Shown in pieces: positions 1 through 64,000 of a DNA stretch of 64,000 nt. The notes beneath the pieces were generated by a model. It saw nothing but the letters and a program-made list of their open reading frames with translations, did no database searches and had not been told where the DNA came from. The position numbers and the translations under genes are program-made. Each line of letters opens with the position of its first letter. Position 1 is the stretch's first letter. This stretch comes from Haloferula luteola (GTDB taxonomy: Bacteria; Verrucomicrobiota; Verrucomicrobiia; Verrucomicrobiales; Akkermansiaceae): positions 170,510 through 234,509 of the forward strand of contig NZ_JACHFD010000006.1 of NCBI RefSeq assembly GCF_014201715.1, read 5' to 3'.

Positions 1-666
1 CTGGTTCGCATACGAATCACCCACACTTGAGAATTCAAATCTTGCCACGGTGTTCCAACTGGTCCGCCACCCCTTCACTTCCAGAGTTTCTCCCGGCGAA
101 ATCACATATCCCCGCTTGGAAAACGCAGCGGGTTTGCCGTCGATCACATCAAGACCATCGACACTCAACACCACCTCCACCCGGCTCCGACACCGATTCT
201 TGACCGTGATCGAATAACTCCGACCCGGCTTCCCTTCCACGAACGTCTCCTGACCTTGCCGGTAGCAAGGCCAATAGCCGCCCCAACCCTTGATCCCCCA
301 TTCCACCATCCCTCCTGCCACCTGCATCACGGAAGCGGTCTTCCACCGATATCCCGCCATCGCTTTGATCCCTTCCGCATCATTGTAGAAAACCTTCCCC
401 GTCCCCGCAGGTTGGCGCGCGCTCCTTACGAACGAACCTTTTTGCAAAGGATCCCTCACCCTCTCGCCAAAACCCGTCGCCAAACCCGGACGATCTTCAG
501 GGCGTTCAAGCTGAGCATCTCGATCCACTCCCACTCTCGGCACAGGAGAACTCAATGCCACCTCAGGTGGAGATGAGGGCACAACCGTCGTGCACGCCGC
601 CAGAACCCAGACTCCCGCTCCAGCCAGCACTCTTCTCCAACTCCATACTTCCGCAAATCCATTCAT
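1..666 (-). CDS. Putative conserved lipoprotein, C-terminus cut by the window edge
   Basis: The reading frame is open from an ATG at 666 down to base 1, so 222 residues are visible and the end is missing. The N-terminus is a lipoprotein signal: arginines, a hydrophobic stretch, then LAAC with Cys25 as the likely lipidated residue. After a Pro/Ser-rich linker comes a compact domain from about residue 110 with GWGGYWPCY, NRCRSRVEVVLSVDGLDV and KRGYVISPGETLEV. It looks like a beta-rich conserved domain that I cannot name. The start lies 2 bp from a dyad (669-684) that recurs before the divergent blaI gene, so BlaI-type repression is likely. The existence of the gene is well supported; its function is unknown. 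Confidence 0.72.
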   Translation of the reverse strand, partial: MNGFAEVWSWRRVLAGAGVWVLAACTTVVPSSPPEVALSSPVPRVGVDRDAQLERPEDRPGLATGFGERVRDPLQKGSFVRSARQPAGTGKVFYNDAEGIKAMAGYRWKTASVMQVAGGMVEWGIKGWGGYWPCYRQGQETFVEGKPGRSYSITVKNRCRSRVEVVLSVDGLDVIDGKPAAFSKRGYVISPGETLEVKGWRTSWNTVARFEFSSVGDSYANQ

Positions 667-668
667 GA

Positions 669-684
669 TGCTGGAAAACCAGCA
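669..684. promoter_or_regulatory. Candidate BlaI operator, copy 1
   Basis: This is a perfect dyad, TGCTGG-AAAA-CCAGCA. It is the copy nearest the lipoprotein gene and differs at one position from the reverse complement of copy 2. Confidence 0.55.
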
Positions 685-712
685 CTTCACAACCTCCGAG
701 TCAAGCCGTGAA

Positions 713-728
713 TGCTGTTTTTCCAGCA
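713..728. promoter_or_regulatory. Candidate BlaI operator, copy 2
   Basis: The reverse complement reads TGCTGGAAAAACAGCA, one mismatch from copy 1. Copy 3 starts 23 bp further on, about two helical turns, which fits binding on one DNA face. Confidence 0.55.
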
Positions 729-735
729 TAAGAAT

Positions 736-751
736 TGCAGTTTTTCCAGCA
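736..751. promoter_or_regulatory. Candidate BlaI operator, copy 3
   Basis: The reverse complement reads TGCTGGAAAAACTGCA, one mismatch from copy 2. It ends 19 bp before the blaI start codon, so binding here would give autorepression. Confidence 0.5.
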
Positions 752-770
752 CCCGCTAGGATGAGAGCCG

Positions 771-1154
771 ATGAGCGAAGCGAAGGACAGCCGTCTGGCC
801 CGGCGAGAACGCCAGGTCATGGACATCCTCTATCGATTGGGAGAAGCCAGCGCCCAAGAAATCCTCGAAGCCATTCCAGACCCGCCGACTTACTCGGCGG
901 TTCGCGCCCTGCTCTCCACCATGGTCGAGAAGAACCTTCTTACCCATCGCAAGGACTCCCGCCGCTATCTCTACCGACCTGCCATCTCCGAAACGAAGGC
1001 CAAACGGTCCGCCCTCAAAACACTCCTCACCACCTTCTTCGAGGGGCGGCCTGAGAAACTGGTCGCCGCCCTTCTCGATCCCTCGGACCAACAACTTCCT
1101 CCTGAAGAGATCGAGAAAATCCGCCGCCTCATCGACGAGCCCGACCCAAAATGA
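771..1154 (+). CDS. BlaI/MecI-family transcriptional repressor
   Basis: The protein has 127 residues, the normal size of the family. The winged helix lies in the first ~75 residues (RRERQVMDILYRLGEASAQE, then YSAVRALLSTMVEKNLL and the wing HRKDSRRYLYRP), followed by a helical dimerization half (KTLLTTFFEGRPEKLVAALL). Family members bind dyads as dimers and are inactivated by a partner M56 protease; here the M56 gene overlaps the stop by 4 bp (ATGA). Three dyads precede the start. The targets are probably this operon and the divergent lipoprotein gene. No beta-lactamase gene is nearby, so a resistance role should not be assumed. Confidence 0.93.
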   Translation: MSEAKDSRLARRERQVMDILYRLGEASAQEILEAIPDPPTYSAVRALLSTMVEKNLLTHRKDSRRYLYRPAISETKAKRSALKTLLTTFFEGRPEKLVAALLDPSDQQLPPEEIEKIRRLIDEPDPK

Positions 1155-2026
1155 TCGCTTCCACACTGGCATTTTCCCTCATCGCCAGCGTGCTGGTCGC
1201 GATCTTGGGACGCCGCGAACCACGATTGAGTGGGGTCGCCCTGGGTCTGCTCCTCGCCATGCCTTGGCTCACCCTCCTGCCCAAGTGGGACATCCTTCCG
1301 CCCACGCCAGGCGCCCGTCCCTCGGTCTCCCTCACTCCCATTCTCCTCGTGGGAACCTTTCTTCTGCTCCTCCGACTTGCCTTTTCCATGCATGCACTCG
1401 CCCGCTTGAAGAAGAGCTCCTTGCTACTCAAAAGCCTCGTCCTCGCAAACGGCCTTCAAGTCGAACTCCGAACCTGCTCCACCCTCTCCGGTCCCGTGGC
1501 TGCAGGTGTATTCCGGCCCGTCATCTTGGTTCCTACCGCCTGGAATGCGTGGACCCCCACTCAGCAGCAAATCGTTCTGGCCCATGAACTGGCCCACCTC
1601 CAACGCCGCGATCCCCTATGGCGACTCATCGCGGAAATGACCTGTGCCGTCCATTGGTTCAACCCCCTCGTCTGGTGGCTGGCACGCTGTCAACGCCACG
1701 CCGCAGAATTTGCCTGCGATGCCAGCGTCGTCCATTCCGGTATTCCAGCGAGAACCTATGCGTCCGTCCTGTGCGATCTCGCCGCCGCCCGGCCCACTCC
1801 CGCCCCCGCAGTTGCGCTTGCCGAATCCAGCCTTCTTCACGGTCGTGTGCAGCGCCTACTTCACCCACCTCATGGAGTTCCGCCACGCGCTACCGCGCTC
1901 CTTCTCGCGGCCATCGGGCTCCTCGCCGTCGGCATCGCGATCATCCGTCCAGCGGAACCGCTGGCATCCCAGATCGCGCCCGAAGCCACTCTACGCCTTG
2001 CGGCCGATCCCTTTCCCGGAAACTGA
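1151..2026 (+). CDS. M56-family (BlaR1-like) membrane zinc metallopeptidase
   Basis: The protein has 291 residues, about half of BlaR1. It has hydrophobic segments near residues 2-20, 27-46 and 64-82 and a last one around 250-275. The zinc motif is HELAH (His145, Glu146, His149), and EFACDAS downstream supplies the usual third ligand region. In the family, signal sensing triggers cleavage of the cognate BlaI. The large penicillin-binding sensor domain of BlaR1 is absent: after the last membrane segment only about 20 residues remain. The signal is therefore unlikely to be a beta-lactam bound by this protein. It overlaps blaI, so the pair is translationally coupled. Confidence 0.9.
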   Translation: MIASTLAFSLIASVLVAILGRREPRLSGVALGLLLAMPWLTLLPKWDILPPTPGARPSVSLTPILLVGTFLLLLRLAFSMHALARLKKSSLLLKSLVLANGLQVELRTCSTLSGPVAAGVFRPVILVPTAWNAWTPTQQQIVLAHELAHLQRRDPLWRLIAEMTCAVHWFNPLVWWLARCQRHAAEFACDASVVHSGIPARTYASVLCDLAAARPTPAPAVALAESSLLHGRVQRLLHPPHGVPPRATALLLAAIGLLAVGIAIIRPAEPLASQIAPEATLRLAADPFPGN

Positions 2027-2030
2027 TCCC

Positions 2031-3059
2031 TCACTCAGCCGCCACCAACCGGCAACCCCCGACCCCTTGATTTCCCCCCACTGACGTCACGACCGCTTGG
2101 CGATAGACCCCTTGCTGAAGCGCATCCACCGCCGCCACCAATTGAATCGCAGCCGAGGCCCCCATCGCCTCACCAAGCATCAGCCGGGTGGAAATCCGCG
2201 GACCGCACCATGGCACCGAATCCTCCGCAGCATCCAATCGGGGAACTCCTACTCGACCATCGGCCCACACCGTGAAGCCATCATCCACAGCACTCAATTG
2301 CGACCACAGCCGCTTCAGCGCCCGCGTCCGATCCGGCTCCAAAGCATAGCTCACCCCATCCGGCACTGCTGCCAACCGGGGACCCGCTCCGTCTTTCTCC
2401 AGCAGCACCGCTGCGGCCCCTTCTCCGGGTAAAATCCGCCGATCATAGTAGCCCAGAGCTTCGGCACTCAGCCAGTCCGCCTCCTCTGGTGCCACCACCA
2501 GCACGGCATCCGCATCTCCTCGCTCCAACCATTCGGCCGCGAGATCAAGTGCCAGGAAAACCTCCGCACCATCACCAATGATCGTATCATTCGGCGCCGT
2601 GCACTGGACCATCGCCGAAAGGTGGCTCGCCGGTGCATTGTAGACCGTCTCCGGAAACAAAATCGGGCTCGCCACCGCAGGATCCGCCAGCACCTCACCG
2701 TAAAAGCGATTCGAGTAGTTCACGCAGCCATTCATCATCGAGCAGATCACGCCGAGCCGCAGCTGGCCCGCCTCGATTTCCGCTTTCCGTTCAGGGCCGA
2801 GCGCTTCAAGCGCCGCCGCCGCTGCGAATTTCCCCACCGAACTGGCCCGCCGCAATCGCGCCAACTTCGGGAGCAACGCCCGATCCGCGAGCGCTGGCAC
2901 CCTCGCCATCGGCGTGCGGATCACATCTCCCGCCGAAGTCGTCCGCTCCAGAAACTCCGGAACCACCGCCTCATCACGAGCCAGGAACTCCCGCAGCGCC
3001 GCAAGCCCCCACCCCGCAGGCGACACCACGCCGACACCACCAATCGTCAGAGCCTTCAT
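2031..3059 (-). CDS. Catalytically degenerate beta-ketoacyl synthase (chain-length-factor-like)
   Basis: The protein has 342 residues with a thiolase/ketosynthase fold, opening with ITGG-type MKALTIGGVGVVSPAGWG and ending VTSVGGNQGVGGCRLV. Where an active enzyme has the NACAS nucleophile it has NAPAS, with Pro143 in place of Cys. The HGTGT motif is missing, and the GHLLGGAGA-type histidine motif has become GEAMGASAA. It therefore cannot condense by the normal Cys-His-His mechanism. Its gene overlaps the stop of the preceding active ketosynthase by 4 bp, the arrangement seen for KS-CLF heterodimers in type II polyketide and aryl-polyene pathways. I infer a partner subunit that shapes the active-site pocket. 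Confidence 0.82.
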   Translation of the reverse strand: MKALTIGGVGVVSPAGWGLAALREFLARDEAVVPEFLERTTSAGDVIRTPMARVPALADRALLPKLARLRRASSVGKFAAAAALEALGPERKAEIEAGQLRLGVICSMMNGCVNYSNRFYGEVLADPAVASPILFPETVYNAPASHLSAMVQCTAPNDTIIGDGAEVFLALDLAAEWLERGDADAVLVVAPEEADWLSAEALGYYDRRILPGEGAAAVLLEKDGAGPRLAAVPDGVSYALEPDRTRALKRLWSQLSAVDDGFTVWADGRVGVPRLDAAEDSVPWCGPRISTRLMLGEAMGASAAIQLVAAVDALQQGVYRQAVVTSVGGNQGVGGCRLVAAE

Positions 3060-4297
3060 CGCTCCACCTCCCTCCCCAAAATCAACGTCGCATTCGCGCC
3101 GCCGAACCCGAACGAATTCGTCAACGCATACCGCACCTCCGCCTCGCGAGGCTCACGCACCAAATCAAACTTCACCACCGGATCCACTTCTCGGACATTC
3201 ACATTGGCAGGCAACCACTGCCCCTGGAGAGCCATCAGGCAAATCACCGCCTCCACCGCCCCGGCTCCTCCAAGCAAGTGCCCAATCGACGACTTCGTCG
3301 AACTCAGACGAACCTCGGAAACCGACTCGCCCGCCCAACGCGCCACGGCATGGGCCTCCGCAACATCGTTCAAAGGAGTGCCCGTGCCGTGAGAATTGAT
3401 GTAGTCAATTTGCTCCGGCTCCAATCCCGCCATGCGGGTGGCCGCCGTCATCGTGATCAAGGCCGCGTCTCCATCGGGATGCGGCTGCGTCAAATGATGA
3501 ATGTCCGTCGCCGCACCGTACCCCAGCAACGTTCCCAAAACCTGCGCACCGCGAGCTCGAGCCGACTCAAGACTCTCCACCACCACAAATCCCGCACCCT
3601 CCCCAATCGCCAAACCATCGCGCTGCGCATCAAACGGCCGGGGAATTCCACTCGGCGACAAGGCCTGCAAAGAATCGAAACCCGCAAACACCATCTGCGC
3701 CAAACCATCATACCCCCCCGCCAACACACGTTCCGCCCGACCCTCGCGCACCAAATGAAACGCCTGACCGATCGCATTCGCCCCAGAAGCACATGCATTC
3801 GATATGATTCTCAACGGTCCCCCAATCCCCAGACTCGCCATCATCCGCGTCATCTGACGTTGCGGCTGATACGTCTCCACCCGGCTCCATTGACCCCGTC
3901 GGGTGCCCTCAAGCGCCGCTCGATAATAATCCTCACCAATCGGCATCGCTCCCGCCGAAGTGCCCACACATACCGGCATCTCCCCACGAATCCCAGCTTG
4001 GCTCAATGCCTCCCGAGCAGCCGCCCACGCCATCCGGGTACCTCGGTCCCAACGCTCCCACTCCCGACCCATCCCACTCCGACCCGTCGGCTGCTCCGGC
4101 ATCGCCGCCTGCCCGGCACTGCCAACCCGTTGACGCGACACATCAAACAGATCCACCTCTCGAAAGGCCGTGCGCCCCGCCCGAAAGCCATCCGCATTTT
4201 CGACGAATCCCGCACCCATGGAGGTATGAATGCCCGCACCCGTGATCACCACAGGTCGGGTCGAGGAGAGGCGGGGCTGATGGGGAAGGTAAGCCAC
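3056..4297 (-). CDS. Beta-ketoacyl-ACP synthase II-like ketosynthase
   Basis: The protein has 413 residues, the full FabF length. All catalytic residues are present: Cys169 in NACASGANAIG, His303 in NSHGTGTPLND and His340 in TKSSIGHLLGGAGA. The C-terminal glycine loop NSFGFGGANATLIL is intact. Such enzymes perform decarboxylative condensation of malonyl-ACP with an acyl primer. It is the first gene of a two-gene minus-strand unit with the degenerate ketosynthase, and it diverges from the AMP-ligase gene across 69 bp. Together with the dehydratase and acyltransferase nearby, this points to a specialised acyl chain, not to primary fatty-acid synthesis. No acyl carrier protein is visible here. 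Confidence 0.92.
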   Translation of the reverse strand: MAYLPHQPRLSSTRPVVITGAGIHTSMGAGFVENADGFRAGRTAFREVDLFDVSRQRVGSAGQAAMPEQPTGRSGMGREWERWDRGTRMAWAAAREALSQAGIRGEMPVCVGTSAGAMPIGEDYYRAALEGTRRGQWSRVETYQPQRQMTRMMASLGIGGPLRIISNACASGANAIGQAFHLVREGRAERVLAGGYDGLAQMVFAGFDSLQALSPSGIPRPFDAQRDGLAIGEGAGFVVVESLESARARGAQVLGTLLGYGAATDIHHLTQPHPDGDAALITMTAATRMAGLEPEQIDYINSHGTGTPLNDVAEAHAVARWAGESVSEVRLSSTKSSIGHLLGGAGAVEAVICLMALQGQWLPANVNVREVDPVVKFDLVREPREAEVRYALTNSFGFGGANATLILGREVER

Positions 4298-4366
4298 GAT
4301 TTCCGAGTTTTCTCACTGGCCCAATGCCAGCTGCGGCAGCTAGGCAACCCCCATCGAACTTGTCAA

Positions 4367-5623
4367 ATGCTGCTTCCCCGCTGGCACCAGACCCTCACCC
4401 ATTTCCGGGATCAGCCCGCCATTTTCCATGGCGAGGCCGTGCTGACTTTCGCCGATCTCGCCGCCGCCCTCGCCACCCAACCCCTGGCCAGCGCACCCGT
4501 TCTCGCCACCGGATCGGCCCTCGAGATCGTCCTCGCCACCCTGCGCGGATGGCGGGATGGCCAGCCTGTCGTCCCCGTTGAACGCAAAGACGGAGCCTTG
4601 CCCGAACTCGATTCCCTGCCCTCACAGGTCGCCCACGTCAAACTCACTCCAGGCAACGACGGCCGCCCCCGGGGCGTCTGGTTCACCGCCGAGCAATTGG
4701 CTGCCGATGCCGACGCCCTCGTCGAAGGCATGGGACTCGCCCGCCACCTGCCCAACCTCGCCACCGTCTCCCTGACCCATTCCTACGGCTACTCCTCCAT
4801 CATCCTCCCCCTGCTCCTGCACGGAATCCCCCTGCAAACCGTCGAAGTTCCTTTTCCCGCCGTCGTCGCGGCAGCCTGGAAAGCCCACCCTCAAGTCGTC
4901 CTCCCCGCCGTGCCCTCGATGTGGCGGGCGTGGCATCGTTCCGGAATCCTTGAGCAGGCACCCATCGCCCTCGCCCTCTCCGCCGGTGCCCCCCTCGCCC
5001 TCGAACTCGAACAAAGCATCTGGGATCGCCATCAACTCAAACTCCGGAATTTTTACGGCACCTCCGAAGCGGGCGGCATCTCCTTCGATACCAGCTCTCA
5101 GCCCCGCAGCCATGCAGGGGATCTCGGAACCCCACTGCCCGGAGTCCAAGTCACCCTGTCCGACGACGATCGATTCCACATCACCAGCCCTTCCGTCGCC
5201 ATCGGCTACGATCATCCACGCCCCGGAGAAAAACTCGGCAACGGCAACTTCCTCACCCCCGACCACGGGCACCTCACCTCGGGGCGATTGATCCTCGATG
5301 CCCGCGGTGGCGAACACATCAACGTCGCCGGCCGCAAACTCGGCCCCGGCCGCATCGAAGGCGCCCTTCAGGCCACCGGCCTCACCTCTCACGTTCGGGT
5401 CTTCGGACTGCCCAGCTCCGATCCCGAACGCGTCGAAGAAGTCGCCGCACTCGTCCCCTCTCACACCGACGTGGCCGCCCTCCGGCGCGCCGTTTCCAGC
5501 GCCCTCGCGGGCTGGGAAATCCCGCGACATTGGTTCACCAGCGATCAGCCGAGCGATTTCTCACTCACCCGGGCAGCTCTCCGCGCACGTCACCACCCCG
5601 AAACCGGCAGCGATCCGACCTGA
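4367..5623 (+). CDS. AMP-binding acyl/aryl ligase-like protein
   Basis: The protein has 418 residues, shorter than typical ligases (about 500) because the N-terminal part is reduced. The ANL fold shows in the short P-loop-like LTPGNDGRPRGVW, the A5 motif NFYGTSEAGG, GDLGTPLPGV, and the A7-A8 region GHLTSGRL then INVAGRKLGPGRIEGAL. The final A10 region reads SDFSLTRAALRA and lacks the usual Gly-Lys, so the adenylation lysine seems lost. Ligases of this kind activate an acid and load it on an ACP or CoA. In aryl-polyene loci they activate the aromatic starter. I chose the ATG at 4367 because domain similarity begins there. The frame stays open far upstream, but that part lies opposite the ketosynthase genes. 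Confidence 0.85.
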   Translation: MLLPRWHQTLTHFRDQPAIFHGEAVLTFADLAAALATQPLASAPVLATGSALEIVLATLRGWRDGQPVVPVERKDGALPELDSLPSQVAHVKLTPGNDGRPRGVWFTAEQLAADADALVEGMGLARHLPNLATVSLTHSYGYSSIILPLLLHGIPLQTVEVPFPAVVAAAWKAHPQVVLPAVPSMWRAWHRSGILEQAPIALALSAGAPLALELEQSIWDRHQLKLRNFYGTSEAGGISFDTSSQPRSHAGDLGTPLPGVQVTLSDDDRFHITSPSVAIGYDHPRPGEKLGNGNFLTPDHGHLTSGRLILDARGGEHINVAGRKLGPGRIEGALQATGLTSHVRVFGLPSSDPERVEEVAALVPSHTDVAALRRAVSSALAGWEIPRHWFTSDQPSDFSLTRAALRARHHPETGSDPT

Positions 5624-5637
5624 TCTCCTCCGGCATC

Positions 5638-6060
5638 TCATGGCGGGGTTCGCCCCGCCAACTGCACCTTCGCTGTCGCCAGCACCCGGTCTCCCACCTT
5701 CACCTCCCCCGCGACCTGAATCATCGGTCCGAGCCGACCTTCGACCACCGCCGAAATCTCCAGCACCTCCCCCGGGACCGCCGCTCCAAGAATTTTGGCC
5801 CCACGAATCCCCGTCAGCAACAAACCCTCCACCTCCGCCTGCTCAGGGTCACTTTGCGCAGCCACCCCACCGAGCTGAGCAATCGCCTCCACCAAAATCA
5901 CTCCCGGCATCACCGGATTCCCCGGAAAATGCCCCGCCAAGAAGGCTTCATCACCGCGCACCGTGTAGCGACCTCGCGCCGATTTCCCCCCATCCAGCTC
6001 CACCAAGCTGTCAACAAAACGAAACTCCGGACCGTGGGGAAGGGCATCAAGCGCAGACAT
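5638..6060 (-). CDS. FabZ-like 3-hydroxyacyl-ACP dehydratase (hotdog fold)
   Basis: The protein has 140 residues, the usual FabZ length. The catalytic segment is HFPGNPVMPGVILVEAIAQL with the active His and Glu in the standard spacing. The N-terminus LPHGPEFRFVDSLVELDGG matches the normal start of the family. FabZ enzymes dehydrate 3-hydroxyacyl-ACP to trans-2-enoyl-ACP. The frame could begin up to 150 bp further upstream, but that extra stretch has no family likeness. It converges with the AMP-ligase gene with a 14-bp gap and belongs functionally to the same acyl-chain cluster. Confidence 0.85.
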   Translation of the reverse strand: MSALDALPHGPEFRFVDSLVELDGGKSARGRYTVRGDEAFLAGHFPGNPVMPGVILVEAIAQLGGVAAQSDPEQAEVEGLLLTGIRGAKILGAAVPGEVLEISAVVEGRLGPMIQVAGEVKVGDRVLATAKVQLAGRTPP

Positions 6061-6208
6061 GACCGAGCCATGACCAAGAATCGCCACCGGGGAAATCCCT
6101 AACTTTTCCCCCGTCCTCAAGCCTCTCAACCTCATCCGGCTGCCAAAAACGTCAGAATCCATGCTTGGCCCCGGGCAACGGCACACATTATGTTTGAAAC
6201 GCTCCGCC

Positions 6209-7042
6209 ATGCCTCCCGCTGACCCCTCCGTTTTGACCGATGCGAGCGCCCTCCCTGCGCCGGCACGGTCGTGGCTTTGGTGGCCTCTTGAAACCTTGGC
6301 CGCGACGGGAGCCTTCGCCTATTGGGGCATCTTTGGGCTGCTCTTCACGCTGGCAGCCCTGCCCCTCTGCCTCGCCCTCCCCAAACGAAAGGCCGAGGTC
6401 CTCGGACGCTCCTTGCTTCATCGCGCATTCCGCATTTTTGTCCGCTACCTGCGACTGACCGGGCTCGTCTATGCCGATTTGGACTCCCTCAAACCGCTTC
6501 GCCAGCGGCGCGATCCCGTCATCATTGCGCCCAATCACACCTCCCTATGGGACGCCGTGTTCGTGATCGCCTGCCTGCCCCAGCCGATCTGCATCATGAA
6601 GGAATCCATCCTCTGCAATCCCTTCCTGGGCGGCGGAGCCCGGCTGGCAGGCTACATCCCGAACGGATCTTCCTCCCGACTCGTCCGCGAGGCTTCGGAA
6701 GCCCTCACCCGTGGCGGCCAGCTGCTACTCTTTCCCGAAGGCACCCGAACCCGTCACGATGCCCGCTGGATCAACCCTCTCAAAGGTGGATGCGCCCTCA
6801 TCGCCCGCCACGCCCAAGTGCCCGTGCTGCCCATCTACATCCGCAGCAACACCCGCTTTCTTGAAAAAGGATGGCCCCTCTGGAAACGCCCCGAGTTCCC
6901 CATCCGCATGAGTTTTGAACTGGGTGAGGAGCAAAGCCCCCAGGAGGGAGAATCCGCCAAGGACTTCACCCAACGCCTCGAAGCCGAATACCAGGCCCAC
7001 CTTTCCCGCCCCCACAAGCTGCGGCGGCAGGTTGCAGAATGA
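6209..7042 (+). CDS. PlsC-like 1-acylglycerol-3-phosphate acyltransferase family protein
   Basis: The protein has 277 residues with one or two N-terminal membrane helices (about residues 22-55). The acyltransferase motifs are NHTSLWD (the HX4D catalytic pair), GYIPNGSSSRL (block II) and FPEGTRTR (block III). These enzymes move an acyl chain from ACP or CoA to a glycerophosphate-type or other hydroxyl acceptor at the inner membrane. In this context it could attach the product of the neighbouring ketosynthase cluster to a lipid anchor, as the acyltransferases of aryl-polyene loci do; that role is inferred. A plain phospholipid role is also possible. The chosen ATG follows the last upstream ATG of the frame and precedes the first recognisable segment. 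Confidence 0.85.
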   Translation: MPPADPSVLTDASALPAPARSWLWWPLETLAATGAFAYWGIFGLLFTLAALPLCLALPKRKAEVLGRSLLHRAFRIFVRYLRLTGLVYADLDSLKPLRQRRDPVIIAPNHTSLWDAVFVIACLPQPICIMKESILCNPFLGGGARLAGYIPNGSSSRLVREASEALTRGGQLLLFPEGTRTRHDARWINPLKGGCALIARHAQVPVLPIYIRSNTRFLEKGWPLWKRPEFPIRMSFELGEEQSPQEGESAKDFTQRLEAEYQAHLSRPHKLRRQVAE

Positions 7043-7159
7043 AATCCGGGCACCCCGCTGATTTTCCTCACATTCCGCATTCGACAAGCCGCCGCGCCCG
7101 CCCCTACCCTCCCCCGCCGCGCGCACCGGACCCGCCGGAGGCGCGACCAGACGTGTCTC

Positions 7160-8299
<1,140 letters not shown>

Positions 8300-8410
8300 T
8301 CCACTGAATCGCCACGAAGACGCCCAGATGACCCAGGGGCGCACACGCGGTCACCGAGATTTCCGCTCCGCGTCTCCCTGGTCCCTTGGCGGTGATTCCC
8401 TTCCATTTTC

Positions 8411-9682
8411 ATGAACACCATCGTCACCGGTCTCCAATGGGGAGACGAAGGCAAAGGCAAGATCGTCGATTACCTCACTGAGTCCGCTGACGTCGTCGTC
8501 CGCGGCCAGGGAGGCAACAACGCGGGCCACACCGTCATCGCCCGGGGCACCAAATACATCCTTCACCTTCTCCCTTCCGGCATCCTCTGGGACGGAAAAA
8601 CCAACGTCATCGGCAACGGCGTGGTGCTCGACCCCATCGGTCTCGTCGCCGAAATCGCCCGCATCGAGGCTCAAGGCGTCGCCATCACCCCGGAGAAACT
8701 GCTCATCTCCGACCGCGCCCACGTCGTACTGCCCCTCCACAAGGAGCTCGACGCAGCCCGGGAAGCCGCCCTTGGAGATCGCAAAATCGGCACCACCAAG
8801 CGTGGCATCGGCCCCACCTACGCCGACAAAATCAACCGCTGCGGCCTCCGTGTGGCCGATCTGCTCGACGAGGCCTACGCCCGTGAAATGATCGCCCTGC
8901 GCACCGCCGATGCCAACGAAGTCCTTGCCCGCTTCGACCTGCCGACCTTCGACGCCACTCAACAGGCCGACGAAATCTACAAAGCTTTCGAACGCCTCCG
9001 GCCCCACATCTCCAACACCATCCCCGTCCTTCACGACGCCTGGAAAGCCGGTCGCAACATCCTCTTCGAAGGGGCCCAGGGCACTCTGCTCGACATCGAT
9101 TTCGGCACCTATCCCTTCGTCACCTCCTCCAACACCACCGCCGGCGGGTGCTGCACCGGTTCGGGCCTCCCACCCACCGCGATCGATCAGGTGGTTGGCG
9201 TCTGCAAGGCCTACACCACCCGAGTGGGTGGAGGACCCTTCCCCACCGTCGATGAGGGCCTCTCCCAGTACCTCCATGACCTGGGGCGTGAATTCGGCGC
9301 CACCACTGGCCGCCCACGTGGCTGCGGCTGGCTCGATGCCGTCCTCCTTCGCCAAGGTTGCATGGTCAATGGAGCGACCGGCCTCGCCGTCACCAACCTC
9401 GACGGGCTCGATAACTATCAGACCCTCCAAATTTGCGTCGCCTACGAAATCGATGGCACCCGCCACGATCTCGCCCCAGCCGACCGCCACGCTTGGGATC
9501 GTGCCGTTCCCATCTATGAGGAATTGCCCGGTTGGATGAGCGACACGAGCGGCTGCACCGACTACGCCGAACTCCCCGAAAACGCCAAGGCCTACCTGCT
9601 GCGCCTTTCCGAGCTCTGCGACACCCCGATCCAATTCGTCGGCGTTGGCCCCGATCGCTCGCAAACCCTGGTCGTTTCCTGA
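8411..9682 (+). CDS. purA: Adenylosuccinate synthetase
   Basis: The protein has 423 residues, standard length. The N-terminal P-loop is WGDEGKGK with catalytic Asp and Lys, followed by GGNNAGHT. Further signatures are GTTKRGIGPTYADKINRCG, FEGAQGTLLDIDFGTYPFVTSSN and GRPRGCGWLD near the C-terminal third. It makes adenylosuccinate from IMP, aspartate and GTP, the first committed step to AMP. It starts ATGAACACCATCGT with no obvious Shine-Dalgarno. A GC-rich hairpin follows the stop. Confidence 0.97.
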   Translation: MNTIVTGLQWGDEGKGKIVDYLTESADVVVRGQGGNNAGHTVIARGTKYILHLLPSGILWDGKTNVIGNGVVLDPIGLVAEIARIEAQGVAITPEKLLISDRAHVVLPLHKELDAAREAALGDRKIGTTKRGIGPTYADKINRCGLRVADLLDEAYAREMIALRTADANEVLARFDLPTFDATQQADEIYKAFERLRPHISNTIPVLHDAWKAGRNILFEGAQGTLLDIDFGTYPFVTSSNTTAGGCCTGSGLPPTAIDQVVGVCKAYTTRVGGGPFPTVDEGLSQYLHDLGREFGATTGRPRGCGWLDAVLLRQGCMVNGATGLAVTNLDGLDNYQTLQICVAYEIDGTRHDLAPADRHAWDRAVPIYEELPGWMSDTSGCTDYAELPENAKAYLLRLSELCDTPIQFVGVGPDRSQTLVVS

Positions 9683-9711
9683 ACCAGTTCCGACTCCCTT
9701 CGTAAAAAGTA

Positions 9712-9735
9712 CGGGCCGCTCACTCGAGCGGCCCG
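9712..9735 (+). terminator. Hairpin after purA
   Basis: CGGGCCGCT pairs perfectly with AGCGGCCCG around a 6-nt loop. The following bases are mixed pyrimidines without a T run, so intrinsic termination may be weak. Confidence 0.5.
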
Positions 9736-10062
9736 CTTGGTCTCCCCCCCTCTGATACTCTCAGAGAGAACCTCAAAAAATCAGCAACTCGACGACCCTT
9801 CGGCCTCCGATCGCACCCGCCATCGGATCACCGGGGGGAACGAAATCCCAGAATCTCCTGCGAGCATACGCCGACCTTATTGCCAAAAGTCGACGCTCCC
9901 GATTCGGGGGTGGGCACTCGCAAAAGCCCCTGTTGTCGCGGTTTCGCTGGCCGCCAAGCTGCTGAAAATCTCGAAAACTTGTCGATCCTGCCCGAGCTCC
10001 CTGAGGAATCCCCTTCCCAGACCCCGGCCCTCCCGAAACGAACCTACCTGCCATCCACCCCC
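9736..10062. other. Intergenic stretch without a recognised gene
   Basis: Short open frames exist on both strands here, but none has a coherent protein-like composition, a family motif or a convincing start. I see no tRNA-like cloverleaf or repeat. It separates purA from the two small RHH-like genes. Confidence 0.5.
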
Positions 10063-10275
10063 TCATCTCGGCGTGGAAATCGAACCCTTTTCGGAGTCCA
10101 AAGCTTCTCCGGCATTCGAATTGAGCTGACGAAGCAGCAGTTCGATGCCTTTCTGGATCGCGAGGCTTCCAACCTGCTCCTTTTCAAGGCCAAGCTTCTT
10201 CGACGCCTCATCCAACCTCCGGCCAATTTCTGACGGAACGCGAATCGCTAGTAGTGGGTTTCGGGGGGAGTTCAT
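10063..10275 (-). CDS. Small RHH-like (CopG-type) putative DNA-binding protein
   Basis: The protein has 70 residues starting MNSPRNPLLAIRVPSEIG. A beta strand with alternating hydrophobics (LLAIRV) is followed by two helices (IGRRLDEASKKLGL, then QVGSLAIQKGIELLLRQL), the ribbon-helix-helix order, and a polar tail. Proteins of this type bind operators as dimers and often autoregulate or act as antitoxins, but no toxin gene is adjacent. The frame extends 16 codons further upstream; I chose the inner ATG because the strand then sits at the usual distance from the N-terminus. It diverges from a second protein of the same design across 90 bp with a dyad. Confidence 0.6.
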   Translation of the reverse strand: MNSPRNPLLAIRVPSEIGRRLDEASKKLGLEKEQVGSLAIQKGIELLLRQLNSNAGEALDSEKGSISTPR

Positions 10276-10297
10276 TTTTAGACCTACGTGAGACCAT

Positions 10298-10314
10298 GTA
10301 GTCGATATGACTAC
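10298..10314. promoter_or_regulatory. Dyad between the divergent RHH-like genes
   Basis: GTAGTC-GATAT-GACTAC is a perfect 6+5+6 inverted repeat. A related half site, CCTAC, lies at 10283-10287. The position suits an operator for one or both flanking small DNA-binding proteins. Confidence 0.45.
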
Positions 10315-10365
10315 GCCTTGCAATCCATAATTGTCTGAATTTCAGTTTTTTATTCCATCATCTCC

Positions 10366-10638
10366 ATGAGCAGCCCCAAACGAGTCTCTGCCCCCCTTCG
10401 TCTCGACCCAGAAACGCTTGAACACGTTCGGATCGCCGCCGAACGCACTGGGCTGGCCCAGGCGGATATCCTCCGGCTCTGCTTGGCCATCGGTCTGGAA
10501 GACCTCCGGAAACTCAACTATCGCATTCCTGAAGTCCTTTCCGACGCCGCCTCCCGACCCCCGGGGAAAAACCTGCGCTACAGCGACGCCTCCACCTCGC
10601 CGAGCCTCAAAGTCGCCGAGAATCCCCATCAGGATTGA
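10366..10638 (+). CDS. Small RHH-like putative DNA-binding protein
   Basis: The protein has 90 residues. The N-terminal half has a strand (RVSAPLRLD) and two helices (PETLEHVRIAAERTGL, QADILRLCLAIGLEDLRKL), the same strand-helix-helix plan as the divergent neighbour, then a Pro/Ser-rich tail. The order suggests a ribbon-helix-helix DNA-binding dimer. The starting ATG follows a T-rich stretch and has no clear Shine-Dalgarno. Function beyond probable DNA binding is unknown. Confidence 0.62.
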   Translation: MSSPKRVSAPLRLDPETLEHVRIAAERTGLAQADILRLCLAIGLEDLRKLNYRIPEVLSDAASRPPGKNLRYSDASTSPSLKVAENPHQD

Positions 10639-10677
10639 TTTCTGCGCCGCCACGGCCTCGACCCCTCACACCGCACG

Positions 10678-10709
10678 AAAAAGGGCTCCAAGCCACCGCT
10701 TGAAGCCCT
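10678..10709 (-). terminator. Rho-independent terminator of the redoxin unit
   Basis: A 12-bp stem with one mismatch (10682-10693 with 10698-10709) and a 4-nt loop is followed on the minus strand by five T. It sits 22 bp after the redoxin stop. Confidence 0.7.
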
Positions 10710-10731
10710 GGAAGTCTCGAATTTGGGGTTC

Positions 10732-11328
10732 TCAATACTTCACCCCGCAGCCATACGGCGCGGCCTTCTTCACGGCCACTTCCTCTTCTTCGGCTAGGGA
10801 GTCGAGAGCCGCCGCCACATAATTCGTCGCCGTCTCCAAGGACTCCTTCTTCAAGTCGGGCTTGTCATCAATGCCCCCCATGTAAGCGATCTCCCCTTCA
10901 TCGTTGATCACGAACAGATGGGGAGTGGTTTCTGCACCATAACTTTTGCCCACCACACCGGCAGGATCCCTCAGCACCGCGGTGGCCTTATTGCCCGCCG
11001 CCTCCGCCTTTTCCTCCAATTGGCTCGCCGATGGCAGCTTGCCTTCCGGGCCGGACTGCACCGTCAACCACACCACACCTTCGGTGGTGTATTTCTCCTG
11101 CAGCGACGGCATATTGCCACTGCTGTAGTGCTTTTTCACGAACGGGCAGTCGAAATTCACCCACTCGAGAACCACCGTCTTCCCGGCGTAGTCCTCCAAT
11201 GAAACTTGCTTGCCGCTCGCACTTTCGAGCGTGAATGACGGGGCTTTCTCACCCGGCTCAAGGGCCAAGGCCGAAGCCACGGACAGGGCGGCCGCTGCTA
11301 AAGCGACCAAGGAGAAGGGAGTTTTCAT
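10732..11328 (-). CDS. Exported redoxin (AhpC/TSA-like thioredoxin-fold protein)
   Basis: The protein has 198 residues with a clear Sec signal (MKTPFSLVALAAAALSVASALA). The thioredoxin fold follows: EKAPSFTLESASGKQVSL, LEWVNFDCPFVKKHY, and GAETTPHLFVINDEGEI with the cis-Pro. The active site is CPFV, not CXXC, so only one cysteine is present there, as in peroxiredoxin-like members. A second cysteine sits in the C-terminal PYGCGVKY. Periplasmic thiol redox is likely. It is the last gene of a minus-strand unit after an orphan DsbD N-terminal domain gene and a HAD phosphatase gene. The frame extends upstream, but the signal peptide fixes the start. Confidence 0.88.
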   Translation of the reverse strand: MKTPFSLVALAAAALSVASALALEPGEKAPSFTLESASGKQVSLEDYAGKTVVLEWVNFDCPFVKKHYSSGNMPSLQEKYTTEGVVWLTVQSGPEGKLPSASQLEEKAEAAGNKATAVLRDPAGVVGKSYGAETTPHLFVINDEGEIAYMGGIDDKPDLKKESLETATNYVAAALDSLAEEEEVAVKKAAPYGCGVKY

Positions 11329-11393
11329 GATGGAATCAGTTTTGAAGCTACAAATGGCACCGTGCCGAAGAGTAAGCCGCTGTCCACGGGAAT

Positions 11394-12206
11394 TTATTCC
11401 ATTTCCTTCCCCCAATGCAGCAGCAGCGGGGCCTTGAGCTTCCCTCCCACCAACACCACTTCCAGCGACTCCCAAGACTCCGCTGCATACTCATGGGCCG
11501 GCACCACCGCCTTCCATGCCCCCTCTCCGGGGCCCAAAACAATCTGCTCTTCCGGATTCAATGCATTCGGTGTCGCCGGGATCAATTCAGCTCCCTCACC
11601 GTCCAGCGTAGCTGGCAGCACAATCGCCAGCGTGACCTGATCGCCCTCGCGAACCACGTCCAGCGAAGCACCTGACATCGGCTGAGGCACCTTTTGAAAG
11701 GCCTCCTCAATCTCCTCCGCCTGCTTGCTGGGTTCCCCGAGCCCTTCTCCCAAGGTCAACTCCAGAGTGGCCTCACCAGGAATGCAGGCCGCATCATCGC
11801 AAGTCAGCCAATCCACCTTTGCCTTCACCGTCACGTCACCCGCCGCCTCCTCACCCGGGGTCAAAAATACCGGCATCACGATCTCCTTGGCATAACCAAA
11901 ACCCACCATTCCCGAAGTCACAAAACGCTCTGGAATCGGATACAACAAGGGTCCTGCCACCCAGCCATCCGGCAACTCCCATTCGATCGAAACCGGCATC
12001 CCAGAATCGCCAGGATTCACCCAGTAGCTGTGCCAACCCTCATCCAAGGTCAGCTTCAAAGCGGCCTGCACCGGTTGACCTGCCGCATACCCCTCCGACG
12101 CTGCAAACAACTCGGCCTCAGCGTGCCCCGATTTCACCCCAGCCAATGCCCACGAAATCGAGGCCAGCGACGACATTGCAAAAATGACAGGCTTCATGCC
12201 CGCCAT
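11394..12206 (-). CDS. Secreted DsbD N-terminal-domain-like protein
   Basis: The protein has about 270 residues with an N-terminal signal (MKPVIFAMSSLASISWALAG). The domain reads GWHSYWVNPGDSGMP, then VDWLTCDDAACIPGE, where two cysteines stand in the place of the DsbD-alpha redox pair. In DsbD this domain passes electrons from the membrane domain to periplasmic thiol proteins. Here no transmembrane DsbD domain follows and none is in the window. The adjacent redoxin gene, 65 bp downstream, is a plausible partner. The start could be ATG at 12206 or 12197; the first lies one base after the HAD stop. Confidence 0.8.
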   Translation of the reverse strand: MAGMKPVIFAMSSLASISWALAGVKSGHAEAELFAASEGYAAGQPVQAALKLTLDEGWHSYWVNPGDSGMPVSIEWELPDGWVAGPLLYPIPERFVTSGMVGFGYAKEIVMPVFLTPGEEAAGDVTVKAKVDWLTCDDAACIPGEATLELTLGEGLGEPSKQAEEIEEAFQKVPQPMSGASLDVVREGDQVTLAIVLPATLDGEGAELIPATPNALNPEEQIVLGPGEGAWKAVVPAHEYAAESWESLEVVLVGGKLKAPLLLHWGKEME

Positions 12207-12207
12207 T

Positions 12208-13029
12208 CTAACCCCGATCCGCGCCACCGCCAGCCACAGGAAAGAAATGCTCCATCGCCTCCACACAGGCCCGCGAATGGGTCAGATCACACACATAGCC
12301 CCCCACCGAAGCCACGTGCGCCCGCACCTCCGGCACCGAATTCCCCGGACAGGCCACCTGCCCGGCGGCATCAGGAGAAAGCATCTCGAAATCATTGTGG
12401 CTGTCGCCAATCGCAAAACACTCCGCCGGTCCCAGCCCCAATCCCTCCGCCACCTTCCGCAAGCTCGATCCCTTATGATACTGCCGATGACCAAAGCGCA
12501 GATAAACCGAATTCCGCTGCCAACCGAGCAGCGGCTCATCGGCCGCCATCTCCACCACCCGCCGGACAATCCATTCCATCTCCTCCTCCGTGCGCGACAC
12601 CAAACCAGCCGGATCGCCATCGTGCTCCACCCAGGTCGCCCCCGTGTGCTCCTCCACCTCCGCTCGGATGCGCTTCAATAACTTCGCGATCTTCTTGAAA
12701 AACTTGCGGTGATCCTTCTCGCACTGCCGATTCCACCCTTCATCCGGAACCCAGCGCCCCACCGCATTCGGATACCAAATCTCCCGCTCCCGTGCCACCA
12801 CCCAGTCTGGGCTGAAAGGAAAGTGAGACTCCACCAGACCTTCCACCACGTGATTCATCGCGCGACCCGTATTGATTCCCCACACCGCGCCCCGCTCCTC
12901 CCTCAGCCGCTGCAGACACACAAACAACTCATCCACCACCGGCGGCACCGCTGCCGGATCATGCAGCGTGCCATCGAAATCGAAACACAGGACCAAACGG
13001 GGAGAATCAGGGCGCGCGAGCGGTTTCAC
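12208..13029 (-). CDS. HAD-superfamily hydrolase (Cof/SPP-like)
   Basis: The protein has 273 residues. HAD motif I is FDFDGTLHD with the nucleophile and acid-base aspartates; motif II is in WGINTGR; a lysine in YHKGSSLRKVAEGLG is motif III; motif IV is GDSHNDFEML. The large C2-type cap between motifs II and III fits sugar or nucleotide phosphatases. The substrate is not evident. It is the first gene of the unit HAD, DsbD-N, redoxin, with only 1 bp to the next start, but a functional link to the redox genes is not obvious. Confidence 0.88.
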   Translation of the reverse strand: MKPLARPDSPRLVLCFDFDGTLHDPAAVPPVVDELFVCLQRLREERGAVWGINTGRAMNHVVEGLVESHFPFSPDWVVAREREIWYPNAVGRWVPDEGWNRQCEKDHRKFFKKIAKLLKRIRAEVEEHTGATWVEHDGDPAGLVSRTEEEMEWIVRRVVEMAADEPLLGWQRNSVYLRFGHRQYHKGSSLRKVAEGLGLGPAECFAIGDSHNDFEMLSPDAAGQVACPGNSVPEVRAHVASVGGYVCDLTHSRACVEAMEHFFPVAGGGADRG

Positions 13030-13103
13030 GCCCCTTCGTTACCACGACCCCGTCATCCGGCGAGCCCGGATCACCCGGAAATGCCATCGCATCCCCAGTC
13101 CAC

Positions 13104-14456
13104 TCACTCCTCCACTGGTACCGCCCTCGGAGCTTCCTCCTCCACGGGGACGGCACGCGGCGGATCCGCGGGTTCCTCCTCGACCACCCGAGCCTTGGGC
13201 GGAGCCTCTTCCTCCACCACCCGAGCCCGTGGGGCCGGCTCCTCCTCCACCACCTGCGCTCGCGGCACCGACTCCTCCATCGGAGCCTCTGGCTCGACGG
13301 GCAAGGTCCGAGCGGGTTTGACCAAAATGGCTTTCGGAGGCGCTTCCGGAGTCTCTTCCATCCCTGGATTCGCCTGGGGCCGCACCAAAGTCGCCTCCGC
13401 TTCCGGGCGCGCTTTCATCTGTGGTGGCGCCTGGGTCCGCCGCATCTTAATCTCCACCCGACGATTCGGAGCCTGCTGGTCAATATCTCCCTGGTTCACC
13501 AAAGGATCCGATTTCCCAAAACCCCGCGTCTCAATCCGCTTTCCGTCGATCTTCAGCGATCCTGTCAGGTAAGACTTCACCGATTCCGCCCGTCGGCGAG
13601 AAAGCTCCAAATTGTAGGACTCCGTCCCAAACAAATCCGTGTAACCCTCAATCCAGCAATAGAGGCCCGGATTCCGCTCCACCAACAAAGCCAGCTTCAT
13701 CAAGCCCACCCGCGCACTCTCCCGAAGCTCGGCACTGTTGTATTCGAACAACAAATCACTCGGCAGCATCGTCTTCTTGCCCACCAAAACATTCTCCGGA
13801 AGGCCCACCATGTCGTCCAAGGACACGACCCCCTCCAAGGTACCCTGAAGCGCACCGTCCTCCTGCCCTCGCCGGAGAATTTCCTCGGTGAAATCATCCA
13901 ATGCCGAATCGTCCACCGTCACCGCACCCGGATCCACAATCACCTGGCCGTCCTCAGCAGCCGGTAGCGGATCTTCCGTGCGGCCCAACTCAGGCAATTC
14001 CGCATCCAGATCAAACCCGGCCGAGACATCCATCTCGATCGGCAACTCCGCCACACCCGACAACGCCGGCTGCGACGGCTTGATCGCAAACTCCGGATCC
14101 ACCGTGTCCGGGGTGATGTCCAGCTCATGATCCTCCGGCAATTGCGTGAGCACATCAATCTCCTCCAACAACTCGGCCGTGCTCTCCACCGGCACACTCT
14201 CCGGCTCCGGCGCCACCTCATCCATCGTCGGCGGCAGCACCTCCACCCGGTCAAACTGAATCGGCTGGGTCCGCACCTCCTCCGCCTCCTGGAACGGCAA
14301 CAGAATCTTCACCTTCCCCAGCGCCAGAAAAGCAATCCCGTGCAGCAGAATCGCCAACAACAACGACACCGTGATCCACCAGCCCAAATGATCCGGGCCG
14401 GGGAGTCGGGACGGTCCATCATCCCGAAAATCCTGCCATGAGTAGTCGTCCGCCAC
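13104..14456 (-). CDS. OmpA-family peptidoglycan-binding protein with repetitive tail
   Basis: The protein has 450 residues. A cytoplasmic N-terminus is followed by one membrane helix (WWITVSLLLAILLHGIAFLAL, about residues 26-48), an acidic spacer rich in Glu, Asp and Pro (50-225), and an OmpA C-terminal domain (about 229-340) with FEYNSAELRE, GYTDLFGTESYNLELSRRRA and APNRRVEI. The last ~100 residues are low complexity with repeats of the type PRARVVEEE. The OmpA domain binds peptidoglycan noncovalently. The single N-terminal helix resembles MotB or TonB-like energisers more than an outer membrane protein. It diverges from a histone-like gene over 93 bp. Confidence 0.85.
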   Translation of the reverse strand: MADDYSWQDFRDDGPSRLPGPDHLGWWITVSLLLAILLHGIAFLALGKVKILLPFQEAEEVRTQPIQFDRVEVLPPTMDEVAPEPESVPVESTAELLEEIDVLTQLPEDHELDITPDTVDPEFAIKPSQPALSGVAELPIEMDVSAGFDLDAELPELGRTEDPLPAAEDGQVIVDPGAVTVDDSALDDFTEEILRRGQEDGALQGTLEGVVSLDDMVGLPENVLVGKKTMLPSDLLFEYNSAELRESARVGLMKLALLVERNPGLYCWIEGYTDLFGTESYNLELSRRRAESVKSYLTGSLKIDGKRIETRGFGKSDPLVNQGDIDQQAPNRRVEIKMRRTQAPPQMKARPEAEATLVRPQANPGMEETPEAPPKAILVKPARTLPVEPEAPMEESVPRAQVVEEEPAPRARVVEEEAPPKARVVEEEPADPPRAVPVEEEAPRAVPVEE

Positions 14457-14549
14457 GCGCTCAGAATACGCCTTCCCTCGCCCGAAACAATCACGACCTT
14501 GTGGCGCGATTTTTCTTTGGCATTGAGCCTGCTGGAGTCACCCACTGTC

Positions 14550-14870
14550 ATGCCTGCGAAAAAAGCTGCAAAGAAGGCTGTTGAGAAAACTCCGGCCAAA
14601 AAGGTGACCGCCAAAAAGACCACCCAAAAAACCGCGGCGAAAAAAGCCACTCCCGCAAAAAAGGTCGCCACCAAAAAGGCGGCCAAAAAGACGGCCACCA
14701 AAGCCACCGCGAAAAAGGCCGCCAAGCCCGCCGCAACTCCCAAGTTGCCGCCCACTCACGAACAACTTCAGACCCAAGCCTACTACAACTATCTTGAACG
14801 CCTTCAGGCCGGCCTCCCCGGCAGCGAAGACGACGATTGGGCTTTGGCCCTGAAACAACTGTCAGCCTGA
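14550..14870 (+). CDS. Histone H1-like lysine-rich protein with DUF2934-like C-terminus
   Basis: The protein has 106 residues. The first ~65 are Lys/Ala/Thr repeats of the AKKA and AKKT type, like bacterial H1/Hc1 tails. From about residue 68 a short domain (THEQLQTQAYYNYLERLQAG, then SEDDDWALALKQL) resembles DUF2934. The basic tail should bind DNA or RNA without sequence specificity and may organise the nucleoid. The repeated AAG/AAA codons give a purine-rich tract in the DNA. The ATG at 14550 begins MPAKKAAKK; upstream codons in the frame do not fit. The homoserine dehydrogenase gene follows after 47 bp. Confidence 0.82.
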   Translation: MPAKKAAKKAVEKTPAKKVTAKKTTQKTAAKKATPAKKVATKKAAKKTATKATAKKAAKPAATPKLPPTHEQLQTQAYYNYLERLQAGLPGSEDDDWALALKQLSA

Positions 14871-14917
14871 CCCGCTTTGCCCTTCCCCCTGACGCGGAGC
14901 CGGGCACACTCCGCGCC

Positions 14918-16231
14918 ATGAAGTGCTCGACCCTTGGCATTGGCCTCGCTGGCGTCGGAACCGTCGGTTCCGGTGTCATCCTCGCGCTCCGCCGCAATGG
15001 CGATCTGATCCGTGATCGGACCGGCGGCGCCGTGGACATGCAGGTCACCAAGGCGCTGGTGCGCGATCTCTCCAAGCCTCGCGCCGTCGCTCTGCCTCAG
15101 GAGGTGCTCACCACCGATTGGAAGGAACTCGTCGCCGATCCCTCCGTCGACATCGTCGTCGAATTGATCGGCGGCACCACCGATGCCTTCGAAATCGTCG
15201 CCGCAGCCCTGAAAGCAGGCAAACCCGTGGTCACGGGCAACAAAGCCCTGCTTGCCGAACGAGGCGTCGAACTCTTCGCCCTCTCCAAGGAACACGACAC
15301 CCCGATTCACTTCGAAGCTGCGGTCGCCGGGGGCATCCCCATCATCAAGACCGTCCAGGAATCCTTCATCGGAAACCGCATCCACTCGATGAGCGGGATC
15401 ATCAACGGTACCTCCAACTACATCCTGGAGCGCATGACCACCGCTGGCCTGGATTTCGAAACAGCCCTCGGTGAAGCCCAACAACTCGGCTATGCCGAAG
15501 CCGATCCAGCTCTCGACGTCAACGGTTGGGACGCCGCTCACAAAGCCATCCTATTGGCTACCCTTGCTTACGGTTTCCCCATCGACCCGGCAATGGTCCA
15601 CGTCGCGGGCATCGAGCAAGTTCGACCCATCGACATCGATTTCGCCACCCGGCTCGGCTACGTCGTGAAACTTCTCGCCGTGGTCCGCGAACATCCCAAC
15701 GGGGCCGTCGAACTGCGGGTGCAGCCCTCCTTCATCCCCAAAAGCCACATCCTCGCCAGCGTCAATGGCGTCTTCAACGCCGTCGCGGTCCATGGCGACG
15801 CCGCTGGCGAATCCCTCTTCTACGGGCGCGGCGCAGGCCAGGATCCGACGGCCTCGTCTGTCGTCGCCGACCTCGTTGAAGCCGCCCGTTCGCTCCGCCA
15901 AGCCACCGGCCATCGCGGCTTTCTTCCCTACCGCGAATCCGGCCAACTGCTTCCCATCGAGAACACCGAGACGGCCTCATACGTCCGCTTCGACGTCACC
16001 GACCGCCCCGGTGTGGTCGCCGAAATCGCCACCGAACTGGCCAAAGAAGGCATCGGCATCTCCGGCACCCACTCCCCGGTCAATCCCGAGAGTCCCGACG
16101 CCGACTTCGTCGACATGGTCTTTCTCCTCCACACCTGCTCGTTCGGAAAACTTCAGGCCACCCTCGATCGCATTGAGCAGCTCGATTGCGTCAACAGCTC
16201 TCCTGTCGTCTTCCGCATCGAGAAGTTGTAA
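14918..16231 (+). CDS. hom: Homoserine dehydrogenase
   Basis: The protein has 437 residues, the typical length of the monofunctional enzyme with an ACT domain. The Rossmann motif is IGLAGVGTVGSGV. The catalytic region has VVTGNKALLAERG, FEAAVAGGIPIIKTVQES and the signature GYAEADPALDVNGWDAAHK. The C-terminal ACT domain (from about residue 350) starts YVRFDVTDRPGVVAEIA. It reduces aspartate semialdehyde to homoserine for threonine and methionine synthesis. The ACT domain suggests threonine feedback. The ATG at 14918 was chosen because the NAD motif sits at its usual distance. Confidence 0.96.
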   Translation: MKCSTLGIGLAGVGTVGSGVILALRRNGDLIRDRTGGAVDMQVTKALVRDLSKPRAVALPQEVLTTDWKELVADPSVDIVVELIGGTTDAFEIVAAALKAGKPVVTGNKALLAERGVELFALSKEHDTPIHFEAAVAGGIPIIKTVQESFIGNRIHSMSGIINGTSNYILERMTTAGLDFETALGEAQQLGYAEADPALDVNGWDAAHKAILLATLAYGFPIDPAMVHVAGIEQVRPIDIDFATRLGYVVKLLAVVREHPNGAVELRVQPSFIPKSHILASVNGVFNAVAVHGDAAGESLFYGRGAGQDPTASSVVADLVEAARSLRQATGHRGFLPYRESGQLLPIENTETASYVRFDVTDRPGVVAEIATELAKEGIGISGTHSPVNPESPDADFVDMVFLLHTCSFGKLQATLDRIEQLDCVNSSPVVFRIEKL

Positions 16232-16277
16232 CGTGACGCCTGCTTGACGATTCCGCCCGCCTTGCTTGGTTGGCGGA

Positions 16278-17051
16278 ATGAACTGGCTTGCACCCTTCCT
16301 TCTCGCTTCCGCCTCCTGCATGGCCGCCTTGGTGGAAAATCCCGTGACCTATGACGATCACGGCACCGAACTCGAAGGATTTCACGTCTACGACGATGCC
16401 ATCGATGGCCCCCGCCCGGCCGTGCTCATCGTCCACCAGTGGACCGGACTCACCGACTACGAGAAAGGCCGCGCCCGCCAACTCGCAGAGCTAGGCTACA
16501 ATGTCCTCGCCGCCGACATCTACGGCAAAGGCATCCGCCCCCAGCCCCCGGAGTCCGGCAAAGTCGCTGGCACCTACAAAGGAGATCGCGCCCTCTATCG
16601 CTCACGATTGACGGCTGGACTCGACGTTCTCAAAGCCGACGAGCGCACCCTCCCCGACCAAGTGGCCGCCATCGGCTACTGCTTCGGAGGCACCGGGGTT
16701 CTTGAGCTCGCCCGCAGCGGTGCCGATCTCGCCGGTGTGGTCTCTTTCCATGGCGGCCTGGATGCCGCTGAAGGATTCCTGGCCGATTCCGACACCCTCA
16801 AGGCCAAGATTCTGGTGTGTCACGGGGCGGAGGACCCCCACGTCCCATCCTCCCAGATTCAGGATTTTCACCACGAGATGGAACAGGCAGGTGCGGACTG
16901 GCTGATGGTCAGCTACGGCCACGCCGTCCATGCCTTCACCCAACCCGGCGCAGGCAATGATCCCTCCAAAGGCGCCGCCTACAATGAAGCTGCCGACCGC
17001 CGCTCGTGGCAGCAAATGAAGGACTTCTTCGCGGAAATCTTCCACTCCTGA
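16278..17051 (+). CDS. Dienelactone hydrolase family protein, exported
   Basis: The protein has 257 residues. A short signal (MNWLAPFLLASASCMAALV) precedes an alpha/beta hydrolase fold. The catalytic triad is Cys135 in GYCFGG, Asp186 in HGAEDPHV and His218 in VHAFTQPGAG, which is the dienelactone hydrolase pattern, not a Ser hydrolase. Family members hydrolyse lactones or esters, but most secreted ones have no known substrate. It lies 46 bp after hom on the same strand, and nothing in the context defines a pathway. Confidence 0.88.
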   Translation: MNWLAPFLLASASCMAALVENPVTYDDHGTELEGFHVYDDAIDGPRPAVLIVHQWTGLTDYEKGRARQLAELGYNVLAADIYGKGIRPQPPESGKVAGTYKGDRALYRSRLTAGLDVLKADERTLPDQVAAIGYCFGGTGVLELARSGADLAGVVSFHGGLDAAEGFLADSDTLKAKILVCHGAEDPHVPSSQIQDFHHEMEQAGADWLMVSYGHAVHAFTQPGAGNDPSKGAAYNEAADRRSWQQMKDFFAEIFHS

Positions 17052-17060
17052 AGCCGCCCT

Positions 17061-17621
17061 TCACCGGCGCTGCATGCCTTCCGGCATCCAGTCCTTATCC
17101 GCCGGCTTCAAATACGACTCCACGGGCTTGTTGGCATCCGTTTCCTGATCCGCGGGCGGCTCCAGTCCGCGCACCGCCACCTCAATTTTGGCGCGGAGTG
17201 CATCCTCCGGAATGTCACCAATCACCCGCTCGACCTGCCGTCCGCCACGGTAAATCCTCACATCAGGAATCTCGGAAACCCCTAGGCGGTGAGCCAGGGA
17301 ACCCTCTTGATCGACGTCCACTTTTCCCACGAGCACCTTGCCCTCAAATTCACCGCCGAGTTTTTCCAACTTCGGACTCAGACTGTGGCAGGGGCCACAC
17401 CAGTCCGCGTAAAAATCCACGACCACGACCTTCCCCGGGGTATTCTTGAACGCCTCGAAGTGGGCAGAACCGAGACTCTTGAAACCCTCCGATGGCGCCG
17501 CAGCCTTCGCTTCATCCGTCGGCTTCAGAGAGTCCAAAACCTTGTCGCACGAAACACTGATCCCCCCCACCAAAACCAGCATCAGGGATCGGCGGATCCA
17601 CTTCAAAATTCCTTGGCTCAT
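17061..17621 (-). CDS. Thioredoxin-domain lipoprotein
   Basis: The protein has 186 residues. The N-terminus is basic, then hydrophobic (LMLVLVGGISVSCD) with a lipobox-like ISVSC. A thioredoxin domain follows: VVVVDFYADWCGPCHSLSPKLEKL with the canonical WCGPC near residue 74, VDVDQEGSLAHRLGVSEIPDVRIY with the cis-Pro, then a charged C-terminal tail. It is probably anchored in the periplasm and may reduce or oxidise exported proteins. It could be a partner of the orphan DsbD N-terminal protein 5 kb away; that link is inferred. Confidence 0.88.
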   Translation of the reverse strand: MSQGILKWIRRSLMLVLVGGISVSCDKVLDSLKPTDEAKAAAPSEGFKSLGSAHFEAFKNTPGKVVVVDFYADWCGPCHSLSPKLEKLGGEFEGKVLVGKVDVDQEGSLAHRLGVSEIPDVRIYRGGRQVERVIGDIPEDALRAKIEVAVRGLEPPADQETDANKPVESYLKPADKDWMPEGMQRR

Positions 17622-17686
17622 GATGGAATCTTCTCCCTCGCGGAGATCGCCAGAAGACTAGCCGACCGCCCACGAAGCGAAAGCCT

Positions 17687-18583
17687 TCATTCCCGGCCCG
17701 CCACCGGCCACTCCGTCAAGGCCGTCGATAGCTCCGGCAATTCCGAGCGCTCTCCCCGCTTTCGCCACACACAGACAAATCCCCCGCTACCAAGACCTTG
17801 CTGGGGATACAAGGTGTAGCCAGGCAGACGCGGATCTTCACTTTCCCAGAGCTTCAGGTCAGGCACCTCAATGAGCTCAAAATCCTCAAATCGGCGGCCA
17901 AACCATCGCATATTCTTCCCATTCTCGTCCGGTGAAAACGTACAGGTCGAATACACCAACCATCCTCCCGGTGCGACGCAAGCCGCCGACGACGACAGGA
18001 TCCCCCGCTGGCGCATCGCATTCCCCTTCACCGTTGCAGGATGAAAGCAGCCTTGGTTTTCCACCCCCCGGGCCAGTAGCGACTGACCACTGCACGGAGC
18101 ATCGACCAACACCCCGTCGAAAGCCTCAGGTGCCTCCACGGCCAAACGCGCAGGATCCCATCGCTGCGTATGAGCCGCGATTCCACATCGCGAAAGATTG
18201 TGCCGGAGAATCCCAAGACGCTTTGGAACCACCTCATTCGCCAAATGAAACCCCGGCGCCAAATGCCTCGATGCCAGCACGCTCTTGCCTCCGGGGGCAG
18301 CACACACATCGAGTACGCGCCTCACCGGCCGCGGCACCACAGAGAGCGCCTGCATCTCCCAAACCGACGAAAAATCGAGTCCGTAGCTCTGCTCACCGGC
18401 AGCTCCCGTCCGCCGACTCACCCACTCCGGGGTCCACTCCGGCAAGCCATCGCGGCCTCCCGTTTCCGCCCCGATATCGACCGGCAGCCCTCCGTCACCA
18501 CGGCTCAAAGCCGCAAGGAACGCCTCCCGAGTCGATTCGTCACGCCACAGCCTCGCTGCCAGTCGAGCAGCCAGGGCACTCAT
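17687..18583 (-). CDS. RsmB/RsmF-type RNA m5C methyltransferase
   Basis: The protein has 298 residues. SAM-binding motif I is DVCAAPGGKS, the motif IV cysteine is in VDAPCSGQSLLARG and the catalytic motif VI cysteine in YSTCTFSPDEN. These are the two cysteines of the NOL1/NOP2/sun m5C family. The probable substrate is 16S rRNA, modified at one cytosine, but the exact site cannot be read from the sequence. There is no N-terminal NusB-like domain, so it is closer to RsmF than to RsmB, and it is shorter than E. coli RsmF. It lies 24 bp downstream of a PUR-domain gene on the same strand. Confidence 0.9.
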   Translation of the reverse strand: MSALAARLAARLWRDESTREAFLAALSRGDGGLPVDIGAETGGRDGLPEWTPEWVSRRTGAAGEQSYGLDFSSVWEMQALSVVPRPVRRVLDVCAAPGGKSVLASRHLAPGFHLANEVVPKRLGILRHNLSRCGIAAHTQRWDPARLAVEAPEAFDGVLVDAPCSGQSLLARGVENQGCFHPATVKGNAMRQRGILSSSAACVAPGGWLVYSTCTFSPDENGKNMRWFGRRFEDFELIEVPDLKLWESEDPRLPGYTLYPQQGLGSGGFVCVWRKRGERSELPELSTALTEWPVAGRE

Positions 18584-18607
18584 GCCTCATCGCGCTGGGC
18601 TCGGAGA

Positions 18608-18817
18608 TCAGCGATCTGCCGTCTCCTTGATATCGACCAGAGCCGCGATGAAATCGCCGAGAATTTCGGCCGGCACCATGATCGTGTCGCGATTGCCGCC
18701 CACGTCCTCGGTGATCTTCACCACTCGACCGCGCGCGTTCTCCTTAAGATCGAGAAAAAACACCTTCCGGTCCGCCAAAATCTTCTCCGTATGCAAGAGA
18801 TCGTTGTTGTCCACCAT
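18608..18817 (-). CDS. PUR-alpha-like (DUF3276) nucleic-acid-binding protein
   Basis: The protein has 69 residues, one PUR repeat. It reads KILADRKVFFLDLKENARGR, VVKITEDVGGNRDTIMVPA, EILGDFIAALVDI, the strand-strand-helix plan of PUR proteins. Known bacterial examples such as Borrelia BpuR bind single-stranded RNA or DNA as dimers. The start is fixed by an unusually good Shine-Dalgarno (AGGAGG) just upstream. It is cotranscribed with the rRNA methyltransferase gene, which fits an RNA role. Confidence 0.85.
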   Translation of the reverse strand: MVDNNDLLHTEKILADRKVFFLDLKENARGRVVKITEDVGGNRDTIMVPAEILGDFIAALVDIKETADR

Positions 18818-18825
18818 TCCTCCTT
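18818..18825 (-). promoter_or_regulatory. Strong ribosome binding site of the PUR-domain gene
   Basis: On the minus strand AAAGGAGGA directly precedes the ATG, a near-perfect anti-16S match although closely spaced. Most genes in the window lack one, so this gene may be strongly translated. Confidence 0.6.
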
Positions 18826-18911
18826 TACTTCGTTTCCCCGCGAAGCATTGCCCCCGAGTCTTGATTGTCAAGGCAAAGGCCGCGAGGCTCCCGCAACCCG
18901 ATTTTTTCGCC

Positions 18912-19514
18912 ATGGAACTCGACCTTCTCGGCGCCCACGCCGATCGCGCTTACCCGGTTCTCGCAAGCCTCATCACCCCCCGCCCAATTGCCTGGATTTC
19001 AACCAGTGACTCCAACGGAATCGTCAACCTCGCCCCGTTTTCCTTCTTCAATGTCTTCGGGTCGGAACCGCCCTTGGTCGCCGTAGCACCGGGCGATCGT
19101 CCTGACGGAAATCCCAAGGACACCGCGCGAAACATGAGAGAAACAGGCGAATTTGTTGTCAATTTGGTCTCCGAAGCCCTCGCGCCAGCCATGGTCCGCA
19201 CCGCAGCAAGCCTCGCTCCGGGAGTCGATGAAGCAGCCCGTGAAGGCCTCGCCATGGCACCCTCGATCACCGTCGCGCCCCCTCGCGTCGCCCTCGCACC
19301 CGCCGCCCTTGAGTGCAAGGTCCACTCCATCCAGGAAATTGGATCCAATCGACTCGTCCTTGGCATCGTCCATCGCGTTCATGTCCTCGATGAGATCATC
19401 GACCCCACCACACTCCGGATCCATCAGCACCTCCACACCCCCGTCGGCCGCATGGCATCGCCCCATTGGTACTGCCGCACCGGCGATCTCTTTGAAATCG
19501 AACGTCCCGCCTGA
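18912..19514 (+). CDS. Flavin reductase-like FMN-binding protein
   Basis: The protein has 200 residues with an FMN-binding split-barrel fold. The start of the fold reads TPRPIAWISTSDSNGIVNLAPFS, followed by PPLVAVAPG, KDTARNMRETGEFVVNLV and the C-terminal PVGRMASPHWYCR. Family members bind FMN and reduce it with NAD(P)H or serve as partners of monooxygenases; the substrate here is unknown. The stop overlaps the start of the dus gene by one base (TGATG), so the two are translationally coupled. Confidence 0.88.
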   Translation: MELDLLGAHADRAYPVLASLITPRPIAWISTSDSNGIVNLAPFSFFNVFGSEPPLVAVAPGDRPDGNPKDTARNMRETGEFVVNLVSEALAPAMVRTAASLAPGVDEAAREGLAMAPSITVAPPRVALAPAALECKVHSIQEIGSNRLVLGIVHRVHVLDEIIDPTTLRIHQHLHTPVGRMASPHWYCRTGDLFEIERPA

Positions 19515-20557
19515 TGGCTGATTCACCTCCGCTGCTTTACCTCGCACCCATGCAGGACGTGACGGATCTCACGTTCATGCGGGTGCTCACCCGCTTCGGA
19601 GGTGCCGACGTCTACGTCACCGAGTACTTCCGCGTCCACGAGGCTTCGCGCCCCGACCCATGGATCCTGCGCTCCATCGATGAGAACCCGACCGGCAAGC
19701 CGATCTATGCCCAGATGATTGGGCAGGACCGCACCGCGCTCGTCCGCACCGCACAGGAACTTCTCCAGCACCCAGTGGCAGGCATCGACCTCAACCTCGG
19801 TTGCCCCGCCCCTGTCGTTTGCAAAAAGGAAGCCGGAGGAGGCTTGCTGCGAAACCTGCCGAAGATCGATGCGATCCTTTCCGATCTGCGCGAAGCTATC
19901 CCCCGTCACTTCACGGTCAAAACCCGCATCGGCTACCACACCCCGGAAGAATTCGAGGCCCTCTTGCAACTCTTCTCCCGCCACCGCATTGATGCCTTGG
20001 CCATCCATGCTCGAACCGTTGCGGAAAAATATCAGACGCCCATCCATCCGGAATACGTGGCGCAAGCCGTCGCGACCCTCCCCTGCCCCGTCATCGCCAA
20101 TGGCAACATCGTCAACGCGGCGGCTGGCCTCGCCTATCATCGGCAGACCGCCGCTGCCGGACTGATGATCGGCCGCGGCGCCATCCGCAATCCATGGATC
20201 TTTGACCAACTCCGCGCCGTCTTTTCAGGAACCCTTCCCACCCTTCCGCGCTGCCGCGAACTCCTCGATTACGTCCGCTGCCTCTATCAGGAAATCGCTG
20301 CGGATACCCAGCAGTTCGATGCCCTGGGTCACGTGCAGAGAATGAAGAAAACCATGCTCTTCGTCACCCAGGGATTCGCCCCCGAATTTGAATTCCAGCT
20401 CCGCCGGGCAAAAACCGAATCGGAATTCGATGCGATCTGCCGTGATTTCCTCGATCACGACGCACCGGTGCCCGACCTCCCTCCCGAGAACTCGCGACTC
20501 TTCTGCGGCTTTAGCGAGCTGTTGCGACCCGCCGTTTCTCAACCCTCTTCACGGTGA
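19514..20557 (+). CDS. dus: tRNA-dihydrouridine synthase
   Basis: The protein has 347 residues, with the FMN-binding TIM barrel start YLAPMQDVTDLTFMRVL, then IDLNLGCPAPVVCKKEAGGG. The conserved Cys of that last motif protonates the uridine. HARTVAEKYQ and PVIANGNI then MIGRGAIRNPW complete the FMN phosphate site. Dus enzymes reduce uridines in the D-loop of tRNA. Which Dus subtype this is cannot be decided. The gene is coupled to the upstream flavin reductase gene by a 1-bp overlap. Its 3' end overlaps a convergent CDGSH gene by 19 bp. Confidence 0.94.
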   Translation: MADSPPLLYLAPMQDVTDLTFMRVLTRFGGADVYVTEYFRVHEASRPDPWILRSIDENPTGKPIYAQMIGQDRTALVRTAQELLQHPVAGIDLNLGCPAPVVCKKEAGGGLLRNLPKIDAILSDLREAIPRHFTVKTRIGYHTPEEFEALLQLFSRHRIDALAIHARTVAEKYQTPIHPEYVAQAVATLPCPVIANGNIVNAAAGLAYHRQTAAAGLMIGRGAIRNPWIFDQLRAVFSGTLPTLPRCRELLDYVRCLYQEIAADTQQFDALGHVQRMKKTMLFVTQGFAPEFEFQLRRAKTESEFDAICRDFLDHDAPVPDLPPENSRLFCGFSELLRPAVSQPSSR

Positions 20558-20784
20558 CTGCCGTCACAAAACGGAGGCGTTGAGGTGCGCTGACAACCGC
20601 ACCACGAAATCACCTTGGCTTCCTTGAGCTCCCACCTCACTGGCTGAATTCCCGTCCCGGAATGACTGCCATCGCAGAATGGAGGAAATGAGGTGCGCCC
20701 GCAGGCACACCAAAAATGCACTCCCGCCTCGACACGAATCGTGCAAGGCGCACGACCACCAGACTCAGGTTCCTGCTGAGGCAT
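20539..20784 (-). CDS. Dual CDGSH iron-sulfur domain protein
   Basis: The protein has 81 residues with two CDGSH zinc-finger-like motifs. Each has C-X-C, then PPFCDGSH (CACGRTSFPPFCDGSH and CGCQRTSTPPFCDGSH), giving two 3Cys-1His [2Fe-2S] sites in one chain, as in CISD3 and its bacterial relatives. The role is electron or cluster transfer, not more precisely known. It overlaps the dus 3' end on the opposite strand. Confidence 0.9.
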   Translation of the reverse strand: MPQQEPESGGRAPCTIRVEAGVHFWCACGRTSFPPFCDGSHSGTGIQPVRWELKEAKVISWCGCQRTSTPPFCDGSHREEG

Positions 20785-20818
20785 GCAAAGCGAAATGGCC
20801 CGCTCGGATCCCCAAGCC

Positions 20819-21019
20819 TCACTTCACCTCCACCGTCGCCAGGCCCTGAAGCAGCGACTCATCCATCGCCGGCTTCGGCTCCTCGACCTTGGCACTCAGC
20901 GGCTTGGCGCTGCGACCAAGGGTCGGATAACTCTCTCCGGGGACTTCGCGGAAGTAAGTCACTCCCAACCATGCCGTCAAAAGAGCGGCCGAACCAGATA
21001 CAAAAACTTTCACGTTCAT
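20819..21019 (-). CDS. Small membrane-anchored hypothetical protein
   Basis: The protein has 66 residues with one N-terminal hydrophobic helix (VFVSGSAALLTAWLGVTYF) and a polar C-terminal part rich in Lys, Pro and Glu. I recognise no family. It lies 34 bp upstream of the CDGSH gene on the same strand and may be cotranscribed with it. Confidence 0.5.
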   Translation of the reverse strand: MNVKVFVSGSAALLTAWLGVTYFREVPGESYPTLGRSAKPLSAKVEEPKPAMDESLLQGLATVEVK

Positions 21020-21125
21020 AGCAATGGGGGATCGGACGCAGCACGTTGATCCTCTGTGGGCGGGACGGGCGGACTCTTCTCCGACCGACTAACGGAAGTA
21101 AAGCAATTTCCCTGCCGGATCTGGA

Positions 21126-22565
21126 TCATCGCGCCAATACCACCGGGGCACTGAGATTTCCAAAGCGATCGACCGCACTGATCGACAGTGCCTCGGGGGC
21201 CTCTTTCCCCCCGAGCTGGAAATCCAAACCCCCACTGGAAACGGACCTCACCCCCAGCATGCGCCACGTCCGGCCCTTGCGCCCCATCACCGCCACCTTC
21301 GCCGTCTGACCATCACCGGACTTCCAACGGATCTGCAACTGACCTCCCGACGCCGAGGCCTGAGCCGAAGGACGGCCCACTTGCCGCTGCCCCATCCACG
21401 GCATCGGCGGCACCAAGGCAGGCTCCGCATAAGCTCCTTCCTTCAAAAGATTCGCCACCCCTCCGCGATTCTGCATCAGCCCCTTCATGCTCCATTGAAT
21501 GTGCCCCACGTAGTTCTTTCGGCCCACTTGACGGCTCAGCCCGACTTGCCGGGTGATCTCACTGGCCGGGCGTCCCGGGTCCTCGGAACTCCCGACTCGG
21601 GACACCGCAATCCCCGGCCACACCGGGCGCGTGCCCTGCTCCCGCCACCAATCCAATAGGGCCGAAAAACTCTGCTTTCTCGGTTGGTCCCTCCAGTAGA
21701 GCTGCGGAGCCAAATAATCGACCCATCCGTTCGCCAGCCACTTGCGGGCATCGCAACCCAACTGCTCGTAAGCATCCAACCCGGCCTCGATTCCTGTAGG
21801 CACTCCCGGCCGCCAAATCCCAAAAGGTGAAATCCCGACCCGAACCCAGGGCTTCGCCCCTTTCACCTGCCGATAGAGATTCTGGACGAAATCATCGACA
21901 ATCGCTCGTCGCTGCCCCGGAGACCGGCCATCGGGAAAACCTCTTCCCGCCTCCGGATACGGATAGAAATAGTCGTCCAGGTGCACCCCATCGACATCGT
22001 ATCGCCGCACCACATCGAGGATCGCGGCCATCGCCCGCTGCCGCGTCTCCGGCGCCGAAGGATCGCACCACAACAACGATCCATAGCGTTTGATGATCCC
22101 TGGGGCCGCCTTCGACACATGGCTGGAGCACGCCAAATGATTCACGTTCGACAAAGCACGGAAGGGATTGAACCAGGCGTGGACTTCAATGCCCCGCCGA
22201 TGCGCTTCTTTTACCCAGAAATCGAGCGGATCGTAGCCCGGGCTCCGTCCCATCGTCCCCGTCAACCAAGGACTCCATGGCTCCAGCGATGAAGCATACA
22301 CCGCATCACAATGAGGTCGCACCTGCAGAATCACCGCATTCATATTCAGCGAGGCCATCTGATTCAAAATCGCCCGTGCCTCTTCCTGTTGGCTCGCGAC
22401 GCTTAGCCCCTTCGCACTCGGCCAATCGATATTGTGGACCACTGCCACCCAGGCCCCACGGAACTCTCGCGGAGGCATCGGAGGTCGCTCGCCAGACGGC
22501 CGATAGCTCTGTCCCAGAGCCGCTGAAATCAAAAGCAAAAGACCAACCAACGTGCGCAGTACCAT
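21126..22565 (-). CDS. Secreted GHL10-type (DUF187) glycoside hydrolase-like protein
   Basis: The protein has 479 residues with an N-terminal signal (MVLRTLVGLLLLISAALG). The TIM-barrel domain (about 35-380) opens REFRGAWVAVVHNIDWPS and has LNMNAVILQVRPHCDAVY, GIEVHAWFNPFRA, VDGVHLDDYFYPYP, RVGISPFGIWRPG and DYLAPQLYWRD. These are hallmarks of the YngK/GHL10 family; some characterised relatives act on peptidoglycan-like or acidic polysaccharides. The aspartates of HLDDYF are likely catalytic. A beta domain of ~100 residues follows. The signal peptide fixes the start. The substrate is unknown. Confidence 0.87.
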   Translation of the reverse strand: MVLRTLVGLLLLISAALGQSYRPSGERPPMPPREFRGAWVAVVHNIDWPSAKGLSVASQQEEARAILNQMASLNMNAVILQVRPHCDAVYASSLEPWSPWLTGTMGRSPGYDPLDFWVKEAHRRGIEVHAWFNPFRALSNVNHLACSSHVSKAAPGIIKRYGSLLWCDPSAPETRQRAMAAILDVVRRYDVDGVHLDDYFYPYPEAGRGFPDGRSPGQRRAIVDDFVQNLYRQVKGAKPWVRVGISPFGIWRPGVPTGIEAGLDAYEQLGCDARKWLANGWVDYLAPQLYWRDQPRKQSFSALLDWWREQGTRPVWPGIAVSRVGSSEDPGRPASEITRQVGLSRQVGRKNYVGHIQWSMKGLMQNRGGVANLLKEGAYAEPALVPPMPWMGQRQVGRPSAQASASGGQLQIRWKSGDGQTAKVAVMGRKGRTWRMLGVRSVSSGGLDFQLGGKEAPEALSISAVDRFGNLSAPVVLAR

Positions 22566-22658
22566 ACCGCCTACCCCATGCCTTCGAACGCCCCGGCACG
22601 CAAGCGGAGACCCAGCGAAAACCCCATTCTCTCGTTCCCTATCCACACCGCCCCCCAC

Positions 22659-22689
22659 AAAAAAACCGCCCCCCGTCTCCGGAGGGCGG
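22659..22689 (-). terminator. Rho-independent terminator after the giant secreted protein gene
   Basis: A 10-bp GC stem with one mismatch (22666-22675 with 22680-22689) has a 4-nt loop. On the minus strand it is followed by seven T, an ideal intrinsic terminator 29 bp after the stop at 22719. Confidence 0.85.
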
Positions 22690-22718
22690 CCGAATGATCC
22701 CAGAGGATCTCGAATTTC

Positions 22719-23090
22719 TTATTCCGTGACCGGAACGTAGCTCACGGTGAGGCGACCGAACACGCGCGCTTCACCCATCGGAAGCTGTCCGCTGATCTCC
22801 GACTCATTGTCGGTCGTCGGCGTCCAGGTCTCCCACTCGACAAGGTCCGTGCTGGTTTCCAGACCATACTGCACTGCCGGATCGGCTGCCGCATCCGCGC
22901 CCTTGCCGAAACGAATCGTGCCATCCGCTTGCAGGCTTGGAAGCAGATCATACTGCCGTGGATTCAGGCCCAGGGCATATTCCATCAACTCCACAATCCC
23001 GTCGCCATCGGCGTCTTCGTTGAAGTTCGACCCGGAGATGCCATTGAGGGTGGCCCATTGGTCAAACAGGCTCGGCGTGATGATCGCCGT
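22719..23090 (-). repeat. Shared C-terminal module, copy in the giant LamG protein
   Basis: It begins near FDQWATLNGISG, continues DADGDGIVELMEYALGLNP, then TSTDLVEWETW, and ends at the protein end. It is related to the C-termini at 28673, 40372 and 52478. Confidence 0.6.
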
Positions 23091-26000
23091 CTGCACGCGC
23101 AGCATCGGAGCCGCTCCTGCAAGTTGCGGGTTGTTCTTGATACCCGGGAAGAACGGCTGCCAGCCATCTTCGGTGTCCGGCTTCACATTCACCCCGTAGT
23201 TTTCGGCACCGGCACGCCAGTTCCGCACGACGGTGGTGATGTCGACGTAACTCATCGAACTCCAACCCATCCCGTTGAAACGAGCGGCTTCCGGGCTGAT
23301 ATCGGTTCCAACCACCGGACCCAGGTTTCCGAAGTAGGACTCCGTGTTCCAATCGTTGAGCATCTGGTGCACCGTGTAGTCACCACCCGTCTGAGCGTTC
23401 CCGCTGCCCAGATAGATCGGCGAGTTCGTCACGATCAACAACTCCGCCTTCACCACTTCCTCACCGATCGGGATCGACCCGTCATCGCCCGTCCCAAAGG
23501 TCACCGGGAAGCGCATCAGAGCTTCCGTCGTGCCCGTATTCGCATCGTTCAAGTCGAGGAATAGCGTTTCCACGGCCGAGCCATCCACCGTCGCCCCATC
23601 GGGAAGCGCACGGGTGTTGAGCACCGCCGATTGATCCGTCTCATAGTAGTATTCCTTCACGCTGAGGGGCGTGTAGGTCACCACCAAACGAGGACGCAGA
23701 ACCGGATTCGGGTTCCCCACTGTGCAGATCGACCAGCCATCCGTCGTTCCACCCGAGAAGATCGAGAAACCGTAGTTCGGCTCACCCTTCGACCAAGCCT
23801 GCACGATCGGCGTCACATCCGCCGAATTGACACCGCCCTGCACCACCGTTCCGAAACCGGAAACCGGCAACAAAGTCGATGCCCCACGAGCCCCTTCGAA
23901 TCCTTCGAAGTTGTCGGGAGAATCATCGAAACCAAGGTTCGCCCAGGTCGTCGTGTTCTCTCCAATCGCGGTGACATAATCCACTGGAATCACCAAACGG
24001 TCGACCAAATACGGCCCGCCCGTCTGCGCGTTGCCCACCGTAGAGGTCGTCAGATACAAGTGAGCATCGATCACCTCCGAACCCACCGGAATCTGGCCTG
24101 GGCCATCCCCGAAGATGTTGTCGAAATGAATCAACGCATTGTCATCCGGACTGCTGTTGGCCGGGCGCCCGTCGAGGAAGTAGTTGTCGTAGTCGACACC
24201 CAACTTATCGAACTCGGTTCCCCGCTCACTCACCAGCATATCCAACTGCCCAGTGTAGGCCTCCGTTCCCTCTTGGAAACTGACCGTCGTCGTCGGCACC
24301 TGGGGCGCTGCGTTCAGAATGCTCGCCATCGCCTTATTGAAGACACCCACGGTGTATCCCGTACCCGCTTGCAGAGTCACGATCAGGCTCTCTGCCTGCT
24401 CCAGTTCAACGTCGCCATTCGCAGCAATCACCAACTCCACGATCGACTCTCCGGCCGGGAACGTCACCGCGCCCGAAAGCACGTCGTAGTCGTCACCCGG
24501 AGTGGCCGTGCCACCCACCGAATAGTTCACCGTCAGCGGCGCATCCGTATCTCCCGACCGCCGGAAAGTCAGCACGATGTCGTCATCGCTGTTCTCCGTC
24601 GCCTGGTTGTCCGTTGCGTAAACCACCACTTCGTCACCGTTCAGAGTCACCGAATCCATCGGCATCACCACAAAGCGGAATCCTCCCTGCTGGAACTGGG
24701 CATTGAGACCCGGAAGATCCTGCGAGAAGACCACGAACACATTGCCGACCGCGGAGTACGACATGATGTTGTCTCCTGCGTTCCCATGATTGTAATCCGC
24801 GGCAATCAGCATCACCGAATTGGATGGGTTGATGATCGTTCCATCACCGATGGTCACCTCGTAGCCTTGGGTGCCCAGGTTCACCGAACCACCAACATCC
24901 CCAAGCTGATCATTCAGGGCTACCAATTCGCCATCGTTGGTCACCAATCCACTGAAAACCTGCTCAGTCGTCACCGGAACATAAACGAAGCTGAAGGCCG
25001 AATTTTGGACACCTTGGCCGTTGTCACGGCTGATGACCGTCCACTTGTCGTCTGCAAGACCCACGCTCGTCACGTTATCGAGGCCATCGCCGTAACCCAT
25101 CGAGATCAAGTTACCCGATGCAGGCAGGCCCGTGATTTCATAGGCACCTGAGCTGGTGTTCACGATCGATACACCAGCCGGGAGATTGGCACTCCCCCCG
25201 ATGACAGCACCCGTGGCATCAAAATTGCCACCGATCCAACCATCGGCAAATGGCAGATAGCTCAGCGAAAATCGGGACGATTCATCCGGAGTGGCCGGAT
25301 TGTCTTCACCCGGACCACCATTGTCTTCCACACTAAACCCATAGTAGCCTTCCTTCTCGAAAGGCGACAGGTTGTTGTCGGCCGCCGCTAGATTACCAAG
25401 AACCGTGTAGTTCGAGCCGATCAACAGACCCGAAGCGAACGGCACCGGGGCCCCGTTGATGTTGATCGCAGGTGAACCCAGAACCGTACCAGGGTTGTCG
25501 AATGCCAGGGGCGTCGCGGTGGAACTTTCCACCACCCAGTTAGCCGGATCTGCAGGCGAGGTGCCTTCCGTGTCGGCATCCACGTCACCCCCATCGATCA
25601 CCCCAGCGGTGTAACCCGGCAGGGTCGGAGACGGCAGAGTCACATCGACCACCACCTCACCGGACAGCGAAGTTTCACCGAGGTTATCCGTCGCCACCGC
25701 CGTCAGACGATGCAAGCCACCCAGCGGAGCATTGGTGTAGGAGAACTCAAAGGGCTCGGCATTGTCCGATCCCACCAGCACGCCGTTGTCGAAGAAATCG
25801 ACCTTCGTAATCGTGCCATCCGCATCTGAAGCCGAAGCCGTCAGCGCGATGGTCTCTCCCAGCAAGTAACGGTCGCCTTCAAGCGGACTCGTGACCGCCA
25901 CCTCCGGCTTCGCGTTCGAGGAGAACGCGTGACCCGCCGTCCAGATCGGACCATTCATCAAGGAACCAGCGACATTGCCCGCAGCCGTGCTGGTGATCGT

Positions 26001-28463
26001 CTCGCCAGCCCCTTCCGTCATGCCCCAACGACCCACCAATCCCGACTCGGCAGGAATTTCGAAATTCACGCGCTCACGAACCTCGGATTGGGTCAATGCC
26101 CGGTTCCAAATGCGTGATTCATCGAGGAATCCGTGGAAGTATCCCGCTGGTTCGCCGAGTGAATTCAGGGCGGTTCCAATGCCAGCGTGCTGGATGCTAT
26201 CGGCGCGCGGCAGCAAGCCACCCGTGTTCACTACCGCTTCCAAGTTCCCGTTGAGATACAGGCGCCATTCGGTGCCATCATAGGTCGCCACCGCATGCTG
26301 CCAGGTGTTCATTTCAACCGGAGTCTTGCCAAACACAGGAGCATTCGTGCCCAGATTGATATCCTCAAAGTCCGCAGCCAGAACTCCCGTCTCCTCGTCA
26401 ATCCCGAGGAAGTAGTTCATATCGACATTCGACTGGTCCGATTCGCCCCGCCCCTTCGTCACGAGCGGAATCGCGGTCACGCCACCCGATCCAGTGCCCG
26501 TCGCCACACCCGAACCTACACGGTAAAACCAAGTTTCCAGCGTGAAGGTCGAAAGCTTCAACGACGGATCGTCGCCAAAGGTGACGTAGTCATCGACTCC
26601 ATTGAAGAACAAGCCCCCTGAGCCAGCGGGAGGAACCACTGAAAAGTAGACCTGTTCCGCCGTCGTCCGAGCACCCGCGTTGTCTTCGACAATCGCATCG
26701 ACCGTGAAGTTCACCGGCGAACTGTAAACGGGAGTCGTGTATTCATACGGTGCCGTCGTGTCCGTCGCGACAAGAGCTCCATTCAGGTAGAACTCCACCG
26801 CGGTCACCGAACCCGGCGCAGCGTCGGCCGCATCCGCAGTGATCGTCACGCTGCTGCCTTGAGAAAACACCTGACCATTGCTGGGTGAAGTGATCGCAAT
26901 CGTCGGCTGCTCGTTCTCCGGCTGAATCGTGAAGAATGCGAAGCTGAACATGTCCTCGTCGGCCACCGCACCATCTTCAAGCACCGGATTGTCCGTAGCA
27001 TTGACGATGTCACGACTTTCCACCACCCAACCCTCAAGGGCCGCGTCCCACTCATAGGAAACGATGTTGTCGAGGTTGTTGGCCTCGCCCGTGCAGGGAG
27101 AAACGATCAACGTACCCGTCTCACCCGTTTGCGCAGCGATCTGCAACAACCAGCGGCCTTGAGTAGCGAACTCAACGGCAACACCGCTGCCGCTTTCGCT
27201 CACTCCCTTGCTGACTTCAATCTGGGTGCCATCCACCGCCACCACCGTCGTGCCGTCGGCGATTCCCGTGCCGCTGACCTTTTGACCCACTTCAATGCCG
27301 CTGGCGTCCACCACCGTCAGAGTCGTGTCGTTCGCCACCGAGATGAAGGAAATCGACACGCCCGCATCCGTGACGAATGCCGGCTCGCTGATCGTGATGG
27401 TCGTCCCGGAAATCGCCACCACCGTGGTGCCTTCCGTGATTCCCGTGCCACTCACTTCCATCCCCACAACGATCCCGCTGGCATCGCTCACCGCCAGATC
27501 GGTGGAGGTGTCGACCGTGTTTGCAGTACGCTCAAGCGTCTCACGCGCGGTCATGTCGGCCGTGGTGCCAAAGGCATTCACCGCATCCACTCCGGCGACC
27601 GGACCCAACAGTTTGGTGACCGTGTAATTGCCCCCGGAAACCTCCGAACTGCCATCACTCTGCACGCGACCCACGGCAGTCACCAAATCCGGTCCAGCAG
27701 CGGCAGTCGGAATGTAGACAAATGAAATCGGATCCCGCTCCGTTCCCGTACCATTGCTCTGGTTGTCTTTCAGAACCACATTGAAGGTTCCATCCGCATT
27801 ATCGGCAGAAAGCGCAAAGTTGTCCTCGTTCTTGAATCCGGTGACCAACAAAACACCATTCTCACCCGTTGCATTCACGCCGTAGGAGCTCAGCGTGGTC
27901 AGATCGAGTTTGAAGTTGCCGCTGCCATTGTCGAAAAACTGGGCTCCACTTGCAATCCCAGCAGAAACGTGAAGTTCGTCCTGAACTCCACCATTGGTCC
28001 CACTGGAATTCTGGGTGTAACCACAAATCCAGCCTTCCGTGAACGGGAAGAACGCCGCGGCGATGTTGATGTTGAACTCGCTGCCCAAAGGAGAGTGGGC
28101 CACCGGAATGAAGAAGTATCCCGATCCCAGATCGCCATGAGAGGTCGCGTAGCTCAGACCTGTGGTGTCGCCGGTCGCGGAGTTGTCACGGCCATTTTCA
28201 CGCACACTGGTAAGCATGACGCCACCTGCCGTGTCGTCTTCCATGCCAAAGCTGACATCGGTATCGCCACGGTTGGCAGCACGGATACTGAAGTTCGCCG
28301 TGCTCCCGGGAGCAACGGAAACGGAAACGGCAGGGCTGGCAGAATCGAGTCCGTTGTTCGTGGCATTCAATTGCACCACGTCCACGTTCCCGAACTCCAT
28401 GCCCTGCACGCTACATGTGAGGTAGAGTGCCGCGGATGAGGCGGCGGCAAAGGTTCTAGTCAT
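22719..28463 (-). CDS. Giant secreted multidomain protein (LamG, Ig, Calx-beta, DNRLRE)
   Basis: The protein has 1914 residues with a short N-terminal export signal. Regions in order: a beta module (about 30-290); two tandem ~50-residue repeats with VSGTGITEGTTVVAI and VSGTGIADGTTVVAV (310-425); an Ig-like domain (514-608, VTITADAADAAPGSVTAVEFYLNG); a LamG domain (615-845); a second Ig-like domain (848-938); more copies of the first module; a Calx-beta domain (1268-1381, TENSDDDIVLTF, GTATPGDDYDV); two DNRLRE domains (1391-1605 and 1608-1791, each with GNAQTGG); and a C-terminal module (DADGDGIVELMEYALGLNP). Such proteins are probably cell-surface adhesins or carbohydrate binders. No catalytic domain is seen. 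It has no PEP-CTERM or LPXTG signal. Confidence 0.9.
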   Translation of the reverse strand: MTRTFAAASSAALYLTCSVQGMEFGNVDVVQLNATNNGLDSASPAVSVSVAPGSTANFSIRAANRGDTDVSFGMEDDTAGGVMLTSVRENGRDNSATGDTTGLSYATSHGDLGSGYFFIPVAHSPLGSEFNINIAAAFFPFTEGWICGYTQNSSGTNGGVQDELHVSAGIASGAQFFDNGSGNFKLDLTTLSSYGVNATGENGVLLVTGFKNEDNFALSADNADGTFNVVLKDNQSNGTGTERDPISFVYIPTAAAGPDLVTAVGRVQSDGSSEVSGGNYTVTKLLGPVAGVDAVNAFGTTADMTARETLERTANTVDTSTDLAVSDASGIVVGMEVSGTGITEGTTVVAISGTTITISEPAFVTDAGVSISFISVANDTTLTVVDASGIEVGQKVSGTGIADGTTVVAVDGTQIEVSKGVSESGSGVAVEFATQGRWLLQIAAQTGETGTLIVSPCTGEANNLDNIVSYEWDAALEGWVVESRDIVNATDNPVLEDGAVADEDMFSFAFFTIQPENEQPTIAITSPSNGQVFSQGSSVTITADAADAAPGSVTAVEFYLNGALVATDTTAPYEYTTPVYSSPVNFTVDAIVEDNAGARTTAEQVYFSVVPPAGSGGLFFNGVDDYVTFGDDPSLKLSTFTLETWFYRVGSGVATGTGSGGVTAIPLVTKGRGESDQSNVDMNYFLGIDEETGVLAADFEDINLGTNAPVFGKTPVEMNTWQHAVATYDGTEWRLYLNGNLEAVVNTGGLLPRADSIQHAGIGTALNSLGEPAGYFHGFLDESRIWNRALTQSEVRERVNFEIPAESGLVGRWGMTEGAGETITSTAAGNVAGSLMNGPIWTAGHAFSSNAKPEVAVTSPLEGDRYLLGETIALTASASDADGTITKVDFFDNGVLVGSDNAEPFEFSYTNAPLGGLHRLTAVATDNLGETSLSGEVVVDVTLPSPTLPGYTAGVIDGGDVDADTEGTSPADPANWVVESSTATPLAFDNPGTVLGSPAININGAPVPFASGLLIGSNYTVLGNLAAADNNLSPFEKEGYYGFSVEDNGGPGEDNPATPDESSRFSLSYLPFADGWIGGNFDATGAVIGGSANLPAGVSIVNTSSGAYEITGLPASGNLISMGYGDGLDNVTSVGLADDKWTVISRDNGQGVQNSAFSFVYVPVTTEQVFSGLVTNDGELVALNDQLGDVGGSVNLGTQGYEVTIGDGTIINPSNSVMLIAADYNHGNAGDNIMSYSAVGNVFVVFSQDLPGLNAQFQQGGFRFVVMPMDSVTLNGDEVVVYATDNQATENSDDDIVLTFRRSGDTDAPLTVNYSVGGTATPGDDYDVLSGAVTFPAGESIVELVIAANGDVELEQAESLIVTLQAGTGYTVGVFNKAMASILNAAPQVPTTTVSFQEGTEAYTGQLDMLVSERGTEFDKLGVDYDNYFLDGRPANSSPDDNALIHFDNIFGDGPGQIPVGSEVIDAHLYLTTSTVGNAQTGGPYLVDRLVIPVDYVTAIGENTTTWANLGFDDSPDNFEGFEGARGASTLLPVSGFGTVVQGGVNSADVTPIVQAWSKGEPNYGFSIFSGGTTDGWSICTVGNPNPVLRPRLVVTYTPLSVKEYYYETDQSAVLNTRALPDGATVDGSAVETLFLDLNDANTGTTEALMRFPVTFGTGDDGSIPIGEEVVKAELLIVTNSPIYLGSGNAQTGGDYTVHQMLNDWNTESYFGNLGPVVGTDISPEAARFNGMGWSSMSYVDITTVVRNWRAGAENYGVNVKPDTEDGWQPFFPGIKNNPQLAGAAPMLRVQTAIITPSLFDQWATLNGISGSNFNEDADGDGIVELMEYALGLNPRQYDLLPSLQADGTIRFGKGADAAADPAVQYGLETSTDLVEWETWTPTTDNESEISGQLPMGEARVFGRLTVSYVPVTE

Positions 28464-28672
28464 CGCGGCGTGGACCAGACAAAATCGCCCTCCATCCCGC
28501 CGAGAAGAGTCGTGCGACGCAAACGTAACTCAGCTGTTTTCAACAATATCGACACATTTCCCCCATCTCACCCGCCTTCCCGTCATACGCCTCGCCCTCC
28601 TTCCCCTCACCAAACCTCTGACACTCTGCAAGCCACATCGGAAGGCCTCACTCCTCCCGTTCAGAGGTCGGC

Positions 28673-28990
28673 TCAGGGTTCCCCCGCACGGATTCTGACG
28701 AAAATGTGAGATTCCCCCTCCGGCAGCGAAAAAGTGACCATTCCCCCTGCCCCCTCCACCTGCTCCTGGTGGTCCCAGCTCCACAAATCGTCGCACCACT
28801 CGACCGTATAATCGATCCCTTCCGCCCCGGGAAATCGCACTCCCGACGCGTCCACCTCCACCCGAAACACCGAATTCCGGTCTCTCGGATCACTCCCGAA
28901 TGCGAGCTCATCACCATCGCTGAGACCGTCATTGTCATCGTCCTCATCCTCACCATCGGCCATGCCGTCCCGATCAAGATCGCCCACGAA
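28673..28990 (-). repeat. Shared C-terminal module, copy in the EEP protein
   Basis: It contains DDDNDGLSDGDELAFGSDP, then VEWCDDLWSWDHQ, and ends HIFVRIRAGEP. It is the most divergent of the four C-terminal modules. Confidence 0.5.
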
Positions 28991-31360
28991 AGTCATCACC
29001 ACATCATCCACCGCCAATCCCTGAAATCCCATCGCCGCCGAATCAAGGATCTGCCCGGGATTCAACTCACCCCTGCTCGACGCCGAAAAATTCGCCCATG
29101 CGAAATCTGCCGAAGCCGCCCCGCTGCCCACCAACCCAAGTGACGCCCCCAAAGGCGTGCTGCCACTTTCCGCGACCCCGATGTCCACCGAACTCATGCT
29201 CGCCGCAGGCCCATCAGAGGCCGTCATGACACCCTCATAGGAGATCAGATGCAGCACCTCACCCGTTCTTTGATCGACCACCGCCAATCCATCGTTCCCC
29301 CCATTTTGCAACCCATCCGCGGGCAAATCCGCAACCAGGATCTGATACCCCCCTTCGACCGAACCCTCGGTGAAATCCGACGCCAGGGACAAAGCCTCCC
29401 CATAAACCGTCGCTGCCGCCGCCACCGATCCATTGTAACGAAACACCGCCAAATCTTCGCGCGAACCCGTGAAACCAGGGCCAACCACCACCTCAATGAA
29501 CTCGCCGCTGTCCGAACCCTCATTGTCGTAATGGAGTTCATTGATCCAAACGTCCGTCGATGGCGGCGCCGCCGAAGCATCCACGAAAAACGCCATTCGC
29601 AGCCCAAATTCGCCCCCCGGTGGAATCGCTAACCCCGTCACTCGGGCCTCATGATGCGTGGTCCAACCCCCGTCGATCGATCCCGATGGCAAATCAGTCC
29701 GAGCCCCGTGAGTAAGACCAGGGACCGCAATGACCTGCCCCTCCACCACCACCGATATCTCGATGCCATCCGCTGAACCGCCCTGCGACGATCGCCACTG
29801 CTCAGCATCGTACGCCAGATCCAAAATCGACAACCATTCCTCCGAAGTGTTGCGAACACTGGCCTGCCACACCGCACGACTTCCCAACACTCCCAGACTC
29901 CCATCTGTGCCGATGCCATACGACCGTGCTCCCGCACTCACGAGACTGCCGGCATCTCGTCCCAACCAGATGGGTTCCTCCTCTCCCTCCAGCCACTGCT
30001 GCCAAGGTGCCGGAGCCGAAGTTCCTTCGAAACCATCGAAGCTCTCCACCACCGAGCTTTCAGCCCGGCCCAACTCATAAGCTCCGTCGCCCTCGTGCAC
30101 CTCCAATACTGCCTGGGCCGAATCAAATCCACCTGCACTTGCATTCACCGTCACCTGCCGGTCGCCGGTCACCAAAAAATCCCGAGGCACGGAAAACGAC
30201 GTCGTCCCAACCGTTTCCCCTGCGGAAATCGTCAAAGTCGACGCTCCAAAAACTCCTCCCTCCTCCGTAGCCGTAAGAGTCACTTCCACGGCGGAGCTTT
30301 GAACCGAAGGCAAAGTGACCGTCATCTGCACCGCCTCATACCCTTCCGTCAGGACCACCTGCGAAGCCGCTAACCCCAAGCTCCCCAAATCCGAATCCAA
30401 TTCGAAGTCCGCAAACACCGCAAAATGGTCCGACGCATCGGCACTCGCCTCTGCATACGGCAAGGGACCGGGCTTGGCGAGCCCACCTCCCATGGCCACA
30501 TCGGCCGCCGAATCGTACACCTCCGATCCATGCGGTCGACTCGCCATAGCAGGCGACACCATCAGCAAATCAAGAGTCTGCCCATATTCATAGGTTCCGT
30601 CATCTCCATTCAACTGCCGGGGGTCCAATTGCACGGGTGAAACCTCCTGAAAATACGACAACATCTGCGTCGAATACTTCACCGGAAAACTCACATCTCC
30701 TCCCAGCACATAGGTGGAGGGCAACCCAGACGGCAGACTGGTGAACGTCGTATCTGAAGACGAGGGATTGAAATCCCCCATCACGATGAAATTGTCAGCT
30801 TCCGTGAATCCCGAGGCATCGAGGTATTCCACCAACCGATGCATCTCAATCGCTCTACGGAATCGATCCGCCGTCGTCGTTCCCGACTTGAGGTGCGCCG
30901 ACAGGATCAGAGGATCAGCCGTCGTCCCCGGCACATCCACCACCACCGCCGGAACGTGCCGACTGATCTCCTTCGCCCCGCCGGGTGAGGTCACCGAATC
31001 CGCCATCAACAACGGGTAACGGGACAAAATCACCACCCGCAGGCTGGTGTCAAAATTGCCCGAATTGCTCCCAGCATGCACATACGGCAACCCCAGTTCC
31101 TGCCCCAACAACTCGACCTCACTCAGCGGACTTCCACTCAGATCCGAGGTGTGCACCTCCTGCAGAGCCACCACGTCGGCATCAATCCGCTCCAAGATTG
31201 CCGCGACGCTGTCATGGTCGAGAGTACCTGGGTCTCCGAGCGCATAATCCGGCCAGCCCTCCGCATTGCGATGGGTCTCAATATTGAACGTCGCCACCCG
31301 CAAGCCCGTGGCCGACGCGATCCATGCGGGAAGCCAGGCAAGAACGACGAACCGGAACAT
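28673..31360 (-). CDS. Secreted EEP-family nuclease/phosphatase-like protein with lamin-tail domain
   Basis: The protein has 895 residues with an N-terminal signal. The endonuclease/exonuclease/phosphatase domain (about 20-330) has LRVATFNIETHR, ADVVALQEVHTSDL, the metal and catalytic motif VMGDFNPSSSD and the closing SDHFAVFADF. Calx-beta-like (about 335-430) and beta modules follow, then a lamin-tail-like domain (about 605-770, WINELHYDNEGSDSGEFIEVV). The protein ends with a Ca-binding DDDNDGLSDGDE stretch and a short beta module. The EEP fold cleaves DNA, RNA or phosphoesters. Extracellular DNA use for phosphate is plausible but not shown. It lies 209 bp upstream... of the giant protein gene's start in the opposite sense: its stop precedes no other gene of its own unit. 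Confidence 0.88.
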   Translation of the reverse strand: MFRFVVLAWLPAWIASATGLRVATFNIETHRNAEGWPDYALGDPGTLDHDSVAAILERIDADVVALQEVHTSDLSGSPLSEVELLGQELGLPYVHAGSNSGNFDTSLRVVILSRYPLLMADSVTSPGGAKEISRHVPAVVVDVPGTTADPLILSAHLKSGTTTADRFRRAIEMHRLVEYLDASGFTEADNFIVMGDFNPSSSDTTFTSLPSGLPSTYVLGGDVSFPVKYSTQMLSYFQEVSPVQLDPRQLNGDDGTYEYGQTLDLLMVSPAMASRPHGSEVYDSAADVAMGGGLAKPGPLPYAEASADASDHFAVFADFELDSDLGSLGLAASQVVLTEGYEAVQMTVTLPSVQSSAVEVTLTATEEGGVFGASTLTISAGETVGTTSFSVPRDFLVTGDRQVTVNASAGGFDSAQAVLEVHEGDGAYELGRAESSVVESFDGFEGTSAPAPWQQWLEGEEEPIWLGRDAGSLVSAGARSYGIGTDGSLGVLGSRAVWQASVRNTSEEWLSILDLAYDAEQWRSSQGGSADGIEISVVVEGQVIAVPGLTHGARTDLPSGSIDGGWTTHHEARVTGLAIPPGGEFGLRMAFFVDASAAPPSTDVWINELHYDNEGSDSGEFIEVVVGPGFTGSREDLAVFRYNGSVAAAATVYGEALSLASDFTEGSVEGGYQILVADLPADGLQNGGNDGLAVVDQRTGEVLHLISYEGVMTASDGPAASMSSVDIGVAESGSTPLGASLGLVGSGAASADFAWANFSASSRGELNPGQILDSAAMGFQGLAVDDVVMTFVGDLDRDGMADGEDEDDDNDGLSDGDELAFGSDPRDRNSVFRVEVDASGVRFPGAEGIDYTVEWCDDLWSWDHQEQVEGAGGMVTFSLPEGESHIFVRIRAGEP

Positions 31361-31437
31361 CGCCGATTCCTAGCGCCGCGAACTTCGGGGGTCGACTTCC
31401 GAAACGTCGCCCCCGAAATTCCACGAATTCGCTGATA

Positions 31438-32877
31438 TCAAATCTCTTTCGGAATCTCGAAGCCTTCCCGGTATTGCGGCTTGGCAAGCTCCTCGATCGC
31501 AGCCCCACCGCCGACCTTGCCATCCGCATCGAGCGTCGCCACAGGACCATGATGATAAGGCACCTTGTTGGTATCGATTCCCCAAAAAGCCAGCTGCTTC
31601 TCCTGCCGTTCGATCACCTCGGCAATGGATTCGGGCACCTCCTCAATGAGCTGCTTCCGCGGCACCGGAGAACCCGACCGGTGAGAAAGATTCCCCAAGT
31701 GAATCACCTCGCAGGCATTGATGGCATTCGCCAGCTGTCCCTTCAGAGACTTCGCATCCCGTGACTTTACGGCATCCAGGAAATTCCGGGCGTGCCCCCC
31801 ACCGGCATCTCCCGGGAACTTAGCAATCTTCGTCTTGCCATCCTCGCCCACCACATAGCCGCCACCCCGCCCACCGCGAAATTCCCCTCCCTCACACGTC
31901 ACCACCACCCCAACCCGCACGCCGCGATAGGCAGGCGAAGCATTCAGGTCCGGCTTCATCATCATGTCATTCACCTCAAACACCACCGGCACCCCCGCCC
32001 AATCAAACCATACCGTCTGCAAATTCGGTGTATTCCCTGCATCGTCCCAGCCAAAGCGCTGGCCGATCGATTCCACCCCTCCCGTGAATTGAGGATCACC
32101 CAAAACCCAGCGGATCAGGTCGAACTCGTGCGGAGCCTGATTTCCAATATCACCGTTCCCCGTGTTGTAGTCCCAGTGCCAATCGTAGTGCAGCTTCGGA
32201 CGCAAAATCGGCCGATCCTGGCACGGACCCAGCCACAATTGATAGTCGAGGCTCTCGGAAGGCTTCAGCGGCGTGTCCCGTTTGCCAATCGACGTCCGGT
32301 TCCGGTAACACAACCCCCGAATCGCCTGAATCTTGCCGAATTCTCCCTCCTGAATTCTGCCAAACGCTTCGATCAGCCCCGTGTCGGAACGATTCTGCGT
32401 ACCGGCCTGAACAATCCGCTGATACCGGGTCGCCGCTTCCAGCATCGGTCCACTCTGATCCAAGGACGACGTGACGGGCTTTTCGACATACACATCCTTG
32501 CCCGCCTGGCAGGCATGAATGGTTTGCAAGGCATGCCAATAATTCGGCGACGAAATGATGACCGCATCGATATCATTTCTTTCCAGCAACTTACGATAAT
32601 CCTGATACTTCGCCACGCCGGGCACCTTGGCGGCCTGCGCGTCGAGATGCTTCTGCTCTGGATCCGCCATCGCCACGATCTCCACATCCGGCTCCCGGGA
32701 AAACTGATCCCTCAAGGCATCCGCACGCCCCCCACAGCCAATCATTCCAATGCGGATTCGGCCATTGGCGCCAAGGGCTCCAAAAGCCGGACCCGCCAAA
32801 CTGACCAAGGACGCCGCGCCGATTCCTTGAAGAAACTGACGACGGCCGAAACGGAAGGATGCATGCATGGGTTTCAT
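31438..32877 (-). CDS. Tat-exported Gfo/Idh/MocA-family oxidoreductase
   Basis: The protein has 479 residues with a twin-arginine signal (FGRRQFLQGIGAASLVSLAGPAFG). The Rossmann start is IRIGMIGCGGRADALRD; the cofactor and substrate region has VIISSPNYWHALQ and the family signature DVYVEKPVTSS. A C-terminal alpha/beta domain follows with WHWDYNTGNGDIGNQAPHEFDLIRWVLG. Family members oxidise sugars or related alcohols with NAD(P), and secreted Tat versions are very common in Planctomycetota and Verrucomicrobiota. The substrate is unknown. A GTG one codon upstream is also open; the ATG was preferred. Confidence 0.9.
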   Translation of the reverse strand: MKPMHASFRFGRRQFLQGIGAASLVSLAGPAFGALGANGRIRIGMIGCGGRADALRDQFSREPDVEIVAMADPEQKHLDAQAAKVPGVAKYQDYRKLLERNDIDAVIISSPNYWHALQTIHACQAGKDVYVEKPVTSSLDQSGPMLEAATRYQRIVQAGTQNRSDTGLIEAFGRIQEGEFGKIQAIRGLCYRNRTSIGKRDTPLKPSESLDYQLWLGPCQDRPILRPKLHYDWHWDYNTGNGDIGNQAPHEFDLIRWVLGDPQFTGGVESIGQRFGWDDAGNTPNLQTVWFDWAGVPVVFEVNDMMMKPDLNASPAYRGVRVGVVVTCEGGEFRGGRGGGYVVGEDGKTKIAKFPGDAGGGHARNFLDAVKSRDAKSLKGQLANAINACEVIHLGNLSHRSGSPVPRKQLIEEVPESIAEVIERQEKQLAFWGIDTNKVPYHHGPVATLDADGKVGGGAAIEELAKPQYREGFEIPKEI

Positions 32878-33057
32878 CACAGTTTTCCCTTACGCACCAA
32901 GGGATCAGATCTTTGTCATCATACAACTTTTTCACCGAAAATCCGCGCCATCTTCGATTCCTCTTCCGCCCGCACTCCCACCCTCCGCCCCCAGCTTGCC
33001 GATTCCCTCCCATCCTGTTAGGATGCGGTTGAGGCAAGAGATTCAACGATTCTCCCC

Positions 33058-33300
33058 ATGAAATTCCTCTCCCGACTATTCTCTGAAACTGCCATCGAAA
33101 TCCGCTCGGGCCAAGCCATCCTCCGCAAGGGAAAACATCACGCCGGCATGCTCTCAGACATTACCTCAATGGCGCGGGAACACGATCTCTCCCGAGGCGA
33201 GATTTGGATCGAATCCACCGGCAAGATCCACTTCTCCCATGAGATCCCTAAAGACCTGCATCAGCGCTTCCGCAACACTCTGGTTCTTTCCCTTTCCTGA
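33058..33300 (+). CDS. DUF3634-like small protein
   Basis: The protein has 80 residues reading KFLSRLFSETAIEIRSGQA, HHAGMLSDITSMAREHDLSRGEIWIE, and IHFSHEIPKDLHQRFRNTL. The pattern of an N-terminal strand pair, a helix and a closing IPKDLHQRFRN resembles DUF3634, whose function is unknown. No signal peptide is seen. It precedes uppS by 126 bp on the same strand. Confidence 0.62.
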   Translation: MKFLSRLFSETAIEIRSGQAILRKGKHHAGMLSDITSMAREHDLSRGEIWIESTGKIHFSHEIPKDLHQRFRNTLVLSLS

Positions 33301-33426
33301 GAATCATCCGTCCCCCCTCGCCTCCTTTCACCATTCGCAGCTCTTCACATCCACCCCACCGATCGGGATTCAGACTTGATCAGATGGGCGCACAAATTAC
33401 CTGCTCCTTCGCACGCCCTTCCCCGA

Positions 33427-34137
33427 ATGGTCCAAGATCTCCAAACCCCCACTCACATCGCCATCATCATGGATGGCAACGGCCGCTGGGCCAAAGAACG
33501 CGGATTGCCCCGCCGCGACGGACACCGCGCCGGTGCCGAATCCGTAAGAGAGTGCGTCGAAGCCTGCAAACAGCTCGGCGTCAAGTTCCTCACCCTCTAC
33601 GCCTTTTCCTCGGAAAACTGGAATCGACCCGCGGCAGAAATCACCGCGTTGATGGCCCTTCTCGAACGCTTCCTCGATCAAAAGGCCGAGGAAATGATGA
33701 AACAAAATGTCCGCCTGCAAGCAATTGGCCAAGTTGATCGACTCCCCGAAAAAACCCGCGCGAAACTGAAAGGCGCAATCGATCGCACGGCGGGAAACAC
33801 GTCACTGACCCTCATTCTCGCCCTTTCCTATGGCTCAAGGGAGGAAATCACGGAGGCCGCCCGCGCCCTTGCCCAAGACTCCGCCGATGGCCGACTGAAC
33901 CCTCAGGACATCACCCCCAGCCTTCTCGCATCCCGCCTCTGGACCGCTCCCTTCCCCGATCCAGATCTGCTCGTCCGCACTTCCGGCGAACTGCGGTTGT
34001 CGAACTTTCTCCTGTGGCAAATCAGCTACGCGGAGATCGTCATTTTCAAAAAGTTTTGGCCGGATTTCAAACAGGCCGATCTCTTCGAAGCGGTTCAAGA
34101 ATACTCGAGACGGCACCGCCGATTCGGTGGACTTTGA
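33427..34137 (+). CDS. uppS: Isoprenyl transferase (undecaprenyl diphosphate synthase)
   Basis: The protein has 236 residues, typical length. The catalytic Asp is Asp16 in IIMDGNGRWAKERGLPR. Further motifs are GHRAGAESVRE, LYAFSSENWNRPAAEI, LSYGSREEI and the C-terminal DPDLLVRTSGELRLSNFLLWQ with SYAEIVIF. It condenses isopentenyl diphosphate onto farnesyl diphosphate with cis geometry to make the C55 carrier for peptidoglycan and surface polysaccharides. The frame opens 17 codons earlier at a TTG; the ATG at 33427 puts the first motif at its usual place. Confidence 0.95.
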   Translation: MVQDLQTPTHIAIIMDGNGRWAKERGLPRRDGHRAGAESVRECVEACKQLGVKFLTLYAFSSENWNRPAAEITALMALLERFLDQKAEEMMKQNVRLQAIGQVDRLPEKTRAKLKGAIDRTAGNTSLTLILALSYGSREEITEAARALAQDSADGRLNPQDITPSLLASRLWTAPFPDPDLLVRTSGELRLSNFLLWQISYAEIVIFKKFWPDFKQADLFEAVQEYSRRHRRFGGL

Positions 34138-34172
34138 TCCCGACTCCGACTTCCCCCTGATCGTGAAACACT

Positions 34173-34199
34173 TGCGATGACTCATTCCGAATCATCGCA
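34173..34199 (+). terminator. Possible hairpin after uppS
   Basis: TGCGATGA pairs with TCATCGCA across an 11-nt loop, 35 bp after the stop. There is no T run, so its role is uncertain. Confidence 0.3.
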
Positions 34200-34336
34200 T
34201 CACCCGAATGAGGTATTCCGGTCATTTACGATGCGGGAAACTGCGGCAACACCCCCCGCAGGGTGAGCCAACCTCATGATTGCCTGTGGTCTTGCGTTGG
34301 TTGAGCGATGGCCCCACGCTCCCCCCGCCCCCGCCC

Positions 34337-35710
34337 ATGGAGCACACCCAGGAACAAACCATTCTCATCGTCGACCAGGACCACGACTTTCTGGAGTGGG
34401 CGACGAAACACCTGTCCGCTGACGGAGTTCGAATCCTCCGCTGTGACAATGCCGATAATGCCGTGAAGGTGGTCGCCAAGACGCAAGTCGACTTGGTCAT
34501 CGCGGATCTCCAGCTCCAGCCATTCGATGGTCTGGAGCTGCTGGCAAAAATCCGGCTCACCTCACCGGATACCCTTTTCATTCTCACCGCTGGATTCCCC
34601 AGCACCGGTCAAGTCATCGAGGCCACCCAGCAGGGCGCTCACGACGTGATGCGCAAGGAGGCCCTTTCCTTCGAGCTCCGTCCGGTCGTCGAAAATGCTC
34701 TCCAAGTCGCCGAGGACCGCCGCGAAGCCCATCATCCCGAGGCCGAACCCCAGGCCACCGATGCCAGGGTCAAAATCATCGGCGTGTCCCGTCCCCTTCA
34801 GGACGTTTTCAAAATCGTCGGCCGCGTCGCCCGCTCCGATGCACCCGTTCTGGTCACTGGAGAATCGGGATCCGGAAAAGAACTCGTCGCCACCGCCGTC
34901 CACGAATACTCCCCGCGGCGGCAACGCGAGTTTCTCGCCATCAACTGTGGGGCCATCCCGGAAAACCTGCTGGAGAGCGAACTTTTCGGCCACGAAAAAG
35001 GAGCCTTCACCGGAGCCATCGCGAAACGCGCCGGACGGTTTGAACAGGCCGATGGCGGAACTTTGTTCCTCGATGAAATCGGCGAAATGCCCCTCTCCGT
35101 GCAGGTCAAACTGCTGCGTGTCCTCCAAGACGGCACTTTCTCACGGGTCGGCTCGAATGAAGTCATCAAGGCCGATACCCGGATCGTCGCCGCCACCAAT
35201 CGCAATCTCGCAGAAGAAGTCTCCGCGGGACGCTTTCGTGAGGACCTCTACTACCGCCTCAACGTGGTCGAAGTGAAACTGCCGCCCTTGCGCGACCGGC
35301 CGGAAGACATCCCGCTTCTCGCCGAGTTCTTCCTGCAGAAAATCACTCGCAAGAACGGCATGGCGCGCATTCGCCTCTCGTCCGAGGCGATTGGCGCTCT
35401 GCAAGCCCACCATTGGCCCGGCAACGTCCGCGAACTGGAAAATACCATCGCACGCGCCTGCGCACTCGCCTCATCGAACGTTCTCCTTCCCGGTGACATC
35501 CCGCTGGCCGTGGCCCCCGAGCAGATCAATGGCATCAACAAGGCCATCGACACCCTGCTCGACCGCATGCCGTCCGATAGCGCCCACAAATGGCTCATGG
35601 AAACCATCTCCTCGCGGGCACTCGAACGCAACGATGGCGACATGAAACGCGCCGCCAAGCTTCTAGGCCTCTCTCAAGTCGAGTTCCGCGATTGGAACTC
35701 CCGCGACTGA
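34337..35710 (+). CDS. Sigma54-dependent NtrC-family response regulator
   Basis: The protein has 457 residues. An N-terminal receiver (about 1-120) has the acidic pair in IVDQD, the phosphoacceptor in DLVIADLQL, Thr in FILTAG and Lys in MRKEAL. The AAA+ domain (about 150-385) has Walker A GESGSGKE, the sigma54-contact loop GAFTGA, Walker B GTLFLDEIGE and ATNRNLAEEV. A Fis-like HTH ends the protein (DMKRAAKLLGLSQVEFRDW). It should activate sigma54 promoters after phosphorylation. No histidine kinase is in the window, so it is an orphan. A GTG start 19 codons earlier is possible, but that extension is Pro-rich and unlikely. Confidence 0.94.
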   Translation: MEHTQEQTILIVDQDHDFLEWATKHLSADGVRILRCDNADNAVKVVAKTQVDLVIADLQLQPFDGLELLAKIRLTSPDTLFILTAGFPSTGQVIEATQQGAHDVMRKEALSFELRPVVENALQVAEDRREAHHPEAEPQATDARVKIIGVSRPLQDVFKIVGRVARSDAPVLVTGESGSGKELVATAVHEYSPRRQREFLAINCGAIPENLLESELFGHEKGAFTGAIAKRAGRFEQADGGTLFLDEIGEMPLSVQVKLLRVLQDGTFSRVGSNEVIKADTRIVAATNRNLAEEVSAGRFREDLYYRLNVVEVKLPPLRDRPEDIPLLAEFFLQKITRKNGMARIRLSSEAIGALQAHHWPGNVRELENTIARACALASSNVLLPGDIPLAVAPEQINGINKAIDTLLDRMPSDSAHKWLMETISSRALERNDGDMKRAAKLLGLSQVEFRDWNSRD

Positions 35711-35729
35711 AGCGACGGCCGCCATTGCC

Positions 35730-38312
35730 ATGACCCGGCTGCCCGGCATAGCTTCCCGCATGCGCCTGCCCCGCCTCCGTCCTGCCCTGCTCGTGGCGAC
35801 ATTGTTCGTCCCGCCGCTCGGCGCAGAGGACTTGGCCCAGCTCGAAGCCTACCGCCAAGGCATGGATGCCCTGTCCGGGGAACTTTGGCCGGTCGCCATC
35901 GCGCGCTTTCAAACAGCCCTGGAAGCCCCCGACCTCACCCCTGAGGACCTGCGCACCCTGCGCCTGCGCCTCGCAGAATCCCAGGTTCGCAACCAACAAC
36001 CCGAGGCTGCCCTCCAAGCTCTCGCCGATCCCACGCTGGCGGAAGACCCCGAAGCCCTATTCTGGAAAGCTCAAGCCCTCACCGGTGCCGGTCGCTTTCA
36101 AGATGCCCTTGAGGTCTTTGCCCTCATCAAAGAAGGCTCTCCCCATTTCAAGGAAGCGCTGCTCACGCAAGCGTTGGTCGAGCGCTCCCTCGGCGACCTT
36201 GCCGGCGCGGTCGCCACCTTCGACCGCTTGGGGCGCGAACGCAACGCTCCCCTCATCGCCCGGCTGCTCAAGTCCGAAACCCTGCTCGAGGCCAAACAAC
36301 CTCAGGCCGCGCTGGAAGCCCTGCCCAAACGCAGTGACCTGCCCGCCAACATTGCCAAACGAGCCGACTTCCTCCGCGGAGAAGCCCTCATCGATCTCGA
36401 ACGTCCTGCCGAAGCGGAAACACTTTTCAACCAGCTCACGGAATCTCCCGAAGGCCAATCACTGCGCGACTTCCACCTCGCATCCATTGAACTCGCCCGC
36501 GCCCGACTGGCTCAGGGCGCCACCCAGCCCGCGGCCGATGGACTCCTGGCCTTCATCCAACTCCATCCGGATTCGCCGGTTCTGGATGCTGCCTTCTCCA
36601 CTCTACTACGGTGTTTGCCCGAGCAACCCACTCCCAATGACCCCATCTTGACGCGACTTCGCGAATGGGCTCCCTCAGCCCTCACCGGGTCGCCCTCCAT
36701 TCTGGGAGAATCGGGAAACGCCTCCGGCTCCTGGCCGGCCCTCCCTGTTGCCAGCGCCCAAAGCGTTGGCGCGGAAGCCCTTTACTACCTCGCCATTGCC
36801 ACCCGCCAACTGGGCGTCGCCGATGCCTCCCTGCAGGCACGTCGGCTTCTCATTCGCTTGCGCCAAGAGTTTCCCCAACACCCATTGGTCGCGCGCTCGC
36901 TGCTCGATCTCGGCCGCTGGGACCTCGAGGCTGGCCGCAAAGATCAAGCCGCCGCTCACTTCGCTCTCCTTGGCAAACGCGGAGTCCCCTCCCCCGCCAC
37001 CTTGCGGGCAGAAGCCCTCGCTCTCGAAGCCAGCTCGCGATTCAGCGATGGCGATTTCCAACAGGCCTCCACCCTCTTCCAAGAAGCCTCCACCCTTCTG
37101 GAAAACGAACAACAGGTCGCCGCCCAGCAAAATGCTGCCGTATCCCTCCTTGCCTCCGGGCAACTTGCGGCCTTCGACTCCCTCATCGAACAAGTCGCAG
37201 ACCCCGAGCTCACCGCGCACCTAGCTCTGGAGCGTGGCATCTACCTCGCGACCCATCGCGATCCCGGCGCGCGGGCGGAGCTTGAGGCCTTCCTCGCTCA
37301 ACATCCCCAACACCCTCGGGCCGCTGAAGGACGCCTCTATGCCGCTCTCGCAGCGGTCAACGCCGTCCCACCCGATCCCATCGCCGCCAAGGCTTTCCTC
37401 GACGCCATTCCTGCCGATGCCCGCAGCTCGTTGCCCGCTGCCACACTGACCTTGGTCGAGATTCGCCGCCTTCAGGCTCTCAGCGATTGGCCCGCCGCCG
37501 CCGCCCTCGCCGCCGAGTTCCTCACCCAACACCCCCAAGACCCAGCCCGCCCCTTGCTCCTTTACGAACGGGGCCGCGCCCTGTTCCAAAACAAGGACTT
37601 CAACGCTGCAGGGATCGTCCTCAAAACTCTCGTCCAGGAGTCACCCGACCACCCCGATGCCCCCGCCGCACTCCTGCTCGCCGCCCGCGCCGCAGCCGAA
37701 GGAGCCACCCCTCAAGCCCGCAAGGAGAGCATTGGGCTCTTCAAACAACTCGCCGAAAAGGACTCCCCCTTTCGCGATTTCGCACGGCTCGAACTCGCCG
37801 ACCTCTACATCCTGCGCTCGCAGCTCGATGACGCCATCGCCCTGCTGGAGCCGTGGATGAAAGAACTCCAAGCCCAAGACCCGCTGCTCGTCGACGTTGG
37901 CCTCAAACTCGGCGAGGCCCTCTACGCCCGGGCGCAGGAAAGTCCTCAAGTTCTGGAACGCGCCCTCGCAGTTCAGGATCGTCTCCTCTCCATGCTCCCC
38001 GAGGACGCCTCTTCCCGACAGTCCGTTCTTTACCAAAAAGGCATGACCCTCGAGCAATTCGGAGACCGTGAAGATGCCGCTCTGGATGCCTACATGCAGG
38101 TCGTCCAGAATGCCTCTGAAGCCAAGGATGGCGATTGGAATGCCATCGAAGGTTGCGGCCGCAAAGCGCTCCTCATTCTTGAAAAACGAGAGCAGTGGTC
38201 CGCCGCCATGAAGCTCGCCAGTCGCATCGCCAGCCTCAACGGGCCCAATGCCGCCGAAGCCGCTGAGCGAGCCAAAAACCTGCGCTTGGAGCACATGATT
38301 TACGATCGCTGA
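35730..38312 (+). CDS. Exported TPR-repeat protein
   Basis: The protein has 860 residues with a signal peptide (MRLPRLRPALLVATLFVPPLGA) and then almost nothing but helix pairs of the TPR type, with Ala, Leu and Glu-rich ~34-residue units such as AEALYYLAIATRQLGVADAS and LLLYERGRALFQNKDFNAAG. It is probably a periplasmic scaffold; YbgF/BamD-like or cell-envelope assembly roles are possible, but nothing fixes a partner. The gene starts 19 bp after the sigma54 regulator stop. The start could instead be the ATG at 35760. Confidence 0.85.
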   Translation: MTRLPGIASRMRLPRLRPALLVATLFVPPLGAEDLAQLEAYRQGMDALSGELWPVAIARFQTALEAPDLTPEDLRTLRLRLAESQVRNQQPEAALQALADPTLAEDPEALFWKAQALTGAGRFQDALEVFALIKEGSPHFKEALLTQALVERSLGDLAGAVATFDRLGRERNAPLIARLLKSETLLEAKQPQAALEALPKRSDLPANIAKRADFLRGEALIDLERPAEAETLFNQLTESPEGQSLRDFHLASIELARARLAQGATQPAADGLLAFIQLHPDSPVLDAAFSTLLRCLPEQPTPNDPILTRLREWAPSALTGSPSILGESGNASGSWPALPVASAQSVGAEALYYLAIATRQLGVADASLQARRLLIRLRQEFPQHPLVARSLLDLGRWDLEAGRKDQAAAHFALLGKRGVPSPATLRAEALALEASSRFSDGDFQQASTLFQEASTLLENEQQVAAQQNAAVSLLASGQLAAFDSLIEQVADPELTAHLALERGIYLATHRDPGARAELEAFLAQHPQHPRAAEGRLYAALAAVNAVPPDPIAAKAFLDAIPADARSSLPAATLTLVEIRRLQALSDWPAAAALAAEFLTQHPQDPARPLLLYERGRALFQNKDFNAAGIVLKTLVQESPDHPDAPAALLLAARAAAEGATPQARKESIGLFKQLAEKDSPFRDFARLELADLYILRSQLDDAIALLEPWMKELQAQDPLLVDVGLKLGEALYARAQESPQVLERALAVQDRLLSMLPEDASSRQSVLYQKGMTLEQFGDREDAALDAYMQVVQNASEAKDGDWNAIEGCGRKALLILEKREQWSAAMKLASRIASLNGPNAAEAAERAKNLRLEHMIYDR

Positions 38313-38352
38313 CGCTCCTTGCTCGCGATCGTCCCCACCTCACGGAAACCGC

Positions 38353-39966
38353 TCACTCCCCCGTGAGTTCGTCGAGCAAATACGGCTTCCAAGTCTCAAG
38401 ATCAACGACCCCGAATCCCACCTTCCACTCCCACCAGCACCACGGAATCTTGCGCTCCTCCGCCGCGCTCCGCACACCCCGTGCATAACGACTCCTCGAT
38501 TCCGGGTCAGCTTGCCGCACGCAGCCAAACTCCCCCAGATGCACCGGCCGACCAAACACCTGCGACCACTCTCGGGCCTTCTCTAACAAGCGAGTGACCG
38601 TCGCCAAGGACGATGGATTCGGTTCAACCGTTGGATCACTATAGTCCCTAAACCACGCCTGCAACTCGGGGTGACTCGATGGCGCCGACCGCGCGTCTCG
38701 CGGAGGCCCTGGAAATCGAACCTCTCGCACGTCCTCATAATGGACCCAACTGGCCTGTTGGTGCGTGAACGGGAACGGGTCGTAGGCATGAAAACTCACC
38801 ATCACCCGCTTCTCATCCTCCGGAATCCATAACTGCCCGAGTTCGTCTGCTGATGCCCACCGCCCGGGATCCAGCACCACCATGCGCCCCGGATTCTCCG
38901 CACGAACGACCTTCAGAGTCTTTTCGTAAAGCCGATTCAATCGCTCTCCTTGGAGCCGCTCAGCCGGCTCATTGAGCAGCTCAAACATCAACTCCTTCGG
39001 CCAATCCCGGAAATGCCGAGAGATCTTTTCCCACCCCTCAACAAAGGCTCCCTCGTGCTTGTCAGGTTCGGCCGTCAGCTCCGCATATCCGTGCCAATCG
39101 AGCATCACCCACAACCCGCGCTGCAACGCCCGACGCATGACCGGCTCCAGAGCATCCAACAACTTTGGAGAAATTTCCCCATCCTCCCAGCGATGGTGCC
39201 AACCCACCGGCACCCGGATGTGGTCAAATCCCGCATCAGCAATGCGATCGATATCCTCCACGCCAAACGTCACCCCCCACGAATCCACCGGAGCCTCCCA
39301 GCAATTCCCCAAATTCACTCCCCGGACTAACTTCTCTGCTACCGCATGCGCAGGCGTCGGCTCGTCCATGCGCACCATTTTCCGCTCTCCTTTCGGCAGC
39401 GCCGCCATCGCCTCAAAATGCAGCACCACCGGCCGATCCTTCTTCAGCTCCAACTCCTGCACCAACGGCCGTCCCAACCAAGAGGCCCCCCGCGCCTCCC
39501 CCTCCAAAGGCCAATCGTTCTTCTCTGGATAGGCACTCCACGGAGACGTCCAACCCTCCACTCCCTTGGAAAAATCTCCATTCACCAAATCCGTGCCCTC
39601 CGCCGATACATCATCCCATAGCACCTCCTGACGCCACACCACCCCGGGCTCAGCTTCCTCCCAAGGACCACTCAAATGCAACTCCACCCGACCGTCTTCC
39701 CGCGGTGTGAAACGAATCGTCGCCTCGCACCACCTCCAGACATCGATCGGGAAACTCACATCTCGCCCCGCATCCTTCGCCTCTCCCGGATCCATCCACG
39801 ATCCGTCCAGATTCACCGCAAACCCATCAAACAACTCGCTCCCCTCCAGAGGCTTCAACTGCAGCCGCGCCTGCGCCGCCCGTTGGATCGGAGCATCCGC
39901 ACCCAGCGCAACACTAGCCCAGCCCACGAGGCAGCCGATCCATCCCAGTTTGACCCAAGTCATCAT
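38353..39966 (-). CDS. Secreted GH5-family glycoside hydrolase
   Basis: The protein has 537 residues with a signal (MMTWVKLGWIGCLVGWASVALG). A beta-sandwich-like N-terminal part (25-205) precedes a GH5 TIM barrel (from about 215): RGVNLGNCWEAP, FDHIRVPVGWHHRW, WVMLDWHGYAELTAEPDKH, the acid-base Glu in MFELLNEP near residue 331, and the nucleophile Glu in VHLGEFGC near residue 481. Clan A retaining beta-glycanases share this pattern; cellulase, mannanase or xyloglucanase activity cannot be told apart. It diverges from a Dabb-domain gene over 60 bp. Confidence 0.9.
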   Translation of the reverse strand: MMTWVKLGWIGCLVGWASVALGADAPIQRAAQARLQLKPLEGSELFDGFAVNLDGSWMDPGEAKDAGRDVSFPIDVWRWCEATIRFTPREDGRVELHLSGPWEEAEPGVVWRQEVLWDDVSAEGTDLVNGDFSKGVEGWTSPWSAYPEKNDWPLEGEARGASWLGRPLVQELELKKDRPVVLHFEAMAALPKGERKMVRMDEPTPAHAVAEKLVRGVNLGNCWEAPVDSWGVTFGVEDIDRIADAGFDHIRVPVGWHHRWEDGEISPKLLDALEPVMRRALQRGLWVMLDWHGYAELTAEPDKHEGAFVEGWEKISRHFRDWPKELMFELLNEPAERLQGERLNRLYEKTLKVVRAENPGRMVVLDPGRWASADELGQLWIPEDEKRVMVSFHAYDPFPFTHQQASWVHYEDVREVRFPGPPRDARSAPSSHPELQAWFRDYSDPTVEPNPSSLATVTRLLEKAREWSQVFGRPVHLGEFGCVRQADPESRSRYARGVRSAAEERKIPWCWWEWKVGFGVVDLETWKPYLLDELTGE

Positions 39967-40026
39967 CGCTCACCGATAGTCTCTCCGAAGCTTGCCGTCA
40001 CCCCCCGTCTTCGCTTGCCTCAGCCC

Positions 40027-40332
40027 ATGGAACACCACGTCTACTTTTGGCTCAAAGAGGAACACCTCCATGCAGAGGATCGCGCCTCCTTCGAGGCCGG
40101 CCTCGATACCCTATTCACCATTCCCGGCTGCACCGGTGGATTTTGGGGACGGCCCGCCCCGGTCATGCCCCGCCCGGTCATCGACTCCTCGTGGCACTAC
40201 GGCACCTCCATGCATTTCCCCGACGTCGAAGCTCAAGACACCTATCAGATCCATCCCACCCACACTGCGTTTATCGAGCGCTTCGCTTCATGGTGGGAAA
40301 AAGTTGAGGTCCGTGATCTCGCCAAGGGCTGA
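40027..40332 (+). CDS. Dabb (stress-responsive alpha/beta barrel) domain protein
   Basis: The protein has 101 residues, a single Dabb domain. It opens EHHVYFWLKEEH, has the helix DRASFEAGLDTLFTIPG, the central strand SWHYGTSMHFP, and the signature QIHPTHTAFIERF. These domains form dimers with a ferredoxin-like barrel. Some degrade or bind small molecules, but most are of unknown function. Confidence 0.87.
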   Translation: MEHHVYFWLKEEHLHAEDRASFEAGLDTLFTIPGCTGGFWGRPAPVMPRPVIDSSWHYGTSMHFPDVEAQDTYQIHPTHTAFIERFASWWEKVEVRDLAKG

Positions 40333-40371
40333 CCACGGACCTCTCGCTCGCAACGGGCAACCTGAGCCCAC

Positions 40372-40790
40372 TTAAGGAGTCGTCGCCCTCAACCGGACAA
40401 AGAGCCGACCCTGCGCGGCGAGCGAGCTTGGCAACGTCACCGTCACACGGTCGGGGGAATCCCCCTCGTTCACCTCGACCGCAACTCCTGACGTCGACGT
40501 TTCACTCGAAGCGCCCACGGCCACCCCCGTCCAAGGCCCGGCCAAATCCGAGGCATACTCGACCTCCAGGGCCGCCATCCCCAATGACTCTTCGACCCGG
40601 GTAAACTCCAGCACCCAGGCCCCTCCTTCGCCTGCCTGCCACACCCAAGGATTCCCATCCACTCCGCCCAGCGGGTCACCACCCAGAATCCACTCCAGGC
40701 CGTTCGCCAGCCCATCGCCATCGGGATCCTCTTCGAATCCCGCCTCACCGTCTAACCCGGCATCCGTCGCCCAAAGGTCATAGGGCGAAG
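40372..40790 (-). repeat. Shared C-terminal module, copy in the LamG/autotransporter-repeat protein
   Basis: It starts YDLWATDAGLDGEAGF, continues DPDGDGLANGLEWILGGDP, has YASDLAGPWTGV, and ends RLFVRLRATTP. It is close to the C-terminus of the larger GH32 protein. Confidence 0.65.
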
Positions 40791-43700
40791 CCACCGTCGT
40801 GGAGGTCAGTGTGATCTCATCCTGGTCCGCGTAGTGAATCACGAAGGTATTCGCCCCCGCGCTCACCGTCGCCCCTTCCGGCAGCCCCGCAAAAGTTCCC
40901 GAAAGGGAACCCTGATTCCAATCTGCGAGGGAAAACACCGTCCCTGCCGGGACAAGCCCTCCCCCCATCACCTGCACCTCGAGCGTCGCCCCTCCCAAAC
41001 TCAAAGGACCACTCATCACCAACGTGTCGGAGTATCCCGATTCGCGATCCAAATCCACTGCCAACACCGCTCCCGACTCGAAGCTTAGGCGGCTCGCATA
41101 AAAGTATTCCGCTGAATTCTCGCCTGGCTCCAGACGCGCTCCCGAGTGAATCCAAACATCTGAAAAGTCACTGCTTCCATATCCAGCTAACGTCCCTTCT
41201 TCGATCACCGTGTCCCCGGTAAAGTCATTCAGACTGGTCACCACCAAAGTCCCGGGGCCTCGCTTGACCATCCCCCCATCCCCATCAATGCCACCCCGTA
41301 AAGCGATCTGATGGTCACCAGTGTCGATCACCAGATCCTCACCGTCACCCGTCAGCGTCATGGCCAGATCTGTGCTCCAGTCGGCCAAGGCTCCCAACGT
41401 GCCTTCACCCAACCGCAGCTCATACAACAGCGACGCCGACGTGATCCCGCCGCCGCCCACATTCAGGCGGCCACCCGACAAATCGTAGATGCCCGTCCCC
41501 GTATTTAAGTAAGCCCCCAACTCCAGAGTTCCTACATTCACCGTACCTCCGTTCTGGACGAACTGCGCTTCAATCGGTCCCAATGCCAGACCCAATCGCT
41601 TATTCGGAAGATCCAACACGCCCCCTTCGATACGATAGCTTGCTGTGGTGGCAGAGTCCTGGGTCGCCCCTACAAACAAATACTCGTGCCCCGTAGGATC
41701 AAAATGCACCATGCCGCCATTTTGCACCACCTCAGCGCTGCCACCATCACGACCCAGAACCATCGAATCCTGGATCGGGCCCACCACCGAAAAGGAGCTC
41801 CCTTCTTCAAAGATCACACTCGTGAAACTTCCAGCACCACTTCCCAGCCAAACCACATCCCCACCCGTTACGGTCGTCGATCCCGTAAAGTGCAAACTCG
41901 CGGATGTCGTCACCATCCCCGCAACTTCCGTATCACCCGAGAAGTCCACCTCGCCACTCTCCGCAAGCCAACGACCCGCGACCCGCGTCTCACCCGCGAA
42001 CTCCGCCTCTATCGTCCCCGCTTCCAGAGCGAATTGCCCCCCAATCTGGCTCGTCCCAGCAAGTCGCAATGAACCGCCATCCATCCGCCACGATCCGCCA
42101 AGGTCCAAATCAACCTCCATGTTCAACGCACCGCTACCCGACTTCTCAAGCCCCGCTGCGCTGTCAATTTGACCACTCCCTGCCACGGTATAGTCCTGAT
42201 TATCATTCGCCACCACGATCTTCCCCGGCGATACCGTTTCCTCCAAAGTCACCGACGGCAACGCAGACCCTGCATCATCAAACATCACCGGATCCCCGTC
42301 CGCAAAGGTCGCTGGCGATCCCGATTCCACCCAATTCGTCGAGGTGAAATCCCACCGGTTCACAGAACCGTCTCCCTGCCACACCAAATCGCGACGGCTG
42401 CTTCCGAAGACCACATCGGACCATGACTGACCGACCCGAATCTCATCATGCCGGACCGTCCTATTGTTGACAAAGGCCGCCATGGAAAGTCCGTCAAATG
42501 CCATGTCGGAAGCCCCCAAAACGGAGAGCGTCGGCACTCCCGGTTCCGTCGAAGAAACCGGGTTTTGGTAAACCATCACGTCGTCGGGCCCCTCTTTGAA
42601 ATCGATTCGCACCACATAGAAATTCACGCCGGTACTCCCCGGCCCAATCGTCGTGGTGAACCCACCGGTGCGCAGCCCGACAATCGGCTGATTCGTATCA
42701 TTCCCCACCCCTCCAATTCGGCCCGGATCGCCAAGGTCATCACGGTGGAACTCGAACTCGTAGAACAGACTCGCGCCATCCGGCTGCTGAAGAAAGCTGA
42801 TATACAGAGTCTTTCCATCGGCACCGATGTCCCCATTTTCGTCGAGATATCCCGCCACGTCGAATACCCCGCCAGGCGAGGTATCCAGTAACCGGCCTGC
42901 CCTTTGCTGGTTCGGCATGTCCAAACTTTGACCGACCGACTCCTCATCAAACCCATTCGGAGCATTGGCAGCCGCCGTCAAACTGCCCTCCACCAAATTC
43001 CCTCCAAAGCCATTCACCCCTGCCCACGGAGCCCCCCACCCAACACCACCTTCCATGCCCGCAATGCGGTCCACCGGATAATCGAATCCTTCGTAGGCCA
43101 ACAATCCCCCCGGGGCAGAAATCACCTCCAAAGTCGCCACCGCACTGGTTACAGTACCAGCATCATTCGTCGCTTTCAGAGTATAGTCCCCGGCATCTGC
43201 CGCCGACAGGTTCTCCAATTTCAGTCGCTCTTCCGTTCCGCCGGGAACCGGCTCGTCTCCCTTGAACCATTGGAAGCTCGGTTGGGGCAGACCATACACC
43301 CGAGCGGCAAGAGTCACACTCGTCCCTGCAAAGCCCTCAGTCCGAGACTTCGGTTCCGTCACCATCTCCGGGGCCACGTCCTCCGGCACCGTCACATCTT
43401 CCCAGCTGAGACCCATTCGAACCTCGTCGTGAGCCACAATCCGATCGCTATCGAATGCCCCGAAGGCGATCCCATCGAACGACATATCTGCCGCACCGAG
43501 GCGCACCAATGACGCCGTCTCGGGCTCCGTCAGCGAACTCGGATTCCGGTACACATAAACATCATCATTCCCTTCCTTGAAGTCGATCCGGACAACGTAG
43601 AAATTCACCTCAGTCGACCCCTCACCGATCGGCGTGTGCGTCCCGTTCGGGGCCCGCAGGTTCACCTGAGTCCCTCCCTGATCATTGCCGATCCCCGCAA

Positions 43701-44178
43701 TGCGTCCCGGATCCCCCAGATTTCCCCGGTGAAACTCGAACTCATAATACTTCGAGGTGCCGTTGGGCTGTTGCAGAAAGCTCACATAGAGGGTCGTTCC
43801 ATCAGCCCCCACACAGTGATTCGCATCAATCAATCCTGCTTTCCCAAGCGGACCGCTGGCAGAAATATCTACATTCCGTCCCACTCGGCGGGAATTGATC
43901 AGCAAGCAATGATTCCCCTCCGAATGCCCATCGTAGGCACCGGGAACCGCCGACTCTCCCAGAAGGTTGCCTTCAGTCACGTCGGCAGTTCCGTTGTTAA
44001 CCGTGGTCCAGGCACCTTTCCATCCAAACCCTCCTTGGAGGCCGGTCAGGTTGTCAAAATCAGCAGCATAATCGAAGCCCTCATAAACGAGGGGTGCCGA
44101 CCAAGCCGTGGTAGCCAAAACGGCAGGCAGACATGCCAACGGCAGGATTCCTATAGGAAGTCTCAAATGTGTTTTCAT
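40372..44178 (-). CDS. Secreted LamG/Ig protein with autotransporter-type beta-strand repeats
   Basis: The protein has 1268 residues with a signal (PIGILPLACLPAVLATTAWSA). It has a LamG-like module (about 29-262), an Ig-like domain (265-355, PQPSFQWFKGDEPVPGG, AADAGDYTLKATND), a second LamG-like module (357-592), and a long parallel-beta region (about 600-1110) with autotransporter-associated features such as LVKRGPGTLVVT-type spacing and TGDTVIEEGTLAGYGSS. It ends in a module with DPDGDGLANGLEWILGGDP. It probably sits at the cell surface and may bind polysaccharide. Its modules match the C-terminal part of the larger GH32 protein, which links it to the fructan-type locus. No catalytic motif was found. 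Confidence 0.87.
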   Translation of the reverse strand: MKTHLRLPIGILPLACLPAVLATTAWSAPLVYEGFDYAADFDNLTGLQGGFGWKGAWTTVNNGTADVTEGNLLGESAVPGAYDGHSEGNHCLLINSRRVGRNVDISASGPLGKAGLIDANHCVGADGTTLYVSFLQQPNGTSKYYEFEFHRGNLGDPGRIAGIGNDQGGTQVNLRAPNGTHTPIGEGSTEVNFYVVRIDFKEGNDDVYVYRNPSSLTEPETASLVRLGAADMSFDGIAFGAFDSDRIVAHDEVRMGLSWEDVTVPEDVAPEMVTEPKSRTEGFAGTSVTLAARVYGLPQPSFQWFKGDEPVPGGTEERLKLENLSAADAGDYTLKATNDAGTVTSAVATLEVISAPGGLLAYEGFDYPVDRIAGMEGGVGWGAPWAGVNGFGGNLVEGSLTAAANAPNGFDEESVGQSLDMPNQQRAGRLLDTSPGGVFDVAGYLDENGDIGADGKTLYISFLQQPDGASLFYEFEFHRDDLGDPGRIGGVGNDTNQPIVGLRTGGFTTTIGPGSTGVNFYVVRIDFKEGPDDVMVYQNPVSSTEPGVPTLSVLGASDMAFDGLSMAAFVNNRTVRHDEIRVGQSWSDVVFGSSRRDLVWQGDGSVNRWDFTSTNWVESGSPATFADGDPVMFDDAGSALPSVTLEETVSPGKIVVANDNQDYTVAGSGQIDSAAGLEKSGSGALNMEVDLDLGGSWRMDGGSLRLAGTSQIGGQFALEAGTIEAEFAGETRVAGRWLAESGEVDFSGDTEVAGMVTTSASLHFTGSTTVTGGDVVWLGSGAGSFTSVIFEEGSSFSVVGPIQDSMVLGRDGGSAEVVQNGGMVHFDPTGHEYLFVGATQDSATTASYRIEGGVLDLPNKRLGLALGPIEAQFVQNGGTVNVGTLELGAYLNTGTGIYDLSGGRLNVGGGGITSASLLYELRLGEGTLGALADWSTDLAMTLTGDGEDLVIDTGDHQIALRGGIDGDGGMVKRGPGTLVVTSLNDFTGDTVIEEGTLAGYGSSDFSDVWIHSGARLEPGENSAEYFYASRLSFESGAVLAVDLDRESGYSDTLVMSGPLSLGGATLEVQVMGGGLVPAGTVFSLADWNQGSLSGTFAGLPEGATVSAGANTFVIHYADQDEITLTSTTVASPYDLWATDAGLDGEAGFEEDPDGDGLANGLEWILGGDPLGGVDGNPWVWQAGEGGAWVLEFTRVEESLGMAALEVEYASDLAGPWTGVAVGASSETSTSGVAVEVNEGDSPDRVTVTLPSSLAAQGRLFVRLRATTP
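42405..43110 (-). repeat. LamG-like module, copy 2
   Basis: It begins LLAYEGFDYPVDRIAG and ends IRVGQSWSDVVFG, with LYISFLQQPDGAS, FEFHRDDLGDPGRI and VRIDFKEGPDDV in the middle. It is about as similar to copy 3 in the GH32 protein as to copy 1 in the same protein. Confidence 0.8.
43393..44094 (-). repeat. LamG-like module, copy 1
   Basis: It begins LVYEGFDYAADFDN and ends VRMGLSWEDV, with LYVSFLQQPNGTS, FEFHRGNLGDPGRI and VRIDFKEGNDDV. Confidence 0.8.
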
Positions 44179-44316
44179 GGGTTAGAAACTTGGGTTCCAC
44201 CAGATGAAAACAGCCACTCCCGCTTGGAAAACGGGAATGGCCGACTCGTAAAGAATCCTGCACTTACCGAGCAGGAAAGTTGACAGCCTAAGCTGACAAG
44301 ATCTGCCGACTGGGAT

Positions 44317-45702
44317 TTACGATTTCCACAGTTTTTCGATTTCTTCCAACGGACGACCCTTGGTTTCCGGCACCATGAACATCACCCAGAAGAGTTGGAC
44401 GGCCATCATGAAGCCAAAAAACCCAAACACCACCGCAGGCGCAAACTTCTCCACCATTGACGGGAAAAACAGGGTCAGCAATGCAGCAAAAATCCAGTGA
44501 GTGAAACTCCCCAGCGAAGTCCCTTGAGCCCGATGCAAATTGGGGAAAATCTCCGAGATGAACACCCAGATCACCGCTCCCTGACCCACTGCGTGCGCGG
44601 CGATGAAGGCAAAGACAAAGTAAGGAACCAACGCGCCTGCACCGGTATTTCCTGCCTCGATCGCCGAAAAACTCCAGGCGCACAAACCCAGAGAAATGAT
44701 GTACCCCACCGAGCCAATGAACAGCAAGGAGCGGCGGCCAAATCGATCAATCATCCACAACCCAACAAAGGTGAACACCAGATTGGTGAGACCAATGCCC
44801 ACCGACTGCAAAAGCGCTGCATTCTTCTCTAGCCCCGCCATCTCAAAAATCCGGGGCGCAAAATACAACACCGCGTTGATCCCTGAAAGTTGATTGAAGA
44901 ACGCGATCAGGAAGGCTAACAGAATCGGTGTCCGCAACCGGCGGCACCAAAACGGCCCCGCACTGGTCGATTGATCCGCCGCAGCGGCAATCTCCTCCAC
45001 CTTCTCTGCGATCTCCGCATCGCTCGCATCCGGGTAAATCCTGCGCAAGATCCCTGCGCCCTCTTCCCGTTGTTGACGCTTTCCGATCAGCCACCGTGGG
45101 CTCTCCGGCAAACCGAAACACATCAGGCTATAAGCCAGCGCCGGGATGGCTTCCGCACCCAGCATCCAACGCCAGGCATTGTCGCCAAGCCCACTCAGCA
45201 TCCGATTCGAAACAAAAGCGATCAAGATGCCAAACACGATGTTGAACTGGAACATCCCGGCCAAACGACCGCGTTTGTCCGCAGGGGCAATTTCCGAAAT
45301 GAACAACGGTGCGACCACCGTCGAAATCCCCACCCCAAGCCCGCCGATAAATCGAGCTACCATGAAGCTATACACGCCACCGGCGAGTCCCGACCACACA
45401 GCTGAGACAAAATAAAACACCCCGATCCACAACAACGTTTGCCGCCTCCCCCATCGATCTGCGGGCCAGCTCGCCACCAGCGATCCGACCACCGTTCCCC
45501 ACAGCGCCATGCTCATGGCCAACCCGTGCATCGTGGAGTCCAAACCCCATAATTGCTGGAAAGATTGCTCGGCACCGGAAATCACAACGGTGTCGAACCC
45601 GAATAGAAATCCCGCCAAAGCAGCGGTGATGGACCAATAGACGATTCGATTCATGAATGGGTTGATACTGGGTTGACGAAGCGTTTCAGGATCGAGCGCC
45701 AT
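44317..45702 (-). CDS. Sugar-porter family MFS transporter
   Basis: The protein has 461 residues with twelve predicted membrane helices. Sugar-porter signatures are DRWGRRQTLLW after helix 2, PESPRWLIGKRQ in the central loop, FNQLSGINAVLYFAP in helix 7 and PETKGRPLEEIEKLW at the C-terminus. Such porters import hexoses or small oligosaccharides by proton symport. Divergent from the GH172 gene and near two GH32 genes, it probably takes up fructose or a small fructooligosaccharide; no kinase is nearby. The ATG at 45702 is preceded by GGGAGAG; a TTG four codons upstream is less likely. Confidence 0.93.
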   Translation of the reverse strand: MALDPETLRQPSINPFMNRIVYWSITAALAGFLFGFDTVVISGAEQSFQQLWGLDSTMHGLAMSMALWGTVVGSLVASWPADRWGRRQTLLWIGVFYFVSAVWSGLAGGVYSFMVARFIGGLGVGISTVVAPLFISEIAPADKRGRLAGMFQFNIVFGILIAFVSNRMLSGLGDNAWRWMLGAEAIPALAYSLMCFGLPESPRWLIGKRQQREEGAGILRRIYPDASDAEIAEKVEEIAAAADQSTSAGPFWCRRLRTPILLAFLIAFFNQLSGINAVLYFAPRIFEMAGLEKNAALLQSVGIGLTNLVFTFVGLWMIDRFGRRSLLFIGSVGYIISLGLCAWSFSAIEAGNTGAGALVPYFVFAFIAAHAVGQGAVIWVFISEIFPNLHRAQGTSLGSFTHWIFAALLTLFFPSMVEKFAPAVVFGFFGFMMAVQLFWVMFMVPETKGRPLEEIEKLWKS

Positions 45703-45715
45703 GCTCTCCCTCAAC

Positions 45716-45734
45716 GCAAGCCGTCAGGGTGGCA
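45716..45734 (-). promoter_or_regulatory. Motif shared with the GH32/regulator intergenic region
   Basis: On the minus strand it reads TGCCACCCTGACGGCTTGC. The region before the first GH32 gene has TGCCACCCATTACGGCTT. Both lie just upstream of genes of the fructan-type locus, so a shared regulator site is possible. Confidence 0.35.
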
Positions 45735-45744
45735 CCCTTCGCAA

Positions 45745-45772
45745 TTGCCTTGGCAACTTTGACAGGCTGTCA
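45745..45772. promoter_or_regulatory. Two adjacent inverted repeats between the transporter and GH172 genes
   Basis: TTGCC-TT-GGCAA (45745-45756) and TGACAG-G-CTGTCA (45760-45772) lie in the 128-bp divergent region. They are candidate operators for the GntR-LacI regulator, or part of its target promoters. Confidence 0.4.
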
Positions 45773-45830
45773 CCCCTACGGGCCGGTCACGACTGGGTTT
45801 TGGCTTTGCCGAATCGGCGACCGCGTGACC

Positions 45831-47900
45831 ATGCATCAACGGATGTTTCCGAAGCTCCCTTTCCAGAAATCCCTGACAGCCTTGCTTCTTCTGGCAGGAA
45901 CAACCTGCCTTCTGCAGGCTTCCCCGGTCACCACCGAATCGCTTCTGGAAGAAATGGGAGACTTCGACGCCATCGCTCGTTGGCCAGACCCCTCCTATGT
46001 CCAGATGCAGGCCAGCAGCCATGACCGGCGCACGATTTCACCTGATCAGGACGGCTGGTTTGCCAATGACGACCATACCCAATTCCTTCGAGAAGAAGAA
46101 ATCGACGGGCGGAGGGAGAAAGTCATGCTCGATGCTGAAGGTCCCGGCGCACTCGTCCGATTTTGGTTAACCACCGTTGAGCACAAAGCCGGAACACTCC
46201 GCATCTACCTCGACCACACCACGAAACCGACCCTCGAGTTTCCCGCCTTCGATCTGATGTCCGGGGATCTGCCCATCAAAGAGCCATTCTTGCTCCCCCA
46301 TCCCGGCTACACCAGAGATGGAAATGGCGGCAATACCCTTATGCTTCCCATTCCCTTTGCCCGCCACTGCAAGGTCACCTGGGAAGAACAGAGTTCCGGC
46401 CCCCGATACTACATTCTCAATTACCGCCGCTACGCACCCGGAACCGCGGTCACCACCTTTCGCCCTTCCGACCTCGTCAACTCCCAAGCCCACCTCGAGA
46501 ACGTGGGCAGAGCCTTGCAGGACCCACCTTCTCGCGACGCGGAAGACCAAGTCCGCATCAATGGACCGATTCCCCCTGGCAGCTCCCACGAACGATCCCT
46601 TCCCTCTGGCCCAGCCGCAGTGACTCAACTCGAACTGCACCTTGAACCGCAGGATCCTCTTTTGCTGGCCCGCAAACTCCGCCGCACAATTCTCACTCTC
46701 ACTTTCGACGGCGAACCGACCGTGTGGTGCCCTATCGGAGACTTCTTCGGCAGTGGCACCGGTCTCAATGCCCTTCAAAGTCACTACCGCACCGTCACCC
46801 AAGATGGACGACTCACCTGCCGCTGGACCATGCCCTATCGCCTGTCGGCCAAGCTCGGCATCATCAATCTCGACGACACCGCCACCTCCCTCCAGATAAC
46901 CGCTTCCACAAAAATCTGGTCCTGGGATTCCCGCTCCATGCATTTCCACACCGCTTGGCATTCCGAGCGAGACCTCAGCACCCGGCCCCCTCGTGACTGG
47001 AGAGCTCTAGAGGTTCGAGGACGCGGCGTCTACGTCGGAGACACCCTCTCCCTCTTCAATCCCATCGCCACCTGGTATGGCGAGGGAGACGAGAAAATCG
47101 CCGTCGATGGCGACCCCAAGCTTCGCCACCTCGGCACGGGAACAGAGGACTACTACGGCTATTCCTTTGCCCCGCGAGGAATCATGCAAACCCCCTTCGC
47201 CAACCAAATTCGCGTCGATCACCGGGAGACCCAAGGGCACAACGTTTTGACCCGCACTCGCAATCTCGACGGAATCCCCTTTGAGACATCTCTCGATTTC
47301 GACCTCGAACTGATCTCCTGGCAACCCACTCACCTAGACGAGGCCATGGCTACCTCTTGGTACGCCGTTCCCGGAAGTCACTGCTCCATAGCCCCGGAAC
47401 CCGCGCAAGCCACACTCCCCATCCCCACCCTCGAGCAAGCCATCAACCCTCCAACATTTCCCGACACCACTGAGGCCGAATTTCTCCCGATCCTCGAATC
47501 CAGCCCCGGTCTCAAAACCGAGATTCAGGATATGCGCGCATTCGGCTTTCGTGCTTGGAGCATGGGGGCCCAACTCCTTGGACGATCCCAAAACCCTGGC
47601 GACTTCATCGTTCTCGACCTCCCCGCAGGCGGGCTCACCACCGCGCGCATCGAACTCCTCGCCACTCAAGCCCCTGACTACGGCAACCTTCGTTTGACCG
47701 TCAACAATCAACCTTCCTCTCAACGTTTCTCCGGATATGCGAATCGGGTCCAGCCCGGCCCCCCCCTATCCCTCGGAACCTTCACTGCAGTCGATGGACA
47801 CTTCAAAATTCGCATCGAAGTGACCGATGCTGAACCTGCCACGACCGGCGAACGATATTTCTTCGGCATCGACGGCTTTCGACTTCTCCCACCTCGCTAA
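45831..47900 (+). CDS. Secreted DUF2961 (GH172-type) glycoside hydrolase-like protein
   Basis: The protein has 689 residues with a signal (LTALLLLAGTTCLLQA). The DUF2961 core has DGWFANDDHTQFLR, LDAEGPGALVRFWLT, WCPIGDFFGSGTG and the family hallmark GTGTEDYYGYSF. Characterised GH172 enzymes act on alpha-D-fructofuranosides (difructose dianhydride I) or alpha-D-arabinofuranosides. Adjacent GH32 fructanase-like genes favour the fructose case. A glutamate of the GTGTEDY motif is a likely catalytic residue, from memory of the family and not verified. An extra C-terminal beta domain (about 580-689) may bind carbohydrate. The start at 45831 was chosen to give a clean signal peptide. Confidence 0.88.
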   Translation: MHQRMFPKLPFQKSLTALLLLAGTTCLLQASPVTTESLLEEMGDFDAIARWPDPSYVQMQASSHDRRTISPDQDGWFANDDHTQFLREEEIDGRREKVMLDAEGPGALVRFWLTTVEHKAGTLRIYLDHTTKPTLEFPAFDLMSGDLPIKEPFLLPHPGYTRDGNGGNTLMLPIPFARHCKVTWEEQSSGPRYYILNYRRYAPGTAVTTFRPSDLVNSQAHLENVGRALQDPPSRDAEDQVRINGPIPPGSSHERSLPSGPAAVTQLELHLEPQDPLLLARKLRRTILTLTFDGEPTVWCPIGDFFGSGTGLNALQSHYRTVTQDGRLTCRWTMPYRLSAKLGIINLDDTATSLQITASTKIWSWDSRSMHFHTAWHSERDLSTRPPRDWRALEVRGRGVYVGDTLSLFNPIATWYGEGDEKIAVDGDPKLRHLGTGTEDYYGYSFAPRGIMQTPFANQIRVDHRETQGHNVLTRTRNLDGIPFETSLDFDLELISWQPTHLDEAMATSWYAVPGSHCSIAPEPAQATLPIPTLEQAINPPTFPDTTEAEFLPILESSPGLKTEIQDMRAFGFRAWSMGAQLLGRSQNPGDFIVLDLPAGGLTTARIELLATQAPDYGNLRLTVNNQPSSQRFSGYANRVQPGPPLSLGTFTAVDGHFKIRIEVTDAEPATTGERYFFGIDGFRLLPPR

Positions 47901-47908
47901 AACCATCA

Positions 47909-47940
47909 GGCCGCCCTCCGTCGATCACGCAAGGGCGGCC
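47909..47940. terminator. Hairpin between the convergent GH172 and PEP-CTERM genes
   Basis: GGCCGCCC pairs with GGGCGGCC across a 16-nt loop, 8 bp after the GH172 stop and 19 bp before the stop of the convergent gene. There is no strong T run on either side. Confidence 0.5.
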
Positions 47941-47959
47941 ACCATGAAACGTGAGCCAA

Positions 47960-48784
47960 TTATGCCCGGCGACGCCGCAAGCCGATCAACCCAGCTAAGG
48001 CACCAAGCCAACACGTCGAAGGCTCAGGGACCGTATACATCGCTTGCAGGCCATTAAATGGGGCCTCATTCGAGCCTTCTCCATTGTCATAGAACACGGT
48101 GATCGTTCCGGTAGCGTCCGCCACCAAACCACTCAGCACAACATAGTCTCCCCCCAAGGTGAGAGTGTGTGCCTGAGGATCCCCCCCATCCGTGGTGATC
48201 GTTCCCGTCGTGGTTGCGGTGTGGAGCCCGTTGATATCCGTCACAGAAAATTGGGTATCCCGGTTCAAAGTATCACCCGCACCGTACAGGTAAAGATCCA
48301 CCAGAGTTCCGGCACCAAAGCCCGAAATTTCCACGGAACGAGGATCCTCGAAACCGATCAGATAGTCCCGCATCAAATTCACGGCGTCCGTTGCCACCGC
48401 TCCTAGGTTCGTAGTCCCTTCAAGGATCCCAAACGCCCCAGTTCCATTCGGTCCCGCGGCCTGCACTGTAACCGAGAGCGCCGTGAGCCCCCCCTGAGAA
48501 TCGAGCAGCCCCGATTGCGTCACCGAGGTCGTCCAAAACCCGAACTCCCCGGGAGGTCCGGTGAATGCCGTATCATCCACGACTTTCACTTCATTCCACA
48601 CCGTCCCACCATCCGGTGCGGCCGCCGTTCCCGAATACTGGGCCGTCACCTCGCCATCCGGGTGATTGCCGGTGAGACCGAAATCGAGGTTTACCGTCAC
48701 CGCCATAGCTGCCGGGCACATCCCCCATCCCAACGCGGAGATCGCGCCGAGAAGAAGCCTTCTTGAGTTGGGTTTTTTCATCAT
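47960..48784 (-). CDS. PEP-CTERM sorting-signal protein
   Basis: The protein has 274 residues with an N-terminal signal (RRLLLGAISALGWGMCPAAMA) and a beta-rich mature part. The C-terminus is a textbook PEP-CTERM signal: VPEPSTCW, a hydrophobic helix (LGALAGLIGL) and RRRRA. Exosortase recognises it and the protein is probably anchored or released at the cell surface with exopolysaccharide. No exosortase gene is in the window. The mature domain is not recognised. It converges with the GH172 gene. Confidence 0.9.
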   Translation of the reverse strand: MMKKPNSRRLLLGAISALGWGMCPAAMAVTVNLDFGLTGNHPDGEVTAQYSGTAAAPDGGTVWNEVKVVDDTAFTGPPGEFGFWTTSVTQSGLLDSQGGLTALSVTVQAAGPNGTGAFGILEGTTNLGAVATDAVNLMRDYLIGFEDPRSVEISGFGAGTLVDLYLYGAGDTLNRDTQFSVTDINGLHTATTTGTITTDGGDPQAHTLTLGGDYVVLSGLVADATGTITVFYDNGEGSNEAPFNGLQAMYTVPEPSTCWLGALAGLIGLRRRRA

Positions 48785-48892
48785 GATGCATTGGGTTCAA
48801 TCTCCGGCAATGGGTCCGCCGGGATTCCCCCCATCATTCTGCCTCACCCCTCCTCCTCGAAACTTGAAAACAGGCCTGCCACTCCAATCCTG

Positions 48893-48918
48893 ACATCACA
48901 GGATGGTCATCCTGATGT
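48893..48918. promoter_or_regulatory. Inverted repeat upstream of the PEP-CTERM gene
   Basis: ACATCA-CA-GGATG pairs with CATCCTGATGT around GT, with a 2-nt bulge. It lies 109 bp before the gene start, a candidate operator or RNA hairpin. Confidence 0.35.
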
Positions 48919-48948
48919 TTGCCGAGGACAACTCCATGATCCCCCTCC

Positions 48949-48985
48949 AAAAAAAGTCGCCACGTGACCCACCACGTGGCGACTT
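48949..48985 (-). terminator. Rho-independent terminator after the first GH32 gene
   Basis: A perfect 13-bp stem (48954-48966 with 48973-48985) with a 6-nt loop is followed on the minus strand by T residues. It sits 37 bp after the stop at 49023. Confidence 0.87.
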
Positions 48986-49022
48986 CCTCAACCCGGGTGC
49001 AAACCCGAAAACGATGGATCCC

Positions 49023-51170
49023 TTATTTCCAGGCCGAACTCATCCGATAGCCTGCTAGCGACTCGAAATGCACCGCTCCACCCTCCGCGATCACCTCTAC
49101 GGGGACACCCTCCTGCCGCACATAACGAGCAACATAGGTTCCATTCACGAAGATTTCGACCGTCCCCACATCCGAGAAAACCTGAAGTCGAACCTTTCCC
49201 CCGTCCAACACCTGCTCTCCCTCTGCCCCACTGAAGGTGTTGCGCTCACGATCCCAAACAAACGACTCCCCAAACAACTTCAACCCGAAACGAGCCGCAT
49301 CGGACTTCTCCACGTCCACCACCGCTTCGATCTCAAATGCCTTCCCCTCCACCGCTGAGAGTGGGTTTTTTCCTCCCGCAGCATAGCTTACCTCCTGCGG
49401 AACAAAAATCTCCTCCCGCAGCGACTTCACCTCTGCCGACGGCTCGATCCAAAGTCGTTCCTTGCCCTCAAAGCTCCTCAACGAGAAATCCATCGGTAGC
49501 GACATTTGCAGACTGAATGGAGCACCCTCGAATGCGGCAATATCACCACGCATCCAGCCGACGTGAACCCGGCGCCCATCAGGAGCATGATCATACGATT
49601 GGCCCGCATACACATTCCCCCAGTAATGGCGCTGTGGATCACCGCTCGCCGTGAAGGTCCGGCCATCGAATTCACCGAGTCGGTACACCCCATTCGCTCC
49701 CCATACCACCCAACGGGTCTTTTCATCATCTCCATCCACCTTTAGGGGAAACAAATCCGGGCACTCCGAATCTCCCGGAATATGATACGTCGACGTCTGC
49801 TCCCAATCCACCAGATCCTTGGAAACATGGATCCCGTATTCGTCCCCATCGTGATAGAGCGCCATCACCCAACTTTTCGTCGGTTCATACCAGAAAATCT
49901 TCGGGTCGCGGTTGCCGCCCACAATGTGCTCGATCACCGGATTGCCCGCAAACTTGATGATATTACGACCACCATCGTTGCTGAAAGCCATCGCTTGCGT
50001 CGCCTTCTTCCCGGGAATCACACTTCCCTCACCCCATGCCGTGTAGGCAAATCCCAAGCCGTGGGACGAGGTGATTGGCAATGCGCTCTGGTCCCTCGGC
50101 ACCACGAATCCAGAACCGGAAAACATCACCCCTAGCTCATCGGGCCACAATGCAGGAGGCATCTCCTTCCAATGAAAAAGGTCCTCACTCACCGCATGAC
50201 CCCATGTCATGTTGTCCCAGAAAATATTGTAGGGATTGTGCTGGTAACTCAGGTGCCACTTCCCATCGGCATACACCAATCCGTTCGGGTCGTTGATCCA
50301 TCCACGGCGACTTGTAAAGTGGTACTGCGGGCGTCGTGGTTCTTGATAAATCACCTCCTCCCCAGGGAACGTATCGGAAAGCACTACCTGGCTCCACGCC
50401 TTCTCCATTTCCCCGGGAATCCTTCCCGTCACTCGGATCTTTTTGCCCATCAAGCGTCCCATATCACTGAAGACCCAAAAATCCGGCTTCTCGGAGAGCG
50501 CAATATTCGCATAGCTCATCCACCCGTCTTCTCCGTGGAACTCAAAGCGCTGACGCTTGGCTTCATCCCGCGTCACCGGCCACAGCAAATAACGCTTCGT
50601 CACCTCGAAAGTGTGCTCCGCCTGCAACACCCGCGGCCGCTCGCTCTGCTGGAAATGATCGACACTCAAATGCCCCCAGCCGCCTCGGCGACGATCCAGC
50701 ACCTCAAGCCGGACCTCTTCCCCTTGCAAATCACTCAGATCCCACGTCTCCCACTCCAGCCTCTCACTGCCTCCGGGATTCACATTTTTCCCCGTGGCCT
50801 GGCGCAGCACCTTCCCCTGTCGAGAAACCAACTGCACACAGGTTTCCCCTTCAAACCCTCCTCCTCCGATCAGGAAATTCAAATACGCTCGCTCCACCTT
50901 CCAGAGCGGGGAGCGCGCTTTGCCCAGCGCGTCATCACCTCCGTGATAACTGCTCAGGTAACCCTGCCCTTCGAATCCCGTGACCTCCATCTGCTGCGGC
51001 AAGGCCCCCGTCGCTGGGACATCCCCAAACGCCGATCCAGTCACCTTCCAATCTCCAAAATGACCGCCATCAAAATCGGCGACTATCACATCTTCGGCCG
51101 CCCTCAACGGTCCGGAGGTCATCGTACACAGGGCGGAAGTCAGCAGCAGAAAACGAATGGAACGCATCAT
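49023..51170 (-). CDS. Secreted GH32-family fructanase-like enzyme with N-terminal accessory domain
   Basis: The protein has 715 residues with a signal (MMRSIRFLLLTSALCTMTSGPLRA). An N-terminal beta domain (about 37-190) ends GGWGHLSVDHFQQSERP, and a linker domain follows. The GH32 catalytic five-blade propeller has all three acids: Asp294 in WINDPNG (nucleophile), Asp422 in NRDPKIF and Glu469 in SECPDLFPL (acid-base). The C-terminal beta sandwich closes the protein (VRLQVFSDVGTVEIFVNGTYVARY). Family activities are inulinase, levanase and invertase; export favours polymeric fructan. It diverges from the regulator gene. It starts at ATG 51170; 51167 is also possible. Confidence 0.93.
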   Translation of the reverse strand: MMRSIRFLLLTSALCTMTSGPLRAAEDVIVADFDGGHFGDWKVTGSAFGDVPATGALPQQMEVTGFEGQGYLSSYHGGDDALGKARSPLWKVERAYLNFLIGGGGFEGETCVQLVSRQGKVLRQATGKNVNPGGSERLEWETWDLSDLQGEEVRLEVLDRRRGGWGHLSVDHFQQSERPRVLQAEHTFEVTKRYLLWPVTRDEAKRQRFEFHGEDGWMSYANIALSEKPDFWVFSDMGRLMGKKIRVTGRIPGEMEKAWSQVVLSDTFPGEEVIYQEPRRPQYHFTSRRGWINDPNGLVYADGKWHLSYQHNPYNIFWDNMTWGHAVSEDLFHWKEMPPALWPDELGVMFSGSGFVVPRDQSALPITSSHGLGFAYTAWGEGSVIPGKKATQAMAFSNDGGRNIIKFAGNPVIEHIVGGNRDPKIFWYEPTKSWVMALYHDGDEYGIHVSKDLVDWEQTSTYHIPGDSECPDLFPLKVDGDDEKTRWVVWGANGVYRLGEFDGRTFTASGDPQRHYWGNVYAGQSYDHAPDGRRVHVGWMRGDIAAFEGAPFSLQMSLPMDFSLRSFEGKERLWIEPSAEVKSLREEIFVPQEVSYAAGGKNPLSAVEGKAFEIEAVVDVEKSDAARFGLKLFGESFVWDRERNTFSGAEGEQVLDGGKVRLQVFSDVGTVEIFVNGTYVARYVRQEGVPVEVIAEGGAVHFESLAGYRMSSAWK

Positions 51171-51183
51171 GGGCAATGGACGT

Positions 51184-51217
51184 GTGGGTAAGTTGCCACC
51201 CATTACGGCTTCCTTGC
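51184..51217. promoter_or_regulatory. Candidate regulator site in the GH32/regulator divergent region
   Basis: It contains TGGGT at 51185-51189 and ACCCA at 51198-51202, and on the plus strand TGCCACCCATTACGGCTT, which recurs in reverse near the MFS gene. Confidence 0.35.
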
Positions 51218-51246
51218 AAAGCCACCTTTCACCAATCAGACACCGC

Positions 51247-51275
51247 TTGACATGGCAGGTTCAAGAAGCTGTAAA
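51247..51275 (+). promoter_or_regulatory. Sigma70-type promoter of the regulator gene
   Basis: A perfect -35 TTGACA is followed by 17 bp and then TGTAAA as the -10. Transcription would begin near 51282, so the ATG at 51288 has almost no leader. Confidence 0.55.
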
Positions 51276-51287
51276 GCTCAGCCCTCG

Positions 51288-52451
51288 ATGAAACCCAATG
51301 ATGCGCTTCGGCCACGATTCCAGGAAATCGCCGGCCAGATTCGCGAAGACCTTGCCGCAGGCCGCTATGGCTCGGAAGGTCGCATGCCCAGCGAATCCCA
51401 ACTCACCCAACGTTTCGGCGTCTCCCGTCCCACCATCGCCCGTGCCCTACGGGTTCTCTCCGACGAAGGCCTGATCGAACGCCGCGCCGGCTCCGGAACC
51501 TTCGCACGCCCCGGCGGTCGACTCTCCGTCAACAGCAAGCTTTTCGCCCTGCTCATTCCCGACCTCGGCAATACCGAAATCTTCCAACTCATCTGCGGGG
51601 AACTCGCCTCCCTCGCCCGCATGCACGACTACGGCCTCGTCTGGGGAAACTCGGAACATCCCCGACTCGATCCCGAACTCACCGTCCAGAACGCCATCCA
51701 ACTCTGCCGCCAATTCATCGACCGAAATGTCTCCGGCGTTTTCTATGCCCCGCACGAACTCGTTCAAGAGAAGGAGGAGGGCAACCGCCAGATTCCGGTC
51801 ATGCTCCGCGAAGCCGGCATCCCCGTCGTCCTCATCGATCGCGACCTTTCCTCGTTCCCCTCCCGGAGCAACTTTGACCTTGTCGGCGTCGACAACGTCG
51901 CGGGCGGATTCATGCTCGCCGATCATCTCCTCAAACTCGGCTGCACTCGCATCCACTTTGTCGCCAAACCCCTCTCCGCCCAAACCGTCGAGGCACGCAT
52001 CGCTGGCGTCCGCGAAGCCCTGGCCCGTCGCCAAGTGCTCCCCGACCAAAATTGGATTCACATCGGTCACCCAGAAGATCGCCGATTTGTGAAGAACCTC
52101 CTCGGACCTGCTAGACCCGAAGCTTACATTTGCGCCAACGACCACACTGCCGCACTTCTCCTCCGAGAGTTTCAGAAGCTCGGTGTCCGCGTTCCCGAAG
52201 ACATCCGAGTGACTGGTTTCGATGATGTGAAATTCGCGACACTCGTTTCGCCACCTTTGACCACCATCCAACAACCTTGCCGCGAAATTGCTCTCAAGGC
52301 ATTCCGTGCAATGCTGGACCGGGTTGCTGACCCCACCTTGCCTGCTTGCCACATGTCGCTCACTCCTCGACTGGTCATTCGAGACTCCTGTGGTGCCTAC
52401 CTCCCCAGCAAACCGACGGAAAAAAACGTCAATCCTTGGACGAAAGCGTAA
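51288..52451 (+). CDS. GntR-type HTH / LacI-type ligand-binding transcriptional regulator
   Basis: The protein has 387 residues. The GntR HTH (about 10-75) reads FQEIAGQIREDLAAGRYG, MPSESQLTQRFGVSRPTIARAL, then the wing ERRAGSGTFARP. A LacI-family periplasmic-binding-like domain (about 80-375) follows, with LFALLIPDLGNTEIFQLI, GVFYAPHELV, PVVLIDRDL and EAYICANDHTA. This is the AraR architecture: sugar binding relieves repression. It is located between two GH32 genes and is the likely regulator of the locus. An ATG 12 codons upstream overlaps the -35 box, so the inner start is preferred. Confidence 0.92.
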   Translation: MKPNDALRPRFQEIAGQIREDLAAGRYGSEGRMPSESQLTQRFGVSRPTIARALRVLSDEGLIERRAGSGTFARPGGRLSVNSKLFALLIPDLGNTEIFQLICGELASLARMHDYGLVWGNSEHPRLDPELTVQNAIQLCRQFIDRNVSGVFYAPHELVQEKEEGNRQIPVMLREAGIPVVLIDRDLSSFPSRSNFDLVGVDNVAGGFMLADHLLKLGCTRIHFVAKPLSAQTVEARIAGVREALARRQVLPDQNWIHIGHPEDRRFVKNLLGPARPEAYICANDHTAALLLREFQKLGVRVPEDIRVTGFDDVKFATLVSPPLTTIQQPCREIALKAFRAMLDRVADPTLPACHMSLTPRLVIRDSCGAYLPSKPTEKNVNPWTKA

Positions 52452-52477
52452 GCCCTCTGGCGCGGCCCACCCTCGCC

Positions 52478-52885
52478 CTATTCGCCCTCCGCCAGCAGAC
52501 GAATGAAGCGCCGCCCGAGCCCCGGCGCGAGCCGAATCGAAACATCATAGGGAGACGAGTCCCCCGTTGTCTCGACGATCAGTCCTCCCGGATAGGTTCC
52601 GCCACCAAGATGAATCGGAACCGACGTCCATGCACCATCCAAATCCTCCGACCACTGGACAAATAAGCTCCGACCCTCTCCCCCGGAGTGCGCCATTTCG
52701 AAACTCAAGCTCACGCCCGTATCCGTCTCGAATGCCATGAGCTTCGAGGCATCATCCACCCGAGGATCCCCGTTGAGCCACCACTCCAGCCCATTGGCCA
52801 GAGCATCTCCATCGGCATCTCCCTCAAAAGAAGCATCGACACCTAGACCCATCCTCCTCCCCCAGGCTTGGTACGCATCCAGCGC
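52478..52885 (-). repeat. Shared C-terminal module, copy in the larger GH32 protein
   Basis: It starts YQAWGRRMGLGVDASF, continues DADGDALANGLEWWLNGDP, has WSEDLDGAWTSV, and ends RRFIRLLAEGE. Confidence 0.65.
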
Positions 52886-55800
52886 CACCACTTCGTCCCA
52901 ACTCTCCGCCATTCGGATCTCGTCGTGCGCCACCGTCCGGCCATTGACGAATGCTCCAAATGATATGCCATTGAACGACAAATCGGCCACCGCACTGAGG
53001 GTGAGCGTCGGCACCATCGGTTCGTCCGACCCCTCGGGATTCCGATAAACCCGGATGTCATCCGCACCCGGTTGGAAATCGATCCGAACCACATAAAGAT
53101 TCACCTCGGTGGTCCCCACACCCAAGGCCGTCTGAACGGAGTTGGGTGCCCTCAAGGCGACCTGACCACCGTCTTGATCATTGCCAATCCCGGCAATCCG
53201 CCCGCTGTCTCCCAGATCATCCCGGTGAAACTCAAACTCATAGAACTTGCTCGTTCCATCCGGTTGCTGAAGGAAACTCACATACAGAGTCGTGCCGTCC
53301 GCGCCAATCCGACCATTCGCATCCACATAGCCAGCCTGGCCAAAGGGTCCCGTGCTCGAAACATCTAAGCGGCGACCCACTCGGCACCCATTGGGCAACT
53401 TTGCGTGATTCCCCGTCGCCGATTCCAACAACTCCACTGGTGATCCTTCTGGTGCCCTCAAGCTGCCCTCCACCACATCCGCACTGCCTCCGTTCACCGT
53501 CACCCACGGCCCTTCCCAACCAAAGCCTGCCGCCCCACCCGAGAGACTCCCCAGTCCGACAGGATTCTCAAAACCCTCGTAGGCCAAAGCTCCCGATGCA
53601 TGGGCGGGAGCGGTCGCTTGCAGAGAAACCTCATCCGCCAAAAACCGCGAATCCCCCGCCGACATCAGCACCAGAAATACCTCCGTTCCCAGATCTTCGG
53701 GTCCTAAAGTCAGCTGAGCCTCCAATCGCCGCCATCCCTCTTCCTGAGTGAGGGACGCTTCATCCGCCTCTCCGATTTGACTCCCCCCACTTCCCCCGGA
53801 CCCTACGGTGACTCCTTTTCGGAATGACACGGAAACCACCCCCTCCGATCCTTCCTCCAATCTCAGCAACGAAGCACCTGCTTCAAGCGTCCGCCCCAGA
53901 TCCCCCAGACCAACCCAACCCAACGATTGCACCAACCCGACGGTTTCACCCCCTGGGCTGAGTGCGACCGCTCCCGTGCCGAAAAACGCAGGATACCCTT
54001 CCTCTTCTGGGAAGGCATCTCCCGTGTCGTCCAAGAACCGCACCTCTCCTCCATTTCCTCCAAACACTTCCCAACCGAAAGCCTCCGTTCGGGAATCCAT
54101 TTCCGCCGGCAAACCCTCCTCCAATCCCGGATTTCTCAAACTCGATGACATCGGCCCATCTTCGCTCCACGAAGAATCCAAACTCCGCCATCTCCCCTGT
54201 CCCAACCTGGCGACTCCACCTTCAGCCCGCAGCGATGGGCTCAGCGACCCATTCTCCGGCGCAATATAGTGACTCCCGAATTGCTCCCCCTCAAACACGA
54301 AGGCCTCCAAAGTCAATCGGTCCAACAACACGCGCAACCTCACCTTCCCCTCGCGGAGCGTCACCGGACCATCCACCAAGGAAGCCCAATCTCCCGCTTC
54401 ATTCACAAAGGAAAGACTCCGACTCGCGGCCGTGTAGCGGATCGATGTCCCCGGCAAATCCAACACCACGGCATCCGCCGTACCCGGCTCCCATTCGAGG
54501 GAGAGATCGACCATCCTCGTTCCCGGCATTTCCGCCAAGGCATTCTCCCCAGGTGCCAAGTCCCCCGGCCCCACCGTCAGTTCCTCACCCACCAACGCAT
54601 CCAACTCTGGTACCGGCCAGGCGCACAATCGCACTCCTTCCGAAGTCGTCTTCAGCGAAAGGTCACAAGGAATCGACATCTGCTGGTTAAAGGGCACCCC
54701 ATACCGCGCCGAAGAATCCGGACCACCCGACATCCATCCCATCTGCACCACTCTTCCAGCCGGAGCCTGATTGAACGATTGGGCAGCATAAAAATTCCCA
54801 TGGCTGGCATGCAGCGGACCCACCTCCGTCGTGAACGTCGTCCCATCAAAGGAACCAATTTCGTAGTCAAAGCTGGCGTCGTAAATCACCCACTTCGTTT
54901 CCTCGCGATCTCCGTCCACGGCCAAGGGAACCAAATCCATGCATTCAAACGCCCATGATCGCTCCAGATCGGATGCGAACGTCCAATCCGTGAGATTCGG
55001 CGAAGTCAACAACCGCACCCTACCTGGGTTCAACTGGACCCAAAGAACCATCACCCACCGCTGACTCGGTGCATGCCAGAAGACCTTGGGATCGCGCTCT
55101 CCCGCATCCAGACCCTGATTCGGCACCACCGCCCTCCCATGGTTCCAGTAGTTCCAATGCACTCCTCCATCCGTGCTGTAAGCCATCGCCTGATAGAAGG
55201 GCTCACGGGTCCCCGCGAATGTATAGAAAGCCACCAACGTCTTCCGGCTTCCCACTTGAACACCCAAATGATTGAACTCATCCACCACAGCACTTCCCGA
55301 GTAGATCGTCCCATACTGGCCATCGACTTGATAGGGTAACAGCGCATGGGGATGCTGACGCCAATGGATCATGTCCGGGCTCGTCGCATGCCCCCAGCTC
55401 ATATTACCCCAGCCCGTTCCCACGGGATTGTGCTGGAAAAACAAATGGTAACTCTCTCCATCGAACACCATCCCGTTCGGATCGTTAAGCCAGTTCCGGC
55501 GCGAACTGAAGTGAAACTGAGGCCGCCATTCCTGATCATATCCCACAGGGGGAAGATCCACGACCGGCAAACCGGAAGTGATCTCGAACCCACCATCCGC
55601 CCCCGGCAAAGGCTCATCACTTCCCCGAAAATCGTCCACATTGATGTGCCCCCACCCCCCCGTCGCCTCATCAAACACCACAATCCGCGCCGTCTTTCCC
55701 AGCCACTCCTGCGCATCAAAACTCACCGGGACCATGCACTCACTCTGATGACCCGTCGCCATCACTCGCTCTTCGCCCTCGCACCACAATTTCACTCCCA

Positions 55801-56167
55801 CCTGACTCCCGTCGCCACCACCGATTCGGAAACTCAGATAACGCCGAGAAATCAGAAACTCCTCTGAGGTCAAAGTCCCGGTCGCACCATCCCCCCGCGT
55901 TTCACCAGGCGCTCCCGATTGACCATCGTAGTTCTCGTAGCTCCCCACCCAAAAACCTCCCTGCACAAAAGCCGACTCCCTCCCTCGTGCGACCGGGTTG
56001 TCGCCCGCTGTCGGTTGCCGCGTCGAGAAGGCTGCCCCGCTGGCCGTCCAGTGATCAAGCGTCCCCGCCTCAAAATCCGAGTTGGGAAAAAGAAGAGTCA
56101 CCTCTGCTTGAGAGAATAGGGACAAGGCCGGCAATGCCACGGCAAGGATCGACAAAAAACGCTGCAT
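52478..56167 (-). CDS. Secreted GH32-family enzyme fused to LamG-like and C-terminal modules
   Basis: The protein has 1229 residues with a signal (MQRFLSILAVALPALSLFSQA). It has an N-terminal beta domain (about 22-190, ending GGWGHINVDDFRGSDEP) and a GH32 domain with Asp229 in WLNDPNG, Asp359 in ERDPKVF and Glu408 in FECMDLVPL. A C-terminal sandwich (to about 670), a second beta domain (about 675-850), a LamG-like module (about 855-1095) and the shared end module (DADGDALANGLEWWLNGDP) follow. All catalytic acids are present. It should hydrolyse fructans outside the cell, held near the surface by its extra modules. It converges with the regulator gene, 26 bp apart. Confidence 0.93.
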   Translation of the reverse strand: MQRFLSILAVALPALSLFSQAEVTLLFPNSDFEAGTLDHWTASGAAFSTRQPTAGDNPVARGRESAFVQGGFWVGSYENYDGQSGAPGETRGDGATGTLTSEEFLISRRYLSFRIGGGDGSQVGVKLWCEGEERVMATGHQSECMVPVSFDAQEWLGKTARIVVFDEATGGWGHINVDDFRGSDEPLPGADGGFEITSGLPVVDLPPVGYDQEWRPQFHFSSRRNWLNDPNGMVFDGESYHLFFQHNPVGTGWGNMSWGHATSPDMIHWRQHPHALLPYQVDGQYGTIYSGSAVVDEFNHLGVQVGSRKTLVAFYTFAGTREPFYQAMAYSTDGGVHWNYWNHGRAVVPNQGLDAGERDPKVFWHAPSQRWVMVLWVQLNPGRVRLLTSPNLTDWTFASDLERSWAFECMDLVPLAVDGDREETKWVIYDASFDYEIGSFDGTTFTTEVGPLHASHGNFYAAQSFNQAPAGRVVQMGWMSGGPDSSARYGVPFNQQMSIPCDLSLKTTSEGVRLCAWPVPELDALVGEELTVGPGDLAPGENALAEMPGTRMVDLSLEWEPGTADAVVLDLPGTSIRYTAASRSLSFVNEAGDWASLVDGPVTLREGKVRLRVLLDRLTLEAFVFEGEQFGSHYIAPENGSLSPSLRAEGGVARLGQGRWRSLDSSWSEDGPMSSSLRNPGLEEGLPAEMDSRTEAFGWEVFGGNGGEVRFLDDTGDAFPEEEGYPAFFGTGAVALSPGGETVGLVQSLGWVGLGDLGRTLEAGASLLRLEEGSEGVVSVSFRKGVTVGSGGSGGSQIGEADEASLTQEEGWRRLEAQLTLGPEDLGTEVFLVLMSAGDSRFLADEVSLQATAPAHASGALAYEGFENPVGLGSLSGGAAGFGWEGPWVTVNGGSADVVEGSLRAPEGSPVELLESATGNHAKLPNGCRVGRRLDVSSTGPFGQAGYVDANGRIGADGTTLYVSFLQQPDGTSKFYEFEFHRDDLGDSGRIAGIGNDQDGGQVALRAPNSVQTALGVGTTEVNLYVVRIDFQPGADDIRVYRNPEGSDEPMVPTLTLSAVADLSFNGISFGAFVNGRTVAHDEIRMAESWDEVVALDAYQAWGRRMGLGVDASFEGDADGDALANGLEWWLNGDPRVDDASKLMAFETDTGVSLSFEMAHSGGEGRSLFVQWSEDLDGAWTSVPIHLGGGTYPGGLIVETTGDSSPYDVSIRLAPGLGRRFIRLLAEGE
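52885..53605 (-). repeat. LamG-like module, copy 3
   Basis: It begins ALAYEGFENPVGLG and ends IRMAESWDEVV, with LYVSFLQQPDGTS, FEFHRDDLGDSGRI and VRIDFQPGADDI. It is closely similar to copies 1 and 2 in the 40-44 kb protein. Confidence 0.8.
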
Positions 56168-56309
56168 GAGAGTGGGTTTCCCGCGGAGGGGTTGACGGCA
56201 CCATCTCCTCGCAATCCCCCCTTCCCCACAAGCGACGACCCACCCCAATTCCCTACGGGAATCACCAAGCTGCCATCACAGATACCCTAACCTGCCAGCC
56301 AGCCGCAAC

Positions 56310-59300
56310 TTACCATCCCGCCCGCAGAATTTTCTCACTCACCTTTCCCATCACGGGAATATCGGGGGCAAACAACGAAATTCGATACTCCTCCAGTCGC
56401 CAGCCGTGCTCCCACAATCCAGGATTCTCCGGATCTCCCATCCACGCGGCATACCATGGTTCCCATAGCTCCCGAACCCGATCCATCTTCTCCAAATCCT
56501 TGCCGATCGGCAGACTCTTCAACCGGCCCAAGCGCGATTGAATCGCCTTCAGATACCTCCCATATCCCGAAAGCCGGGAAAACCCAGCTCTCCACGCAAA
56601 TTCCCGGCGAAACAACCACGCCAATTCCTCCTCCAGATCATCAGCAATCTCTCCGAGATTTCGATCACCCCTCATCGCCACCAGCCGCTCCTTCACCGGC
56701 TGCAAGCCCTCAATTGCCCCGTCGAGAGACTCGGCGACCGCCACGGCCGAACGCCACCACTCCGACCGTGCACCTTCCACTCGGCGCTCAAATTCCTCCC
56801 CCGTCGCGACCCGTCCAGGACCCATCGCTCCCTCCGCAATCACCGGCAAGAGGTCCTCGAGCGGACACCCCATGCGAGGCAATTCCAATTTGGCCATCAA
56901 TCCAAGAGGAAGCTTCTTCCGCACATAGACCAGTTGATCCTCCTGCCGCAACATCAGCAATCGCACGGTGCCGGCTCGGTGCGATTGCTCCGCCTCCCCT
57001 GCTGAAGAAAAGGCCCGGGTTCCCACCGATTTCCCCTCATCCGTCAATGCTGGAAAGGCCACGCCGGCCGACGTCGTCGCCTGCACAGGAAGCTCAAAAT
57101 CAGGCCATGTCCGATGCCCCGTCGACTCCCACTCAAGATTCGCCGTCTCCTCGAAACGTTGCTCCATCAACGTCCCCAGCTTTTCCCTGAGAGCCGCCAC
57201 CTCCGTCCCCAGGGCCAACTCACGACCCTCATCGTCACAAACCCAAACCTTCACCACCCACTCATCCGGCATCCGGGCGAGATCGAAATCCTCCGCCCGA
57301 ACCCGGAAACCCGTCACCCGGCTCAACTCTTCAGCCAACTGCTCCTCCATCGCGCCTCTCTTTTCCACCGCCTCCCAGCGGTTCGCGAAATCTTCTGCTC
57401 GCTCGACTACCGGCTGACACGCCCGACGCAAATCCTTCGGCAATGATCGGATCATCCACTCCACCCGTTCCACCCGATTTCCTGCCACTCCCCACCCAGG
57501 AAGCCCCTCCGGCAAACCCGGTAACTGGTCGATGTGCACCCCCAGTGTCACGCCATCATCGCGAGCTCCCGGGTCACATTGGTAATACACTGCATACTCC
57601 TGCCCCCCATGAGAGATCCAATTCGGGAAACCCTCAAGATCCAGCGCCTCCAAGTCTTCCAGCACCACATCCTGACGCTCTGGAAGATGGTCATCCTCGT
57701 GAACCTTCCTCCACTGGTGAAATGCCTTCGCCGTGCTCATCCCCTCAGGAAGACAGCTCTCATAGTATTCGATCACCGCCTCGTCGCTCCACAGCCCGTC
57801 GCGACGACGCAACTTTCGCTCAAGATCGCTGATCTCCTCCCGGAGCTCCCTCAGACGATCAACGATCCTCGATTTGCCCTTCACCCCCCCCTGCATCAAG
57901 CCCTCTCGAATGAAGATCTTTCGTGCCGCAGCAGGATCAATGGGCCCAAAATGCACCCTCCGTCCGTGCACCACTGGAAGCCCTCCGCATACCACCGTCT
58001 CCCGCGCATACACGGCCCCTTGACCCTCCTCCCAGTGCCCATCCGAATACCGGCTACGACACAAATGTGGGGCCACCTGTTCAACCCAAGCGGGATCGAT
58101 CCGCGCCAGTCGTCGGGCATACAAACGGGTGGTTTCCACCAACTCCATCCCCATCACCCACTCCCAACGCTTTCCCCCAAACAACCCGGAACCCGGAAAC
58201 AGCGCGAAGAATCCTCCATTCGCAGAGCGGTAAGCTTTCTCCTCACGATCCCACAAACCAAATTGCCTCGGTACCCCCGCCAACAAGGCACGGTGAAAGG
58301 AGGGATAATCCGGCAAAGCGGAATCCTCCTCCTCCCGCTTTCGCCGATCCCCGCCAAATTCTCTCCGCACCAACTCCGCCAATTCATCGTGCACATTCGC
58401 CCACTCTTGGAGACGCCGATAATTCACGAAATTCTCGCGGCAGAACTTTCTCAATCGGTTGCCGTGCCAGCCTCTGCCCTTACGAAACTCCTGCAACGCT
58501 CTCCAAAGATTCAATAGCGAAAAGAAATCGCTCTCCTCATGCTTCCACTTAGAGTGCGCCTTGTCCGCCTCCTTTTGCTTTTCCTGAGGTCGCTCACGCG
58601 GGTCCTGAGTTTCAAGGCCCGCCACTACCGGCAAAACCGCCGCCAACACCCCCTCGTCCTGCGCCTCCATCAACATCCGCGCCAAACGAGGATCCACCGG
58701 CATTCTTGCCATCGTGCGACCCGCTTCGGTCAGCTGCTTGTCCCGATCGAGCGCACCCACTTCCCGCAACGTACGATAACCCTCGGAAATCGCCTTAGAA
58801 GCTGGAGGATCGAGAAACGGAAAATCCTCAATGTCCGGAAGCCCCAAGGATTTCATCCGCAGGATCACCCCCGCCAGCGAGCTTCTCCGAATCTCCGGAT
58901 CCGTGAATTCCTGCCGGGAGGCCAAATTCTCTTCATCATAGAGACGCACGCAAACCCCCTCCCGGACACGCCCACAGCGGCCCTTCCGCTGGCGAGCGCT
59001 GGCTTGGCTCACCTCCTCGATCTGCAATCTCTGCACCCCCCGGGCCGGACTCCATCGGCTCACTCGAGCAACTCCCGTATCAATCACACACACAATCCGG
59101 GGAATCGTCAGCGACGTCTCCGCAACATTCGTTGCCAGAACCAACCGCCGCTTCGAGCCCGGATGAAACACTCGTTGCTGCTCCCCCAGACCGAGGCGGG
59201 CGAAAAGAGGCAGCACTTCCGTTTGACGATACTTTCGCCCCTCCAACGCATCCGCCACATCACGGATCTCCCGCTCTCCAGGCAAAAATACCAAAACATC

Positions 59301-59984
59301 CCCCATCTCCCCCGCATCGGTCAGCCAATCGACCGCCCTCACCACCGCCTGAGCCGCATCCTCATCCTCACCCGCCGGCATGAACACCTCCTCAACCGGA
59401 AACGTCCGACCTTCCGCCTCCACCACCGGACAGTTCCCAAAATAAACCGAAAACGCCCCCGCATCCAAAGTCGCTGACGAAATCACCAACTTCAAATCAG
59501 GCCGCCGCCCCAACAAGCGCTTCAAATACCCCAGCAAGAAATCAATATTCAGCGAGCGCTCATGGGCCTCATCAATGATCAACGCGTCGTAGCGCCGAAG
59601 ATCCGGATCCCGCTGTGTTTCCGCCAGCAGGATTCCATCCGTCATGAACTTGATCCGCGTTTCACGCGTCGTCTTGTCCTCGAATCGCACCTGATATCCC
59701 ACGAATCCCCCCAGCGGTACCTTCAACTCCTCAGCCACCCGCTCCGCCACACTTGCCGCCGCAATCCGACGCGGCTGGGTGCAACCTATCCACGCCCGGC
59801 GCCCCCGCCGAGCTTCTCCCAACGCCTCGACCACCATCTTAGGCAACTGCGTGGTTTTCCCGGAGCCGGTCTCAGACACCACCACCACTACCGAGTGCTC
59901 TCGAATCGCCGACACAATCTCGCGGCGCCGTGCCACCACCGGCAAAGCTTCGGGATAATTCCAATCAGGGAGGCCAGACTCCAT
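56310..59984 (-). CDS. hrpA: ATP-dependent DEAH-box RNA helicase HrpA
   Basis: The protein has 1224 residues, close to the E. coli enzyme. It has Walker A SETGSGKTTQLPKM near residue 40, DEAHERSLNIDFLL near residue 139 and SATLDAGAFSVYF (motif III). Further motifs are ATNVAETSLTIPRIVCVIDTG-type motif V and QRKGRCGRV-type motif VI. The helicase-associated and OB-like regions and the long DUF3418-like C-terminal part are present. HrpA acts on RNA and helps rescue stalled ribosomes in E. coli. The ATG at 59984 is the first and fits the family's N-terminus. Confidence 0.95.
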   Translation of the reverse strand: MESGLPDWNYPEALPVVARRREIVSAIREHSVVVVVSETGSGKTTQLPKMVVEALGEARRGRRAWIGCTQPRRIAAASVAERVAEELKVPLGGFVGYQVRFEDKTTRETRIKFMTDGILLAETQRDPDLRRYDALIIDEAHERSLNIDFLLGYLKRLLGRRPDLKLVISSATLDAGAFSVYFGNCPVVEAEGRTFPVEEVFMPAGEDEDAAQAVVRAVDWLTDAGEMGDVLVFLPGEREIRDVADALEGRKYRQTEVLPLFARLGLGEQQRVFHPGSKRRLVLATNVAETSLTIPRIVCVIDTGVARVSRWSPARGVQRLQIEEVSQASARQRKGRCGRVREGVCVRLYDEENLASRQEFTDPEIRRSSLAGVILRMKSLGLPDIEDFPFLDPPASKAISEGYRTLREVGALDRDKQLTEAGRTMARMPVDPRLARMLMEAQDEGVLAAVLPVVAGLETQDPRERPQEKQKEADKAHSKWKHEESDFFSLLNLWRALQEFRKGRGWHGNRLRKFCRENFVNYRRLQEWANVHDELAELVRREFGGDRRKREEEDSALPDYPSFHRALLAGVPRQFGLWDREEKAYRSANGGFFALFPGSGLFGGKRWEWVMGMELVETTRLYARRLARIDPAWVEQVAPHLCRSRYSDGHWEEGQGAVYARETVVCGGLPVVHGRRVHFGPIDPAAARKIFIREGLMQGGVKGKSRIVDRLRELREEISDLERKLRRRDGLWSDEAVIEYYESCLPEGMSTAKAFHQWRKVHEDDHLPERQDVVLEDLEALDLEGFPNWISHGGQEYAVYYQCDPGARDDGVTLGVHIDQLPGLPEGLPGWGVAGNRVERVEWMIRSLPKDLRRACQPVVERAEDFANRWEAVEKRGAMEEQLAEELSRVTGFRVRAEDFDLARMPDEWVVKVWVCDDEGRELALGTEVAALREKLGTLMEQRFEETANLEWESTGHRTWPDFELPVQATTSAGVAFPALTDEGKSVGTRAFSSAGEAEQSHRAGTVRLLMLRQEDQLVYVRKKLPLGLMAKLELPRMGCPLEDLLPVIAEGAMGPGRVATGEEFERRVEGARSEWWRSAVAVAESLDGAIEGLQPVKERLVAMRGDRNLGEIADDLEEELAWLFRREFAWRAGFSRLSGYGRYLKAIQSRLGRLKSLPIGKDLEKMDRVRELWEPWYAAWMGDPENPGLWEHGWRLEEYRISLFAPDIPVMGKVSEKILRAGW

Positions 59985-60138
59985 CGCGCCGGGGGCTTAA
60001 CGCAGCCCACCCCACTCCTCAAGTCCCGGGCACTCAGCTGATCAGAAAAAGATCCCGCCCCCTCTCCACCCCTCCACCCTCGCCCCATCCTAAACTCTCC
60101 GCGAAGCTTCGACATTTCTCTCGAGCATGCTTCTCCCT

Positions 60139-60717
60139 TTACCGCTCTTCCTTCGACGATCCCTCTTCAGCCAGCAACTGCTCATAGATGGACTTCACCT
60201 GCTCGGTCAGGTCGCATCCTTCTTCAGCGAACAGAACCAGCGGAATCGTGGATGACGAAAGCGCGTCGGAGTCAAAAATCAGTGCGCCAGAATCCCATTC
60301 ATCACCAAAAATCTCCACCGCCCGTTGAAGCCTATCGATCTCAGATGGTGACATCTCGGCCTTACCCGTGATTTCAGACGACCTCACGAAGTGCAGGGAA
60401 GTCCATTGTCCCGTGCCCTCCACCACGAAAGGGGTTCCTGCCAGACCGGGATCGCTTTGATCCGATGGAGCAGGCACGACACCCAACGAAGCGGATGACC
60501 TTGAAAAACGGTCGCCAAACTGTCCGTTTTGGTCGCTCCGAGGCGAGAGAACTTCCAACGAATCCTCAACCCCGAACTCGGGCCTCAATGGGGGCTTTTC
60601 CGGTGGTTCATGGCGACCATCCAGAATCGAGAGCTGCAAGCCTTCAACAAAACGCTCGAACCCAATAATCACTATTAGCCCAAATAGAGCGACGAGAATG
60701 GCCATCGGCTTTTTCAT
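60139..60717 (-). CDS. Membrane-anchored hypothetical protein
   Basis: The protein has 192 residues. It has an N-terminal hydrophobic helix (MAILVALFGLIVIIGF) followed by a polar, Ser/Pro-rich, probably periplasmic part that ends in a short acidic helix. I recognise no family. The start codon overlaps the stop of a decayed transposase OrfA frame by 4 bp. It may have come into expression from that context. Confidence 0.6.
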   Translation of the reverse strand: MKKPMAILVALFGLIVIIGFERFVEGLQLSILDGRHEPPEKPPLRPEFGVEDSLEVLSPRSDQNGQFGDRFSRSSASLGVVPAPSDQSDPGLAGTPFVVEGTGQWTSLHFVRSSEITGKAEMSPSEIDRLQRAVEIFGDEWDSGALIFDSDALSSSTIPLVLFAEEGCDLTEQVKSIYEQLLAEEGSSKEER

Positions 60718-61040
60718 CCAAATCGAACGCTGAAGAGGTCGAGCAGCTCATCGCATCGCTCACTGACCAGTTGTCCGATCTTGCACGCCAGCCGCTCGCA
60801 GTCGCGCTCGGCCTTGCTCGCCTCATCACCGACCGCCGTCCCGGAGGCACACCCTTCGGGCATGCGCACCTCGAGCCCCACCTTCCACTGGCTGACCAGC
60901 ACAGGATGAATCCCTTCATCCTGCGCGATCTGTCTGCCGGGCTTCAACTGCTTGCGGGCCTCAAGGACCACCCATGCCTTGACCTCAACGCTCTGCGCTC
61001 CTCTCTTTCGTTTCACGGTTCTTCGGTTGACGAGTGCCAC
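60714..61040 (-). pseudogene. Decayed IS3-type transposase OrfA
   Basis: The frame starts at a GTG and gives 108 residues. The N-terminal half (VEVKAWVVLEARKQLKPGRQIAQDEGIHPVLVSQWK split by the usual HTH turns) and KIGQLVSERCDELL match the OrfA pattern of IS3/IS911 elements, where QLTVERDFL is typical. No OrfB (DDE integrase domain) follows on either side, no terminal inverted repeats are visible, and the last residues diverge. It is a remnant. Confidence 0.6.
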
Positions 61041-61193
61041 CCAGATCCTACCCCATCACAACAAACCCTCCAGCTCCGTTTGGTGGGACCGAATCATATC
61101 GTCCAATGTCTGCCACCGTGGCCGTCCCCATCAAAATTGAACGACGAAACCACATAAGGCGCTCAGCAATACAGAAACGCCGACTATGGAGCC

Positions 61194-63140
61194 TCACCGC
61201 TCCGGCGTGGAGAGGCCAGCATTTGACGAATAAGGAGCCATCGGAGGCCATTCAACTTCTTCAGGATCCTGAGGCTTCGCCGTCCCCTCGATAGTCGATC
61301 TACCAGCCTCGTCAGCCACCACGGATTGGTTAGCCAATTCACGGATCGTATGAACTCTTTGATTCCCTGGCAGCTCGGATTCGAGCCGATCAAGAACGCG
61401 ATGACCCAACCCAACTTCCCCTCTTCTCATCGCAATCTCTGCGATCAGCAACTGAACCGACGGATCAACTCTTGCATTTCCAGGAAGCCGTTCATCAACG
61501 ATCCTCTGAGCTTCTGAGTGCCTGCCTAGCCGCGTAAGAGCCAGTGCATACTCAATTTGAGGACCGGGAATGTCAGGAGTAAGATTGGCAGCAATTTCAA
61601 GGATTCCGATCGCATCTTCAACTTTCCCCTGGTCCAATTCAATCAGGGCTAGGAGGCGCTCCCCTGCAAACTTCACATCCGGCGCACCACCCCGCTCGCC
61701 CAAACCAATGAGAGATTTCGCACACCATTCGGCTTTGTCATTGTTCCCAACCTGAAGGTGTGCAATCCCAAGATTCGCCAAAGCCTTCCCATTCATTGGC
61801 TCCTGAAGGACCACATCTTCCCATAAGAGCACCGGTGACGAATAGACATGATTCCGAGACCAAGTCGCCGCCGACAATACGCCCAACAAGCTCATATAGA
61901 TCAATGCGCATGAAACAGCATTAAGCACGAACGAGCAAGACGACAATGCCCTAACTAGCAATGATCCCAAAAGCGCGACCATAACACCAACTATCACCAA
62001 GGACGGAAGATACATTCTAAATTCAGCGTAGGGTTCCAGCGTCAGCGGCAATAATGAACTTGTCGGAGCCAACACGCCCAGGAAGACGATGGCTGCCAAC
62101 CAGAGCCACCTCCGCCTTCTCCCACCAAGGAGCACCATCGCTCCGATTAGCATGAGAAATATTAGCGCAGGCAGCCATCTTTTTGCTTCACCCCAACCCA
62201 ACGGCAGAGAGAAAAAATTCAGCGATGACGGCCAAAAAATGAGCCTCAAATACTTGAAAATGGCTGAGCATTGAAACCGCAGATATCCCAACGGGGTCTC
62301 CCAAAAAACACCTGATTCACCAAGTTCTTTCGTTCGAATTCCAGTAAAAATCCAACCAATGATCGCCACGAAAATCGCACCAAGAATCAAATAATACCAA
62401 CCACGCTGCTTACCGAGACTTCTCCAGGTTGGGAAATGGACAAAGCTCTCGAATATTGGAGCAATTGCAATAAACACCACCCCGGATTCTTTGGACAGGG
62501 CAGACAAGATCCCGCAAGCTCCTGCTAGGCCTAACCACCTGCGAGAACTTCTTTCCTCCGCAATAAGGAGACACAACAAGCCCACCATAAGAAACAAAGA
62601 CATGATAACCTCGGCCCTTTGGTAGATAAAACTCACAGCATTAGTCGGCAAGGGATGAAGCATCCACAATATTGCGCTGCACAAAGCCAACAATTTAGGG
62701 CATGCACAATTAAATCTTTTCGCCAACTTTGAAAGCAGCAAAAACCCCACGCATCCCGTGGTAAAATGGAGAACCAGATTCGTCATGCGATACCCAAAAG
62801 GATGCAATCCTGAAACCTGAAAGTCTATCCAGCTTATCATCCCAGTTACCGGTCGACGGTCGAATTGCAAAGAACTCTCGTGATCGCGGAAAAACACTGT
62901 TGGATTGAAGGACATCCTGAAATCAGCATTCCCTGGAATTGCTTCGATGTCATCAAAGAGAAAAGGGCCTCTCAAGCTCGGCGAGTAACAAACCATCAAC
63001 AGCTGGAAGGAAATCGCGAAAGCCAAAGCGAGAACTATCCCTGTGCATTTGCACTCGAACAATGTAAGAATCCTGATGACATCCGGCTTATCAGGTGAAC
63101 ACTTGCCGGGATCGCGCGAAAGAGGAAAGTTCGGGTTCAT
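61194..63140 (-). CDS. TMTC-like multi-pass membrane protein with C-terminal TPRs
   Basis: The protein has 648 residues with about ten membrane helices in the first ~425 and a soluble C-terminal TPR part (ALANLGIAHLQVGNNDKAEW, QIEYALALTRLGRHSEA). The first lumenal-side loop has LRGPFLFDDIEAI, a di-acidic motif typical of GT-C glycosyltransferases; RRPVTGMISWIDFQVSGLHPFGYRMTN-type residues follow. The architecture matches TMTC (GT105) O-mannosyltransferases and related DUF1736 proteins. Glycosyl transfer from a lipid-linked sugar is inferred. The region is AT-richer than the rest of the window. Confidence 0.82.
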   Translation of the reverse strand: MNPNFPLSRDPGKCSPDKPDVIRILTLFECKCTGIVLALAFAISFQLLMVCYSPSLRGPFLFDDIEAIPGNADFRMSFNPTVFFRDHESSLQFDRRPVTGMISWIDFQVSGLHPFGYRMTNLVLHFTTGCVGFLLLSKLAKRFNCACPKLLALCSAILWMLHPLPTNAVSFIYQRAEVIMSLFLMVGLLCLLIAEERSSRRWLGLAGACGILSALSKESGVVFIAIAPIFESFVHFPTWRSLGKQRGWYYLILGAIFVAIIGWIFTGIRTKELGESGVFWETPLGYLRFQCSAIFKYLRLIFWPSSLNFFSLPLGWGEAKRWLPALIFLMLIGAMVLLGGRRRRWLWLAAIVFLGVLAPTSSLLPLTLEPYAEFRMYLPSLVIVGVMVALLGSLLVRALSSCSFVLNAVSCALIYMSLLGVLSAATWSRNHVYSSPVLLWEDVVLQEPMNGKALANLGIAHLQVGNNDKAEWCAKSLIGLGERGGAPDVKFAGERLLALIELDQGKVEDAIGILEIAANLTPDIPGPQIEYALALTRLGRHSEAQRIVDERLPGNARVDPSVQLLIAEIAMRRGEVGLGHRVLDRLESELPGNQRVHTIRELANQSVVADEAGRSTIEGTAKPQDPEEVEWPPMAPYSSNAGLSTPER

Positions 63141-63405
63141 AGATCAAACGGACAAGGTCTTGGCGGAAAATTTCGAATCGTCATCCCTGTCCATCTCAGC
63201 CCTACCCAGACTTTGGAGCAAGTCGGGATTTCTAGTTCTCCACAAATAGTTTTTATCGCCACGAACGAATTCCTCTACCAGTCACCCACTCCCGATCCTC
63301 AGGGGTTGTCACGAACCTCGCTTGCGTTCCGCGCCCAACGATGAATCATTCTCAAACTTCACCGAATTGAGGCGAAGAAGAATCTACCGGCCCCATTTGG
63401 AACCC

Positions 63406-64000
63406 ATGTGCCCCTCTCCCCCTCCAAAAAAATATGCGATCATCATCGGAGCCGGTCCTGCTGGACTCACCGCAGCCTACGAGTTACTCACTCGCTCAGA
63501 CATCATTCCAATCATTATTGAGCGAGATTCGCAAGTAGGTGGAATCTCAAAAACAGTCAACTACCGCGGCAACCGCATCGATATCGGCGGGCATCGATTC
63601 TTCTCAAAATCCGCTCAAATTGTTACCTGGTGGGAAAAGTTCTTTCCCGTTCAAGGCCAAGTTGCCTCGTCACCTGACAACCCTTTAAACTCTCCATTTA
63701 ACTGCACAGGGGGACCTGATCCTGAGATCCAGGATCGGGTCTTCCTCGTGAGAAAGCGAATCTCTAGAATTTACTTTCTTAAGCAATTTTTCGCCTATCC
63801 CCTTCGCCCTACCTTCGAACTTTTCCACTCACTCGGATGGGGACGAACATTGAGAATACTGAGAGATTATCTGACAAGCAGAGCAAACCCAATCACTCCC
63901 GTCCTGTCCCTTGAGGACTTTTTTATTAATCGCTTTGGCAAGCATCTCTATCAAACCTTCTTCAAGGAATACACAGAGAAGCTTTGGGGCGTTCCCTGTA
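63406..64000 (+). CDS. FAD-dependent oxidoreductase (HemY/UDP-galactopyranose mutase-like), partial
   Basis: Only the first 198 residues are in the window. The dinucleotide motif is [17 protein letters not shown], then [13 protein letters not shown] and [12 protein letters not shown], a pattern shared by protoporphyrinogen-oxidase-like and UDP-galactopyranose-mutase-like FAD proteins that often sit in exopolysaccharide loci. The C-terminal half that would show the substrate site is beyond the end. The ATG at 63406 puts the FAD motif at residue 10. Confidence 0.88.

Follow-up and report, generated by a model that had tools for sequence, protein, structure and literature searches.

Three near-identical 16-bp dyads between blaI and a divergently transcribed lipoprotein gene of Haloferula luteola most likely (with a probability of roughly 0.8) represent operators of the adjacent BlaI repressor, with the lipoprotein gene and the blaI–M56 operon as the targets and a repressor/protease logic of control. 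The array, its placement, its targets, and a C-terminal tail common to the M56 protease and the lipoprotein emerged from the comparison of related genomes, which strongly supports the operator and its targets; the binding of BlaI, its cleavage, and the direction of control are what we infer from the protein family.

According to the proposed mechanism, BlaI dimers residing on the dyads O1 and O2 would switch off the lipoprotein promoter (with O1 lying over its −10/start region), and dimers on O2 and O3 would switch off the blaI–M56 promoter (with O3 lying over the −35 element). Hence, the target and the regulator would be co-repressed. The M56 protein, a BlaR1-type membrane metalloprotease, would then lift the repression by cleaving BlaI.

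The probable operator array and its targets

The array occupies the intergenic region flanked by blaI (771–1154, plus strand) and the lipoprotein gene (start at 666, minus strand) in the window, i.e., the whole 64-kb stretch of DNA analysed. O1 (669–684) reads TGCTGGTTTTCCAGCA on the minus strand and TGCTGGAAAACCAGCA on the plus strand and possesses perfect 6-bp arms; O2 (713–728, plus strand, TGCTGTTTTTCCAGCA) is an upstream element common to both promoters; O3 (736–751, plus strand, TGCAGTTTTTCCAGCA) covers the presumed −35 element of blaI (735–740) together with the spacer, and its degenerate left arm may reflect the demands of this −35 element. The original prediction gave the coordinates and sequences of the three 16-mers exactly, and the gene coordinates bear out the position it assigned to them; comparison on a single strand likewise confirmed the claim of single-base differences between successive dyads. 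Matches to the consensus at up to three mismatches numbered four in the 64 kb, a count attained by none of 100 shuffles; the fourth, at 55431, has three mismatches. The array is the sole place in the window with three copies inside 90 bp. Genome-wide pattern searches at up to one mismatch returned O1–O3 as the only promoter-placed matches in the same genome, the other four being located inside long open frames. As these four near matches are all coding, control by the array in this organism is apparently confined to the two divergent units.

The presumed −35 element of the lipoprotein promoter, TTGACT (699–704, minus strand), is situated between O1 and O2; of the 68 dyad-bearing lipoprotein orthologues of Verrucomicrobiota, 66 have a TTGAC at a distance of 17–21 nt upstream from O1. 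O1, located 2 nt away from the start codon of the lipoprotein gene, covers both the presumed −10 region and the start; with O2, it makes up the operator pair that belongs to the lipoprotein promoter, a feature overlooked previously. On the opposite side, the likely blaI promoter is TTGCAG-16-TAGGAT, with TTGCAG (735–740) overlapped by O3 and with the presumed −10 element TAGGAT (757–762, plus strand) read from the sequence and missed by the consensus scan. The automatic sigma-70 consensus scan found no promoter, the divergent promoter lacking a consensus −10; hence the promoter elements are supported by conservation. The start codons follow O1 at a distance of 0–9 nt (664–684 of the window, minus strand, and the orthologues), leaving scarcely any room for a ribosome-binding site, so the lipoprotein mRNAs may be nearly leaderless.

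The array is recurrent across the Verrucomicrobiales (Haloferula, Luteolibacter, Roseibacillus, and Rubritalea). Matches to the repressor were detected in 46 of the 57 relatives, with close orthologues in about half of those. In the oriented orthologous loci, O1 abuts the divergent start codon, the conserved O2 is located about 42–45 bp off, and O3, where kept (in many loci), a further 23 bp away. Orthologues of the lipoprotein were located independently in 33 of the 57 relatives and in 80 named genome contigs, which place the group in the same four genera and other Verrucomicrobiales; given the overlap of the two sets and the kinship of the genomes, the counts do not represent independent events. 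A dyad matching at least 13 of the 16 positions was found beside the lipoprotein start in 68 of 71 Verrucomicrobiota loci (consensus TGCTGNTTTTYYAGCA), in none of the seven myxobacterial loci, and in 4 of 1560 shuffles.

The strongest argument comes from the loci where the two units are unlinked. Three genomes (G024, G026, and G027) have the lipoprotein gene on a contig other than that of blaI, and the dyads are kept at both genes, those on the blaI side being weaker in G027; at the unlinked lipoprotein promoters, two dyads flank a TTGAC. This suggests genuine targeting of the lipoprotein gene as opposed to mere adjacency. The check put forward in the original prediction, conservation of the dyads upstream of orthologous genes, thus gave a positive result for blaI and for the lipoprotein genes, linked or not.

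A search of the relatives for paired dyads, plus single strict dyads, revealed further target genes. In 11 congeners, a second type of promoter precedes small lipoproteins with the signature FSPFNNKLIDVKGF: most of these promoters harbour two dyads (a lone strict dyad is present in one congener), and in most congeners a dyad touches or almost touches the start codon. Paired dyads also precede genes of DUF4349 lipoproteins in two other genera. The FSPFNNKLIDVKGF lipoproteins are multi-copy in the genus (L095, L098, L099, L142, L151–L155), and typically one copy per genome carries the two-dyad promoter, the remaining copies being devoid of it. The H. luteola genome possesses the second family as well, with no dyad around its best-matching member (L178). 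Overall, the lipoprotein proposed earlier as the likely output is sustained by the dyads at its linked and unlinked genes, but the proposal was incomplete, the regulon of the relatives including other lipoproteins.

The protease, the lipoprotein, and their common tail

The gene of the M56 metalloprotease (1151–2026, plus strand, 291 aa; PF05569, E 2.1e-27) overlaps blaI by 4 bp. Its product displays the M56 domain with the HExxH motif (residues 145–149, invariant in the M56 alignment) and the BlaR1 fold with four transmembrane segments, predicted at residues 2–22, 24–40, 62–89, and 245–264. The best structural match of the model (mean pLDDT 88) was BlaR1 of S. aureus (8exs; Z 16.9 over 221 residues, rmsd 4.2); the score against the NCBIfam model blaR1_generic was 53.6 bits at a cut-off of 400. 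The C-terminal penicillin-binding sensor domain is absent, as anticipated by the original prediction: only 27 residues follow the last transmembrane segment. Still, reading the protease as sensor-less is incomplete, since a conserved tail that copies the C-terminus of the lipoprotein stands in place of the missing domain.

This tail (1943–2023, plus strand) comprises 27 aa, is presumably periplasmic as judged by the BlaR1 topology, and ends in RLAADPFPGN. Its end, E-x-x-x-R-L-x-A-D/N-P-F-P-G-N, ranks among the best-conserved segments of the M56 sequence, with R282, A285, F288, and P289 invariant, as are the catalytic residues. In the lipoprotein alignment, R256, A259, and F262 are invariant at the C-terminus with the identical spacing; the paired tails from one genome, EVNNRLEADPFAKAP vs. 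EEIRTRLNADPFPGN, exemplify the likeness. The H. luteola lipoprotein tail itself has drifted (to ARAF, within RKDARAF), retaining R-x-x-A-x-x-F. By-eye inspection for co-variation between the two tails revealed none, and both tails were modelled with middling confidence.

The pattern R-x-x-A-x-x-F occurs within the last 25 residues of all 26 M56 proteins and all 28 lipoproteins, compared with 9 of 1903 other ORFs (after three of 12 hits had been set aside as further lipoprotein or M56 genes), a count that is descriptive and no blind test, the motif having been picked after both alignments had been viewed. The motif in its narrower D/N-P-F-P/A form was then sought across four complete genomes (about 24.5 Mb): it closes the M56 protein in 4/4 and the lipoprotein in 3/4, the exception being the drifted H. 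luteola tail; no other ORF longer than 100 aa ends in it. None of the inspected M56 paralogues from other BlaI pairs ends in the motif, some of these loci stopping before the gene end.

The lipoprotein gene (1–666, minus strand, with about 134 bp more beyond the left edge of the window) encodes 266 aa with the lipobox AAC (C25) and the C-terminus RKDARAFASEL. Its sequence had no match in Pfam, PHROG, NCBIfam, or PDB, and residues 61–240 were modelled confidently as a beta-rich domain of no recognisable family. Weak matches to Ig-like and MATH domains were returned by the fold search, and both folds were dropped, since the best Z of 5.3 is too weak to name a fold. Relatives of the lipoprotein occur in Klebsiella (a hypothetical lipoprotein by annotation, encoded between speA and speB), Burkholderia, and Sorangium/Minicystis (L331:2659-3384, L330:2878-3654, L292, L300, L282); those from Klebsiella and Burkholderia matched no curated family of Pfam or NCBIfam. 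A small gene directly downstream of the lipoprotein gene (L038:9366-9932, minus strand) encodes N-terminal cysteine pairs and a later lipobox-like LAAC, and has no Pfam family above the cut-off.

In a reduced genome (G023, L344), blaI has been kept, the M56 gene has decayed, and the lipoprotein gene was not found; this joint loss is consistent with the protease and the lipoprotein working together. In a different family of the class, the same repressor/protease pair is again encoded near the lipoprotein gene, with the tails ADPFPGER and ANPFPGG.

Taking the place of the beta-lactam-binding domain of BlaR1, the tail copies the C-terminal peptide of the very lipoprotein under control; hence the input would most likely be how far the binding partner of that peptide is occupied. 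The candidate binders include the lipoprotein's own domain and a shared envelope partner, and the outcome would be a homeostatic loop for the lipoprotein. The input is thus probably read through the common tail; that the tail itself is the sensor is a speculative suggestion prompted by the sequence likeness. Tentatively, and at somewhat below even odds, M56 may use mimicry to sense the product of its target gene, i.e., its tail and the lipoprotein C-terminal peptide would compete for one site. Free sites, arising when the functional lipoprotein is scarce or the envelope is damaged, would turn the protease on, so that BlaI would be cleaved and the lipoprotein synthesis would rise.

Alternatively, the common motif could serve as a degron, or as a docking peptide, recognised by some third protein of the envelope, such as a periplasmic protease of the PDZ type or a complex of the outer membrane; M56 and the lipoprotein would then both be mere clients, and the M56 signal would be something else. 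This account, less likely than not, draws on the lipoproteins that carry the tail without an adjacent tail-bearing M56 in Burkholderia (RRNANPFPGN), the myxococcotal Sorangium and Minicystis (ANPFPGQFATPP), and another member of the Verrucomicrobial class (QQANPFPGN); among the two long matches inspected in myxobacteria, there was no M56 relative with the tail. The tail would accordingly play a role independent of M56, and this distribution calls for either a widespread partner or binding of the tail to the domain of its own protein. However, a general client tag is disfavoured by the lack of other long ORFs ending in the motif in the four genomes, and among the M56 proteins seen, the motif resides only on that encoded beside the O1–O3-type operator. 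The simplest history suggested by this distribution is that the lipoprotein had the tail first and the protease acquired a copy.

Assignment of the dyads to BlaI

The repressor (127 aa; PF03965, E 1.9e-27) carries the Penicillinase_R winged-helix domain, scoring 96.3 bits at a cut-off of 22.6. Among the solved relatives, MecI/BlaI were at the top with MecI as the best match; in the alignment, the H. luteola protein is two residues shorter before the recognition helix, whose region is presumed to be PTYSAVRALL (residues 39–48). The top NCBIfam match, CopY/TcrY, remained below its cut-off (52.5 vs. 121.95 bits), and the repressor contains no cysteines and, hence, no Cys-X-Cys metal motif.

It could be argued that a different transcription factor binds the dyads and BlaI is a mere neighbour, the dyad motif being devoid of the classical BlaI/CopY core TACANNTGTA (PMC7253601). 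The original prediction was right that the consensus is unlike TACA-TGTA, and this core is indeed missing from TGCTGNTTTTYYAGCA. Still, the diversity of BlaI motifs is already known in principle from C. thermocellum (PMC8457756), so an unusual motif is by itself no surprise. Furthermore, the palindrome appears to change in step with the recognition-helix region across the clades. Thus, BlaI proteins with P-S/T-YSAVRA in this region go with TGCT..AGCA palindromes, the NYSA clade with TGTAGATTTTTCTACA (TGTAGA..TCTACA) or near variants, and a HYSAVRS protein with TGCGGAATTTTCCGCA (TGCGGA..TCCGCA); paralogous subfamilies feature TGTGTA..TACACA, AACTAA..TTAGTT, GGCCAA..TTGGCC, and others. The dyads are also retained by blaI orthologues that no longer have the lipoprotein gene beside them (L023, L026), and paired autoregulatory dyads are typical of BlaI proteins (PMC8457756), making a foreign binder very improbable.

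Natural variants of the recognition helix with matching palindromes are found at the loci L163, L332–L337, and L342–L346. The upstream regions of the two other BlaI proteins of the H. luteola genome have no comparable dyad. The literature searched contained no report on an operator of the O1–O3 type and none on Verrucomicrobial BlaI targets. As inverted repeats close to start codons, the dyads resemble RNA hairpins, terminators, or the trace of a mobile element, but such an origin has a negligible chance given their constant placement with respect to both TTGAC and the start codon, their recurrence at unlinked lipoprotein promoters, and the terminator scan and Rfam search, which gave no terminator-like site over the dyads and no Rfam match there.

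Comparison with known systems

BlaI/M56 pairs are common in environmental bacteria and are mostly named after antibiotic resistance. The statement that no beta-lactamase is encoded nearby holds for the main genes scanned, from about −1.2 kb to +8.3 kb: these neighbours are genes of nucleotide and fatty-acid metabolism, with neither a beta-lactamase nor a PBP2a/PBP target among them, and the target is a lipoprotein without a known domain. Beside carA, the region 2031–7042 of the window encodes a pair of ketoacyl synthases together with a FabA-like dehydratase, close to an acyltransferase; the set recalls a small gene cluster of the fatty-acid or aryl-polyene type.

Overall, the regulator is of a common type, but both its output and the well-supported clue to its input are unusual; it does not constitute a new class of systems and stands above a routine member of its family. 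It offers a widespread, well-defined BlaI/M56 pair with an envelope-lipoprotein output and a legible operator. The natural repressor–operator pairs could give a recognition code for the BlaI family, and the common tail represents a concrete, quickly testable answer to the question of what a sensor-less M56 protease detects. The tail also points, tentatively, to a novel means by which the condition of the envelope could be sensed.

A parallel is provided by BlaI_0696 and BlaI_1845 of Clostridium thermocellum, which likewise have small autoregulatory regulons with dyads in pairs and a motif that departs from TACA-TGTA; their motif (GTCTAT repeats) and targets differ from those of the Haloferula array (PMC8457756). 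The CopY/CopR copper repressors belong to the same repressor superfamily, whereas here the CXC metal motif is lacking and the operator falls outside RNYKACANNTGTMRNY. In envelope stress sensing of the DegS/RseA type, the C-terminal peptide of an envelope protein is read via a membrane protease; this is an analogy only, the proteins being unrelated and the peptide residing here on the protease itself. Finally, the staphylococcal BlaI/BlaR1 and MecI/MecR1 systems share with the Haloferula locus the PF03965 repressor, the adjacent M56 protein with the BlaR1 fold and topology, the divergent target, and operators (putative ones here) at both promoters; unlike them, the Haloferula system combines an M56 protein free of the beta-lactam-binding domain with a different operator sequence and lipoproteins as the targets.
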